Origin: a virus
DNA length: 39,967 nucleotides
Strand: one strand, 5' to 3'
IMG/VR virus record: IMGVR_UViG_3300035681_000051
Location: 1-39,967 of that record
The notes beneath the pieces were generated by a model. The model was not told the origin of the DNA. It worked only from the letters and a program-made list of their open reading frames with translations, and did not search any database. The translations under genes and the position numbers were made by a program. Positions 1-39,967 of this stretch are shown piece by piece. Positions within the stretch are counted from its first letter, which is position 1. Each line of letters starts with the position of its first letter.

Positions 1-139
1 TCACAACCTCAGACGGCTTCAGTGGCTTGCCCTTCTCCGGCTGCAGCTCAAGCATGTCTGCCACCACGTACTTCTTGCCATCGTAGGTGGCGATGACAAG
101 GGCCGAAGAGTCGGACTTGAAGCCAAAGTCGGCCGCAGC
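1..139. repeat. Terminal overlap of the circular contig, left copy
   Basis: Bases 1-139 match 39829-39967. Positions 24-139 are identical. Positions 11, 14 and 23 differ, and all three are third-codon-position changes in terL (Ser, Pro and Pro unchanged). The repeat lies inside a coding gene, so it is best read as assembly overlap of a circular or circularly permuted molecule, not a physical terminal repeat. Confidence 0.85.
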
Positions 140-1078
140 CACGTAACGCTGTAGGTTGTTGTAGTGGGCTGGAAGCGTAAGGTCTGGCACGGTGCAGCTG
201 GTCACGCTGACGGCGTCAAAGAACATTCCGCCAACCATGGCGTCCCGCTCGCAGAAGAACTCACGACGGGCGTTCTCCGGGTCTGACTCCATCTCCTGCC
301 TGACAAGCTCCAGGGTCTCTTGGTCGTCACGTACGAGCGTTGTCGGGGCAATCATGGCCAGGGCAGTGTCCGGTCTCCCGAAGTTCTTCTCCAGGTCCTC
401 TGCCATCATGTTCTCGGTTGGCCATGGCGTGGAGATAAGCATTCCAACGCCGCCGTAAATGAGCCTTGGCTTCAGCGCTCGGTAGATTTCCCTATCGTTC
501 ACCGCGTACTCGCCAGAGTCGCCAGAGTTGAAGAACTCTGCCTCGTCCAGGATGAAGCTGATGATGGTTCTACCACGGGCGCTTACGCCACCCTTGCTGG
601 CGGCAACGGCCTGAATCATCACCAGGCGCCTGTCTGACGGCCTACGAATGGTGATGGAGAACTTGTCCTCAGCGGTCACCAGGGCGTTCAGGTGCTGGTT
701 GTTGCGAATCATCTCGCGAGACATCCCAATGGACAGCTTGGCCGTCTCCTTATCGGGAGCAATCACGAAAACACGTGGAACGTCACCGGGTCCGCACCTA
801 CGAAGGTCTGCGGTCACTGCCTTGTAGATTCCAAAGGCAGAACATAGAGTAGTTTTGCCGCTTCCACGACCAAGTGAGAGCACAATTTTTCTTCTGTGCT
901 TCTTCAGGATTTTGACAGTCTCGTCAAACCCTAGCATCTCCTTTGCAATCGGAATTAACCCGATAGGGAGGTCTGACAGCTGCTCGCCACCAAAGGCAAT
1001 CCTGGCAATCACTTCCTGACCATTGGTCAGTGTGAGCCCTAGAATCTCCTGGCAGAACTCATGAAACCGTATTGACAT
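1..1078 (-). CDS. terL: Terminase large subunit, N-terminal ATPase part (gene split by the contig ends)
   Basis: Packaging motor: its ATPase translocates DNA through the portal and its nuclease cuts concatemers. Reading from ATG at 1078 the frame is open to base 1 and joins, through the terminal overlap, the part at 39290-39967, giving 538 residues, a usual TerL length. Walker A GRGSGKTT lies near residue 70, and Walker B ILDEAEF with its catalytic Glu near residue 177. The first nuclease Asp is in AAADFGFKSD near residue 315. The gene starts just after the tRNA cluster (tRNA-Asn ends at 1102). Head genes follow in the same direction. Confidence 0.95.
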   Translation of the reverse strand, partial: MSIRFHEFCQEILGLTLTNGQEVIARIAFGGEQLSDLPIGLIPIAKEMLGFDETVKILKKHRRKIVLSLGRGSGKTTLCSAFGIYKAVTADLRRCGPGDVPRVFVIAPDKETAKLSIGMSREMIRNNQHLNALVTAEDKFSITIRRPSDRRLVMIQAVAASKGGVSARGRTIISFILDEAEFFNSGDSGEYAVNDREIYRALKPRLIYGGVGMLISTPWPTENMMAEDLEKNFGRPDTALAMIAPTTLVRDDQETLELVRQEMESDPENARREFFCERDAMVGGMFFDAVSVTSCTVPDLTLPAHYNNLQRYVAAADFGFKSDSSALVIATYDGKKYVVADMLELQPEKGKPLKPSEVV

Positions 1079-1101
1079 ATACGGTTGTATACCACACTTT
1101 G

Positions 1102-1173
1102 CTCACGAGGCAGGATTCGGACCTGCATAACCATGGTTAACAGCCATGTGCACTACCATTGTGCTACCCGTGA
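1102..1173 (-). tRNA. tRNA-Asn (GUU)
   Basis: Full cloverleaf: acceptor TCACGGG/CTCGTGA (7 pairs, one G-U), D stem GCAC/GTGC with a GG-containing loop, anticodon arm CATGG-CTGTTAA-CCATG giving anticodon GTT, T arm GCAGG-TCCGAAT-CCTGC, discriminator G. The 3' CCA is not encoded. It is the tRNA closest to terL. Confidence 0.93.
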
Positions 1174-1280
1174 AGGTTGCTTCCCGACCCAAGTTGACGA
1201 ACACCGACCAGGGTGTTCCGTCCGGAAGTGAGGTGTGGACTTTCCCACCAGTCATCAGGTCCCGGCATTGCTTTCGCCAT
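1164..1280 (-). CDS. Possible 38-residue peptide between two tRNAs
   Basis: An open frame from ATG at 1280 to TAG at 1164 fills most of the 146-base gap between tRNA-Pro and tRNA-Asn. Its stop codon falls at tRNA-Asn positions 8-10. The peptide begins MAKAMPGPDDWWESPHL and shows no domain I recognise. No clear ribosome binding site is visible, and overlap with a tRNA argues against it. The gap could simply be spacer. Confidence 0.22.
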   Translation of the reverse strand: MAKAMPGPDDWWESPHLTSGRNTLVGVRQLGSGSNLHG

Positions 1281-1319
1281 GCTTTCTACTTGGTCACCCA
1301 AGTGAGCTTCGGCCTTCGG

Positions 1320-1392
1320 TCAGTGATGTAGGATTTGAACCTACGCAACCCGCTTCCAAAGCGGGGACTCTACCAGGCTGAGCTAATCACTG
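1320..1392 (-). tRNA. tRNA-Pro (UGG)
   Basis: Acceptor CAGTGAT/ATCACTG is fully paired. D stem is GCTC/GAGT. Anticodon arm CCCGC-TTTGGAA-GCGGG gives anticodon TGG. T arm is GTAGG-TTCAAAT-CCTAC, discriminator A, no encoded CCA. Confidence 0.93.
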
Positions 1393-1396
1393 TTGC

Positions 1397-1431
1397 GATT
1401 GCATGGGCACAACTAGGTTTCCCGTGCAATC
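1397..1431. other. 11-bp hairpin between tRNA-Pro and tRNA-Leu
   Basis: GATTGCATGGG and CCCGTGCAATC pair over 11 positions (one is G-U) around a 13-base loop. No T-run follows on either strand, so it is not an intrinsic terminator. It may be a processing signal or a remnant of a tRNA arm. Confidence 0.5.
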
Positions 1432-1433
1432 AG

Positions 1434-1507
1434 TACCGCAAGTAGGATTTGAACCTACACTGTACACGTTCTAAGCGTGCTGTCTCCTGCCATTGGACTA
1501 CTGCGGC
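1434..1507 (-). tRNA. tRNA with Leu anticodon (UAG) but a short variable arm
   Basis: Acceptor GCCGCAG/TTGCGGT pairs with G-U at both ends. Anticodon arm GCACG-CTTAGAA-CGTGT gives anticodon TAG (reads CUA, Leu). T arm GTAGG-TTCAAAT-CCTAC is perfect, discriminator A. The D stem is only about three pairs. The variable region is about five bases, whereas leucine tRNAs normally have a long one, so charging identity is uncertain. Confidence 0.8.
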
Positions 1508-1526
1508 TTGGCCACTTTTGTGGCGG

Positions 1527-1610
1527 TGGGTCGTCCTGGTAACGCTCCAGGCGGGCACATTGTACGACTGCTTTACAGGCAGCCCCGCCTCTTTAGCGGA
1601 CTACCGACCC
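1527..1610 (-). tRNA. Probable tRNA-Tyr (GUA), class II, atypical T loop
   Basis: Acceptor GGGTCG/CGACCC with discriminator A. Anticodon arm GCTGC-CTGTAAA-GCAGT gives GTA. A long variable region contains a GTAC/GTGC stem, as bacterial tRNA-Tyr has. The T stem CCTGG/CCAGG closes a loop AGCGTTA that lacks the usual TTCRA, and the D loop lacks GG. It could be a diverged functional tRNA or a decaying one. Confidence 0.55.
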
Positions 1611-1614
1611 ATTA

Positions 1615-1690
1615 GTATCCTGTCTCTCCAGGCTGCCACGCTAGAATCGCATAGTGCAGACTCGCGTTTAATCTGCTCCATACTGCGTTA
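1615..1690 (-). other. tRNA-like structured segment of uncertain identity
   Basis: Three stacked hairpins in tRNA order lie between the Tyr and Trp candidates: GCAGA/TCTGC (D-like), an anticodon-like arm around GATTCTA, and CCTG-GAGAGA-CAGG in the T-arm place, with AGTAT/ATACT at the ends. The register ATTCTAG would give anticodon TCT (Arg) with U33, but the T arm is non-canonical. Either a degenerate tRNA or another structured RNA. Confidence 0.3.
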
Positions 1691-1700
1691 TTGGGTAAAG

Positions 1701-1777
1701 CACCACCCCAAGGAATTGAACCCTGCTCACTGGTTTTGGAGGCCAGTTAACGCCCAGCGTCGGATGATATTGGTGGC
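1701..1777 (-). tRNA. Probable tRNA-Trp (CCA), irregular D arm
   Basis: Anticodon arm CTGGC-CTCCAAA-ACCAG gives CCA in the typical Trp loop. T arm CAGGG-TTCAATT-CCTTG is good, discriminator G. The 3' acceptor strand GGGTGGT pairs with GCCACCA at six of seven positions. The segment that should form the D arm is too long and instead shows an ACGC/GCGT hairpin, so the exact 5' end is unsure. Upstream, bases 1795-1812 form an AAGCTT palindromic hairpin with no known role. Confidence 0.55.
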
Positions 1778-1845
1778 CGTCTCTCCGAGCTGTCAAGCTT
1801 TTAGTGAAGCTTTTAACATCCAGGATTGGGTACCTGGAACTTCTT

Positions 1846-2238
1846 TTACATCAGCCCGTTTTCTTTTGCGTACGCTTCTAGCCAGTCAGGAATGTCTTTG
1901 TCTACCCTAACTGCTGTTGGGGTCTTGTCAACTCCCTGCGTCTGATTTTTGATTTGCTGAGAAAGTGCGTCAGCTTCCGCTTTCAGCTGTTCGTACGTTT
2001 TCTTTGGCGGAGGCTTTGGGCGAGCTTGCTTCGGGTCAGCCGGTAGAGGTTGAACCTGGGTGCCTCCCATCCCTGGCGTATACAGTCTAGGGTCACGCCT
2101 TGGACCGGTCTGACCAACTGGGTTTCCGTTGTGGTCAAGATACACCTGACCCATCTGGTTCATTCTGATTCTCTCAGAAATGTCCTCAGGGTCACCCGGC
2201 TGCGGGTACATGTTCACAACGCCAGTGTAGTCTGCCAT
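1846..2238 (-). CDS. Proline-rich hypothetical protein (130 aa)
   Basis: Not recognised. The middle third is rich in Pro, Gln and Lys (around residues 55-80). The C-terminal part looks helical (KKTYEQLKAEADALSQQ) and ends IPDWLEAYAKENGLM. It is the last protein gene before the tRNA cluster and terL. It starts 10 bases after the preceding stop with no strong ribosome site. A disordered linker protein or small virion protein is possible, but nothing proves this. Confidence 0.7.
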   Translation of the reverse strand: MADYTGVVNMYPQPGDPEDISERIRMNQMGQVYLDHNGNPVGQTGPRRDPRLYTPGMGGTQVQPLPADPKQARPKPPPKKTYEQLKAEADALSQQIKNQTQGVDKTPTAVRVDKDIPDWLEAYAKENGLM

Positions 2239-2247
2239 GTGGCTATT

Positions 2248-2598
2248 CTACTTCTTTGGCCTAGACGGGTCAAACACCTTGACGCTTCTCAGTGCCCAGC
2301 CAATCTGCTCGTCACGGGCGTCCTGGGAAAGTCCGCTAGGAATGGACACCTTCACGGAATCCTCAAATTCTGGGTCTGACGGCTCAGGGAAAGCCTTGTG
2401 GGTGCACTTCACACGAATCTCAAGGCGAGCTGAGCCCTCGTCAACCAGCTCCACGGAATGCGGCTGCTTGCCGCACGTCATGCAGATGGGCCAATTTGGC
2501 ACCGCTCGCGCCCCAGGTGTCCAGATTCCCCTCTTTTCATAGAGCCTGTCCTTTAGACCCTGCTCACGAATCTGTTCAAGCCAGTCTACCCGTCTCAT
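2248..2598 (-). CDS. Hypothetical protein with CxxC motif (116 aa)
   Basis: I start it at ATG 2598, which has AAGGAG five bases upstream; an in-frame GTG two codons earlier lacks that spacing. The protein has a CMTC pair near residue 40 and a third Cys-His (KCTH) near residue 65, suggesting a small zinc-binding fold. Family unknown. It overlaps the upstream 52-aa gene by 23 bases, consistent with translational coupling. Confidence 0.75.
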   Translation of the reverse strand: MRRVDWLEQIREQGLKDRLYEKRGIWTPGARAVPNWPICMTCGKQPHSVELVDEGSARLEIRVKCTHKAFPEPSDPEFEDSVKVSIPSGLSQDARDEQIGWALRSVKVFDPSRPKK

Positions 2599-2734
2599 AG
2601 ACACTCCTTTCTAGTCCGGCCCAGTGTAGCATCACGTACAGAAGCACTGCCTCTGCGTAGGAGGCGTCAGATGGCTTGTCCAGCCCAAGCTCTGCAGCCC
2701 TGATGAACGGAAGAAGAACCCCCGCCCTTCTCAT
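2576..2734 (-). CDS. Small hypothetical protein (52 aa)
   Basis: A short frame starting at an ATGA overlap with the stop of the preceding gene and ending inside the next gene. The product begins MRRAGVLLPFIRAAELGL and is helical with hydrophobic stretches but no clear membrane span. No family is recognised. The gapless fit between neighbours is the main support. Confidence 0.6.
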   Translation of the reverse strand: MRRAGVLLPFIRAAELGLDKPSDASYAEAVLLYVMLHWAGLERSVYETGRLA

Positions 2735-3009
2735 CCTGCCGCCTTCAGCTGTACAACCTTGTCTTCCGGCTGAATTGAAATAACCGCAGACAGCGGCACA
2801 AGGAACGTCTTCGGTTCATCCGAGCCAGGCTGCTTGCCGGTGATACCAACCAGACCACGGTACAGTCCGCCAGTGTACACGGTGATGGTTACGCTGTTGT
2901 TCTGCTTGGTGTTGATGCCCTTCATTCCGGTTCCGAAGAGAGAGACGTTGTCGGAGAACGTCACCGCCTTCGCCTGGAAGCTATTTTCCTGCTTTTCTGT
3001 GCTTGCCAT
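2731..3009 (-). CDS. Hypothetical protein (92 aa)
   Basis: The composition suggests a beta-rich fold: alternating residues in SVTITVYTGGLYRGLVGITG near the middle and FLVPLSAVISIQ toward the end. A small OB- or SH3-like barrel is possible but unproven. It overlaps the upstream gene by 29 bases and shares an ATGA junction with the downstream one. Confidence 0.75.
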   Translation of the reverse strand: MASTEKQENSFQAKAVTFSDNVSLFGTGMKGINTKQNNSVTITVYTGGLYRGLVGITGKQPGSDEPKTFLVPLSAVISIQPEDKVVQLKAAG

Positions 3010-3256
3010 TTTCGTCTACCTCAGTGTTGAATCCGCGCAGAATAGCGCAAACCATCTTGTTTGTTGGAGTAAGCCCGGTTCCGGTCTTTGGAACCGGTGT
3101 GAATGTCCACGACTTCCGAAGGAGCCACTTCTGGTTCTGTCGGTGACCTGGCTTCAGGATTTTGCTGATGTGCATGAAGGCAAGCGCCAGAGCGTCTAGG
3201 CCCTGGCGAGGCGTCATCTCTACAAGTTGATACTGCAGTTCGTCTCTCATTTTCAT
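2981..3256 (-). CDS. Hypothetical protein (91 aa)
   Basis: Basic protein beginning MKMRDELQYQLVEM with a helical first half and a Lys/Arg-rich C-terminus (GKHRKAGK). Not recognised. Its ATGA start overlaps the stop of the GNAT-like gene, so it is probably co-translated with it. Confidence 0.7.
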   Translation of the reverse strand: MKMRDELQYQLVEMTPRQGLDALALAFMHISKILKPGHRQNQKWLLRKSWTFTPVPKTGTGLTPTNKMVCAILRGFNTEVDENGKHRKAGK

Positions 3257-3705
3257 GCTCCTACTGACGCCGCTAGCGTCGGGTCAAACTTCCATCCTTC
3301 GGGCTGGTGCCTGTTGGGCCACGGAAAAGCGTGAGTGAGGTTCTGTCCGAAGAGCTTTTCCGAGATTTCTGTTCCGATTCTGTGCCCTCTGATTTCTGGA
3401 CGTACATACACATAGTACAGGAAGCATCCGCGACCGCACGCCCAAGCGTGAACCGTGTACCCATCCTCAGACATAAGTCCATAAGCGTTACCATTATCCA
3501 GAATCCTTTCCACTGCGTCCGGTAATGAGTCCAAGGAGGTCCTTTGGCTCAGGCCACACGTCATCTTCCTCAGTTTCGCCTGAGCCGACCGAATCCACGT
3601 TGCCAGCACCAAGTTGCGGTGCTCGGAAGTAATTGGCTTCAGTTGGAGGGTGACGCCAGCCAAACTGCAAGATGTATCCGAATGCCATTCCAAAGTTTTT
3701 TGCAC
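3253..3705 (-). CDS. GNAT-like acetyltransferase (150 aa)
   Basis: The fold pattern of small phage GNAT proteins is visible. An N-terminal strand-helix (LQLKPITSEHRNLVLATW) is followed by central strands (AYGLMSEDGYTVHAWACG, FLYYVYVRPEIRG). The stretch RPEIRGHRIGTEISEKL resembles the acetyl-CoA pyrophosphate loop (R/Q-x-x-G-x-G/A) and following helix. Such proteins usually acetylate amines; the substrate here is unknown. The start is GTG at 3705, with GAGGAG seven bases upstream. An overlapping frame at 3494-3775 is judged a shadow. Confidence 0.65.
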   Translation of the reverse strand: MQKTLEWHSDTSCSLAGVTLQLKPITSEHRNLVLATWIRSAQAKLRKMTCGLSQRTSLDSLPDAVERILDNGNAYGLMSEDGYTVHAWACGRGCFLYYVYVRPEIRGHRIGTEISEKLFGQNLTHAFPWPNRHQPEGWKFDPTLAASVGA

Positions 3706-3726
3706 GTCGGTGCTCCTCTTCGCTTG

Positions 3727-4293
3727 TCACTTGAACTCCCTCGGTACGGGACCCTTGAATCCCTTTTTCTTCCACCGCAGGAAGCGCTGCCGCTCCCTAT
3801 CCTTGAAACCTGCGTAGTTTTCGGAAATCTTTTCTGCCGCGTCTCCTACCGGAAGGCTTGCCAGTGCCTCCCATGTACTTAGGCCCCCGGTGATTGTCAG
3901 AACTAGGTCTGGCTTCAGTCCGGGGCTTGTGGGTTTTACCGATATGGAGTGCGGAATGTCCAGGGTTTTCAGTGCCACCTTCAGCCTTGCGATGATGTCA
4001 CCGTGAGGAGAGATGAAGCTTGTGTACCGGAACCCTGTCTTGGAATATCTAGGCACCATTCCGATGATGTCAATGCATGCCGCTACGTATCCACGAGCTT
4101 CAGCCTTGCCGAACTTGGAGCCGAGAGTTTCCTCTAGCCCTCCGCCTACAGCCAGAGCAAAGCATCTCGGGTGCCACATGTCACAGCCAGGTTCGTATCT
4201 GCCACCAGCAAACACGCTGGAGCCAGGCTTGCCACAGTGTGAGCACTGTAGTAGTTGGTCGGATGGTGTGGTTCCGTCTAGTTGGTCGGTCAT
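3727..4293 (-). CDS. Zinc-finger protein with degenerate LAGLIDADG-like segment (188 aa)
   Basis: The N-terminus carries a Cys/His cluster (C17-x2-C20, C37, H41, C44), likely a zinc finger. Residues 70-78 read VAACIDIIG, followed by a strand and helix pattern (YTSFISPHGDIIARLKVALK, then a beta stretch VLTITGG) resembling a single LAGLIDADG homing endonuclease repeat. The acidic residue normally just before the last Gly is Ile, so cleavage activity is doubtful. The C-terminus is very basic. Likely DNA binding (inference). Confidence 0.6.
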   Translation of the reverse strand: MTDQLDGTTPSDQLLQCSHCGKPGSSVFAGGRYEPGCDMWHPRCFALAVGGGLEETLGSKFGKAEARGYVAACIDIIGMVPRYSKTGFRYTSFISPHGDIIARLKVALKTLDIPHSISVKPTSPGLKPDLVLTITGGLSTWEALASLPVGDAAEKISENYAGFKDRERQRFLRWKKKGFKGPVPREFK

Positions 4294-4692
4294 TTATTCT
4301 CCTTCCTGCGCACGGGCGAGCTGCGCGGCGAGGGCGTCGCGCTCGGCAGTCATTGCGTCCAGCTTGTGCTCTGCGTTCACCGCGTCCGTGCGGTATTCCT
4401 CACACTTCTCGGTGAGCTTTTTCACGAGACCAAGATTGTAGTCACGCCCTTGCCGTTCATCTTCAACGATGGACTTGAGCTTCTCAACCTCGGCGCGGAG
4501 CTTGGCAATGGTTGGATTGCTTGGAACGATGCGAACCACTCTAAGATGGGGGTCCTTTCCGGCGGTAATGTACGCATGGTCTCGCATAAATACGCGAGCA
4601 TGTGTCCTGTCCGTAAAGACCCAACCGGTACCCATGAGCGTTACGTATCGTTCTCCGCCAACCTCGCGAACCAGATATCGTTCTTCCATCAT
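4294..4692 (-). CDS. Hypothetical protein with C-terminal coiled coil (132 aa)
   Basis: The N-terminal 55 residues look like a small beta-rich domain. Residues about 60-130 form a long heptad-like helix (KLRAEVEKLKSIVEDERQG and EHKLDAMTAERDALAAQLA), so it is probably oligomeric. The start is ATGATG overlapping the upstream stop; either Met could be used. The gene ends one base before the downstream start. Confidence 0.75.
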   Translation of the reverse strand: MMEERYLVREVGGERYVTLMGTGWVFTDRTHARVFMRDHAYITAGKDPHLRVVRIVPSNPTIAKLRAEVEKLKSIVEDERQGRDYNLGLVKKLTEKCEEYRTDAVNAEHKLDAMTAERDALAAQLARAQEGE

Positions 4693-4898
4693 GTTCCAGG
4701 TGCCGTCCTTCCTTCAAAGTATTCGTACTGCTCGTCATGAGGCGGTAGATGCATCAATAGCCCGCTGTTTGCTGGTGCAGTGTGTGATTGCTTACACTGG
4801 ATTAGGAATCCAACCAGCTTTCTGAAAGCGTCTTTCCGGTTGTTGCCGTAGATTCTCAGGTTGCCCCATGCGTAGCGTTTCAAGTGTGACCCGCCCAT
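4689..4898 (-). CDS. Hypothetical protein (69 aa)
   Basis: Short basic protein beginning MGGSHLKRYAWGNLRIYG. Not recognised. It overlaps the previous gene by 19 bases and the next by an ATGA-type junction. Support comes mainly from tight packing in the operon. Confidence 0.6.
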   Translation of the reverse strand: MGGSHLKRYAWGNLRIYGNNRKDAFRKLVGFLIQCKQSHTAPANSGLLMHLPPHDEQYEYFEGRTAPGT

Positions 4899-5068
4899 CC
4901 GATGGAGTGCTTCACTCCAGTTTGCTTTGTAAGCTCCCTGGCCAATGCCTGAGCGCTCTCCCGCTTACCTTCCACAATCTCCCCAGACTTCACGTCCCGG
5001 GAAGGACCTACGTACCACTTGTCTTTGGTCTGGTACGGCTTACGAACGAACTCGTGCTTGTCAATCAC
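4880..5068 (-). CDS. Hypothetical protein (62 aa), GTG start
   Basis: The start is a GTG in a GTGA overlap with the stop of the small membrane protein gene. The product (MIDKHEFVRKPYQTKDKWYV start) has a strand-strand-helix look (KWYVGPSRDVKSGEIVEG, then a helix), reminiscent of double-stranded RNA/DNA-binding or ribosomal-type folds. No family is assigned. Confidence 0.6.
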   Translation of the reverse strand: MIDKHEFVRKPYQTKDKWYVGPSRDVKSGEIVEGKRESAQALARELTKQTGVKHSIGWAGHT

Positions 5069-5169
5069 TTGGTAGCCTCACTCAGTAGGAAACCGATTAC
5101 ATGCCCAGTTACAGCTGCAGCTACACCAATGATGCAGCCTGCCATGATGCCCTTGTACAGCTCACTCAT
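5065..5169 (-). CDS. Tiny membrane protein (34 aa)
   Basis: Begins MSELYKGIMAG and is dominated by one Gly/Ala-rich hydrophobic helix (residues 9-29), predicted to span the membrane. Its ATG overlaps the stop of the upstream gene and its stop overlaps the GTG of the next, so it sits exactly in the operon frame. Function unknown. It lies far from the lysis region. Confidence 0.6.
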   Translation of the reverse strand: MSELYKGIMAGCIIGVAAAVTGHVIGFLLSEATK

Positions 5170-5488
5170 CGTCTTTCAGCTCAATGGTTTCTGTTTTCTG
5201 GAACTTGCCAGCCAGGTTCTTGGCTGCGTCTACGTAAGGTTTGGACATCTTTTCGTAACTAGTCAACCCCGAGGCCACTGCGTTTGCGTACGAATTTCCG
5301 ATTTTCGTAGACCTTACGGCACCTTCAATGGCTGCATTATTTTTCTTCTGGTCCATCAGCCGCTCTACCGTGGGGTAGTGCTTGGTTGTTGGCGGAAGTT
5401 CAGCGTTGTTGGCGCCCGGAACCACCTGGTTCATGCGAGCGTAAACCTCGCGAGCTGCAGCGATTAGCTTGTCCCTGAAGTCACCCAT
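5162..5488 (-). CDS. Hypothetical helical protein (108 aa)
   Basis: Begins MGDFRDKLIAAAREVYAR and ends with an acidic DDE. Predicted largely helical. The start overlaps the upstream TGA (TGATG). It follows the candidate small terminase gene. No domain is recognised. Confidence 0.7.
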   Translation of the reverse strand: MGDFRDKLIAAAREVYARMNQVVPGANNAELPPTTKHYPTVERLMDQKKNNAAIEGAVRSTKIGNSYANAVASGLTSYEKMSKPYVDAAKNLAGKFQKTETIELKDDE

Positions 5489-5973
5489 CACTCGTCATCC
5501 TCGTCCTGGTCATCTCCAGATTCTAGCAGGCGAGCTGGTTCAGTGGGAGGTCTGCCTCTCTCTCTTTCCCATGGCAGAGGCCCAGCTGCAGCCTTAGCTC
5601 TGGACAGGCTCAGTTCTCTACCGGCCTGCTCCCAAGCCGCCTGCTCCGACTGTCTGGCGTCCGTAGCAAGCTTGCTAGCGAGCTTTGCTAGCTCGGGTAC
5701 ACCAGTGATAGCGAACTGAGTGAAGAGGTGTCTGGAGGCAGCCAGCTGCATGGAAGCGCTATTCAGCATGTTCATCACACCGGCAGACAGCTCGGTTCCG
5801 AACTGCTCACGAAGCTCCCTCTCTCTGGCGACCTTGAAGCGCTTGGCGGAGACAATGGACGGCTTCATCTCAGAGGATTCAGTTACCTCTCGGCTGATAC
5901 CGTACGTCAGTCCACGGGAGCGCCTGGTGGCCTTCACAATGGCCTCTGTAACGTTGTCGTATTTCTCCTTCAC
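5488..5973 (-). CDS. Helical protein with acidic tail; possible small terminase (161 aa)
   Basis: Basic N-terminus, long central helices (residues about 45-125) and a strongly acidic C-terminus (GDDQDEDDE). Size and helical build are compatible with a terminase small subunit, and no other TerS candidate is obvious, but no helix-turn-helix is clear and it is several genes from terL. It begins with an ATGA overlap. Treat the terminase idea as inference. Confidence 0.5.
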   Translation of the reverse strand: MKEKYDNVTEAIVKATRRSRGLTYGISREVTESSEMKPSIVSAKRFKVARERELREQFGTELSAGVMNMLNSASMQLAASRHLFTQFAITGVPELAKLASKLATDARQSEQAAWEQAGRELSLSRAKAAAGPLPWERERGRPPTEPARLLESGDDQDEDDE

Positions 5974-6233
5974 AGCTCGTCTCCGTTCTCTTGTGGGTGA
6001 AGGTGCTCCGCTATCTCACCTTTACATCTGTTTAGCCCAGCACGCACACAGTATGCGGTAAATGGTGCCGACATGTTCTCTGCGAACAGCCTCCCAATCC
6101 AGTCCGCCCAGTCAGCGTCATCCGGACATGTCTCTTCAACAACGTCTTCCCACCCAATACTAAACATGGTGCTTCGCATGGCATTCATCCTGACCATTCC
6201 GGTACCGTTTGCAACAAATACCTGCACACCCAC
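5970..6233 (-). CDS. Hypothetical protein (87 aa), first gene of the left operon
   Basis: Acidic protein with WEDVVEETCPDDADWADW near the middle. The start is uncertain: GTG at 6233 or an internal ATG about 12-15 codons in. It is the first minus-strand gene after the 740-base intergenic block holding the plus-strand RNA and the sigma-54-like array, so its transcript probably begins there. Confidence 0.55.
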   Translation of the reverse strand: MGVQVFVANGTGMVRMNAMRSTMFSIGWEDVVEETCPDDADWADWIGRLFAENMSAPFTAYCVRAGLNRCKGEIAEHLHPQENGDEL

Positions 6234-6280
6234 ATGTCGGAGAAAAGTGAATCTACCCTCTATCTATTTTTGGCGAAATA

Positions 6281-6289
6281 TGGTACAAT
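6281..6289 (+). promoter_or_regulatory. Extended -10 promoter on the plus strand
   Basis: TGGTACAAT matches the extended -10 (TGn plus TACAAT). The -35 about 17 bases upstream (TATCTA) is weak, which is tolerated for extended -10 promoters. It reads away from all protein genes and toward the terminator at 6482-6509. Confidence 0.6.
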
Positions 6290-6295
6290 CTAATT

Positions 6296-6509
6296 CTGTT
6301 GTGATGACGAGCACTTGGTTCCCTCTGCTCCGGTCTCTCTCCAAAAAATAAAGAGAACTGCTCAACACGACCTTCGCGGCGGTAACCAAGTTTACCATAG
6401 CTGCAGTCCCATAGCAGTTCTAACGAATCCGAGCTGAGTAACTCTGGTACCAACCAGTAGTGTGTTCTGATTCTGGTATGCCCACACTTCAGCACAGTGT
6501 GGTTTTTTT
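6296..6509 (+). ncRNA. Putative structured small RNA, about 214 nt
   Basis: Bounded by an extended -10 promoter and a textbook terminator, with no plausible coding frame. A perfect 9-bp helix AGAACTGCT/AGCAGTTCT (6354-6362 with 6413-6421) encloses a domain with CTGC/GCAG (about 6401-6416) and GGTAA/TTACC (6381-6385 with 6392-6396) alternatives. CTTGGTT (6314-6320) can also pair with AACCAAG (6384-6390), which would make a pseudoknot or a switch. I recognise no known RNA family. The exact 5' end is inferred from the promoter. Confidence 0.6.
6482..6509 (+). terminator. Rho-independent terminator (plus strand)
   Basis: Stem CCACACT/AGTGTGG (7 perfect pairs), 7-base loop, then seven T residues. 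The T-run is only on the plus-strand side, so it ends a plus-strand transcript although all nearby genes are on the minus strand. Confidence 0.9.
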
Positions 6510-6622
6510 ATGTCCACTCTAGAAAGAGTCAGACATACTTTTTCCTGGTACACCGGTGTAGCTGAACTCTTGGGTGTTCAGGATATTTTGGTGATTTTCC
6601 TGTGTGCTGGGTCCCCTTCGGG

Positions 6623-6931
6623 GCAAAAACCATGCCAGCCTGGGGGTAACAGCCCCACTGTAATCCACTCATACTGTATCCGCTGCCACCATAATCCAGT
6701 GCTGACGGAACTGATTGGCACGGTTCTTGACTGGCATGACTCTTGCCGCTACGCAAAAAGTACTGGCACGGTCTATGCAAGGGTAGAAAAAACTCTGGCA
6801 CGGCTGCTGCAGATAGCAACTACCATGCCAGAGAATACCCCAATGATATCAAGTACTTAGAATGTTGGCATAAGACTTGCTTTTGTGTGCAAATTGCCTA
6901 CATGCAAAGTTTTCATTGGCATGAGGATTGC
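6623..6931. promoter_or_regulatory. Cluster of eight sigma-54-like -24/-12 elements on both strands
   Basis: Each element is TGGCA[CT] followed, with GG-N10-GC spacing, by TGC or TTGC. Plus strand: 6716-6730 (TTGA variant), 6732-6746, 6764-6778, 6796-6810, 6866-6880, 6917-6931. Minus strand: 6623-6637 and 6816-6830. The first four plus elements start 16, 32 and 32 bases apart. No sigma-54 activator is encoded. The 460-base region 6511-6971 holds no convincing gene. Confidence 0.65.
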
Positions 6932-6971
6932 AGGCGCACACAATGTAGGCCTGCAATCCCACAGTGTGGGT

Positions 6972-7208
6972 CTACATCTTCTTGTTCACGATAGCCACAC
7001 ACACTGCGTGTGTCAGTGCGTCAATGTCCGACATTAGGATACCGTGTAGGATAGCGGCATCAATCTTCCGGCCGCAGGGCCAGTTGCCTTCCTTTCGGTT
7101 GGATGCAACGAACGGGTCAATCTCGGAAAGGGAGACGTTGGCAGTGATTGAGACGATGGGGGTGCGCTTGGACATGCAAGAGAGTATTGCAGTATCGGTG
7201 CCACGCAT
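6972..7208 (-). CDS. Hypothetical protein (78 aa)
   Basis: I start it at ATG 7208, which has GGAGG four bases upstream; a second ATG at 7175 is possible. The N-terminus (GTDTAILSCMSKR) resembles that of the gene at 10387-10671 (GTSCASSLCMSDA), because the two leaders are duplicated. The body contains PFVASNRKEGNWPCGRKID and a C-terminal helix. No family is recognised. A sigma-54-like element (7189-7203, minus) lies inside the first codons. Confidence 0.6.
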   Translation of the reverse strand: MRGTDTAILSCMSKRTPIVSITANVSLSEIDPFVASNRKEGNWPCGRKIDAAILHGILMSDIDALTHAVCVAIVNKKM

Positions 7209-7257
7209 TGGGCCTCCGTAACTACGCGGAATCATTGGAACGCTACAATGGCCATAT

Positions 7258-7335
7258 GACACGAATGTCCTGGTTGGCCTGACATTCATGTCATAGCCCT
7301 TGTTTTCAGCGGGTTTTTGCTATGACTTGCATGTC
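7258..7335. promoter_or_regulatory. Three GACA-N4-TGTC-type dyads (control region 1)
   Basis: Dyads at 7258-7269 (GACACGAATGTC), 7281-7292 (GACATTCATGTC) and 7324-7335 (GACTTGCATGTC). Start spacings are 23 and 43 bases. The same arrangement recurs at 10713-10791, each upstream of a minus-strand gene. Likely operators for a repressor, activator or replication protein. Confidence 0.7.
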
Positions 7336-7351
7336 GCTGCTATGCAAAGAG

Positions 7352-7420
7352 TAGCGGGCTCCGGGAAGGACTGAACGCGCGGTAAGTGTGCGCATGTTCA
7401 GTGCTTTCCCGGAACCGCTA
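7352..7420. other. Long imperfect hairpin containing ACTGAAC/GTTCAGT arms
   Basis: Left arm blocks TAGCGG, TCCGGGAA, ACTGAAC and GCGC meet their complements in mirrored order on the right, separated by small internal loops. About 25 pairs form around a short loop. No T-run follows. The GTTCAG core is the same word as in the array at 10859-11122. The rest of the 7290-7582 gap is GC-rich with a further GCGCT/AGCGC hairpin and no gene. Confidence 0.65.
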
Positions 7421-7582
7421 GCGGGCGCTTGGGGAGCGCTTGCCCATTGCTGGCGCTAGGAGCCATTCTGGCGCGTTTTCGTGCCTCATGGCTATGCTCA
7501 CCCTACCCCCCTGCGTCAAACCGTTTTGCTTGTTTTTGGCTCTATTCCTATTCGGGCGAACGGTAGAATGACGCACCGCGCA

Positions 7583-7978
7583 TCAGGGGCCGGCACTGGT
7601 AGCCCGTTCAGTGCCGAGTAGGCATAGCTCCTTCGCATACTTCACGAGACCATTGTACGCCTTTGCATACATGCCCTTACGATGTGGGCGCCATTTGTCA
7701 TGCCTATCATGCACGTGTTGTGCCATTGCGATGAAGGCAAGCAATTTTTCATCGTACATGTCCACACCGGGAAGGTACATGCCACCAATCCACCTAACAG
7801 GTGTGCCCTCAATGCCCGAATTGTATACATTGTCTGGAATAAGACACCCGACTGCACACATTCGCCCACCTTTGCCCCTGTAAGCACACTTGCCGTCGGA
7901 GTTTACCGAAGGTTGAGACATGCCGGCCAAGTGATTCATCACTTTATCGTACACTTCTTTACGTGTCATGAATTGCAT
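7583..7978 (-). CDS. Phage hypothetical protein with Cys motif (131 aa)
   Basis: The segment KCAYRGKGGRMCAVGCLIPD followed by a Tyr and an acidic 'EG' site is typical of a widespread phage hypothetical family (pattern C-x-Y/F-R-x(n)-C-A-x-G-x-L-I-P-D), recalled from experience, with no known function. The C-terminal half is helical with His-rich stretches (QHVHDRHDKW). It is the last gene of the 10671-7583 transcript. Confidence 0.75.
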   Translation of the reverse strand: MQFMTRKEVYDKVMNHLAGMSQPSVNSDGKCAYRGKGGRMCAVGCLIPDNVYNSGIEGTPVRWIGGMYLPGVDMYDEKLLAFIAMAQHVHDRHDKWRPHRKGMYAKAYNGLVKYAKELCLLGTERATSAGP

Positions 7979-7987
7979 GTGAGTCTC

Positions 7988-8203
7988 CTACTTGTAGCGG
8001 TTGAAGGGTCTAGTAATACGTTCACGACCGTTCGGTCCAATCGTAAACGCTGGAACGCCACAAGTGAAGCTTGCGCGCTGGGCTTGTCTTCGTGCGTCAT
8101 GGTACAGAAGATGCACACCAAGCTCGCGGCCTTCAAAGCACACGCGAAACACTGGACGTTCAGGTTTACTTGCATCGTACGTCACTTCAATACACTTGCT
8201 CAC
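7988..8203 (-). CDS. Hypothetical protein (71 aa), GTG start
   Basis: I start it at GTG 8203 in a GTGA overlap with the upstream stop, giving MSKCIEVTYDASKPERP. It looks like a small beta-rich protein. No family is recognised. The frame extends further upstream, but only by overlapping the neighbouring gene. Confidence 0.6.
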   Translation of the reverse strand: MSKCIEVTYDASKPERPVFRVCFEGRELGVHLLYHDARRQAQRASFTCGVPAFTIGPNGRERITRPFNRYK

Positions 8204-8469
8204 TTGGTCACCACTTTCATACGAAGTAGCCAATCAGCCCCCACTGTAATAACTTGTGTGCTCTTGTGGTACACGGCAAAGTTGCCGCTCCTCCGGTACG
8301 CGTTAGGGTGCCGGACAATCGTGAGACCCGAGCGTGTGCGGTAGTGTCCAGGCATACCACGTAGTACAGGTCCAGTGTCACTGGAATCCACCCTGACTGG
8401 AATGCGAGAGTTTTTGTCCAGGCCAATTGCCTGTCGGACAATGTGCAGAACAGAGCGCTTACGACTCAC
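8200..8469 (-). CDS. Hypothetical basic protein (89 aa)
   Basis: Starts with GTG in a GTGA overlap with the stop of the DUF932-like gene. Basic throughout (MSRKRSVLHIVRQAIGLD start), with possible beta strands in the second half (NFAVYHKSTQVITVGADW). Not recognised. Probably translationally coupled to its upstream neighbour. Confidence 0.65.
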   Translation of the reverse strand: MSRKRSVLHIVRQAIGLDKNSRIPVRVDSSDTGPVLRGMPGHYRTRSGLTIVRHPNAYRRSGNFAVYHKSTQVITVGADWLLRMKVVTK

Positions 8470-9374
8470 TTATCACCACCTTTCGTGATTCCCAGCTCAC
8501 GTTCAATGATGCTGAACACGCGTTCTGTTTGCGCTCCAGACAAGAATTGTGCCAGGCTAGCTTTCGTGCCAAGCTCGCGAGTGATACCGTTTGCCAGGTT
8601 CCAGGCCGACGGTAGGGTGTTGTAGTTGTTTGTGGCAGAAGGTGTGAACACGTCATCAATAATCCGGTCAATGCCGGAACGATCGCCTTTCTCGCGTTCG
8701 CGCTTTGCGTACGATGGGAGACATTCGCGGATAAGTCGTGACATGGTGAGTGGGCCGACTTCAGTCTCTGCCAACCTGTCCAAACGTGCGCTAAGCGCGG
8801 CGATGTAGCCCGCGCTCTTACCCATGGCCGTTTTCCAATTCTCAGCGTCGCGTGCAACGTGGCTGAATGAGCCGCTGAATTCCGTCTCACCCTTCCCGAG
8901 GCCAGGAAGTTGGTTAGCGCAACACACACGTAGGGCAGTGTACGCAAAGCCAAAAGCACTCTTACCGTCAAAGGAGTTATGTAGGAGGATGTAGGGCTGA
9001 ATCGTATCCTTTGGATTATTGGCCACACTGATGACCGAAGGTAGACGAAGCAAGATATATGCCTTCTCTCCCCCACGTACGGTGAACGCGCGCTCTACCG
9101 TAAGACCTCCGTTGGTTGCGAGTGACTCCGCGACTTCAACCATGTCCGCGTTCTGAACGAGGTTGTAGTGCTTTGCACGAACCATGCCAAGCGTGCACGT
9201 ATCTACGTCTTTCCAGGAATCTCGCACGATTGCGCGAAACTTTTCACATCTGTAACCAAGGCCTGACATGCTTGCGTAGCAGTAAACCTTACGAAGGCTT
9301 ACACTGTACTTCACCGCATCCAAAGAACCGTCATGCACCCCAAGAACAGATTGTTTGATTAGTTGTTCAGACAT
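8466..9374 (-). CDS. DUF932-like phage/plasmid protein (302 aa)
   Basis: The central stretch LLHNSFDGKSAFGFAYTALR followed by VCCANQL matches the conserved core of DUF932/phage-plasmid-like proteins, in which N/S-H/S-D-G-S and R-V-x-C-x-N-x-L are hallmarks. Function is unknown; members are frequent in plasmid and phage accessory regions. A C-terminal helical domain follows. AAGGAAG lies upstream of the ATG, behind two hairpins at 9395-9457. Confidence 0.75.
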   Translation of the reverse strand: MSEQLIKQSVLGVHDGSLDAVKYSVSLRKVYCYASMSGLGYRCEKFRAIVRDSWKDVDTCTLGMVRAKHYNLVQNADMVEVAESLATNGGLTVERAFTVRGGEKAYILLRLPSVISVANNPKDTIQPYILLHNSFDGKSAFGFAYTALRVCCANQLPGLGKGETEFSGSFSHVARDAENWKTAMGKSAGYIAALSARLDRLAETEVGPLTMSRLIRECLPSYAKREREKGDRSGIDRIIDDVFTPSATNNYNTLPSAWNLANGITRELGTKASLAQFLSGAQTERVFSIIERELGITKGGDK

Positions 9375-9394
9375 GTCACACTTCCTTCATCGGT

Positions 9395-9457
9395 GTAGGA
9401 ACTTACCTACATACACCACGGCGCTGCGTACACTGGAATACACGGAGCCCGTGGTGT
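9395..9457. promoter_or_regulatory. Two hairpins in the leader of the DUF932-like gene
   Basis: ACACCACGG (9413-9421) and CCGTGGTGT (9449-9457) form a perfect 9-bp inverted repeat. GTAGG/CCTAC (9395-9410) forms a second small hairpin nearer the start codon. No T-run follows on the minus strand, so this looks like a leader, processing or attenuation structure, not a terminator. Confidence 0.5.
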
Positions 9458-9464
9458 TTCGGGA

Positions 9465-10166
9465 TTAGCGAATTACGTTCAGGCGTTTCAGCTTCTTTTT
9501 GCCGCTGCCATGTGCACTGAACGCGATAGCAGCGTTACGGTTGTACAGTGCGGTATCATCCCAGCAAAGCCTACACTCTGCGCATGTGCGGTCCGATGTT
9601 TGGGCGGGGCAGGGAATGACTCGGATGCCTTCAGTTGTTGTCCAGGCTCGTTTACCGTTAGGGAATTCCGAAACAACAACAGCGCCCGCATATCCTGAGA
9701 TTACAGCTGTATACAACTGCTCTTCCGTCTCACATGATGCGAGAACGCTTACGCCGCCCCACATGTGCCTACGGACTTCCCTCCATGCGTGTGTGTATGT
9801 CCAGACCGGACCTTTCCACACATCGCGCACTGCATCTGACAGAATCTTAGTTCCGGTGCTGGTTGTAGAGTCACCTGCTACATGTAGGCGCATTGGTTGG
9901 CTTGAGTAACCCATGCTCGCGGCCACTCGCAGTTCTGCCGCCTCTTCTGCCGCACAATCTATTGCCGTGTTGCTTGCGCTACGCTGCTCCCTAACGCGGT
10001 TATGAATGGCGACGTTACCAGCCTGCGCGTAGCACCCATTGTTGCGTAGCGGACATGCTTCGGGGCATGTTTGGCTAATGGGAGCGTATGTAGCACACAC
10101 TCCCACGCCTAGCTTTCCGTTCTGAGAATCAGCCACAAAGTAGCCAAAGGTGGCACGGCGAGTCAC
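9465..10166 (-). CDS. Cys-rich GP88/DUF7227-like protein (233 aa)
   Basis: The N-terminal half has TCPEACPLRNNGCYAQAG followed by N-x-V-R-x-Q-R, the hallmark of a phage family annotated as gene product 88/DUF7227 (recalled from experience; function unproven, metal binding likely). A second Cys cluster near the end (CPAQTSDRTCAECRLC) could complete a metal site. It overlaps the preceding gene by four bases. Confidence 0.65.
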   Translation of the reverse strand: MTRRATFGYFVADSQNGKLGVGVCATYAPISQTCPEACPLRNNGCYAQAGNVAIHNRVREQRSASNTAIDCAAEEAAELRVAASMGYSSQPMRLHVAGDSTTSTGTKILSDAVRDVWKGPVWTYTHAWREVRRHMWGGVSVLASCETEEQLYTAVISGYAGAVVVSEFPNGKRAWTTTEGIRVIPCPAQTSDRTCAECRLCWDDTALYNRNAAIAFSAHGSGKKKLKRLNVIR

Positions 10167-10390
10167 GCTCGCACCGTGTCCGGAATGGGGCCGTCAACCA
10201 CAAACCCCAGTGATTGCAGCGTTGCCACAATGTCGTGTGTGGGATCTACAGCCACAGTGTGTGCGGAGCCGAAACGTTGGCCGCGTACCGTCACGTATTG
10301 CCACTGTCTTGGGTCGGTCTGTCGCACGTCAACGATGACAAAGGATTCATCAGTCGTACAGTTGTCACATACACATACACGATCGTTCAT
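10163..10390 (-). CDS. Hypothetical protein (75 aa)
   Basis: N-terminal CVCDNC suggests a small metal site, followed by a beta-rich body (SFVIVDVRQTDPRQWQYVTV). Not recognised. ATGA overlaps join it to both neighbours. Confidence 0.65.
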   Translation of the reverse strand: MNDRVCVCDNCTTDESFVIVDVRQTDPRQWQYVTVRGQRFGSAHTVAVDPTHDIVATLQSLGFVVDGPIPDTVRA

Positions 10391-10671
10391 TGTACGTACC
10401 TCGTAAGGGTCCCAAGGAACCCGGCGTCAATCTGCACAATCTGGCCGTAGACAGGGTGGCACCACACGGTGATACCGTCAGGGCTGTAGCTAGGAGTAAA
10501 CCTAGCAGAACGCAGCCTAGCGCGAGCAATAGCACTGGCGGCTTCCGGGCTAGCTGCGTCACGGTTGGCCTCAGTAACATCCGACTGCTCTACCCATGCT
10601 TGCCTTGCCGCTTCACCGATTGCGTCACTCATGCAAAGAGAAGATGCACAAGAGGTGCCAACTTTTGGCAT
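10387..10671 (-). CDS. Hypothetical protein (94 aa; start uncertain)
   Basis: First gene of the 10671-7583 transcript. The start may be ATG 10671 or ATG 10632 (MSDAIGEAARQAWVEQSD). The second aligns with the leader duplication seen at 7175, and a sigma-54-like element lies just upstream of it at 10646-10660 (minus). The helical first half is Ala-rich. The second half contains GITVWCHPVYGQIVQIDAGF. No family is recognised. Confidence 0.6.
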   Translation of the reverse strand: MPKVGTSCASSLCMSDAIGEAARQAWVEQSDVTEANRDAASPEAASAIARARLRSARFTPSYSPDGITVWCHPVYGQIVQIDAGFLGTLTRYVQ

Positions 10672-10712
10672 TCGTAACTACTCGGAATCACGTGGACGAA
10701 TTATGGCCATAT

Positions 10713-10791
10713 GACACGAATGTCGCGCTTACCATGACACGAATGTCGTAGCGTCTTGTTTTCAGCGGTTTTCAGCTATGACACGCAAGTC
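10713..10791. promoter_or_regulatory. Three GACA-N4-TGTC-type dyads (control region 2)
   Basis: Dyads at 10713-10724 and 10736-10747 (both GACACGAATGTC) and 10780-10791 (GACACGCAAGTC), start spacings 23 and 44. Flanks ATGGCCATAT and TTGTTTTCAGCGG are shared with the region at 7248-7335. The site sits upstream of the gene ending at 10387. Confidence 0.7.
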
Positions 10792-10858
10792 AGTGCTATG
10801 TAACTTTTGCAAGCCTACTCTCCTTATAGGCCGGCTGTAACTAGACACCTTGACGGCC

Positions 10859-11122
10859 GTTCAGGCGTGCCGTACCAGGCCTAGGAGTTGTTCAGTGTAG
10901 GCGTTCAGCTACCGAATGTGGGTGTTCAGTATACAATGTATACCAATGTACCGAATGGTATGGAATGGTATACAATTGTAGCCGAAAGTATGTAAAGGTA
11001 TACTTTCGCCCATTGTGTAGGTGTTCAGTGGACGCATGTGTGCGTTCAGTACACTATGTGTGCGTTCAGTACACTATGTAGGGTGTTCAGTATACGATGT
11101 AGGTGTTCAGGTGTGTGTTCAG
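10859..11122. repeat. GTTCAG iteron array with inverted repeats; candidate replication origin
   Basis: GTTCAG starts at 10859, 10890, 10903, 10924, 11024, 11044, 11064, 11085, 11105 and 11117. From 11024 the spacing is 20-21 bases with longer unit GTGTTCAGTATACGATGTRG. Between the two groups lie two perfect 9-bp inverted repeats, TGTATACCA/TGGTATACA (10937-10974) and CGAAAGTAT/ATACTTTCG (10983-11008). This is the largest gene-free block in the genome apart from the tRNA cluster and the 6234-6971 block. Iterons plus dyads suggest an origin or a dense protein-binding control region. Confidence 0.65.
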
Positions 11123-11228
11123 TATACGATGTGGGTGGATGTGTTTTTGCGCACATATACTGAAATACCCGACAACTCATCTCTTGCCCCAAATTCGGAG
11201 AGGCGAGAGTGGCGACTGGTTTGAGTGG

Positions 11229-11301
11229 TGACTCACCCAGGACTTGAACCTGGGACCGTCGGGTTAGAAACCCGCTGCTCTATCCGCTGAGCTAGTGAGC
11301 C
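11229..11301 (-). tRNA. tRNA-Arg (UCU)
   Basis: Acceptor GGCTCAC/GTGAGTC (one G-U), D stem GCTC/GAGC, anticodon loop TTTCTAA giving TCT, T arm CCCAGG-TTCAAGT-CCTGGG, discriminator A, no encoded CCA. It decodes AGA. It stands alone, directly downstream of the RNA ligase gene. Confidence 0.95.
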
Positions 11302-11318
11302 ATGAAGAGACTTCAGAC

Positions 11319-11362
11319 GCAGAGTCTAAAAAGTCCCTTGGTTGTGCAGAGTCTAAAAAGTC
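11319..11362. repeat. 17-bp direct repeat between RNA ligase and tRNA-Arg
   Basis: GCAGAGTCTAAAAAGTC occurs at 11319-11335 and 11346-11362, 27 bases apart start to start, filling the short gap between the ligase stop and the tRNA. Role unknown; it could be a processing or binding site. Confidence 0.6.
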
Positions 11363-11369
11363 GGAGCGC

Positions 11370-11966
11370 CTACTTCAGAAGTGCATCAACTTTCTTCTCG
11401 TGGTGAGTGAGCAGACCCTTCGGCAGCTCATCGTTCTCACACAAGACCTTGTAGCGCTCCCCAGATGCCCTCAGATAGACGACAACGCCTTCGGGGTTCA
11501 TGTACCCTGGAACGGACAGTGAGCCTTCAGACTTCAGCCTGGCTACACACTCGTCAACCAGTCCGGTGGTGAAGTCTCCTTCGGTAAGCACCTTTACAAC
11601 CTCGCAGCATGTTACGCCGAGAGAGTGAAGGTTCTCGGTGGAGACCCAGCGCGCAGAGTTGAACAGCGCAAACCGACGCTCGTACAGGCCATAGCCACGG
11701 TTGATTCCAAGACCATACCACTCGCCGTAGTGGCGGCCATGCCCAAGCTTCTCCAGGGTATCACGGTTCTGCTCACACCATGCAGCAAAGCCGTAGTTGT
11801 CTGTCTGCTTGCCGGGAGTAATCAGGCGGGTACGGCTTCCGACGGCCACCAGCTTACCGTTCTCATCAATCAGAATCTGGGCGTTCGTACCGTCCAGCTT
11901 CTCGGTAATGACGCAGCCACGACGGAGACGTGGAATCTTCGGGAACTCTAGGAACAACTCACTCAT
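11370..11966 (-). CDS. Compact RNA ligase (198 aa)
   Basis: ATP-dependent nucleotidyltransferase that seals RNA nicks. Motif I EKLDGTN (Lys23 is the expected adenylation site), motif III/IIIa HYGEWYGLG (Glu82), motif IV EGVVVY (Glu159) and a motif V-like Lys near 173 are visible. It resembles the Rnl2/DRB0094-type catalytic core without a C-terminal domain. Being next to a tRNA gene, it could repair tRNAs cut by host anticodon nucleases (inference). It starts at an ATGA overlap. Confidence 0.85.
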   Translation of the reverse strand: MSELFLEFPKIPRLRRGCVITEKLDGTNAQILIDENGKLVAVGSRTRLITPGKQTDNYGFAAWCEQNRDTLEKLGHGRHYGEWYGLGINRGYGLYERRFALFNSARWVSTENLHSLGVTCCEVVKVLTEGDFTTGLVDECVARLKSEGSLSVPGYMNPEGVVVYLRASGERYKVLCENDELPKGLLTHHEKKVDALLK

Positions 11967-12184
11967 TTACGTTTCCTCTCTGCGTGTGAACGCTGAGCTG
12001 CACGAACAATGCCAGCCAACTCAATCTCTTCTGCAGTGTCGCCCTTCAGCCAGTTGAACAGGCTGCTACGGTCTACCCCCGCAGCCTCAGCGGCCTGGGC
12101 TAGTGTGTAGCCACGCTTCACGTAGGCTGCAATGGCGTTTGCTACTTTTGTACTGGCCTTTCCAGGCCTACCCATCTTGGTCAT
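11963..12184 (-). CDS. Small helix-turn-helix DNA-binding protein (73 aa)
   Basis: The HTH segment GYTLAQAAEAAGVDRSSLFN (residues about 25-44) is clear, resembling terminase-small-subunit or transposase-type HTH modules. N- and C-termini are basic. It could be a transcription regulator acting on the phage control regions, or an alternative small terminase. Its ATG overlaps the stop of the small membrane gene. Confidence 0.7.
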   Translation of the reverse strand: MTKMGRPGKASTKVANAIAAYVKRGYTLAQAAEAAGVDRSSLFNWLKGDTAEEIELAGIVRAAQRSHAERKRK

Positions 12185-12297
12185 TTGTTCTTTCCAGGAG
12201 ACGACGTTAGCCCATCAACGAAACCAACAAGGTACCCCAGAAGACCAACCAGGACGGTTGAGAAAAACGTTCCAACAAACACTGCGAAACCGTTCAT
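12181..12297 (-). CDS. Tiny membrane protein (38 aa)
   Basis: Begins MNGFAVFVGTFFSTVLVGLL; one hydrophobic helix then a short polar tail (SSPGKNK). GGAGG lies eight bases before its ATG, and start and stop both overlap neighbours. Function unknown. It is paired with another tiny membrane protein in the middle of the recombination genes. Confidence 0.65.
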   Translation of the reverse strand: MNGFAVFVGTFFSTVLVGLLGYLVGFVDGLTSSPGKNK

Positions 12298-12407
12298 CAG
12301 CAGTTCCTCCAGACCTGAAGGACAACCCACGCAGCAAGCCCTAGACCAGCCAACTTGATTGCGAACGCTGCCAACTCAACACCAATCACCCAGAACAGCT
12401 TGCTCAT
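12297..12407 (-). CDS. Tiny membrane protein (36 aa)
   Basis: Begins MSKLFWVIGVELAAFAIKLA and ends VWRNC; a single membrane helix. It starts at an ATGA overlap with the Cas4-like gene. Like its neighbour it may anchor or modulate a host membrane process, but nothing specific is visible. Confidence 0.65.
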   Translation of the reverse strand: MSKLFWVIGVELAAFAIKLAGLGLAAWVVLQVWRNC

Positions 12408-13336
12408 TTTTTTGCTCTCCACTGGTAGTAGCCCTTTGAATTCTCACGGTCCCAAACCTCGTCACCGAACTCAGGTTTGCCTCCACCATCCACGTACCGC
12501 TTCATGGCGGCGGTGAAGTAGTCGGCCCTGCGTTTCAGCATACGGATGGCGTTCATCATCTCGCCAGCCTCAGTGTCATTCTCCGGGTCTGTCTTGAACT
12601 CCACGTTGTGTTCTCCTAGCTGCTTGTCAAGCTCAGAAACCGCAGAACAGTACGCCATGTGTGGGCAGTAGAACTGTGTGCAGTGTGGTCCAATTACCGG
12701 CTCACCAGGCTGCCTTGCAAGCTCAGCTGTCAGCTTCTCCATGTGGGCCTCAAGTGTCAAGTGGTCCACGGTGATTTCGTCCATGTAGGCGTCGTCACCA
12801 AGGTAGCAGACCACCAGCTTGAACTCCCTGGGAGCCTTGCCGGTTGCCATGTAGTAGGCACTGGCAAGCGTCAGAAGCTGCTTGCGAGCCCCAGCGCCGC
12901 CGCCAGTCTTCCAGTCCAGGACAACCACTGAGCCGTCAGGCTGCTCCACAATCAGGTCTGCAGAGCCATGCATAAGGCCGTCAGTGGGGTAGTCTCGGCC
13001 AGATACCGACCCGTAGACCTGCCCAGTAACGGAAGGCTCCATTCCCATGGCAACCTCAAAGAGCGGCTTACCACCGGCCTTCATGTACTTGGTCACAATG
13101 GCGTTAGCTGCCCGTACCATATCCGCCTCTTCGTCAGTCAGGCTGGGCTTGAACATTGGGTCAGACCAGGACTTGTGAATGGCGTCATGGACCCTGGTGC
13201 CAGAGTCGCGCTTGGAAGTGTCACCCAGCGTGTCGTCATACCATTCGGCCCCGACCCGTCTCCAGTGGTTGCATGGAGACAGAATCAGGGCCGAGTAGGA
13301 TGCGCTGGGCTGGAAGATGTCCAGCCGGCGTTTCAT
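12404..13336 (-). CDS. Cas4/RecB-like PD-(D/E)XK exonuclease (310 aa)
   Basis: The nuclease core shows Asp127 (SADLIV) and the DWK motif at Asp141-Lys143 after a hydrophobic strand. Cys22 near the N-terminus and Cys219, Cys224 and Cys230 near the C-terminal third form the pattern of a Cas4/AddB-type iron-sulphur cluster. Such phage enzymes resect DNA for annealing proteins. It lies directly downstream of SSB and ERF, a typical recombination cassette. The start overlaps the SSB stop. Confidence 0.85.
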   Translation of the reverse strand: MKRRLDIFQPSASYSALILSPCNHWRRVGAEWYDDTLGDTSKRDSGTRVHDAIHKSWSDPMFKPSLTDEEADMVRAANAIVTKYMKAGGKPLFEVAMGMEPSVTGQVYGSVSGRDYPTDGLMHGSADLIVEQPDGSVVVLDWKTGGGAGARKQLLTLASAYYMATGKAPREFKLVVCYLGDDAYMDEITVDHLTLEAHMEKLTAELARQPGEPVIGPHCTQFYCPHMAYCSAVSELDKQLGEHNVEFKTDPENDTEAGEMMNAIRMLKRRADYFTAAMKRYVDGGGKPEFGDEVWDRENSKGYYQWRAKK

Positions 13337-13674
13337 CAGAACGGGTCGTCCGGGTTGCTAGCCTCAGCCGTAGTGGCGTCCTTGGCTTTGGCTGGGCGAG
13401 TGACGGTAATTTCGTTCGCCACAACGTTCAGGTTGGTGTACTTCTTGCCATCCTTATCCGTAACGGTCACCTCCAGCTTGCCCTTCACGGACACAATGTC
13501 GCCCTCACCAGGAATGGTGGAGCTGCCCGGGAACCCAGTGACCCGGAAGTACGTCTTGGTCTTCTCGCCAGTCTTCTTGTCGGTACGGGTGTTGGAAAGG
13601 TCAAAGCGGAAGAACTTGCCTCCGTCATGAACCTTGTTCGCAAACCCATCAGTCTCAATCGTTGTCCAACCCAT
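13336..13674 (-). CDS. ssb: Single-stranded DNA-binding protein (112 aa)
   Basis: Beta-rich OB-type body (KFFRFDLSNTR, TYFRVTGF, SVKGKLEVTVT, NLNVVANEITV) followed by a flexible linker and the acidic tip NPDDPF, the signature SSB tail that recruits partner proteins. Short for a bacterial SSB but normal for phage versions. It lies between ERF and the Cas4-like nuclease. Confidence 0.85.
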   Translation of the reverse strand: MGWTTIETDGFANKVHDGGKFFRFDLSNTRTDKKTGEKTKTYFRVTGFPGSSTIPGEGDIVSVKGKLEVTVTDKDGKKYTNLNVVANEITVTRPAKAKDATTAEASNPDDPF

Positions 13675-13675
13675 G

Positions 13676-14278
13676 TTACTTACTCTCCAGTTCTTTGATT
13701 CGGGCCGCCAGCTTCTCCATGAAGACGGACGGCATGTTCAGTACCTCTGCCTCAACAAGGCATTCCTTGAGCTTTACAGCGTTGTCCTTAGAGGCGCTGC
13801 ACTTATCACGCAGCTTCTCCTCAGGAGTCTTGTCCTTTGGCTTAGACGCAGCGTTGCCGTCGTCGTCCTCCGTACCAAGACCGCAGGCTGCCAGCAGAGC
13901 GTAGCGCTTGCCGTACGTGATTGCACTTCCGAGCTTCTGCGGGTCAGTGATGTCCTTCACCGGAATCTCGGACACGAACTCGTGCACGTACCCAGTGTCT
14001 GAGTGCACCAGCTTTGTGCAGATGCGCACCGAACCCATGTCGCAAAGGTGAGTCGGGTACTGCATGAGCGCAATGCCACATTTGTTCAGTGCCGGCACCA
14101 CAACGTCCAGAACGCTCTCCAGAGTAGCGTACTTGCTCTTGAAGTGGTCATTCTTACGGTCACGAGTAACCGTCTCCATGCTCAGCTGTGCAAGCAGGAA
14201 CGCCTTCCAGAACTCACGTTTACCGGTCAGCTCGGCAACCCTGTTGGTAAACTCCATCTCATCCAGTTTCTGCGTCAT
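13676..14278 (-). CDS. erf: ERF family single-strand annealing protein (200 aa)
   Basis: ERF hallmarks: FKSKYATLESVLDVVVPAL, GIALMQYP, TKLVHSDTGYV and ITYGKRYALLAACGLGTEDD in the usual order and spacing. It anneals complementary single strands in phage recombination. The C-terminal tail is Lys/Glu-rich. It is co-transcribed with SSB and the Cas4-like nuclease. Confidence 0.93.
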   Translation of the reverse strand: MTQKLDEMEFTNRVAELTGKREFWKAFLLAQLSMETVTRDRKNDHFKSKYATLESVLDVVVPALNKCGIALMQYPTHLCDMGSVRICTKLVHSDTGYVHEFVSEIPVKDITDPQKLGSAITYGKRYALLAACGLGTEDDDGNAASKPKDKTPEEKLRDKCSASKDNAVKLKECLVEAEVLNMPSVFMEKLAARIKELESK

Positions 14279-14463
14279 AGTCTCTTCACTTTCTCTAATG
14301 CATCATGCATGTTTTTACCGATTACGGTCTTGTCGGTTGTCCCGTCAGTGCTCTGAAGGGTAACTCGCACTCGCCCACTGTCGTCATGGTACGGGTCAAT
14401 GTCAATGCCTGCCCATCCCTTTCCCATGACAGCCAGGTAGATGTCAACGATTCTGCTTTCCAT
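14275..14463 (-). CDS. Hypothetical protein (62 aa)
   Basis: I start it at ATG 14463, which overlaps the stop of the VRR-NUC gene (TGATG); the frame extends further upstream only inside that gene. It begins MESRIVDIYLAVMGKGW and ends in an amphipathic helix. Family unknown. It ends in an ATGA overlap with erf. Confidence 0.65.
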   Translation of the reverse strand: MESRIVDIYLAVMGKGWAGIDIDPYHDDSGRVRVTLQSTDGTTDKTVIGKNMHDALEKVKRL

Positions 14464-14825
14464 CAACAGAATGACCCAAGGTAGTCCGCCATGTTGGCGA
14501 GCATTTCCGACTCGGACCTTGCGAGGATGTAAATGCATCCATCTTCAGACTCCCATCTCTTTCTGAAGTCCTCCTGCGCAGGGCGAAGCTTACCTGTAGC
14601 GGTCTTCAGTTCAATGGCAAAGAAGGTTCCTTTCATAACGGCAAAGATGTCAGGAAGACCTGGGCTGCCAAGGCGAATCATTCGCTTTCCAATGAACACC
14701 ATGCCTGAATTCTGCCGCCAGTGAAGTATGCCGCGAATCTTTAGCTGCTCCAGGCATCCCTTCAGAATGTCCTTCTCCGGCCGCTGCTTCGGCGCGGCCT
14801 TCTTCTTAGGCTTCGTAGTCTTCAT
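14463..14825 (-). CDS. VRR-NUC domain nuclease (120 aa)
   Basis: Standalone VRR-NUC fold: Glu17 on the first helix, RLGSPGLPDI with Asp59, and IELKTATGKL with Glu72-Leu-Lys74 and a following Gln84, matching the PD-(D/E)XK VRR-NUC pattern. These act as structure-specific or resolvase-type nucleases. A Lys-rich N-terminal tail precedes the domain. Its start lies inside the end of the upstream gene. Confidence 0.9.
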   Translation of the reverse strand: MKTTKPKKKAAPKQRPEKDILKGCLEQLKIRGILHWRQNSGMVFIGKRMIRLGSPGLPDIFAVMKGTFFAIELKTATGKLRPAQEDFRKRWESEDGCIYILARSESEMLANMADYLGSFC

Positions 14826-15198
14826 ACTTTACCGAAGCCACCTCTGCGTGACCCACGAGCTTGCAGACGTTGAACCGCTCGCCAGGGAACTTGCTGGCCA
14901 TGGAGTATGCGGCTTTGATGGCCTCCTGCCGGTTGGTGAAGGTGACCTTGTTCCAGATGATGTACGTGCTTGTTTTTTCTGCTGCTTTTTTCATTTTGAA
15001 ATTCTCAGATACCCTGTAGTCATACATGTAGCTAAAGTTACCCTCGCCGTGTGGCGAGTCGTACTTACCACATGAACGGTGTATAGAGGTTGGTGGAACA
15101 ACAACCCTTCTCCAGTCACTTTCTTGACCGCACCAGTAGACAACGTCACCTGGCTTAAGTGACAACCACTCCTCCTCAGTGATTGGACGAAGCTTCAT
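14806..15198 (-). CDS. Hypothetical protein (130 aa)
   Basis: Started at ATG 15198 with GGGAGG six bases upstream. It begins MKLRPITEEEWLSLKPGDVV. The N-terminal part looks like a small beta barrel of the kind seen in ASCH/PUA-like or SH3-like domains (GDVVYWCGQESDWRRVVV). The C-terminus is helical. No function is assigned. Confidence 0.7.
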   Translation of the reverse strand: MKLRPITEEEWLSLKPGDVVYWCGQESDWRRVVVPPTSIHRSCGKYDSPHGEGNFSYMYDYRVSENFKMKKAAEKTSTYIIWNKVTFTNRQEAIKAAYSMASKFPGERFNVCKLVGHAEVASVKYEDYEA

Positions 15199-15337
15199 CG
15201 CTTTCCTCCCTAATCTCACGCCACTGCAACTCAAGACGAGCTGCCTCTTCAGCGATTGCTTTCTCTGCCTGGGCTCGGTACTTGCGAGCCAGGAACCACA
15301 CAACAACACTCCAGTACAGTCTACGCAGGTAGTTCAT
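15176..15337 (-). CDS. Small membrane-anchored protein (53 aa)
   Basis: An N-terminal hydrophobic stretch (LYWSVVVWFLA, residues 7-17) is followed by a charged helix (AQAEKAIAEEAARLELQW), giving a single-anchor protein with a cytoplasmic coil. ATGA start on the upstream stop. Family unknown. Confidence 0.6.
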   Translation of the reverse strand: MNYLRRLYWSVVVWFLARKYRAQAEKAIAEEAARLELQWREIREESDEASSNH

Positions 15338-15933
15338 TTTGCCGCCTTTGAAAGCATGATGGTTGCGGATGCAAGTGCCTCCAGGTCGTGATTGGTTCCT
15401 GCCATATACGCAGAGTGAAGCGCCTTGGCAAGAGCAACCTCTTTCTGACGCTCGGTGGGCTGCAGTGGTCCGGTCGGAAACTGGTAGCCAAGAACGCTCG
15501 GTAGCTGTCCCGCTGGGTACAGTTTCTTCAGCACGGCCGTGGAACTCACTGGTGGCGTCCTGGTAACGGATGAAGAAACATGTGGGACGCTTCTTTTTCC
15601 GCCAAGGCGCTCCTCAGCCTGATAGATTTTCTCGGGAACAACAGCAACCAGAACGCCGTAGCTCTTGCATCCAAAGAACTTTCGCACACCAATGTCACGT
15701 GGAAGCCATCCGTCAAGGTATGCCTTGCGCACAGATGGCGAATACTCTCTGGAAGTTGCGCGAGCGTTTGTGGACCACCCTGGTGGGATGTGAATTGCGC
15801 AGTCACCTTCCTTCAGGTACCCGGTAGAGAACACTGTTGGCTTTCCGCCAACAATGGTCTTACTCAGGTTCTTGGAACCTTTCACTGGATACACTTTGCC
15901 TACACGCAGCAGCGTCGGGGAATCATTTGACAT
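15334..15933 (-). CDS. Hypothetical protein, possible OB-like N-terminal domain (199 aa)
   Basis: Residues about 10-95 are beta-rich (GKVYPVKGSK, GDCAIHIPPGW, KFFGCKSYGVLVAVV) and faintly resemble the OB module that precedes some DRB0094-type RNA ligases. This is a weak analogy, and no ligase core follows. The C-terminal half is Ser/Thr/Pro-rich then helical. Not otherwise recognised. Confidence 0.65.
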   Translation of the reverse strand: MSNDSPTLLRVGKVYPVKGSKNLSKTIVGGKPTVFSTGYLKEGDCAIHIPPGWSTNARATSREYSPSVRKAYLDGWLPRDIGVRKFFGCKSYGVLVAVVPEKIYQAEERLGGKRSVPHVSSSVTRTPPVSSTAVLKKLYPAGQLPSVLGYQFPTGPLQPTERQKEVALAKALHSAYMAGTNHDLEALASATIMLSKAAK

Positions 15934-16144
15934 TTTTCTCTACCCTTTCAATCTCTCGCGCAATGTACCACTGCGCCTTCTTTAGGTCTTTGATGGATGG
16001 CTCACCGTTCTTCAGTCCGGCTCGCCATAGATACTTGATGATGCACCCGACGTTGAACGTCATGTGCTCCACGATTTGAATGCACTCTACACCTGACGGG
16101 TGTGACGTGTAGTGCTTTGGGTGTGAAACGTCTTCGTCACTCAT
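15923..16144 (-). CDS. DUF3310 family protein (73 aa)
   Basis: The sequence HPKHYTSHPSGVECIQIVEH then a Y-L-W-R-A-G-x-K-N motif and DLKKAQWYI is the classic DUF3310 pattern found in many phages, often called nucleotide kinase-like without proof. Length is typical of the short form. It sits between the helicase and the OB-like gene. Confidence 0.92.
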   Translation of the reverse strand: MSDEDVSHPKHYTSHPSGVECIQIVEHMTFNVGCIIKYLWRAGLKNGEPSIKDLKKAQWYIAREIERVEKNVK

Positions 16145-16159
16145 TCTTCTTCTCCGAAG

Positions 16160-17470
16160 TCAGCTGTCATGTAAACCCCCAGCCACCAGGCCATCGTTAC
16201 CACTACTATGGCTTTGTCCAGTGTCGTGACTTGTAAAAGTAACAGTACGAGCATTGAACTTCATCCTCACGGTTCCGGTTGGTCCACCACGCTGCTTGCG
16301 GATAATCAGCTCAGCCTCTTCCTTGTCCGCTGTTGGGTTGTAGACCACATCTCGGTACAGGAACATCACTGCGTCTGCGTCCTGCTCTAGAGCACCAGAC
16401 TCGCGAAGGTCACTCATGAGTGGCCGCTTGTCTTCTCGGTGCTCGCAGTTTCTATTCAACTGACTAATACCGATGACTGCGCAGTCAAGCTCCTTGGACA
16501 GCATTTTTAGTCCACGGCTGAACTTTGCCGTTGAACTCTGCGTGTCGTCCGTGTCACCGGTCGCAAGCTGGATGTAGTCCACTGTGATGAGCTTCAGAGG
16601 AAACCCGCGCTTGGCTGCCTGACGGTGGACAATGCGCGCCTTCTGCATAATGGCCCCAATGGAGTATGACGAATCGTCAATGAACCACTTCTCCCGTGGG
16701 ATGCTGTCCGGGATGCCGACCACGCGGGTAAGCTCGTCTTGTGTAACTTTAGACGTGCAAACTTGCATAAGGTTGATTTGCGCACCTTCTGCAATCTCAC
16801 GCTCCGCGTGCTCCTCTGCCCCCATCTCCAGTGAGAAGTCCAGGCAGGAGAACCCCTGGCGCATCACTGCAGCGCGAATGCTCTTGATAAGAGCCGTCTT
16901 GCCCATGGCAGGTCGTCCAGCCACAATGTAAAACTTCTTGGTCCTGAGACCGATGATGTACCGGTCCAGGCTGGTGATTCCAGATGACATTGGCGGCGGC
17001 ACATTGCCATTCAGACGCTCCATGAACAGCTTCAGGTAGTCAGACACCACCTCGTGGCCGTCGTGCGTCTTAGAGGCTCCCGAGGCCGAGTACATGGCCT
17101 TCTCCAGCTGAGCACAAATCTCCTCTGGGTTGGCACTGGAGCCATTGGCGATGGCCTTGCAGGCTTGGGTCATGCGGTGGACAGCGGAAGACCGGCGAAG
17201 GTCCTTGCAGATGGACTCCACGTCTACGTCACGAACCAGGCGCTCCACGTCTAGGCCATCCACGAACGTGCGTGGTGGTGCCCCCTTACGCTCCAGAATG
17301 GACACCGCGTTCACACTCATCCCTGAAGCCAGAAGCTCCTGGGAGACGGAAAACAGAAGGCGAGCGTTGGCTGACTGGAAGTCGTCCCTGGACAGGGACG
17401 TGAGAATGGTGGCTTGCGCCTCCTGGGAACCGTACACGAGTGCTGCGCAGACTGATGCTTCTACACCCAT
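16160..17470 (-). CDS. dnaB: DnaB-type replicative helicase (436 aa)
   Basis: An N-terminal helical domain (about 1-130) is followed by the RecA-like motor: Walker A GRPAMGKT (185-192), Walker B VDYIQL (297-302), and the H3-H4 region with ISQLNR and DLRESGALEQDADAVMFLYR (354-373). It unwinds the fork 5' to 3'. No primase or polymerase is recognised nearby, so the phage probably uses the host replisome. Start overlaps the upstream stop (TAATG). Confidence 0.95.
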   Translation of the reverse strand: MGVEASVCAALVYGSQEAQATILTSLSRDDFQSANARLLFSVSQELLASGMSVNAVSILERKGAPPRTFVDGLDVERLVRDVDVESICKDLRRSSAVHRMTQACKAIANGSSANPEEICAQLEKAMYSASGASKTHDGHEVVSDYLKLFMERLNGNVPPPMSSGITSLDRYIIGLRTKKFYIVAGRPAMGKTALIKSIRAAVMRQGFSCLDFSLEMGAEEHAEREIAEGAQINLMQVCTSKVTQDELTRVVGIPDSIPREKWFIDDSSYSIGAIMQKARIVHRQAAKRGFPLKLITVDYIQLATGDTDDTQSSTAKFSRGLKMLSKELDCAVIGISQLNRNCEHREDKRPLMSDLRESGALEQDADAVMFLYRDVVYNPTADKEEAELIIRKQRGGPTGTVRMKFNARTVTFTSHDTGQSHSSGNDGLVAGGLHDS

Positions 17471-17853
17471 TAGTTCAGTTTCTCCTTCCCAGTGGTTGGC
17501 TTGTTTTCAGGGTCGCCTGAGTACACCTGGTCAAGAAGCTTGCCCATGTCAATCTCCAGTCTGTCACCGAACTCCACAAGGAACTCTCGGATGATGGAAG
17601 CCCTGCCTAGAAGCGAAACAACGCCCCAGGAGAGGACGTAGGACAGGACCCTGGCGAACTGGCGGGTTGTGGCCATCAGTTCTGCTGGTGGTTCGTTCTT
17701 TGGGTCCGGGTCTTTGGTTGCAATTGTTCCAATGCTTGCGGCAATAACACGTACACCAGAGCAAACCTTCATCAGCGTTTCGGTTGGACGCTCGTCACCT
17801 GCACGAATTGGTGCAGCAACAATGCTCACCATAGAGTTGTCTTCTTCCTTCAC
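17470..17853 (-). CDS. Hypothetical protein (127 aa)
   Basis: Lies directly upstream of the helicase and is coupled to it. Mostly helical, with a hydrophobic segment (VLSYVLSWGVVSLLG, residues about 69-83) and a charged C-terminus. A helicase loader or accessory role is conceivable from position alone. Confidence 0.65.
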   Translation of the reverse strand: MKEEDNSMVSIVAAPIRAGDERPTETLMKVCSGVRVIAASIGTIATKDPDPKNEPPAELMATTRQFARVLSYVLSWGVVSLLGRASIIREFLVEFGDRLEIDMGKLLDQVYSGDPENKPTTGKEKLN

Positions 17854-18086
17854 TTTACCTCCAGGAACTGTGCAACCGCCTCAGCGGCATGCACCGGTAG
17901 AACCCATGTTGTTTCTGACCTGTTCGGCCTTACCAGCCGTACAGCGATACTGTCTTTACCTTCGCGAGACACGTACACTGCTGGCTTTGGCATTGGCGGC
18001 CTCACCTTCTTTGCGTCCGTCTCCTCCAGTCTCTGCTGCTCTGCAACCAGCTTCTCTGACTCTTCTCTGGTTAGCCCAGAGAACAT
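17850..18086 (-). CDS. Hypothetical protein (78 aa; start uncertain)
   Basis: I use ATG 18086 (MFSGLTREESEKLVAEQQ). An upstream TTG at 18167 would overlap the nuclease gene by over 50 bases. The N-terminal half is helical and the C-terminal half a small beta sheet (AVYVSREGKDSIAVRLV, TTWVLPVHAAEAVAQFL). Not recognised. Confidence 0.6.
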   Translation of the reverse strand: MFSGLTREESEKLVAEQQRLEETDAKKVRPPMPKPAVYVSREGKDSIAVRLVRPNRSETTWVLPVHAAEAVAQFLEVK

Positions 18087-18114
18087 GTCAATCGTGCGAA
18101 GCTCTGCGGGTGGC

Positions 18115-18687
18115 TTAGCGGAGCTTCTCTTTGTCCCAGCCAAGGTGTGCCTCTGCCCAGTTTTCAATGGTTACAAGCTGACTGGAGTCGCAGTCCATGC
18201 ACTGGTACTTCTCGTACCTGCTCTTGTCAAACACTTCTCGGACACCAACCTGGGTACCAGGAGTAAGCACGAGACAGTCTCCGTCTGACGACACGAACAC
18301 GAAAGCGTACCCAATCGGAACGTGCCTTGTCTCGCCCTGCTGCTCGCCAAACTTCCTCACCCAAGCGTTCTTTGAGCACACCAGTCTGCGAGCGTACACA
18401 GACAGCTCGGCAGTTGTTTTGTTGGCCGACTTTACCTCTAGTGAGCACTTTTCAAAGAATGCCGACATCTGGTCGTCAACACCAGTTGGTGACGCTCTGC
18501 CAATAACAAGGTCTGAGCTTCCGTAGAAGTCGGACATTTTGTCCTCCTTCCCAGCAATCTTCAGCGCTGGGTGGAGTACGTCATAGCCCATGCGTGACAG
18601 CTTACCGGCAACCCATGCTTCCCAGTAAGCGGCTCCGTCTGCACGGTCCACGAAGGACTTGGTTATTCTCGGATGGTAGCCCTTCAT
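18115..18687 (-). CDS. PD-(D/E)XK-type nuclease (190 aa)
   Basis: Helix with Glu23 (YWEAWVAGKLSRMGYDV), then Asp59 in SSDLVIG and the Glu84-Val-Lys86 motif in CSLEVKSAN: the ordered acidic residues of a PD-(D/E)XK fold, as in resolvases and restriction-like enzymes. A CMDC pair near residue 165 may bind metal. It could process replication intermediates. ATGA overlap with the endolysin candidate. Confidence 0.75.
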   Translation of the reverse strand: MKGYHPRITKSFVDRADGAAYWEAWVAGKLSRMGYDVLHPALKIAGKEDKMSDFYGSSDLVIGRASPTGVDDQMSAFFEKCSLEVKSANKTTAELSVYARRLVCSKNAWVRKFGEQQGETRHVPIGYAFVFVSSDGDCLVLTPGTQVGVREVFDKSRYEKYQCMDCDSSQLVTIENWAEAHLGWDKEKLR

Positions 18688-19541
18688 TCGCTCTTGCTCC
18701 TTCCTCCGGACGTTTGGTTTTCCTTGTCCTCAAACAGCGCTGCGTCTTTGCGCAGGTTCTCTTCGTGCCAGTTTTTCAGCCACTCCAGACAGACCGGACT
18801 TGCGGCCTCCCAGGAGTACAGGCTGTACGCTGCATACCTCTGCGCACGCTCCATGAACTTGGCAAGGTCCTCCTTGTAGAAGAATCCCGGAGCCTTCTGG
18901 GCGAACACGCTTTCCTTGCCGTAGGAGCAGCCAATGGGGCTGATTTCGTACTCCTCCAGACGACGCTTACGCTCATCCCACTTGTCCCACGGGTTCCCGG
19001 GAACCTCTGCCATGTCATTGTAGTTTCCTCGTAGCAGCTCCGTCCAGTACAGCTGAGGGTGAGTGTCGCCAAGGATGGAAAACTCATTGTAGGGCCATTG
19101 TGGGTGGTACTGCAGCCATGACAACGGTGCGTGAGCCAGCTTGTCCATGAACGGCTGTCCGTAGTTGGTTAGCTCGGCAACAAGCGAAAGGGCCTCCTGT
19201 TTCTTGCCAGTCCACTCAATCTCGGCATTGATGATGTGGTTGCGGAAACCGGCATCCACCACTTCTTTGATGAATGTGGCCTGCTTTTTGGAGTCTCTCG
19301 GGTAGCAGTACGCCCAGCTTACCGGACGGATATCGTTCCGCTCGCAGGCAAGGATGAACTCACGGTAACCGAACGGGCCACCAGACTTCATGTGCCACTT
19401 GTCGTGCTCACCAACACGCAGAGCACACCACTTCACCCCGCGCTGACGCATCTCGTCCAGCAGGTAGAACCACGACTGATTTTTGTGAGCTGCAGCATGG
19501 AAGGCAACCCACATGCCAAAGCCAGTAATACGGTCACTCAT
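18684..19541 (-). CDS. TIM-barrel glycosidase-like protein, endolysin candidate (285 aa)
   Basis: Alternating strands and helices with Trp-rich strand ends (GMWVAFHAAAHK, WCALRVGEHDKW, IRPVSWAYCYP, IINAEIEW, QLYW, YAAYSLYSW) suggest a GH25- or DUF1906-like barrel. Glu107/Glu109 after the sixth strand sit where GH25 acids lie. It is close to holin-like and lipoprotein genes, supporting cell-wall lysis. No signal peptide. The fold call is by pattern only. Confidence 0.6.
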   Translation of the reverse strand: MSDRITGFGMWVAFHAAAHKNQSWFYLLDEMRQRGVKWCALRVGEHDKWHMKSGGPFGYREFILACERNDIRPVSWAYCYPRDSKKQATFIKEVVDAGFRNHIINAEIEWTGKKQEALSLVAELTNYGQPFMDKLAHAPLSWLQYHPQWPYNEFSILGDTHPQLYWTELLRGNYNDMAEVPGNPWDKWDERKRRLEEYEISPIGCSYGKESVFAQKAPGFFYKEDLAKFMERAQRYAAYSLYSWEAASPVCLEWLKNWHEENLRKDAALFEDKENQTSGGRSKSE

Positions 19542-19755
19542 CTTTCATCTCCTTGTTGACTTCCAGCATTGCTGAGCACAGCTCAAGCATGGTCTTTTCG
19601 TAGCTGTCTCGGAACCTGTCAAGCATTGCTTCCTTTATGCTGCAGTTGAAGCACATGTTGTCGGATGTCATGTTTGCAACGCACACAACACCTTTGCAGC
19701 GTACGCACTGGTCAAAGCCAGCAAGGTAGTCGTCATCGTCGCCCTGCGTGCTCAT
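19534..19755 (-). CDS. Small zinc-ribbon protein (73 aa)
   Basis: Start chosen at ATG 19755, with GAGGAG nine bases upstream. It begins MSTQGDDDDYLAGFDQCVRC; two CxxC pairs (CVRC and CFNC) form a likely zinc ribbon, followed by a helical acidic tail. Probable protein or nucleic-acid interaction module. It overlaps the endolysin candidate by eight bases. Confidence 0.65.
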   Translation of the reverse strand: MSTQGDDDDYLAGFDQCVRCKGVVCVANMTSDNMCFNCSIKEAMLDRFRDSYEKTMLELCSAMLEVNKEMKDE

Positions 19756-19804
19756 AGAAGTACACTCCTCTGCGTCCACCCTTGGAATTCACGAAATTCA
19801 GAAT

Positions 19805-19924
19805 TCACTGCCACGCGAGTCTGGTGCATGGTCCACACACAATCCAGTCTTCCGTGTACTGACACCCTGTAGCAGGGTGTGCTGGTCCGCCACAATCTCT
19901 GCATTCGTACCTGCGAAAAGACAT
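19805..19924 (-). CDS. Mini zinc-ribbon protein (39 aa)
   Basis: ATG 19924 is preceded by AGGAGGT at nine bases, a strong ribosome site that decides the start over an upstream in-frame codon. CRDCGG and CGPC pairs within 39 residues define a minimal zinc ribbon. Function unknown. Confidence 0.6.
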   Translation of the reverse strand: MSFRRYECRDCGGPAHPATGCQYTEDWIVCGPCTRLAWQ

Positions 19925-19982
19925 TGCCCGCGACCTCCTGAAAACAGGCTCGTCACGGGCAGCTTGTGTGGCAAGTGGGTAG

Positions 19983-20147
19983 CTACTTCTTTTTTCCGAA
20001 TCTCTCGTCAAGCAAGAGCTGTGCCTTACGGTTGTTCTCCTGGACGTCCCACTCGGAAATGGCGGTCTGCACCGTGTCTCGTGGCAGGAGGTGAAGGGCC
20101 AGGTTCAGCGCCTTCAGGCCAAGCTCCAGGATGGCATCAGGGCTCAC
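19983..20147 (-). CDS. Small helical protein (54 aa), GTG start
   Basis: An open frame from GTG 20147 just inside the end of the lipoprotein gene. It begins with an amphipathic helix (SPDAILELGLKALNLALHLL) and ends very basic (DERFGKKK). It could associate with membranes in the lysis cluster; no family is recognised. Confidence 0.5.
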   Translation of the reverse strand: MSPDAILELGLKALNLALHLLPRDTVQTAISEWDVQENNRKAQLLLDERFGKKK

Positions 20148-20403
20148 ACTTCACCCACTTCCCGTTCACGTTGCAGAAGCCCCACTGCAGGTTCACGCTA
20201 GCAATGCAGGACTCGGCAGAGTCACGGGTAGGCAACGCTGCGCAGGAGGCCAGCTGGGCTGCGTGAGCGTCCTTTGGCGGAATGGAAGGCGGAGAGCTGC
20301 AGCCAGAAATGGAAGCAACCACGGCAGCCATGATGATGGCATACGCAAGAATCTTCCCAAGAACCAACCCAGTCGGGTTGGACTTCACTCGGCATCGGGC
20401 CAT
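20137..20403 (-). CDS. Small lipoprotein in the lysis region (88 aa)
   Basis: A basic N-terminus, a hydrophobic stretch and the lipobox SISGC (Cys near 35) mark a type II signal peptide. The mature part starts SSPPSIPPK and contains four more Cys (LASC, ESC, GFC, KC), likely disulphides. Position after a holin-like gene makes an outer-membrane spanin or similar lysis lipoprotein possible. The Cys-rich tail is unlike typical o-spanins. Confidence 0.7.
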   Translation of the reverse strand: MARCRVKSNPTGLVLGKILAYAIIMAAVVASISGCSSPPSIPPKDAHAAQLASCAALPTRDSAESCIASVNLQWGFCNVNGKWVKCEP

Positions 20404-20663
20404 TACTTGTCCTCCTTTCTATCCACAAGCACCGGGCTTGGGATGACAACGGCAATCAGGTACTTCACGTAGGATGAGTCCAGCTTACCAGAGTACACGA
20501 GTGCACATACACCAACAAAAACGGCGGTGAACACAATGGCTCGGACAAGGTCAACGTCTAGGGATAGCTTAGTCATGCGGATTAGCTTAGATAGTAGCTT
20601 CTCTTTGCCGTATACGCCAATGCTTGCGCGCACCTTGGTCTTTTTGTTCTGGATGGAAATCAT
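20403..20663 (-). CDS. Two-span membrane protein, holin candidate (86 aa)
   Basis: Basic N-terminus then two hydrophobic stretches (LVRAIVFTAVFVGVCALVYS, about 40-60, and YVKYLIAVVIPSPVLV, about 65-80) and a charged tail RKEDK. Size and topology fit a class II holin. It lies between another membrane protein and a lipoprotein, upstream of the endolysin candidate. ATGA start. An internal ATG at residue 30 could give a shorter form. Confidence 0.6.
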   Translation of the reverse strand: MISIQNKKTKVRASIGVYGKEKLLSKLIRMTKLSLDVDLVRAIVFTAVFVGVCALVYSGKLDSSYVKYLIAVVIPSPVLVDRKEDK

Positions 20664-20977
20664 CTCTCCCTCTCTCTGATACGGTCTCGGAAGAAGTACA
20701 GAATAGCAGAAACCACTGCCCCTCCGTACTTGGTAACTGTTGCCAAAAGTGTGGCGAATGCGCTGAAATTGTTGGCCCCGATGTAGTGGTCTTTTCTAGG
20801 TGTAGCGGTCACCTGCGATGCGGCAGAAATGCTGACGCTAACCTCGGACGGACCGAAGAAGAAGCTCTCCTGCCAATTGTGCTCCTGGGCCTGGCCAGTG
20901 ATTAGGCGGGACCGGAACGCAGTGGACATTCCGTACACTGACGTGAGGTACGGACGTGAACCAATCCCACGCCTCAC
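20660..20977 (-). CDS. Hypothetical protein with C-terminal membrane segment (105 aa)
   Basis: GTG start at 20977 with GGAGGGG upstream. The polar N-terminal two thirds are followed by a moderately hydrophobic segment (FATLLATVTKYGGAVVSAIL) and a strongly basic end (FRDRIRERER). It could be a second lysis membrane protein or a small tail protein. Unassigned. Confidence 0.6.
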   Translation of the reverse strand: MRRGIGSRPYLTSVYGMSTAFRSRLITGQAQEHNWQESFFFGPSEVSVSISAASQVTATPRKDHYIGANNFSAFATLLATVTKYGGAVVSAILYFFRDRIRERER

Positions 20978-21784
20978 TTACCCCTCCGTATATCGGATGT
21001 TCGCCCAGATGGTAGTGGCGGTGGTAGCGGACGGCAGCCAGACAATGAACGGAACAGTGTTGTTGTAGAGTCTTGGCATACCGCAAGCCACGGCGTCCTG
21101 GTTCACGTTCAGTGCAACCACTGGAACGCCAATCTCGGCAAGCACTCGGTAAAGAACAAGGTGAATGGCGCCCGTAACGTAAGACGTGCCAAGGGTGACC
21201 GACTCCACACTTCTGACACCAGTATCTCCTGCCTGAAGGAAGAACGGAACAAACGTCCCGGCTGCGGCCGAGGCAGGGAAGCTCGGCATGGTGCCGGTTC
21301 TGCCCGCCGTGCCTGCCTGGTTTGTGTACGAAATTGTGGTGTTTGCAATGGCGCCAGCGTTGGTGGTGGCAGTGGACACTTCCAGGGCAGCGTATACGCC
21401 TTCTCCGTTGGTGGTTCCGTCCAGGTCCCTCGCTGGAATTGCAACTGGCGTAATGGCCTGTGCAGTAGTGGTGGTGACCACAAGACCGGAATTGTGCCAT
21501 AGCCTATCCAGCAGAAGCACAGAGCCAACAAGCGATGCGCTAGCGCTGATGCCAGCAAGGTACTTGTTTCCAGAACTCGGGTTGGAGAACGGAATCTGAC
21601 CAGCGTACGTGGTGAGCGCGGCCCCGTTGATGCCGGGAGCGGGTGGTGCCCCGGCTCCTGGAATGCCGGCGGTGTAGAGCGTGCTGTGAAGAACGCCGGG
21701 GGCCTCCATGGTTCCGGTGGTCTTCTGGAATCTCCCTGGCTGATTCAGCCCAGCAATTAGGGTGTCAATGCTTGTAACGGCCAT
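20978..21784 (-). CDS. Virion structural protein, possibly tail or fibre (268 aa)
   Basis: Gly/Ala/Ser/Thr-rich beta composition, no long helices, in the small tail-gene cluster. It begins MAVTSIDTLIAGLNQPGRFQ, and the second half has strands such as AIHLVLYRVLAEIGVPVVAL. Resembles uncharacterised phage structural proteins. Exact role not visible. Confidence 0.6.
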   Translation of the reverse strand: MAVTSIDTLIAGLNQPGRFQKTTGTMEAPGVLHSTLYTAGIPGAGAPPAPGINGAALTTYAGQIPFSNPSSGNKYLAGISASASLVGSVLLLDRLWHNSGLVVTTTTAQAITPVAIPARDLDGTTNGEGVYAALEVSTATTNAGAIANTTISYTNQAGTAGRTGTMPSFPASAAAGTFVPFFLQAGDTGVRSVESVTLGTSYVTGAIHLVLYRVLAEIGVPVVALNVNQDAVACGMPRLYNNTVPFIVWLPSATTATTIWANIRYTEG

Positions 21785-22153
21785 TTAGCCCTCCTCAATC
21801 GTGATGTCGCCAACCTGGAATCTTGCACCCTCACCCGAGCCAATGGAGACCGGGGTAACGTCGCCGTAGTACAGCATGTTGCCACCAGAAACAGCGTCAA
21901 AGATGGCAACGGACACAACTGTACCCCAGGACGTTCCAGCAATGCCAAAGTCGGGAGCGTCAGTGTTTGAGGTTACCCCGAGCGCAGGAACACCAAACGT
22001 GACGGACTGCCTGGCGTATCCACCGCCAGAAACCTCAGTTCCGGGAGCAACGTCAGTGCATGCGGTCGTGTGAAGGCTGACATAAACGGTACCAGTTCTC
22101 AGGTACGCGTTGATGACAATGTCTTCTAGGTAGTTGCTTTTGCCGGACGCCAC
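21785..22153 (-). CDS. Phage tail-fibre-type protein family (122 aa)
   Basis: The pattern SNYLEDIVINAYL, VYVSLHTTACTD, EVSGGGYARQSVTF, WGTVVSVAIFDA, GGNMLYYGDVTP, FQVGDITIEEG is that of a common small phage protein family usually annotated as tail fibre protein. Full length for that family. It may decorate the tail or fibres; direct function is not established. Confidence 0.8.
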   Translation of the reverse strand: MASGKSNYLEDIVINAYLRTGTVYVSLHTTACTDVAPGTEVSGGGYARQSVTFGVPALGVTSNTDAPDFGIAGTSWGTVVSVAIFDAVSGGNMLYYGDVTPVSIGSGEGARFQVGDITIEEG

Positions 22154-22543
22154 TTAGGCCCCCGTAATGCCGTTGGTTCTGTACGAGTCCGGCGAGCTGA
22201 CGTACCACTTGATGCTGCCAACACCTGCCGCAATCACATCAAGTGTGGAAAGTACATGGGTGGGAATCCATAGGTCAATTCTGGAGCCAGAAGGCAGCTT
22301 TAGGCCGTTAGCTGTCGTGGTTGCGGCTGCAGTGGCAGTCTCTTTGAATCTCAGATAGCAGTCATTGGAGACGCACTCAAAAGTGACCCACACAAACCCC
22401 TTGGGCCTGTCTGCCGCTGGAAGTCCGGTCCAAAGTGCAACGTTGGCAGCCGCGGCACCCGTAGCAGCGGTCTGAACGACCTGCTTACCATCATCGGATG
22501 GCGGTAGTCTCTGGTAGAATCCACTCTGTGCGTCCTTGCTCAT
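22154..22543 (-). CDS. Structural-type hypothetical protein (129 aa)
   Basis: Beta-rich with Ala/Thr-rich middle (AATGAAAANVALWTGL, ETATAAATTTANGLKL). It sits at the start of the small tail cluster, immediately after the metalloprotease gene. No family is recognised. Composition and context suggest a virion protein. Confidence 0.65.
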   Translation of the reverse strand: MSKDAQSGFYQRLPPSDDGKQVVQTAATGAAAANVALWTGLPAADRPKGFVWVTFECVSNDCYLRFKETATAAATTTANGLKLPSGSRIDLWIPTHVLSTLDVIAAGVGSIKWYVSSPDSYRTNGITGA

Positions 22544-22561
22544 GCGAAAATCATACCACCT

Positions 22562-23200
22562 TCAGGGTTGGACACAAGGATTCATTGGACGGTCACATTT
22601 GTTGGCTCGGCAGAATTCTTCCAAGTCTCTGGACGCCAGGCAGGGCGCAATTTCTCGGTATCCGGCCTCCATGACGCAACTTCCACTGCACTGGATGTGG
22701 TGGGCCCCGAGAACATGTCCAAACTCGTGGATTGCAATGAGTTTTTCCATGTCACTGTCTTCCATTCGGTCACGAATCAGCACAACCTTCACCCCGAAAG
22801 GTCCCGGGCCGTAGATTCCGCCAGGAGGAGACGTAAAGGCAAGGTGGTAGGAGCTTGTGGTCTCGTCTAGGTACTGTACGAACGGGTCGTCACCGTCAGC
22901 CTTGAGAAGGACATGGTGAAACTCGTGTCTTTTTGGTGCGGTTGGGTCTGAATGGTTCACGTCCCATGTGAAGGTAATGGAGACCATTCCATTGGTTGCC
23001 CTTTCCCACTCCTTGGCTGCCCCCAGAATCGCTTTCCGGTCTTTGGCAGTAAAGGACATGTCCGCATGGAACGGAAGCTCTACGGTCGGTCCTGGGGGCC
23101 CTGGCTCCTTTGGTCTAGGGCTGCATGACGGGGTGAACAGGACGTACAGGCACACAATGTAGCACAGTGCTTTACTGATCAGATTGCGTAGGTGTTGCAT
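22562..23200 (-). CDS. Lipoprotein-type matrixin metalloprotease (212 aa)
   Basis: The zinc motif HEFGHVLGAHH (H158, E159, H162, H168) and a following VMEAG Met-turn (Met177) define a matrixin-like metzincin. The N-terminus MQHLRNLISKALCYIVCLYV is a signal with a lipobox-like TPSC (Cys26), then a Pro-rich linker. Extra Cys pairs near the C-terminus fit an exported enzyme. Start at ATG 23200 with GGAG upstream, inside the end of the ejection-protein gene. It could cut host surface proteins during entry or release. Confidence 0.8.
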   Translation of the reverse strand: MQHLRNLISKALCYIVCLYVLFTPSCSPRPKEPGPPGPTVELPFHADMSFTAKDRKAILGAAKEWERATNGMVSITFTWDVNHSDPTAPKRHEFHHVLLKADGDDPFVQYLDETTSSYHLAFTSPPGGIYGPGPFGVKVVLIRDRMEDSDMEKLIAIHEFGHVLGAHHIQCSGSCVMEAGYREIAPCLASRDLEEFCRANKCDRPMNPCVQP

Positions 23201-25529
23201 ATGGGCTCTCCGTGATTCCGGCCTTTCCTGCCGGCGATGACGACTGCGACTCTTCCTGTTCCTTGGCCGCCGCAGCTTCCGCATAGGCTTCCTGGTTACG
23301 TTTGATGAACTCTGGCTCCATAACCCTGTCCACCGGCTCTCCAAGAAGCAAGCTCAGCTCAACAAGTTTGGAGGCATGGATACCATTTCCAGACATCTGC
23401 ACCTTTGCAACACTGTCTCTCACTGAATTCACAATTTGTCTGTGCAGGTCCTTCCAAATCGTTTTAAACGTGTTAGCTTCGTCTTTGCTGAGCGCTCCGG
23501 ACATAAGCGCTTTGATTGCGGCGGTCGGGTTGCTGACGATATTCCAGGTACGAACGGCGTTTAGCTGGTCCCTGGTCAGTACGGACGACTGGTAGGACTT
23601 TCTCATACTACCTAGCTTGGCCGAATTCGCAGCCGAGATACGCTCTCCAACCATCGCGACCGACTTGTCGTAGTTCGCCATCACGGACTTATGCAGCTCA
23701 GGCGATGGGGATAGTCTGCCCACGTACTTGGTGAGCGCCTCACGGTACGACGGGGAAGAAACTCTGTCGTACTCCTTGAGAATCTTCTTGTAGGAGGCCG
23801 GCGTAGGAGTCTCCATGTGGTGCTGCTTGGTGGCAACCTTTCCTCCAGTAGTCAGGAACGCAGTTGCTGCCTTTCCCGCAATCTCCGCAGTGGACTTGGT
23901 CATGGCAGCAAGCTCGCCAGAGATGGCCATTCTCTCCATGGCCTCTTTCACGTGTGGACCGTTCAGTACGTACCTGGCAGCTCTTGCTGCGCTGTAGCCA
24001 AGGGCTCCAGCGATTGGGTTAGTGGCGGCCCCAATGGCTGTTGCGTAGGCCATGTCCGAGAGCGCTTCAGAGATTCCACCGGCTGCAGCTGCTGGCTGCT
24101 TTTTGAACAGCTCACCAGCCTTGGCTGCATCAAGGATACTCTCGTTCATGGAGCGCTTGAGCATGGCTGCCCTTACGGCTTCAGATGAGCCAACAGAGTC
24201 AATCTCAGTGGCAATGGCTGCCCTTACGGCGTCCGACTTTGCCATGTTGTAAATCTTCAGAACACGCTCACCGTCCAGCGTCTCTGGCATGTTTGCCCTT
24301 TCCAGTCTGCTTGCTAGGCCAGAAATCTTGCCAGCCTCAGCAGCGGGTGCGGGAACGGTAGGAGTGGGACCTGGAACCCAGCCGTCACCGCCAGTGAATG
24401 ACCTTGGAGCGCGAGCCTCTCCGGGCATTCTCTTTGGGGTGGTGAATGACGACATATCTCTCGGGCGAGGAGCAAACACAGCTGATTCGCCGGCCTCAGC
24501 CTCTCTGATGGCTCCAACAATTCTTGCCTTGGTGATTTTTACGTCTGAAGACCCGAGAGCGGATACAAGCTCGTTCTTTGCCTGCGCAATGTTCTCTTTT
24601 GCCTTAGCCACGACATCAAACTTGTTGTCAATACCGGAGAACTCCTTGGCCGCAATGGACTCGTACTCCTTTGGCACATTCAGCTTCTTGGCCAGCTTCT
24701 CTTCAACCTCGTTTGCGAACTTGGTGGACAGCTTCTCCCCAACCGATTCCAGACCCTCAGCGGCAAGTCTTCCACCGATACCGAGACCGGCACCAAGGAA
24801 GAACCCGCCACCAGTATGGGCGGCAAGAGCGGCAGCCGTAAGCGGCTTGTCGTGAAGCGTGGCGTCAGAAACGTAGTTGCCGGCGGAGTAGATGGCTCCG
24901 TGAGCGCCATTGCCAAGGCCGGCGTTGATGATGCGATTAAGCTTCTCTCCCCTTCCAAGGGATGCGGCAGCGTCAGCCGCAATGGCCTCGCCAAGGGCTC
25001 TTTCGGCAACCCCAACACCTTCCCTAGCGGCAAGCTCTGCGGATACGTCTACGGCCTCCCTGAGGCCAAGCTTCTCGGCAATACCAAGACCCTTCAGAGC
25101 GATTCTACCACCCTGAACTGCCTCCTCCACTGGAATCATTGCGGAGGCGGCTAGGCCTAAACCGTGACCAATGGTTTCCGCGTCACCGGTTCCAGCACGC
25201 TCCATCGCAAGCTCTCTGGACTTGTTCCACTCGCCAAGTCCAAACTGCCCATTCGTAAGAGCGTCACCGGCCTCCAGCGCCTTCTGGATGGCAAACGGAG
25301 CCATCCCAAGAGACACCTCCGACGTAACGCCACGGTAGTAGCGTTCTGCTGGAGACATGGTCTTGTAGGTGTCAATGTCCTTGTACATCTGCTTTGCAGA
25401 CTGCTCAGACACAACCGTATCGTTCTTGCGTAGAGAATTTTCTCCGATGACCTTCGGCATTCCGCCGTCGTCAACAACAACGGCCTTGCCACCATCTTCG
25501 GCAAAGTCCTCAGGGGAGAAGTCACCCAT
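23172..25529 (-). CDS. Large internal virion (ejection-type) protein (785 aa)
   Basis: Ala/Gly-rich, with long helical stretches and glycine-rich hydrophobic patches near 220-270 (GGGFFLGAGLGIGGRLAAEG), as membrane-interacting ejection proteins have. The first ~50 residues (MGDFSPEDFAEDGG, VIG, SEQSAKQMY) resemble those of the 845-aa neighbour. No lytic transglycosylase motif is seen. It lies in the tail/internal protein block. Confidence 0.65.
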   Translation of the reverse strand: MGDFSPEDFAEDGGKAVVVDDGGMPKVIGENSLRKNDTVVSEQSAKQMYKDIDTYKTMSPAERYYRGVTSEVSLGMAPFAIQKALEAGDALTNGQFGLGEWNKSRELAMERAGTGDAETIGHGLGLAASAMIPVEEAVQGGRIALKGLGIAEKLGLREAVDVSAELAAREGVGVAERALGEAIAADAAASLGRGEKLNRIINAGLGNGAHGAIYSAGNYVSDATLHDKPLTAAALAAHTGGGFFLGAGLGIGGRLAAEGLESVGEKLSTKFANEVEEKLAKKLNVPKEYESIAAKEFSGIDNKFDVVAKAKENIAQAKNELVSALGSSDVKITKARIVGAIREAEAGESAVFAPRPRDMSSFTTPKRMPGEARAPRSFTGGDGWVPGPTPTVPAPAAEAGKISGLASRLERANMPETLDGERVLKIYNMAKSDAVRAAIATEIDSVGSSEAVRAAMLKRSMNESILDAAKAGELFKKQPAAAAGGISEALSDMAYATAIGAATNPIAGALGYSAARAARYVLNGPHVKEAMERMAISGELAAMTKSTAEIAGKAATAFLTTGGKVATKQHHMETPTPASYKKILKEYDRVSSPSYREALTKYVGRLSPSPELHKSVMANYDKSVAMVGERISAANSAKLGSMRKSYQSSVLTRDQLNAVRTWNIVSNPTAAIKALMSGALSKDEANTFKTIWKDLHRQIVNSVRDSVAKVQMSGNGIHASKLVELSLLLGEPVDRVMEPEFIKRNQEAYAEAAAAKEQEESQSSSPAGKAGITESPYATPTQSDQ

Positions 25530-28066
25530 TAGTTCTTACCTGGCTTCAGTCTTCCAAGACGCTGAATTCGCTGTCTCTCCAGGTCCATAGAGTTGCTGGA
25601 CTGAAAGTATTTTGCGAGAGCAAGCGTGGTTAGGTTATCAACCTCCTTCTGGTCAGAGCCGGTGCCAGGCTTGTTGGCCGCCAGAGCCTTTCTGACACCC
25701 TCCTTCGCAATGGCAACCTGCTTCTTCACGAGAAGGTCCTCATACGTGTTGGCGTAGTCCTCCATCTTCTTGAAGTCGTCCATTCTCGGCATACCCTTCT
25801 CGTGGTTGCGAATCTCTGAGGTGGTCATGCTCTTTCCGGCAGACTCACCAAGCTTCATGTTGGAGATGTTGACGAGTGCTGTCAGTAGCTTGTCGGTTGC
25901 CTCTCGCTCTTTCTTGGCAACAGGGTTGTCTCCAAGACCAGCAGCTGCAGACGCAGCCCTAGCAGCGCGAATCTTCTCCTGCCACTCGGACGACTTGAGC
26001 GCACCAAGAATTAGCAGTGGCTTTCCAATGACATCGTTGACCGGCTTTCCCTGCTCCGCGGCAACCGACTTGATTCCATCAATGGCCTCAAAAAGCTCCT
26101 TCATCTGAGCAACTCTTGCCGGGTAGTTCTCCTCAGAGAACTCCTTGTCAACAGCTCCATTGTTTTCGCTGAGCTTTGAGATTGCGGTGGAGTAGTCAGA
26201 CTTTGCCATCTGGTGAGCCTGGGCAATAAGACCGCGTGGGTCCTTTACCTTTGACTGATTGTTTGAAAGCTCAAGAATTCTCTTGTTCACTGCGCTGATG
26301 TACGCCTCCTGTGCGGCGTTTGATAGAATGTTGGCATACTCAGCCTTCTGCTCCTTGGTTCCGATGTCTCTCTGGCGAACCCATTCTGCGATTTTGATTT
26401 TGTCTTTGGTGATTTCTGACGCAATCTCACGAACCTCATTAGGGTCACGCTGAGCCCAGGTGACAGTATTGGAGTCGTCGTAGATTCTCTTCAGCGTCTT
26501 ACCCATGACAGCGTCTCCGGGAGACCTTGCTGGCTTTTCTGGACCAATCTCGTCCTTCGGCGGCGGGATGGGTTTTCCCGGGGTTGGGTTGTAGTTGCTT
26601 GCCTGTGGTGAGGCGGCAGGAGCCACTCCAGTCTGCGCAGAAACGCCAGACTGACCACGAAGGTTTGCCGCATACTCGGTTAGTCTGTTCAGTCCGGAAG
26701 ATAGTCCGGAAGTGACCGGGTTGTTTGCTACCATGTCTGGGCCGGAAGGAAAGCCCTGCTCTGGGCCGCTGCCAGCCGGAGAGAACGGTGCCGGAGACGG
26801 GGTGGCGGACATATCTTTGTCAGTGGTGTCCTTTAGAAGTCTTGGCTCCTGACCGGCCGGAACAAAGGTCTCACCAATCCACTTTCCAGCAGTATCGTCG
26901 GCGTACTTGCTTTCGTTGCTGAACGTTGGGTGGTTTGGCTTCTTGAACGTGTCCGGCCAGTGTCCGCCCTTTGGCTTTCTGATTCCAGCCTTGAACGCTC
27001 CACGAAAGTCGTAGTCCTCACCGGAGTCATTTGGAGCAACGGTGTTCTTCCACGCCATGTAGAGCTTCTCCTGCTGTGGGGATAGCGGAGTGTCGTACTT
27101 GGACGCCTCGGTCTTGGTCTGAACTGGATAGATTGCGTTGGAGCCAGCCGCTGGGTCGGCGTACATCGCAAGTGCCGCAGGAACAAACTGCGCGCCGCGA
27201 TGGAGGGCAGCGTTTAGCTGCATGGACTTCACCTGGGACGACGTGTCAAACCTGGTGGCCATCTCCAGTGCCTGGTTCTTCTTGTCCTCGCCCTGGAAGC
27301 GCATGGATAGAGCCTTCAGCTTTTCGGAGGCGGCGTCGTCGTACGCCTTGGACATGGCAACCCTCGCAAGCCGCTCGTCACCGTACAGTTTGGTGTATCT
27401 GTCCAGCGCGTTCACCGCACCCATTCTCTTGGTGCCCAGCGCATCAATCCTCTCCTGCTGCTTGTCCATCTCGCGCGCAACGTAATCGTTGTACATCTTC
27501 ACTCCAGACTCTGGAGTGTTGGAGAACAGCGGGCTTAGGGCAGCTGCAATTGTGGCAGCGGCCTGGGCGGGGTTTGCGTAAAGGTCACCCTTCGCCATGG
27601 AGCGGCGATAGATTTCCTTGTCCATGCGCTCAATGTTTGCCTGCCTGTTACGGCGGTCGGCAAGGTTTGCCTGCTCTGCGGAATTTATTTCAGAGCTTCT
27701 ACCTAGGGCGGCATCAGCGTCGGCCGCAACGCGATTAGACTGCTGGATAAGCGCATCACCCTGGGCGTTGCCAGCGGCAAGAGCGGCAGCCCTCTGGGCT
27801 GCTTCCTTCTCTCTTAGGGACTGAACTTCCTTGATTCCACCAACAACGCCGTAGTCGGTTCCAGGACCAACTGGGACTGCGGAAGCAGGGGCCTGCTGCT
27901 GAGGGGCTAGCTTGGTAGCATGGTAAAGCTCCGACGTTGACCCCTCGGACTGGGCAAGCGAAAGCTTTGGGCCAATTACTGAAGGAGTTGAGCCGTCAGG
28001 GATTCGCTTATCAATGTTGCTATCGTCATTGCCGGCGAAGTCTTCCGGGGAGTAGTCGTCTGCCAT
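25529..28066 (-). CDS. Large internal virion (ejection-type) protein (845 aa)
   Basis: Begins MADDYSPEDFAGNDD, matching the N-terminus of the next gene's product. Long charged helices (about 80-290 and 560-840) flank a Pro/Ser/Gly-rich middle (about 400-520). Size, helicity and position after the small Gln-rich proteins fit T7-like internal core proteins. No enzymatic motif is visible. Confidence 0.65.
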   Translation of the reverse strand: MADDYSPEDFAGNDDSNIDKRIPDGSTPSVIGPKLSLAQSEGSTSELYHATKLAPQQQAPASAVPVGPGTDYGVVGGIKEVQSLREKEAAQRAAALAAGNAQGDALIQQSNRVAADADAALGRSSEINSAEQANLADRRNRQANIERMDKEIYRRSMAKGDLYANPAQAAATIAAALSPLFSNTPESGVKMYNDYVAREMDKQQERIDALGTKRMGAVNALDRYTKLYGDERLARVAMSKAYDDAASEKLKALSMRFQGEDKKNQALEMATRFDTSSQVKSMQLNAALHRGAQFVPAALAMYADPAAGSNAIYPVQTKTEASKYDTPLSPQQEKLYMAWKNTVAPNDSGEDYDFRGAFKAGIRKPKGGHWPDTFKKPNHPTFSNESKYADDTAGKWIGETFVPAGQEPRLLKDTTDKDMSATPSPAPFSPAGSGPEQGFPSGPDMVANNPVTSGLSSGLNRLTEYAANLRGQSGVSAQTGVAPAASPQASNYNPTPGKPIPPPKDEIGPEKPARSPGDAVMGKTLKRIYDDSNTVTWAQRDPNEVREIASEITKDKIKIAEWVRQRDIGTKEQKAEYANILSNAAQEAYISAVNKRILELSNNQSKVKDPRGLIAQAHQMAKSDYSTAISKLSENNGAVDKEFSEENYPARVAQMKELFEAIDGIKSVAAEQGKPVNDVIGKPLLILGALKSSEWQEKIRAARAASAAAGLGDNPVAKKEREATDKLLTALVNISNMKLGESAGKSMTTSEIRNHEKGMPRMDDFKKMEDYANTYEDLLVKKQVAIAKEGVRKALAANKPGTGSDQKEVDNLTTLALAKYFQSSNSMDLERQRIQRLGRLKPGKN

Positions 28067-28069
28067 GGA

Positions 28070-28504
28070 TTACTTCCCCATCATGTAGCCAGAGATGGCT
28101 GCGTTTCTTGGGTTTGCACCAACCTGGGCGCCAACCTGTCTACGCTGCATCTCGGCCTGAATCTGTTCTGCCGTTGGTCCACGCTGGGCCTGAGGGGGCG
28201 GAGCCTGGTACTGCTGGGCCTGTCCACTGACGTTCGGTGGTGGGATGTACTGAGCTGTTGGGTTTGCGTTGCCACGAACGGAGCCCATCATGCCGGCCAT
28301 GGAACGCTGGGGAGGTCCCGCTGCACGGTTTCTGTTTGGGTCCATCGCCATGGCTCTACGCTTCTCCATCTGCGTTCTCATGTACTGAGCGTTCGCATCA
28401 GCGTTTAGGTCAACGCCCTGCGAAATGGCAGCAGCCTGAGCTGCCTGCTGTGATGGCGGCATGTACTGAATGGAACTGCCACCCATACCAAGTCTGTTCG
28501 GCAT
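28070..28504 (-). CDS. Pro/Gln/Met-rich virion-type protein (144 aa)
   Basis: Low-complexity sequence beginning MPNRLGMGGSSIQYMPPSQQ, with many Gln, Ala, Pro and Met. It carries the LGMG word also present in the two preceding gene products. Likely a disordered internal or tail-assembly protein. The TAATG start couples it to the 57-aa gene. Confidence 0.65.
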   Translation of the reverse strand: MPNRLGMGGSSIQYMPPSQQAAQAAAISQGVDLNADANAQYMRTQMEKRRAMAMDPNRNRAAGPPQRSMAGMMGSVRGNANPTAQYIPPPNVSGQAQQYQAPPPQAQRGPTAEQIQAEMQRRQVGAQVGANPRNAAISGYMMGK

Positions 28505-28677
28505 TAGAATCTACTCCCACCCATACCAAGGTTGTACTGTTCGGCCATTACGGCGTCATCGTTTAGGTCCTGCACGTATTTGTTCGCATCCTCAAGCTCC
28601 TTTTTGGGGGACTTGTACCCGGCATAGTCCGAGTCCTGAATGCGCTTCTGTAGCTCAAGAATTTGCTTGTAGTCCAT
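28504..28677 (-). CDS. Small LGMG-motif protein (57 aa)
   Basis: Begins MDYKQILELQKRIQDSDYAG and ends YNLGMGGSRF. A helical charged body with the LGMG tail motif repeated in both neighbours. Start and stop both form TAATG overlaps. Probably part of the same internal-protein assembly. Confidence 0.7.
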   Translation of the reverse strand: MDYKQILELQKRIQDSDYAGYKSPKKELEDANKYVQDLNDDAVMAEQYNLGMGGSRF

Positions 28678-29738
28678 TACTGGTCCGGCGGCTCGTAAGT
28701 GTTGGTGCGAACGTCAACCTCTCTCTTTTTCGGAAGACCCGAGAGAGAGTTGACACCGCTTTGAGCGGTACCAAGAAGGCGCTGGGTTGCGGTCTGTCTG
28801 GCCTGAGCATTCTGCGCAGCGATTCCAGACTCGCGAGCCTGCCTCTCCTGCTCAGCATCGGCAAGGTATCTGTTTCTGTTGTCGTCCATCTGGGACTGAC
28901 CCATACCAAGGTGCTGCGAATCCGTGCCGTATCCACGGCCAAGGTTTCCATAACCAAGAGCAACGTTGGACTGACCGATTCCGAGCTGTCCGTAGTTGGC
29001 TCCGGCATTCAGCATCCCAAGACCGTACTGGTCGTTCTGGCTCTGGTTAAACTTTGCCATGTCATTTCCCATACCAAGACGGCTCTGGTCGGAAGCTCGT
29101 AGCTGCCCAGACATCTGACCGTAGGCGTTTCTGGCATTCGCCATCTCGGCTGCGCGCATCTGTCCAGCCTGATTGAAGGCGTCAGCCTGTAGACCGGCGG
29201 TGGCCATTGCAGCGTTGCCCTGGGCGTTGGCTAGAGCGGCGGCTCCGCGGGCCCCACCAGCAGACGCCGACTGAGCTGCAGAGGCTCTATCAAGGCCCGA
29301 CTGCAGCTGATACGCGGCCTCTGATGGGGCAAGGCCCATAGCGGCATCCCTTGCCAGCCCAACGGCTCCTGTCATGTCTCCGCGAGCCTGAGCGTCCAGG
29401 TCGCTCATCCACTGAGACTCCTGAGCCCCAGCTCTTCCCTGGGCACCTAGACCCTCTCCATACAGGCTTCCGGCCATGCCCGCATACTGGCCAGCCTGAG
29501 CGTTAGCGGCGTCTTCGCTGCCCCAAGAACGCTGCTGACCGTAGTCAGAGGTCTCACGAAGGGCGGGATCAATAACGGTTCTGTCGTAGTTTGGGTTGCT
29601 GTACTGGTAGTTGTGCTCACCCTTCCAATCCTCATATCCCTCCTCCGCAAGGCCTAGAGCGCTCTTGGCGCCGTCGCCAAGAAATTCTGCCCCCTTCTTC
29701 ACGTAGTCAATGGGATTGAATGGATTGAAGTCACTCAT
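28677..29738 (-). CDS. Gln/Ala/Gly-rich internal virion-type protein (353 aa)
   Basis: Low-complexity helical protein with repeated Gln/Asn/Met-Gly words (SRLGMGNDMAKFNQSQND, YGLGML, LGMGQSQMDDNRNRY). It begins MSDFNPFNPIDYVKKGAEFL. Located between the nozzle protein and the large internal proteins, it fits a smaller ejection or tail-lumen protein. Function not proven. Confidence 0.65.
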   Translation of the reverse strand: MSDFNPFNPIDYVKKGAEFLGDGAKSALGLAEEGYEDWKGEHNYQYSNPNYDRTVIDPALRETSDYGQQRSWGSEDAANAQAGQYAGMAGSLYGEGLGAQGRAGAQESQWMSDLDAQARGDMTGAVGLARDAAMGLAPSEAAYQLQSGLDRASAAQSASAGGARGAAALANAQGNAAMATAGLQADAFNQAGQMRAAEMANARNAYGQMSGQLRASDQSRLGMGNDMAKFNQSQNDQYGLGMLNAGANYGQLGIGQSNVALGYGNLGRGYGTDSQHLGMGQSQMDDNRNRYLADAEQERQARESGIAAQNAQARQTATQRLLGTAQSGVNSLSGLPKKREVDVRTNTYEPPDQ

Positions 29739-29758
29739 AGCTCGTACAATACCTCCGA

Positions 29759-32700
29759 TTAGGCTTTCTGGCCAGATGCAAGTTGCGGGCCAGTGTTTTT
29801 GGCCGCGATTTTCCAGGTGATACCAAGCACGTCACAACCGGCACCGTACCCAACTGGGTATGTCACAGTGTCGGCTGGGGCGGCATCGTTCACTTTTAGC
29901 TTGACTGAGCAGTTCACCATCTTGGATGGCTGCAGGTTGAACTCCTCAAGCGGGAGAGACACGAAGGTTCCTGGCTCCCAGGTCTTGGTCTGCGTGTAGC
30001 CTCCGTAGTCGTAGGCGAAGCTCATGGTGAGGGCGTGGTTGCTGTCTGCGAGCTTCTTGGAAAGGAAGAACGCATCAAACACGCGCTGGCGCTCGTGAGG
30101 TCCACTGGTCTTCTTCCATGATGTCTCAATGGTGAATGGAACGTAGTAGGTTCCGTCGGTCTTGGTGGTGGGGCTTGCGGTGTATGTGTAGTCCGCCCAG
30201 TCTGCGTAGACGGTTCTCTGGACAGAGTCATTCGCAGTGATTGCCTGGCAGATGCCCTGGAGGCTGTAGCCATATCCGCCAGGAGATCCGCTAGGCGTGT
30301 ACTTGGCGGTCGTCCACATGTCCAGACCGATGTCGTAAACAAGCTCCTCACCGGTCCCGTAGAAGGCCCCCGTAGAGTCGTACGTGCTCGCAACAAGGTA
30401 CTTCACGAATGAGCCGGAACGGTTGAACGTGCAGCCAACGGTGTACTGGTTCGCGTTCACGCTGGTTTGCACTCTCTCACCAATCCAGAGCACATCCAGT
30501 CTACGAGATAGCAGCTCAATGCCGCGCTGCGAGCGGAACATGATTCCGGTTGGAATGGTCACGATACTGTTTACCGAAACGCATCCGATGTCAGCGCTCA
30601 CCCTCTGTGGAGAAGAGAACTCTGCACCGGAGCCGCCGTTCTCCGGAGGGCCGTCTCCATCAACCACAAAAATGGAATCCTTTTTGAAGATGACGAGCCT
30701 ACCGTCAAGGCTTGCAATGGCCGTTATTGGGCCGGTGCCTCCGTGAATGAAGAAGCTGAACTGAGGGTTGAACCAGGCGCTCTCCCCGTCCACGAAGAAG
30801 CTGCTGTAGTAGACCTTGGAGCCGTACGCATCGGCCACAAACAGCCTGTCACGGTGCTGGCAGACAACGGACGTGCCTGGGGGAGCGTGGCGGTCTAGGG
30901 CACCACCAGGGCCAAGCAGTGGCTGCCTGTACATCTCTGGCTGAGACTGCAGAACAGCGTCTGTCATGATGTCATTCATGAACAGGTTGGGAAGCGTCTG
31001 GTCAATTACCTGGACGCCAGGAGGAAGTGTTGACCCGTCGGTCGGCACCTGTGAGGAGCCGCACAGGTATAGTCTCTTTCCTCCAACAACGGTCCTGTAA
31101 ACCTCAACCTGTACCTGATAGTCCGCGCTTCTTCCTGACTCTCTAGCGGTCATGTGGCAGGCGAGAATGTTGACCTCAATCTCCTCTGAACCTGGTGCAA
31201 CCGTAATGGAGTACGGACCAAACGTTCTGCTGAGCGCAACGTTTCCGGATGAGTCAAGGTGTCTGTACACTACAACATAGTTGTGCAGGCCAGGGTCAAC
31301 GCCACCGGCAAGAGCCACTGCGGTGAAGTCTGCAAGCGGGTAGTCAACCATCCCGCATTCAAAAGCCCTATCAGCATCATACTGCTGAGTGCTTCCGGCT
31401 GACGTAACAAGCTCGCTGCCAAACGCTGCGGTGGACCAGCACATGTTAGGGTCGTTGATTCTTAGCTCATGGATACCGGCAATGCCCGAGCGCTGGCTTG
31501 GGTTGTTTGGTGTAACAAGAGTAAGGTTTACGCCGTCAGCACTGAGCGCCCTGTATCTTAGTGAGTCTGAGGAGAAGAACGGGGCCTCGTACAGAAGTGG
31601 AGTGGTTACCCTGTATGCGTTGTAAAGCTCAAGGCTAGCAACTGGCCTAAACGTATTAAGCTCCGCGGCCAGCGCACCAATAGATGTGGATGTTGGGTCG
31701 GAGATGCACGCAAGAACATGTGGCGCAAGCGTGGCAGGGGTGTGGTTCACCGTGTCCGCCGTGTCGGACTTCACGAGGTGCTGATAGAACTCCCTAGAGC
31801 CGGACATGTACAGCGGCTTGCCGAATACCTCCCATCCGAAAACCTCGGAAGACAGGGTTGGGGGCGTTGACGCGAGGATGTCGGCGGAATAGTAGACTCT
31901 AACCTTCCTAGTGGTGGTGCTACCAAGGTTGTGAGATGTGCTTTCGGACAGGTAAAGAGAAACACCGGCAGCGGTGGAGCCGATTGCAATGTCAGCGCGC
32001 GCGGAGTTGATGGCTCCGCCAACGGCAGAGATTGCGGTAACTACTGTTCCTGGGGTAATGGCAGCATAAACCGCAAAGTCCGAACCGCTCGGACCGCTTC
32101 CGAACGCTGCTAGGTAGGTTGCGGAGACTGAGATGCTCCTAATTTCAACCCATCCGTCAGCAACAAGGTCGTACTCGGTGTACGCTCCGGCGTTCGTGAG
32201 CGTGTCAATATGGGTTCCCCAAGACACGAGTGACGTTCCGTTCACCTCGTCAGTGGCAATGTCGGTAATTGGGTCACCGGCAAACGCTGCGGGTCCGGTG
32301 TACGTAAACCCGGTAGCATCGTCTGGCCACTTCGCCCAGGAGTCGTGGACGAAACTTTTGATGATTCCAGCTGCGTACGCGTGGCAGTGGAAGTATCTGT
32401 CTCCCACGAATGCCATCTTGATGCCGGCAGAACCGGCTCCCGCGAATCCACCAGCATCGGTTGGAACGTCGTACTTGGCAATCAGCTGCCCGTTGCTGTA
32501 GATGGCCAGTGCAATCGTGAGGTCGCCATTGGTGCCCCTGGGAGACTCGTAGGCAACAGCCGTGTACACGCTGCTGCTGGCAACACCAAACACGCGCTGC
32601 CCGTCCTTCAGCGGCCTAACGGACGAGCTGACGATGTTGCGGGAGCGAATGCTGAACTCGCAAATCTTGGACTTCTTGCGAGGGTACTGGGAGAACTTGT

Positions 32701-33001
32701 CGTACTCGTAAAGAGAGCATCCATCACCGGTGGAATTGGTGGATACGATGCACAGGTTTCCGGTGGTGGACTGGAAGATTTTCTTCGGCCTGTTGATACC
32801 GTTGTTGTCCTGGTCGGTGTAGCCATTGATGATAAGTCCGGGACGCTTGGTGAAGCATCCGGCCTGGTCCTGCACAAGGTTCTCGCAGGCAACAAGCTCA
32901 GTGTCGCCAAGAAGCTCCTCGCGAACTCCCTGGTTGACGCCCTTTGCCAGCTGTAGCGGAACTAGCGTTTTCTCAAGAACCTGCGGGCCCTGCTGTGCCA
33001 T
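29759..33001 (-). CDS. Large tail nozzle/tubular protein B-like (1080 aa)
   Basis: Begins with a motif shared by T7 gp12-type nozzle proteins: QLAKGVNQGVREELLGDTEL followed by LVQDQAGCFTKRPGL (contacts-to-ring style start with RPG). The rest is beta-rich, including a propeller-like middle and GTGPITAIASLDGRLVIFKK, RGIELLSRRLDVLW near 760-850. It probably forms the distal tail tube under the adaptor encoded next. Confidence 0.75.
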   Translation of the reverse strand: MAQQGPQVLEKTLVPLQLAKGVNQGVREELLGDTELVACENLVQDQAGCFTKRPGLIINGYTDQDNNGINRPKKIFQSTTGNLCIVSTNSTGDGCSLYEYDKFSQYPRKKSKICEFSIRSRNIVSSSVRPLKDGQRVFGVASSSVYTAVAYESPRGTNGDLTIALAIYSNGQLIAKYDVPTDAGGFAGAGSAGIKMAFVGDRYFHCHAYAAGIIKSFVHDSWAKWPDDATGFTYTGPAAFAGDPITDIATDEVNGTSLVSWGTHIDTLTNAGAYTEYDLVADGWVEIRSISVSATYLAAFGSGPSGSDFAVYAAITPGTVVTAISAVGGAINSARADIAIGSTAAGVSLYLSESTSHNLGSTTTRKVRVYYSADILASTPPTLSSEVFGWEVFGKPLYMSGSREFYQHLVKSDTADTVNHTPATLAPHVLACISDPTSTSIGALAAELNTFRPVASLELYNAYRVTTPLLYEAPFFSSDSLRYRALSADGVNLTLVTPNNPSQRSGIAGIHELRINDPNMCWSTAAFGSELVTSAGSTQQYDADRAFECGMVDYPLADFTAVALAGGVDPGLHNYVVVYRHLDSSGNVALSRTFGPYSITVAPGSEEIEVNILACHMTARESGRSADYQVQVEVYRTVVGGKRLYLCGSSQVPTDGSTLPPGVQVIDQTLPNLFMNDIMTDAVLQSQPEMYRQPLLGPGGALDRHAPPGTSVVCQHRDRLFVADAYGSKVYYSSFFVDGESAWFNPQFSFFIHGGTGPITAIASLDGRLVIFKKDSIFVVDGDGPPENGGSGAEFSSPQRVSADIGCVSVNSIVTIPTGIMFRSQRGIELLSRRLDVLWIGERVQTSVNANQYTVGCTFNRSGSFVKYLVASTYDSTGAFYGTGEELVYDIGLDMWTTAKYTPSGSPGGYGYSLQGICQAITANDSVQRTVYADWADYTYTASPTTKTDGTYYVPFTIETSWKKTSGPHERQRVFDAFFLSKKLADSNHALTMSFAYDYGGYTQTKTWEPGTFVSLPLEEFNLQPSKMVNCSVKLKVNDAAPADTVTYPVGYGAGCDVLGITWKIAAKNTGPQLASGQKA

Positions 33002-33399
33002 TAGAGAACTCCGAACTGGGATTTCTCAACGCGGATAACGGCCTTGCCTTCGTACGCGCTGAAGATTGTGATTGAGTTGTTATCGGATGCCGACCTGTAC
33101 ATGGACATGCCCATTGGAGAAACGCCATTCTCTCCAGCAGCCCAATCCGTTACCCACCACCGAACCGGGCAACCGAATCCATGCTGCAGCGTCTCTGAGG
33201 AGCCGGTGGAGAACTGAACCTCAAACTCAACTGACTCCGGTGGCGAGTTTGCCTCAAGAGTCTGCACACGAGCGGACAGGTCCTTAACAACCCTGACAAG
33301 CTCCGCCGTGTCCTTGTCGTCCATGGAATTGGCGGACGACTGGCCAGTGAGCTGGCGAGAGGTGCTTACCTGTCTACCGGTTACGTCAAAAAACCTCAT
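33001..33399 (-). CDS. Hypothetical tail-associated protein (132 aa)
   Basis: An N-terminal helix with a heptad pattern (TAELVRVVKDLSARVQTLEA) is followed by a beta domain (VEFEVQFSTGSSETLQHGFG, VRWWVTDW, ITIFSAYEGKAVIRVE). Similar small trimer-forming proteins occur between adaptor and nozzle genes of podoviruses. ATGA overlap with the adaptor gene. Confidence 0.65.
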   Translation of the reverse strand: MRFFDVTGRQVSTSRQLTGQSSANSMDDKDTAELVRVVKDLSARVQTLEANSPPESVEFEVQFSTGSSETLQHGFGCPVRWWVTDWAAGENGVSPMGMSMYRSASDNNSITIFSAYEGKAVIRVEKSQFGVL

Positions 33400-34100
33400 A
33401 GGCCGATGATACCGTCATTGCGGTAAATCTCAATGTTGTCACCAACAACATCGTACATGTGAACGGCAGCGTTGTATGACAGGAGACCGTATCTCCACTG
33501 TCTCTGCCACTGCGTCTTGCGCTCAACAATTCTACGTGGCTCATTGTTGTCGCGCTTGGCCATCATGGCCATACGTGCCTCCTGGCGGGCCTTCTCCTTC
33601 TCGTATGGAGACTGGTCCTCTTCCTTCTTGGCCTTCACGTAGATGGCAGCGCAGGCAAGCGTATGGGCCTCGTAGCCGTTGATGCCGTCCACCACGTCAG
33701 TGCCAGCCGAAATCTTTGCGGCGTACGGTAGGTAGCTTGCGCGTAGCTGGATACCGGAAGCGTCTGGGGTAGCAAGGATGAAGGACGACTCTCTGACCAC
33801 CCTGCGAAGCGGAACCCACTTTCCAGCAACCTGGGCCTGGATGGAGATGAGCTTGTAGAAGTCTCCTGCCGGAAACACGGTGGTCAGTGGATAGTCGGAC
33901 TGCCCGGACACCGTTGCGAACGTGACCTTCTTGGTAAGGAACTCTCCGGCTCCGTACTGAATGAGCTTGTCAATGGTCTCGGACTGACCGGCAGACAGGT
34001 ACTCAAACATCTCAACATGAGACAGGTGAGTGTCATTCTCGGTGTCCGTCATCTTTCGGAGACGGCTCTCCAGTTCTGCTGCCGTAAAAGTCCTGGGCAA
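33396..34100 (-). CDS. Head-to-tail adaptor / tail tubular protein A-like (234 aa)
   Basis: The start is TTG at 34100; residues just after it (TFTAAELESRLRKMTDTEN, then HVEMFEYLSAGQSETIDKL) fit the conserved N-terminal helices of phage adaptor proteins, so the later ATG at 34052 would truncate the domain. A beta section and C-terminal helices follow. First gene after the capsid terminator. It would bind the portal and the nozzle. Confidence 0.7.
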   Translation of the reverse strand: MPRTFTAAELESRLRKMTDTENDTHLSHVEMFEYLSAGQSETIDKLIQYGAGEFLTKKVTFATVSGQSDYPLTTVFPAGDFYKLISIQAQVAGKWVPLRRVVRESSFILATPDASGIQLRASYLPYAAKISAGTDVVDGINGYEAHTLACAAIYVKAKKEEDQSPYEKEKARQEARMAMMAKRDNNEPRRIVERKTQWQRQWRYGLLSYNAAVHMYDVVGDNIEIYRNDGIIGL

Positions 34101-34110
34101 GATTCACCAA

Positions 34111-34145
34111 TAAAAGTGGCACCGACCTATGGCGGAGTCAGTGCC
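34111..34145 (-). terminator. Rho-independent terminator after the head genes
   Basis: Minus strand stem GGCACTGAC/GTCGGTGCC (9 pairs, one G-U) with a 10-base loop, then ACTTTTATT. It separates the capsid genes from the tail genes, allowing high capsid expression, with partial read-through likely because no strong tail promoter is visible. Confidence 0.75.
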
Positions 34146-34176
34146 GGTAGACCCTCCGCAGGGTATTCTGTTGCGG

Positions 34177-34368
34177 TTAGTAGCCGCAGGCAGTGAAGAA
34201 CTTCTTCAAAGCCCGAGCTTTTGCTTCAGCCGTGTCAGCCTTCATGAACAGCTTCATGGCAGAGATTTCCGCCATATCAGAGGAAGGCTTGCTCTCCGGC
34301 ATGTCATCCTCTTCATCGTCCATCGGAACGGACTTCAGTTTGGACAGTTCGTCAGAGAGCTTGCTCAT
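34177..34368 (-). CDS. Small charged protein (63 aa)
   Basis: The acidic middle (PMDDEEDDMPESKPSSDM) is followed by a basic helix (ADTAEAKARALKKFFTACGY). Last gene of the head block before the terminator. Could be a head-completion or decoration peptide; unrecognised. Confidence 0.65.
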   Translation of the reverse strand: MSKLSDELSKLKSVPMDDEEDDMPESKPSSDMAEISAMKLFMKADTAEAKARALKKFFTACGY

Positions 34369-34751
34369 TACACGCTACCCCACTCAAACTCAAGCATGAG
34401 GGTTGCCGTGGTAAGCAGGTCAACTGCAGCCCCGGCGTCGGTATACGTCTCAAGCTGAATGGTTCTGGCGGAAGGCGAGTAGCTGGCCATGACGAGTCTG
34501 GCTAGGACGTTTGCCCCTGCGGAGACTGGCATAACCTGAGCGCTCGCCCACTTGATGACTCCACCCTGCGTATCGTTGAACGTCACAAGGTATCTGCCGG
34601 TTGCGGCGTTGTAGGTCACAGAGCGAACGTTGTCGCCGTAGACCCTCGTGCAGTTAGCAGCGGCCCCACCGCCAAGGAACCTTGCGGTGTCCCTGACGGT
34701 TTTCCCATTTCGGGAGCTGGAGCCCAGGTTGCTAGAGGCCGGGATAGGCAT
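34368..34751 (-). CDS. Head-associated protein, possible decoration protein (127 aa)
   Basis: A beta-rich small protein (VRSVTYNAATGRYLVTFNDT, ARTIQLETYTDAGAAVDLL, TATLMLEFEWG) directly after the major capsid gene with a one-base stop-start overlap. Position and size suit a capsid decoration or head fibre protein. No family is assigned. Confidence 0.6.
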   Translation of the reverse strand: MPIPASSNLGSSSRNGKTVRDTARFLGGGAAANCTRVYGDNVRSVTYNAATGRYLVTFNDTQGGVIKWASAQVMPVSAGANVLARLVMASYSPSARTIQLETYTDAGAAVDLLTTATLMLEFEWGSV

Positions 34752-35992
34752 TAGGCACCGAAGTTCTGGAGGTAAACGTGCGGACCGGGGTTCTTGCAGC
34801 GCGTGTTACCGTAGCTCACGAAGCGGACTTCGTAGGCGTCGGCGTTGCTAAGGCGCTGGAACTTCAGACCGTCAAGCTCGCCAAGGTGCGGCCAAGCGCC
34901 AAGGGACTTGATGCTGAACTCGTCCAGCTTCAGGAGGTAAGCGCGGTTACGCTTCATGAATGGGTCGCCAAGGATTTCAATCGGGCCGTTATCGCCCTCA
35001 ATCGTGACCTTGCTGAATCCGTGCACGCCAGCAGTGCTGCCGGGGCGCTCGTACTCAATCTTGCCACCAAGGGACTTCTTCATCGCAGCAACCTCAATGT
35101 TGTTCGCGATAAGAACAGTCGGGGTTCCGATGCCCTGGAAGCCAGCCTGCGCAGAGGCGTCAACCACCGCGTCCTCCATCGCCCAACCGGTGTAGTCCAC
35201 GGACTGACCAGCAAGACGAACGGGGTCCTGGTTTCTGTTGAGACCAAGAAGGGTTCCGGGGGTGGCTCCGCCGACCACGTAGGACGGGATGCCGAGGATG
35301 ACGGCGTTGTTCGCCCCACCAACGGACTGGTCGCCCGAGCGAACGAAGTAGTCGGTAGCCGTAACGTCGGTAATGAGGGTGTTGAGGTTGGCCGAGAACG
35401 TCAGGGTTCCCGAGCGTCTGTTGATGCCAGTCACTCTCGCGCGAGCCGCACCACCAACGCGAAGCGTGGGGGAAAGACCGGTCGTGGAAACCGCTCTGAG
35501 CGTCATGTTCAGCTCAAAGTAGTTCATGTTGGTACCAGCGGCCATGGTGATGGTCGTGGCCGCCACGGCAGAGGCTAGCTGGCCGAGAACACCGTCACCG
35601 TCACCCCACAGGTACGTGGACGTGACAGCCAGCTCGGTGCTGGCGATTCCCTTGGTCTCATTCTCCCAAAGGTCAACCATTGCACCCTCGGTCTTCACGG
35701 CAGCCTCAGCAGCCTCGCCAGTGATTCTGGCGACACCGTAGTGGCTCACGCGGGTCAACGCGAAGCGCAGGTAGTTACCCTGGAAGACGTTGGACTGAGC
35801 CTCTGCAAGGTCACCAGAGCTACCCTGCGGGTAAGCGTTCTGGATGGGGACGTACATCAGCTCGCCGACGAAGTCTTTCTCCTTCTTCAGGCGGTTGAGG
35901 GTCACAAAGGACTTCTGGATGGAAGCCGGGATTTCGCCATTAGGGTACAGAACCTTAAGGGCTGCCTGGGAGGCGGCAATAGTTGCGGTCAT
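34751..35992 (-). CDS. Major capsid protein, HK97-type fold (413 aa)
   Basis: Located after portal and scaffold, with the composition and secondary pattern of an HK97-fold capsid: N-terminal arm, LYVPIQNAYPQG-type E-loop region and a C-terminal spine/P-domain (IEILGDPFMKRNRAYLLKLD). It begins MTATIAASQAALKVLYPNGE. A scaffold gene precedes it. The fold is inferred from context and pattern, not from a signature motif. Confidence 0.85.
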   Translation of the reverse strand: MTATIAASQAALKVLYPNGEIPASIQKSFVTLNRLKKEKDFVGELMYVPIQNAYPQGSSGDLAEAQSNVFQGNYLRFALTRVSHYGVARITGEAAEAAVKTEGAMVDLWENETKGIASTELAVTSTYLWGDGDGVLGQLASAVAATTITMAAGTNMNYFELNMTLRAVSTTGLSPTLRVGGAARARVTGINRRSGTLTFSANLNTLITDVTATDYFVRSGDQSVGGANNAVILGIPSYVVGGATPGTLLGLNRNQDPVRLAGQSVDYTGWAMEDAVVDASAQAGFQGIGTPTVLIANNIEVAAMKKSLGGKIEYERPGSTAGVHGFSKVTIEGDNGPIEILGDPFMKRNRAYLLKLDEFSIKSLGAWPHLGELDGLKFQRLSNADAYEVRFVSYGNTRCKNPGPHVYLQNFGA

Positions 35993-36010
35993 TTACGTAT
36001 GTTCCTAAGA

Positions 36011-36032
36011 AAAAGTTAAGTTAAGTTAAGTG
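36011..36032. repeat. Short TTAAG/CTTAA tandem repeat before the capsid gene
   Basis: Plus strand reads AAGTTAAGTTAAGTTAAGT, i.e. (CTTAA)n then TTTTTC on the minus strand, within the 41-base leader of the capsid gene. AGGAAC lies upstream of the ATG. It could tune translation or transcript stability; weak evidence. Confidence 0.5.
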
Positions 36033-36033
36033 G

Positions 36034-37086
36034 TTATGCCGGTTTACGGCGTGATTCGGACGCTTTGATAGCGGCACTAACCGCTGCTCTAGCTGCCATT
36101 CTTCGCTCTTCGTCACTGAGGTCATCAGCCACCGGCGTAGAGAGCGTTCTTCGCTCCTGCGATGTCTGCGTGTTCAGCGTTCTTGGTCCGCTACTTACCT
36201 GAGCCGGAACCTTGGCGGTGTTGGCACTCTTCTTGCGTGCAAACTCAGTGTAGCGCTTCGCTGCCTGCTCTTCAAGATATTCTGCAATTTCTTTTAGAGA
36301 GGCCTCTTTTCCTGTTAGGTCACGGTACTCACGAGCAACACGGTCGCCCTCGGACACAAGCTGGTCCTCCGTATATAGAGCACGCGCGTGGGGAGCAGCC
36401 TCCTCGGAGACAAGGGACTTGAACTCAGAGATTACGCTCTCGCGGTGCTGGCGAACCTTCGCGGTCTCAAGGGAACGAATGTACTCCTCACGCTGTTTCT
36501 CCTGCTCCGTCTTCCAGTTCTTCAGCTCGTCCAGCTCTGCCTGTCTGCGCTTCTCTTCGCGCATCTTGGCGGCCTCTGGAGTGCCCTCGGTAGCCAGTCC
36601 ATAGATGAACTCCTCCGGGTCAAGACCAAGAGCCTTCAGTGCCTTAGCGGGGTCCTTCTTTAGCTCGGCAAGGGCGTCTGCCTGAGCCTTCAGGCTGCGA
36701 TGGTAAGCCGCCAGCTGCTGCTTCTCGCGCTCAATCTCGGAGCGCATGTTGTCCACTTCAGCCATGGCCTCACGGCGCTTGGCCTGAAGCTTCTCGCGCT
36801 GACGTAGGGCCTTGGCAAGGTTCACCTCGTCAGGGTCAACGTCTTCGTCTTCCTGCTTCGCCTCAGCAGTCGGAGCCTCTTTAGCTGGATCGTCGTCTAG
36901 GGCTCCAATGGCCTCCAGGTCCCGACGCATCTTCGCGTTAGGGTCGTGTTTCGCAAGCGCTTCATCAGCGCTCTCAGCATCATCCACGGACTGGCCGGCA
37001 AGCTCGGCCTTGTAAGCCTCAAGCATTGCCTCTCTCTCATTACCACCATCAGAACCGCCTTCGGCAGTCTCATTCTCTACAGTCAT
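36034..37086 (-). CDS. Scaffolding protein (350 aa)
   Basis: Highly charged and helical: acidic N-terminal half (DDAESADEALAKHDPNAKMR, EDEDVDPDEVN), long coiled coils (EIEREKQQLAAYHRSLKAQ, ELKNWKTEQEKQREEYIRSL) and a basic C-terminus (ASESRRKPA), as scaffolds that bind capsid through a positive tail. It lies between portal and major capsid genes, the standard position. No protease motif. Confidence 0.85.
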   Translation of the reverse strand: MTVENETAEGGSDGGNEREAMLEAYKAELAGQSVDDAESADEALAKHDPNAKMRRDLEAIGALDDDPAKEAPTAEAKQEDEDVDPDEVNLAKALRQREKLQAKRREAMAEVDNMRSEIEREKQQLAAYHRSLKAQADALAELKKDPAKALKALGLDPEEFIYGLATEGTPEAAKMREEKRRQAELDELKNWKTEQEKQREEYIRSLETAKVRQHRESVISEFKSLVSEEAAPHARALYTEDQLVSEGDRVAREYRDLTGKEASLKEIAEYLEEQAAKRYTEFARKKSANTAKVPAQVSSGPRTLNTQTSQERRTLSTPVADDLSDEERRMAARAAVSAAIKASESRRKPA

Positions 37087-37113
37087 TCATTCACCTCACA
37101 GGTTGCTTCAATT

Positions 37114-39084
37114 TTAGAAAGGCATTTGCCCACCTGGACCACCAGGAGGCATACCTTCAGGGATTTGGCCAGGCATGTCTCCTGGCGGCAGTGGCATAGG
37201 CGGCGGAGGCGCTGGCGGCATGCCCATCTCAGGGCCCGGCATAGCCATACCGTCAATGAGTTGATTATCGGGAGCCGGTGGCTTCTGCAGTGCATCAATG
37301 TCCTCCAGGAACTTCACGAGCATGTCGTAAACTTCGTCGTCGTAGTCATCTCGTACACGGTACAGGCTGATGTAGTTCAGCGTGATTACCCGTGCCTCCA
37401 CAAGGTCATCCCACGGCATTGGGGCCAGGTATCGCTTCTTGCGTACGATGGTGGTGAGCGTCTTGCGAATGATGTCAGCCGGAGCACTGGCCAGGTCATC
37501 CGACTGGGCAAGGTCTGGAACCTCAAGAAGTCCACGCATGTTGTTCGGAATCTGAGACACCTTGGACAGCGCATCCACCTTGCCGGCAAACGTCTGCGGG
37601 AGACCGCTTGCAGACTGCACGAACAGGACCATGTTCTTGCGGTCCATGTTGATTTCGGAGAAGTTCAGCTTGGTGAAGCTGGTCTTCATCTTGGTACCGG
37701 TCGGGGCTCTGGCCACAACGTCCTTACCGGAAGCACGAAGCTCCTCAGCCTCATCCAGAATCACCTCAGCAAGCTCAATCATGGCCTGCTCGTACTGCTC
37801 GTGATTCATGGCGTGACGAGCTGCACCCTGGTCAACCATTCGCTCTAGGAACGGCGAACCCACGTCTCTCATTTGCGCAGGAAGGCCACCGGTGGACTCA
37901 AACTGGCTGATGCCCAGGGTTCCACGCATGCGCTCAGGCATGCCGTTACGCTCAGCGTAGGCGTCGGGGGTAATGGGTGTTGGGTTCCACTCCCTCACGG
38001 ACGAGCTTGGGTCCATCTTAGTCAGCAGGACCGCGCCCTCTACGTCATCAATGTGCTGAGGAACGATTCCGCTGTCCTCCCTCACAATGATTCTCGGCAC
38101 ACCCAGAAGGTCATGTGCTCTATCAATGCGCTTCACCATCTTGGTAAGCGTACGCTGCAGCGGAAGGAGTCTCTTCACGGCAGACTCGCCGTAGTACCCT
38201 CCGAGAGACAGGTTGAACTTCATCTTCACCAGCGGAAAGCGCTTGCGCTTGTACTCGCGGTCAATCAGCGTGCAGTTCTTGATGGTGACGCAGTAGCGGC
38301 CGTTCTTGCCTGAGCTGTCGGGAAGGTGCCAGGTCTCCCATACGGTGACCATGTCTCCACGGTGCTCTGGAACGCCCGCACGAACGTCGTCGTCATCGTT
38401 ACCTGGAGCGTTGGCGATGGCCTCAAAGCGCTCCTCAGCCGTACCGAACAGTCCGTCGTCTTCCTTCCCGTACTCTTCCAGCAGAAGGAATCGGTCAATG
38501 TTGGTCTTTACGTGAATGCTTCTTGGGTTGCCGTGGCGGGCTTCCAGGCGGTCCACGAACACGTTTCTCGGGGTGGCTCTGGAGACGGTAATTCGGTACT
38601 CACCGTCGTCCTCGCAGGAGCCCACGCGCAGGAATCCAGTGCCATATACAAGCATGTCGGCTCCAGACTCTGGGACTGCTACGGCATGCACCTTTGCGTC
38701 ACGGAAGATACCTTCCATCCAACGGCTAGCAGCAATGCCTCTCTCGTGCTCCTCAAAGTCTGCCTCGGACGTACTGAACGCCGGAACTACCTTGGTCTTG
38801 AACAGCTGCGCATGTAGCGTTTCAATACTGTTCGCCAGCTCGTTCTGCTCAATCTCTTCCGAGAAGGCAGACACGTCGGTATCAGGCTCCCCGAGCTGCG
38901 ACATGTCCACGCCGTACTCCATGGCGTAGATTCTGTACGCCTCGTAACGGTTGGCCTGGTCGTCTCTAATCTGAGCGATGAGGGGCTGGATAACCTCGTG
39001 CGGCTTCTTGTTGTACGCTGCCGCATTCCAGAACTGAGCTGTCTGCCATTCTGGACGAGTCTTTTGTGCTCGGCTTTTTGCCAT
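37114..39084 (-). CDS. Portal protein (656 aa)
   Basis: Forms the dodecameric ring for DNA entry and tail attachment. Start at ATG 39084 (MAKSRAQKTRPEW). Portal-type features: an N-terminal helical wing, long central helices (FESTGGLPAQMRDVGSPFLE, then HEQYEQAMIELAEVILDEAE) and a Pro/Met/Gly-rich disordered tail ending GGPGGQMPF. Length fits podovirus portals, and gene order terminase-portal-scaffold-capsid supports it. Confidence 0.85.
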   Translation of the reverse strand: MAKSRAQKTRPEWQTAQFWNAAAYNKKPHEVIQPLIAQIRDDQANRYEAYRIYAMEYGVDMSQLGEPDTDVSAFSEEIEQNELANSIETLHAQLFKTKVVPAFSTSEADFEEHERGIAASRWMEGIFRDAKVHAVAVPESGADMLVYGTGFLRVGSCEDDGEYRITVSRATPRNVFVDRLEARHGNPRSIHVKTNIDRFLLLEEYGKEDDGLFGTAEERFEAIANAPGNDDDDVRAGVPEHRGDMVTVWETWHLPDSSGKNGRYCVTIKNCTLIDREYKRKRFPLVKMKFNLSLGGYYGESAVKRLLPLQRTLTKMVKRIDRAHDLLGVPRIIVREDSGIVPQHIDDVEGAVLLTKMDPSSSVREWNPTPITPDAYAERNGMPERMRGTLGISQFESTGGLPAQMRDVGSPFLERMVDQGAARHAMNHEQYEQAMIELAEVILDEAEELRASGKDVVARAPTGTKMKTSFTKLNFSEINMDRKNMVLFVQSASGLPQTFAGKVDALSKVSQIPNNMRGLLEVPDLAQSDDLASAPADIIRKTLTTIVRKKRYLAPMPWDDLVEARVITLNYISLYRVRDDYDDEVYDMLVKFLEDIDALQKPPAPDNQLIDGMAMPGPEMGMPPAPPPPMPLPPGDMPGQIPEGMPPGGPGGQMPF

Positions 39085-39099
39085 GCACAATCTATGCCA

Positions 39100-39270
39100 C
39101 TAGCCAGTTCGCGAATCAAGAACTTTGGAAAGGTCCCTTGACAATTGCTCAGCCAGACCGGTCTTGGTCTTGGCCAGTTCCAGAAGCGATTTTGCTATCT
39201 CAAGAGCATGAAACGCCAGTTTTTCAGCATTTCTTGCGTCTTCAATGGCAAAAACAAGCTCTGCGCGCAT
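39100..39270 (-). CDS. Small coiled-coil protein between terminase and portal (56 aa)
   Basis: Begins MRAELVFAIEDARNAEKLAF and is one continuous amphipathic helix (LEIAKSLLELAKTKTGLAEQL). The frame extends upstream inside terL, but ATG 39270 is the natural start after the terL stop at 39290. No clear ribosome site. Possibly an accessory packaging protein. Confidence 0.55.
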   Translation of the reverse strand: MRAELVFAIEDARNAEKLAFHALEIAKSLLELAKTKTGLAEQLSRDLSKVLDSRTG

Positions 39271-39289
39271 ATGCTGAACAGCAAAATAC

Positions 39290-39967
39290 TCATCTTCGCA
39301 GCGCTCCCACGAATCCGGCGTCTCTGCGCTGCTTTGCGGACATTCTGGCGAGTGTTTTTCGCTCAAGCTGCTTGACGTAGTCTCTGTTTGCTGAGGCGAG
39401 GTGTTCTCTTTCACGGCGCTCCCACTCCTGCTTCCATTCATTGGTGCCTGGCTCGTATGCAATCTGCAGCCCCTTCACCGAAGCGTATGTAAGGTCGTGT
39501 ACGCATAGCACCCACGCGCTCACAAGGTCTCCGTGACCCATTCCTTTGCGTCTTGGGATGCTGATTGACAGCAGTCCACCCTGTACCGGACGAGACTTTA
39601 CCGAAAGTAGCTGGGCCTTGAACCGCTTGTTCTCTGGAATAACGCATCTTCCCTCGGTTAGCTGGCTTTTCGTCCTGGCAAACGTGTCGTGCTTACCCGA
39701 GACACCACCAGGGGCCTCACGGACGCTGATTCCTTCAGCTGCCAGGAACTCTCTCATGGCCTCTCGGTAGTGGCCGTCAGTGATAAGGGAAGTGACTCCA
39801 AAGCGCTTCATTCGTGCGGAGAACTGCTTCACAACCTCGGAGGGCTTCAGAGGCTTGCCCTTCTCCGGCTGCAGCTCAAGCATGTCTGCCACCACGTACT
39901 TCTTGCCATCGTAGGTGGCGATGACAAGGGCCGAAGAGTCGGACTTGAAGCCAAAGTCGGCCGCAGC
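39290..39967 (-). CDS. terL: Terminase large subunit, C-terminal nuclease part
   Basis: Continuation of the gene at 1-1078, through the 139-base overlap. RNase H-like nuclease: the first Asp is in the overlap (AAADFGFKSD), followed by LITDGHYREAM with a second Asp, and GMGHGDLVSA with the third acidic residue. The gene ends TGA at 39290. Together these give the complete metal site of a headful or site-specific terminase. Confidence 0.93.
   Translation of the reverse strand, partial: AAADFGFKSDSSALVIATYDGKKYVVADMLELQPEKGKPLKPSEVVKQFSARMKRFGVTSLITDGHYREAMREFLAAEGISVREAPGGVSGKHDTFARTKSQLTEGRCVIPENKRFKAQLLSVKSRPVQGGLLSISIPRRKGMGHGDLVSAWVLCVHDLTYASVKGLQIAYEPGTNEWKQEWERREREHLASANRDYVKQLERKTLARMSAKQRRDAGFVGALRR
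39829..39967. repeat. Terminal overlap of the circular contig, right copy
   Basis: Matches bases 1-139, with three synonymous differences at 39839, 39842 and 39851. See the left copy. Confidence 0.85.

Follow-up and report, generated by a model that had tools for sequence, protein, structure and literature searches.

A gap in an uncultured virus genome holds a real and localised array of eight sigma-54-type sites, and arrays of this kind recur among uncultured phages; the element was unreported within the literature scope that we searched. The array elements are very probably sigma-54 sites, as judged from the sequence. We favour the reading that the array is a bound and mostly silent sponge for sigma-54, over the reading that its sites are promoters, with a rough probability of 0.5.

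Eight sites in one gap of the window

The window, that is, the whole stretch of DNA analysed, is an uncultured virus record of 39,967 b. Its ends carry a 139-b terminal direct repeat whose copies are 98% identical, and the map is therefore probably complete and circular. All supported genes are on the minus strand (Table 1), and they also include genes for an Erf annealing protein, a PD-(D/E)XK nuclease, an RNA ligase and a DUF932 protein. The DUF932 protein is identical in two other uncultured records (G001 and G002), where the site letters are identical too. The capsid protein identified relatives independently of the motif, with 64-100% identity in nine loci. The phage collection had no relative of the window by DNA or by capsid protein, and by TerL it had one distant enrichment-culture virus (33%).

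Table 1 Features of the window, and one piece of a bacterial-bin contig.
Feature	Position	Strand	Remark
Terminase large subunit (TerL)	2-1078	-	via relatives
Flanking gene, 161 aa	5488-5973	-	50% identical to the G004 gene beside the cluster
Terminator-like hairpin and T run	6482-6502	+	edge of the gap
Gap holding the array, without supported gene	6496-6971		limits inferred from the ORF list
Sigma-54-type site TGGCATGGTTTTTGCC	6622-6637	-	16.9 bits
Sigma-54-type site TGGCACGGTTCTTGAC	6716-6731	+	11.9 bits; weakest, GA for GC at -12
Sigma-54-type site TGGCATGACTCTTGCC	6732-6747	+	16.3 bits; abuts the 6716 site
Sigma-54-type site TGGCACGGTCTATGCA	6764-6779	+	16.9 bits
Sigma-54-type site TGGCACGGCTGCTGCA	6796-6811	+	17.5 bits
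Sigma-54-type site TGGCATGGTAGTTGCT	6815-6830	-	18.6 bits; best in the window
Sigma-54-type site TGGCATAAGACTTGCT	6866-6881	+	17.0 bits
Sigma-54-type site TGGCATGAGGATTGCA	6917-6932	+	17.2 bits
Flanking ORF, 105 aa	6972-7289	-	no family match
DnaB helicase	16160-17470	-	
Head protein	34751-35992	-	
Portal-like gene	37114-39090	-	
L296	G060:C75:294000-313999		

We scanned the window with a matrix of 29 Salmonella sigma-54 sites given in PMC3844500, using a threshold of at least 11 bits. The whole window had 21 matches, and eight of them lay within 320 b from position 6622. The largest 320-b cluster in 200 dinucleotide shuffles of the window had three matches, and eight was reached by none of the 200. 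In this matrix scan, which the first-pass annotation had proposed, the cluster was unique in the window. Loose matches with up to two mismatches numbered 42 across the window against 28.3 expected, and 1 of 100 shuffles reached 42. The exceptional feature of the window is the clustering; the window-wide excess of loose matches is only moderate.

The array spans 6622-6932, and each site is 16 b long. The first-pass annotation had described eight elements, six on the plus and two on the minus strand, with exact GG-N10-GC spacing, and had likened them to the -24/-12 elements of sigma-54 promoters. All eight were recovered in place, and our recount gave the same distances (16, 32 and 32 b) between the first four plus starts. 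The GG-N10-GC spacing was kept in seven sites; the 6716 site has GA and ends in TTGAC, a departure that the annotation had flagged as a TTGA end. Strict TTGC was found in five of the eight, with ATGC in the 6764 site and CTGC in the 6796 site. C or T precedes every site, at a consensus position that the annotation had not used. The likeness to sigma-54 elements was borne out by matrix scores of 11.9-18.6 bits, by the fit of the free flank positions and by enrichment of the exact spacing only. The minus site at 6815 is convergent with the plus site at 6796, 19 b from start to start.

The region had also been described as gene-free. Two mechanical ORFs do cross the array (6510-6860 on the plus strand and 6529-6819 on the minus strand), and neither has a homolog in the compared loci, so the description is supported, though unproven. 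Downstream of the plus sites there is no supported gene, and the neighbours with support lie on the minus strand, in agreement with the earlier statement that no plus gene lies downstream. The array sits between gene blocks of equal direction. The two sites on the minus strand might act for ORFs of that strand. The hairpin at the edge of the gap is by itself no evidence, because the scanned region had five terminator-like hairpins against 5.7 expected.

Several other features of the window were observed. The tRNA genes for Asn, Pro, Leu and Tyr are consecutive at 1101-1610, and tRNA-Arg lies apart at 11226-11301. A further repeat array at 10889-11137, likewise free of supported genes, contains five 23-b units like GTGTTCAGTATACGATGTAGGTG and about nine GTTCAG cores, counted by eye; it is possibly another site array. 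A duplication of about 100 b (7248-7347 and 10703-10803; 80-82% identical) contains palindromes like GACACGAATGTC. Its copies lie at or just 5' of the starts of two minus-strand ORFs and are perhaps operator or promoter copies.

Recurrence, spacing and conservation of the arrays

We applied the same matrix and threshold to 12-kb pieces of six relatives, with 200 shuffles each. The pieces of G004, G005, G006 and G009 were those in which sites had already been seen, and for G007 and G010 the default was the first 12 kb. Clear clusters were present in G004, where the largest had five sites (0 of 200 shuffles), and in G006, where 320 b contained eight sites and 1.2 kb contained 19 (0 of 200 shuffles). 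Weaker clusters were found in G007 (three sites in 320 b, 1 of 200 shuffles; four in 1.2 kb, 0 of 200), G005 (largest cluster three sites, 1 and 2 of 200) and G009 (two sites in 320 b, 17 of 200; three in 1.2 kb, 4 of 200). The G010 piece had no cluster, its largest being one site (149 of 200 shuffles), which counts against the sponge. The first-pass annotation had named absence of the elements from close relatives as a refutation, and such absence was seen only in the G010 piece; clusters were clear in two relatives and weaker in three. The G004 cluster lies between homologs of the window genes at 5488-5973 and 9465-10166, with 48-50% protein identity.

We searched 2.9 million viral contigs for two tandem elements within 30 b. 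The true spacing (N4) gave at least 120 matches, compared with two for a spacer one base shorter (N3), two for a spacer one base longer (N5) and three for swapped elements. Triple tandem arrays had at least 120 matches in the viral contigs, whereas the bacterial genomes, 257 Gb in all, gave 22. The first-pass annotation had held that phages rarely carry sigma-54 promoters; since the pair and triple scans each gave at least 120 matches, this claim needs revising for uncultured phages.

Among the 22 bacterial triple arrays, 14 were near-identical repeats within frames of at least 102 codons, three (L185, L191 and L192) had diverged copies and overlapped frames of 122-168 codons, and five (L177, L179, L182, L186 and L189) lay outside any 100-codon frame. 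L177 is a phage contig in a Sphingobacteriales bin, with genes 80-90% like those of viral loci. It is probably misbinned, because its TerL shares 67% identity with the TerL of Pelagibacter phage HTVC115P. A 383-kb contig in a Chitinophagales bin (G060:C75) had 35 exact sites, 31 of them forward. In the 20 kb of it that we read, 12 of 30 sites were followed within 200 b by a codirectional mechanical ORF, which favours promoters and was counted against the sponge. The bin had no Terminase_6N match, and few family matches were found among ten ORFs of the contig. In two pieces of the contig (L296 and L297), some sigma-54-type sites are shortly upstream of small genes.

Exact sites were also counted in 14 phage-collection records, most of them cultured and including phages of Pelagibacter, Roseobacter, Rhizobium, Sinorhizobium and Aeromonas. 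Twelve had none and two had one, a result that was counted against the sponge; with no positive record, it does not distinguish phages of hosts with rpoN from phages of hosts without it. Pelagibacter is not known to have rpoN. BLAST of the array letters against phages and plasmids returned single weak pieces, from two Listeria phage records and ten Vibrio plasmids, with E values of 0.4 to 3, and these were taken as chance. Among the top-ranked papers of an open-access library, which contains few papers from subscription journals, none described arrays of sigma-54 sites in phages. One phage paper (PMC7693777) describes a putative sigma-54-like protein rather than sites. The array is apparently a viral DNA element so far undescribed.

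We identified 962 exact sites in 207 viral loci, 39 of them isolated. At positions left free by the search, the 846 distinct sites had C or T before TGG in 84% and A or T after TTGC in 90%. All or all but one of the exact sites lay within 1.4 kb in 7 of 12 whole records, and they were more spread in the remaining five (G013, G028, G034, G036 and G065); a reversed control pattern gave 0 of 12.

The distance between same-strand neighbours was analysed over 15-45 b, a range unbiased by the search. Of 194 distances, 14 were 15-24 b, 99 were 25-29 b, eight were 30-34 b and 73 were 35-45 b. With one pair taken per locus, 37 of 93 were at 25-29 b against 15 expected. The preference persisted after 229 arrays were merged by similarity into 111 groups (one of 98), in which no same-strand pair was found at 19-23 b. 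Neighbours are spaced as if complexes were packed. The window spacings of 16, 32, 32 and 51 b fall outside this preference, and this was counted against the sponge. Helical phasing was considered and dropped: all periods tried between 9.5 and 11.5 b gave much the same concentration (R 0.40-0.42, with a uniform maximum of 0.23-0.26), so we make no helical claim, while the spacing preference itself is real.

Some arrays grew by duplication, since 24% of 41 adjacent spacer pairs were at least 80% identical; 25 of the 41 were less than 60% alike and yet kept the spacing. Such growth is what an origin of the arrays by chance or as a tandem-repeat artefact would have in its favour. We regard that origin as refuted by the shuffles of the window, by the spacing controls and by the conservation of the core letters described below.

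We examined conservation in L064-type arrays, aligned over six sites that were unable to belong to the search seed. Ten distinct homologs, drawn from the 65 further loci that carry the TerS-like gene described below, were compared, and the rest were unaligned over 90 b or were duplicates. The core letters had no difference in 518 comparisons. Differences were found in 8 of 116 at positions 6-7, in 38 of 229 in the N4 spacer and in 83 of 571 between sites, and sites in both orientations were kept. These counts indicate that the core bases are under selection in L064-type arrays, the one family analysed. A sponge calls for excess sites kept by selection; the window has eight sites in 320 b, and the L064-type arrays have the unchanged core. 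That the selection result covers L064-type arrays and not the window array was counted against the sponge; the close copies of the window array carry identical site letters.

Gene context and the reader of the sites

We determined the orientation of sites relative to supported flanking genes, using one representative per array group. Where both flanking genes ran one way, 41 of 85 sites followed them, as expected at random. In divergent gaps (108 sites) a site has a codirectional gene ahead whichever way it points, and in convergent gaps (17 sites) it never does. Where the downstream gene alone was known, 81 of 99 sites faced it codirectionally; this leans to promoters or to more divergent gaps and was counted against the sponge. 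From a site to the nearest supported start downstream in its own direction, the median distance was 930 b. When 142 arrays were placed among mechanical ORFs, 71 were inside mostly short ORFs and 49 were outside with an ORF on each side, 26 of the latter in divergent gaps.

A family of TerS-like genes gave a second orientation bias. The family consists of a protein of about 130 aa (L064:6477-6863) and 65 homologs, with one AT-hook match; the name reflects position, as the genes mostly adjoin those for endolysin and TerL. Array sites lay within 1.5 kb upstream of 65 of the 66 genes and downstream of none. Among 307 upstream sites, 253 pointed away from the gene, which again counts against the sponge. 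This bias and that of the 81 sites fit promoters for the other arm, though a divergent gap produces such a bias whatever the orientation.

The sites could thus be working sigma-54 promoters, tandem and partly bidirectional, forming a hub at the junction of transcription arms and activated by enhancer-binding proteins of the host during nitrogen or other stress. The good -24/-12 elements, the two biases, the divergent gaps and the codirectional ORFs of G060:C75 favour this reading. It is nevertheless unlikely in our judgement: the plus sites of the window lack a supported codirectional gene downstream, orientation is random where both flanking genes agree, the next start is distant, up to ten sites are packed in one array with many convergent, and the array records examined had no activator domain. 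The bidirectional control hub offered by the first-pass annotation is weakened for the window array because no supported gene follows its plus sites and because orientation is random in codirectional contexts. Such sites may serve as promoters in some array phages; the window array does not look like a promoter.

Many arrays lie in strand-switch gaps, which are divergent and, in G048, convergent. Together with the stability of closed complexes, which need an activator to open (PMC7057263), these positions would suit a silent sigma-54 holoenzyme acting as a roadblock or insulator between phage gene blocks, without host titration. We consider this improbable, because one or two sites would suffice and because the blocks on either side of the window array run in the same direction.

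Reading of the motif by another phage or host protein, for packaging (a terminase small subunit) or as iterons of a replication initiator, was also considered. Besides the position of sites upstream of TerS-like genes, it is favoured by the array lying 1.3-6.4 kb upstream of TerL in eight of the nine genomes, out of 15 array genomes, in which blastp found TerL (the TerL match of G051 is weak). Arrays tend to sit upstream of the terminase gene, and this was counted against the sponge, which does not need such placement. We nevertheless think another reader quite unlikely: the motif fits sigma-54 with its free flank positions included, some arrays are nearer to genes for tail fibre, baseplate or Cas4-like proteins, and the TerS-like members scanned had no terminase family or PHROG match. 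In addition, blastp found no protein common to all 15 array phages, the window included; at E 1e-3 it misses distant homologs, and some of the records may be fragments. The widest family, with a DNA polymerase as its representative, occurred in 8 of the 15. Most pairs of array phages shared 0-3 proteins, and a group of four (G035, G037, G049 and G056) shared 5-16. The suggestion that a phage protein reads a GGCA-N7-TGC dyad is likewise disfavoured, because the motif lacks symmetry and blastp found no protein that these phages have in common.

The sigma-54 DNA-binding domain (PF04552) and the activator domain (PF00158) were absent from 46 array records and from the window and eight relatives. 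In control genomes, PF04552 was found in 4 of 14 and a permissive PF00158 in 14 of 14. Because the array phages have no all-shared protein and the array records examined have neither domain, the reader of the sites is most likely host RpoN. Of 8 bins whose arrays are probably non-coding, 7 had RpoN, compared with 9 of 14 bins with arrays in coding repeats; the comparison does not discriminate and was counted against the sponge.

The proposed sponge and known systems

Of the roles offered by the first-pass annotation, we favour the decoy that titrates host sigma-54 polymerase. According to this sponge reading, the sites would be kept for being bound and not for driving neighbouring genes. Sigma-54, either alone or bound in RNA polymerase holoenzyme, would settle on them as closed complexes, which would remain silent unless an activator acted. 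Such complexes are stable and need an activator to open (PMC7057263), so an array can hold sigma-54 without transcription. Replication of the phage genome would then multiply the sites, and sigma-54 would be drawn from host promoters. An E. coli cell has about a hundred sigma-54 molecules, a number that eight sites on some tens of phage genomes would exceed. Two holoenzymes could hardly occupy a pair of convergent sites 18-22 b apart at the same time, which was counted against the sponge. We infer that a lowered sigma-54 regulon helps the phage, as we infer RpoN binding and titration. The regulon includes pili and flagella in some hosts. In Salmonella, its members include nitrogen genes, phage-shock genes and possibly CRISPR-associated ones (PMC3844500).

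Extending this reading beyond the window, we tentatively suggest that closely packed host sigma-54 sites form a widespread type of viral element. Such arrays would need no viral protein; they would act as a nucleic-acid sponge that replication multiplies, would turn the host regulon down, and would have arisen or spread in many unrelated phages. If true, phages would have a protein-free route against host transcription that recurs in unrelated lineages, and their success would be tied to the sigma-54 regulon. Arrays might then mark rpoN-bearing hosts, and a class of gene-free phage DNA left blank by annotation would be explained.

The arrays share their -24/-12 elements and GG-N10-GC spacing with known sigma-54 promoters, which precede the genes that they serve (PMC3844500, PMC7057263); the plus sites of the window, in contrast, have no supported gene to serve. 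Unlike those promoters, arrays have up to ten adjacent sites, often on both strands. Known sigma-54 promoters are rarely stacked. The datA locus of E. coli is a chromosomal cluster of DnaA boxes that lowers free DnaA. Both datA and the arrays are clusters of sites for a host DNA-binding protein, with titration by the arrays being the proposed part; the arrays differ in being viral, multiplied by phage replication and directed at a sigma factor. The stoperators of mycobacteriophages are also many asymmetric sites in a phage, lying genome-wide and read by the phage repressor (PMC9283540). In contrast, the arrays are mostly localised, as the 7 of 12 records with sites within 1.4 kb and the 39 isolated sites among 962 indicate, and they have no shared phage protein. 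The T7 proteins Gp2 and Ocr act on host RNA polymerase (PMC3778932, PMC7064336). The arrays are DNA rather than protein and, if the sponge holds, would share with Gp2 and Ocr the aim of altering host transcription.
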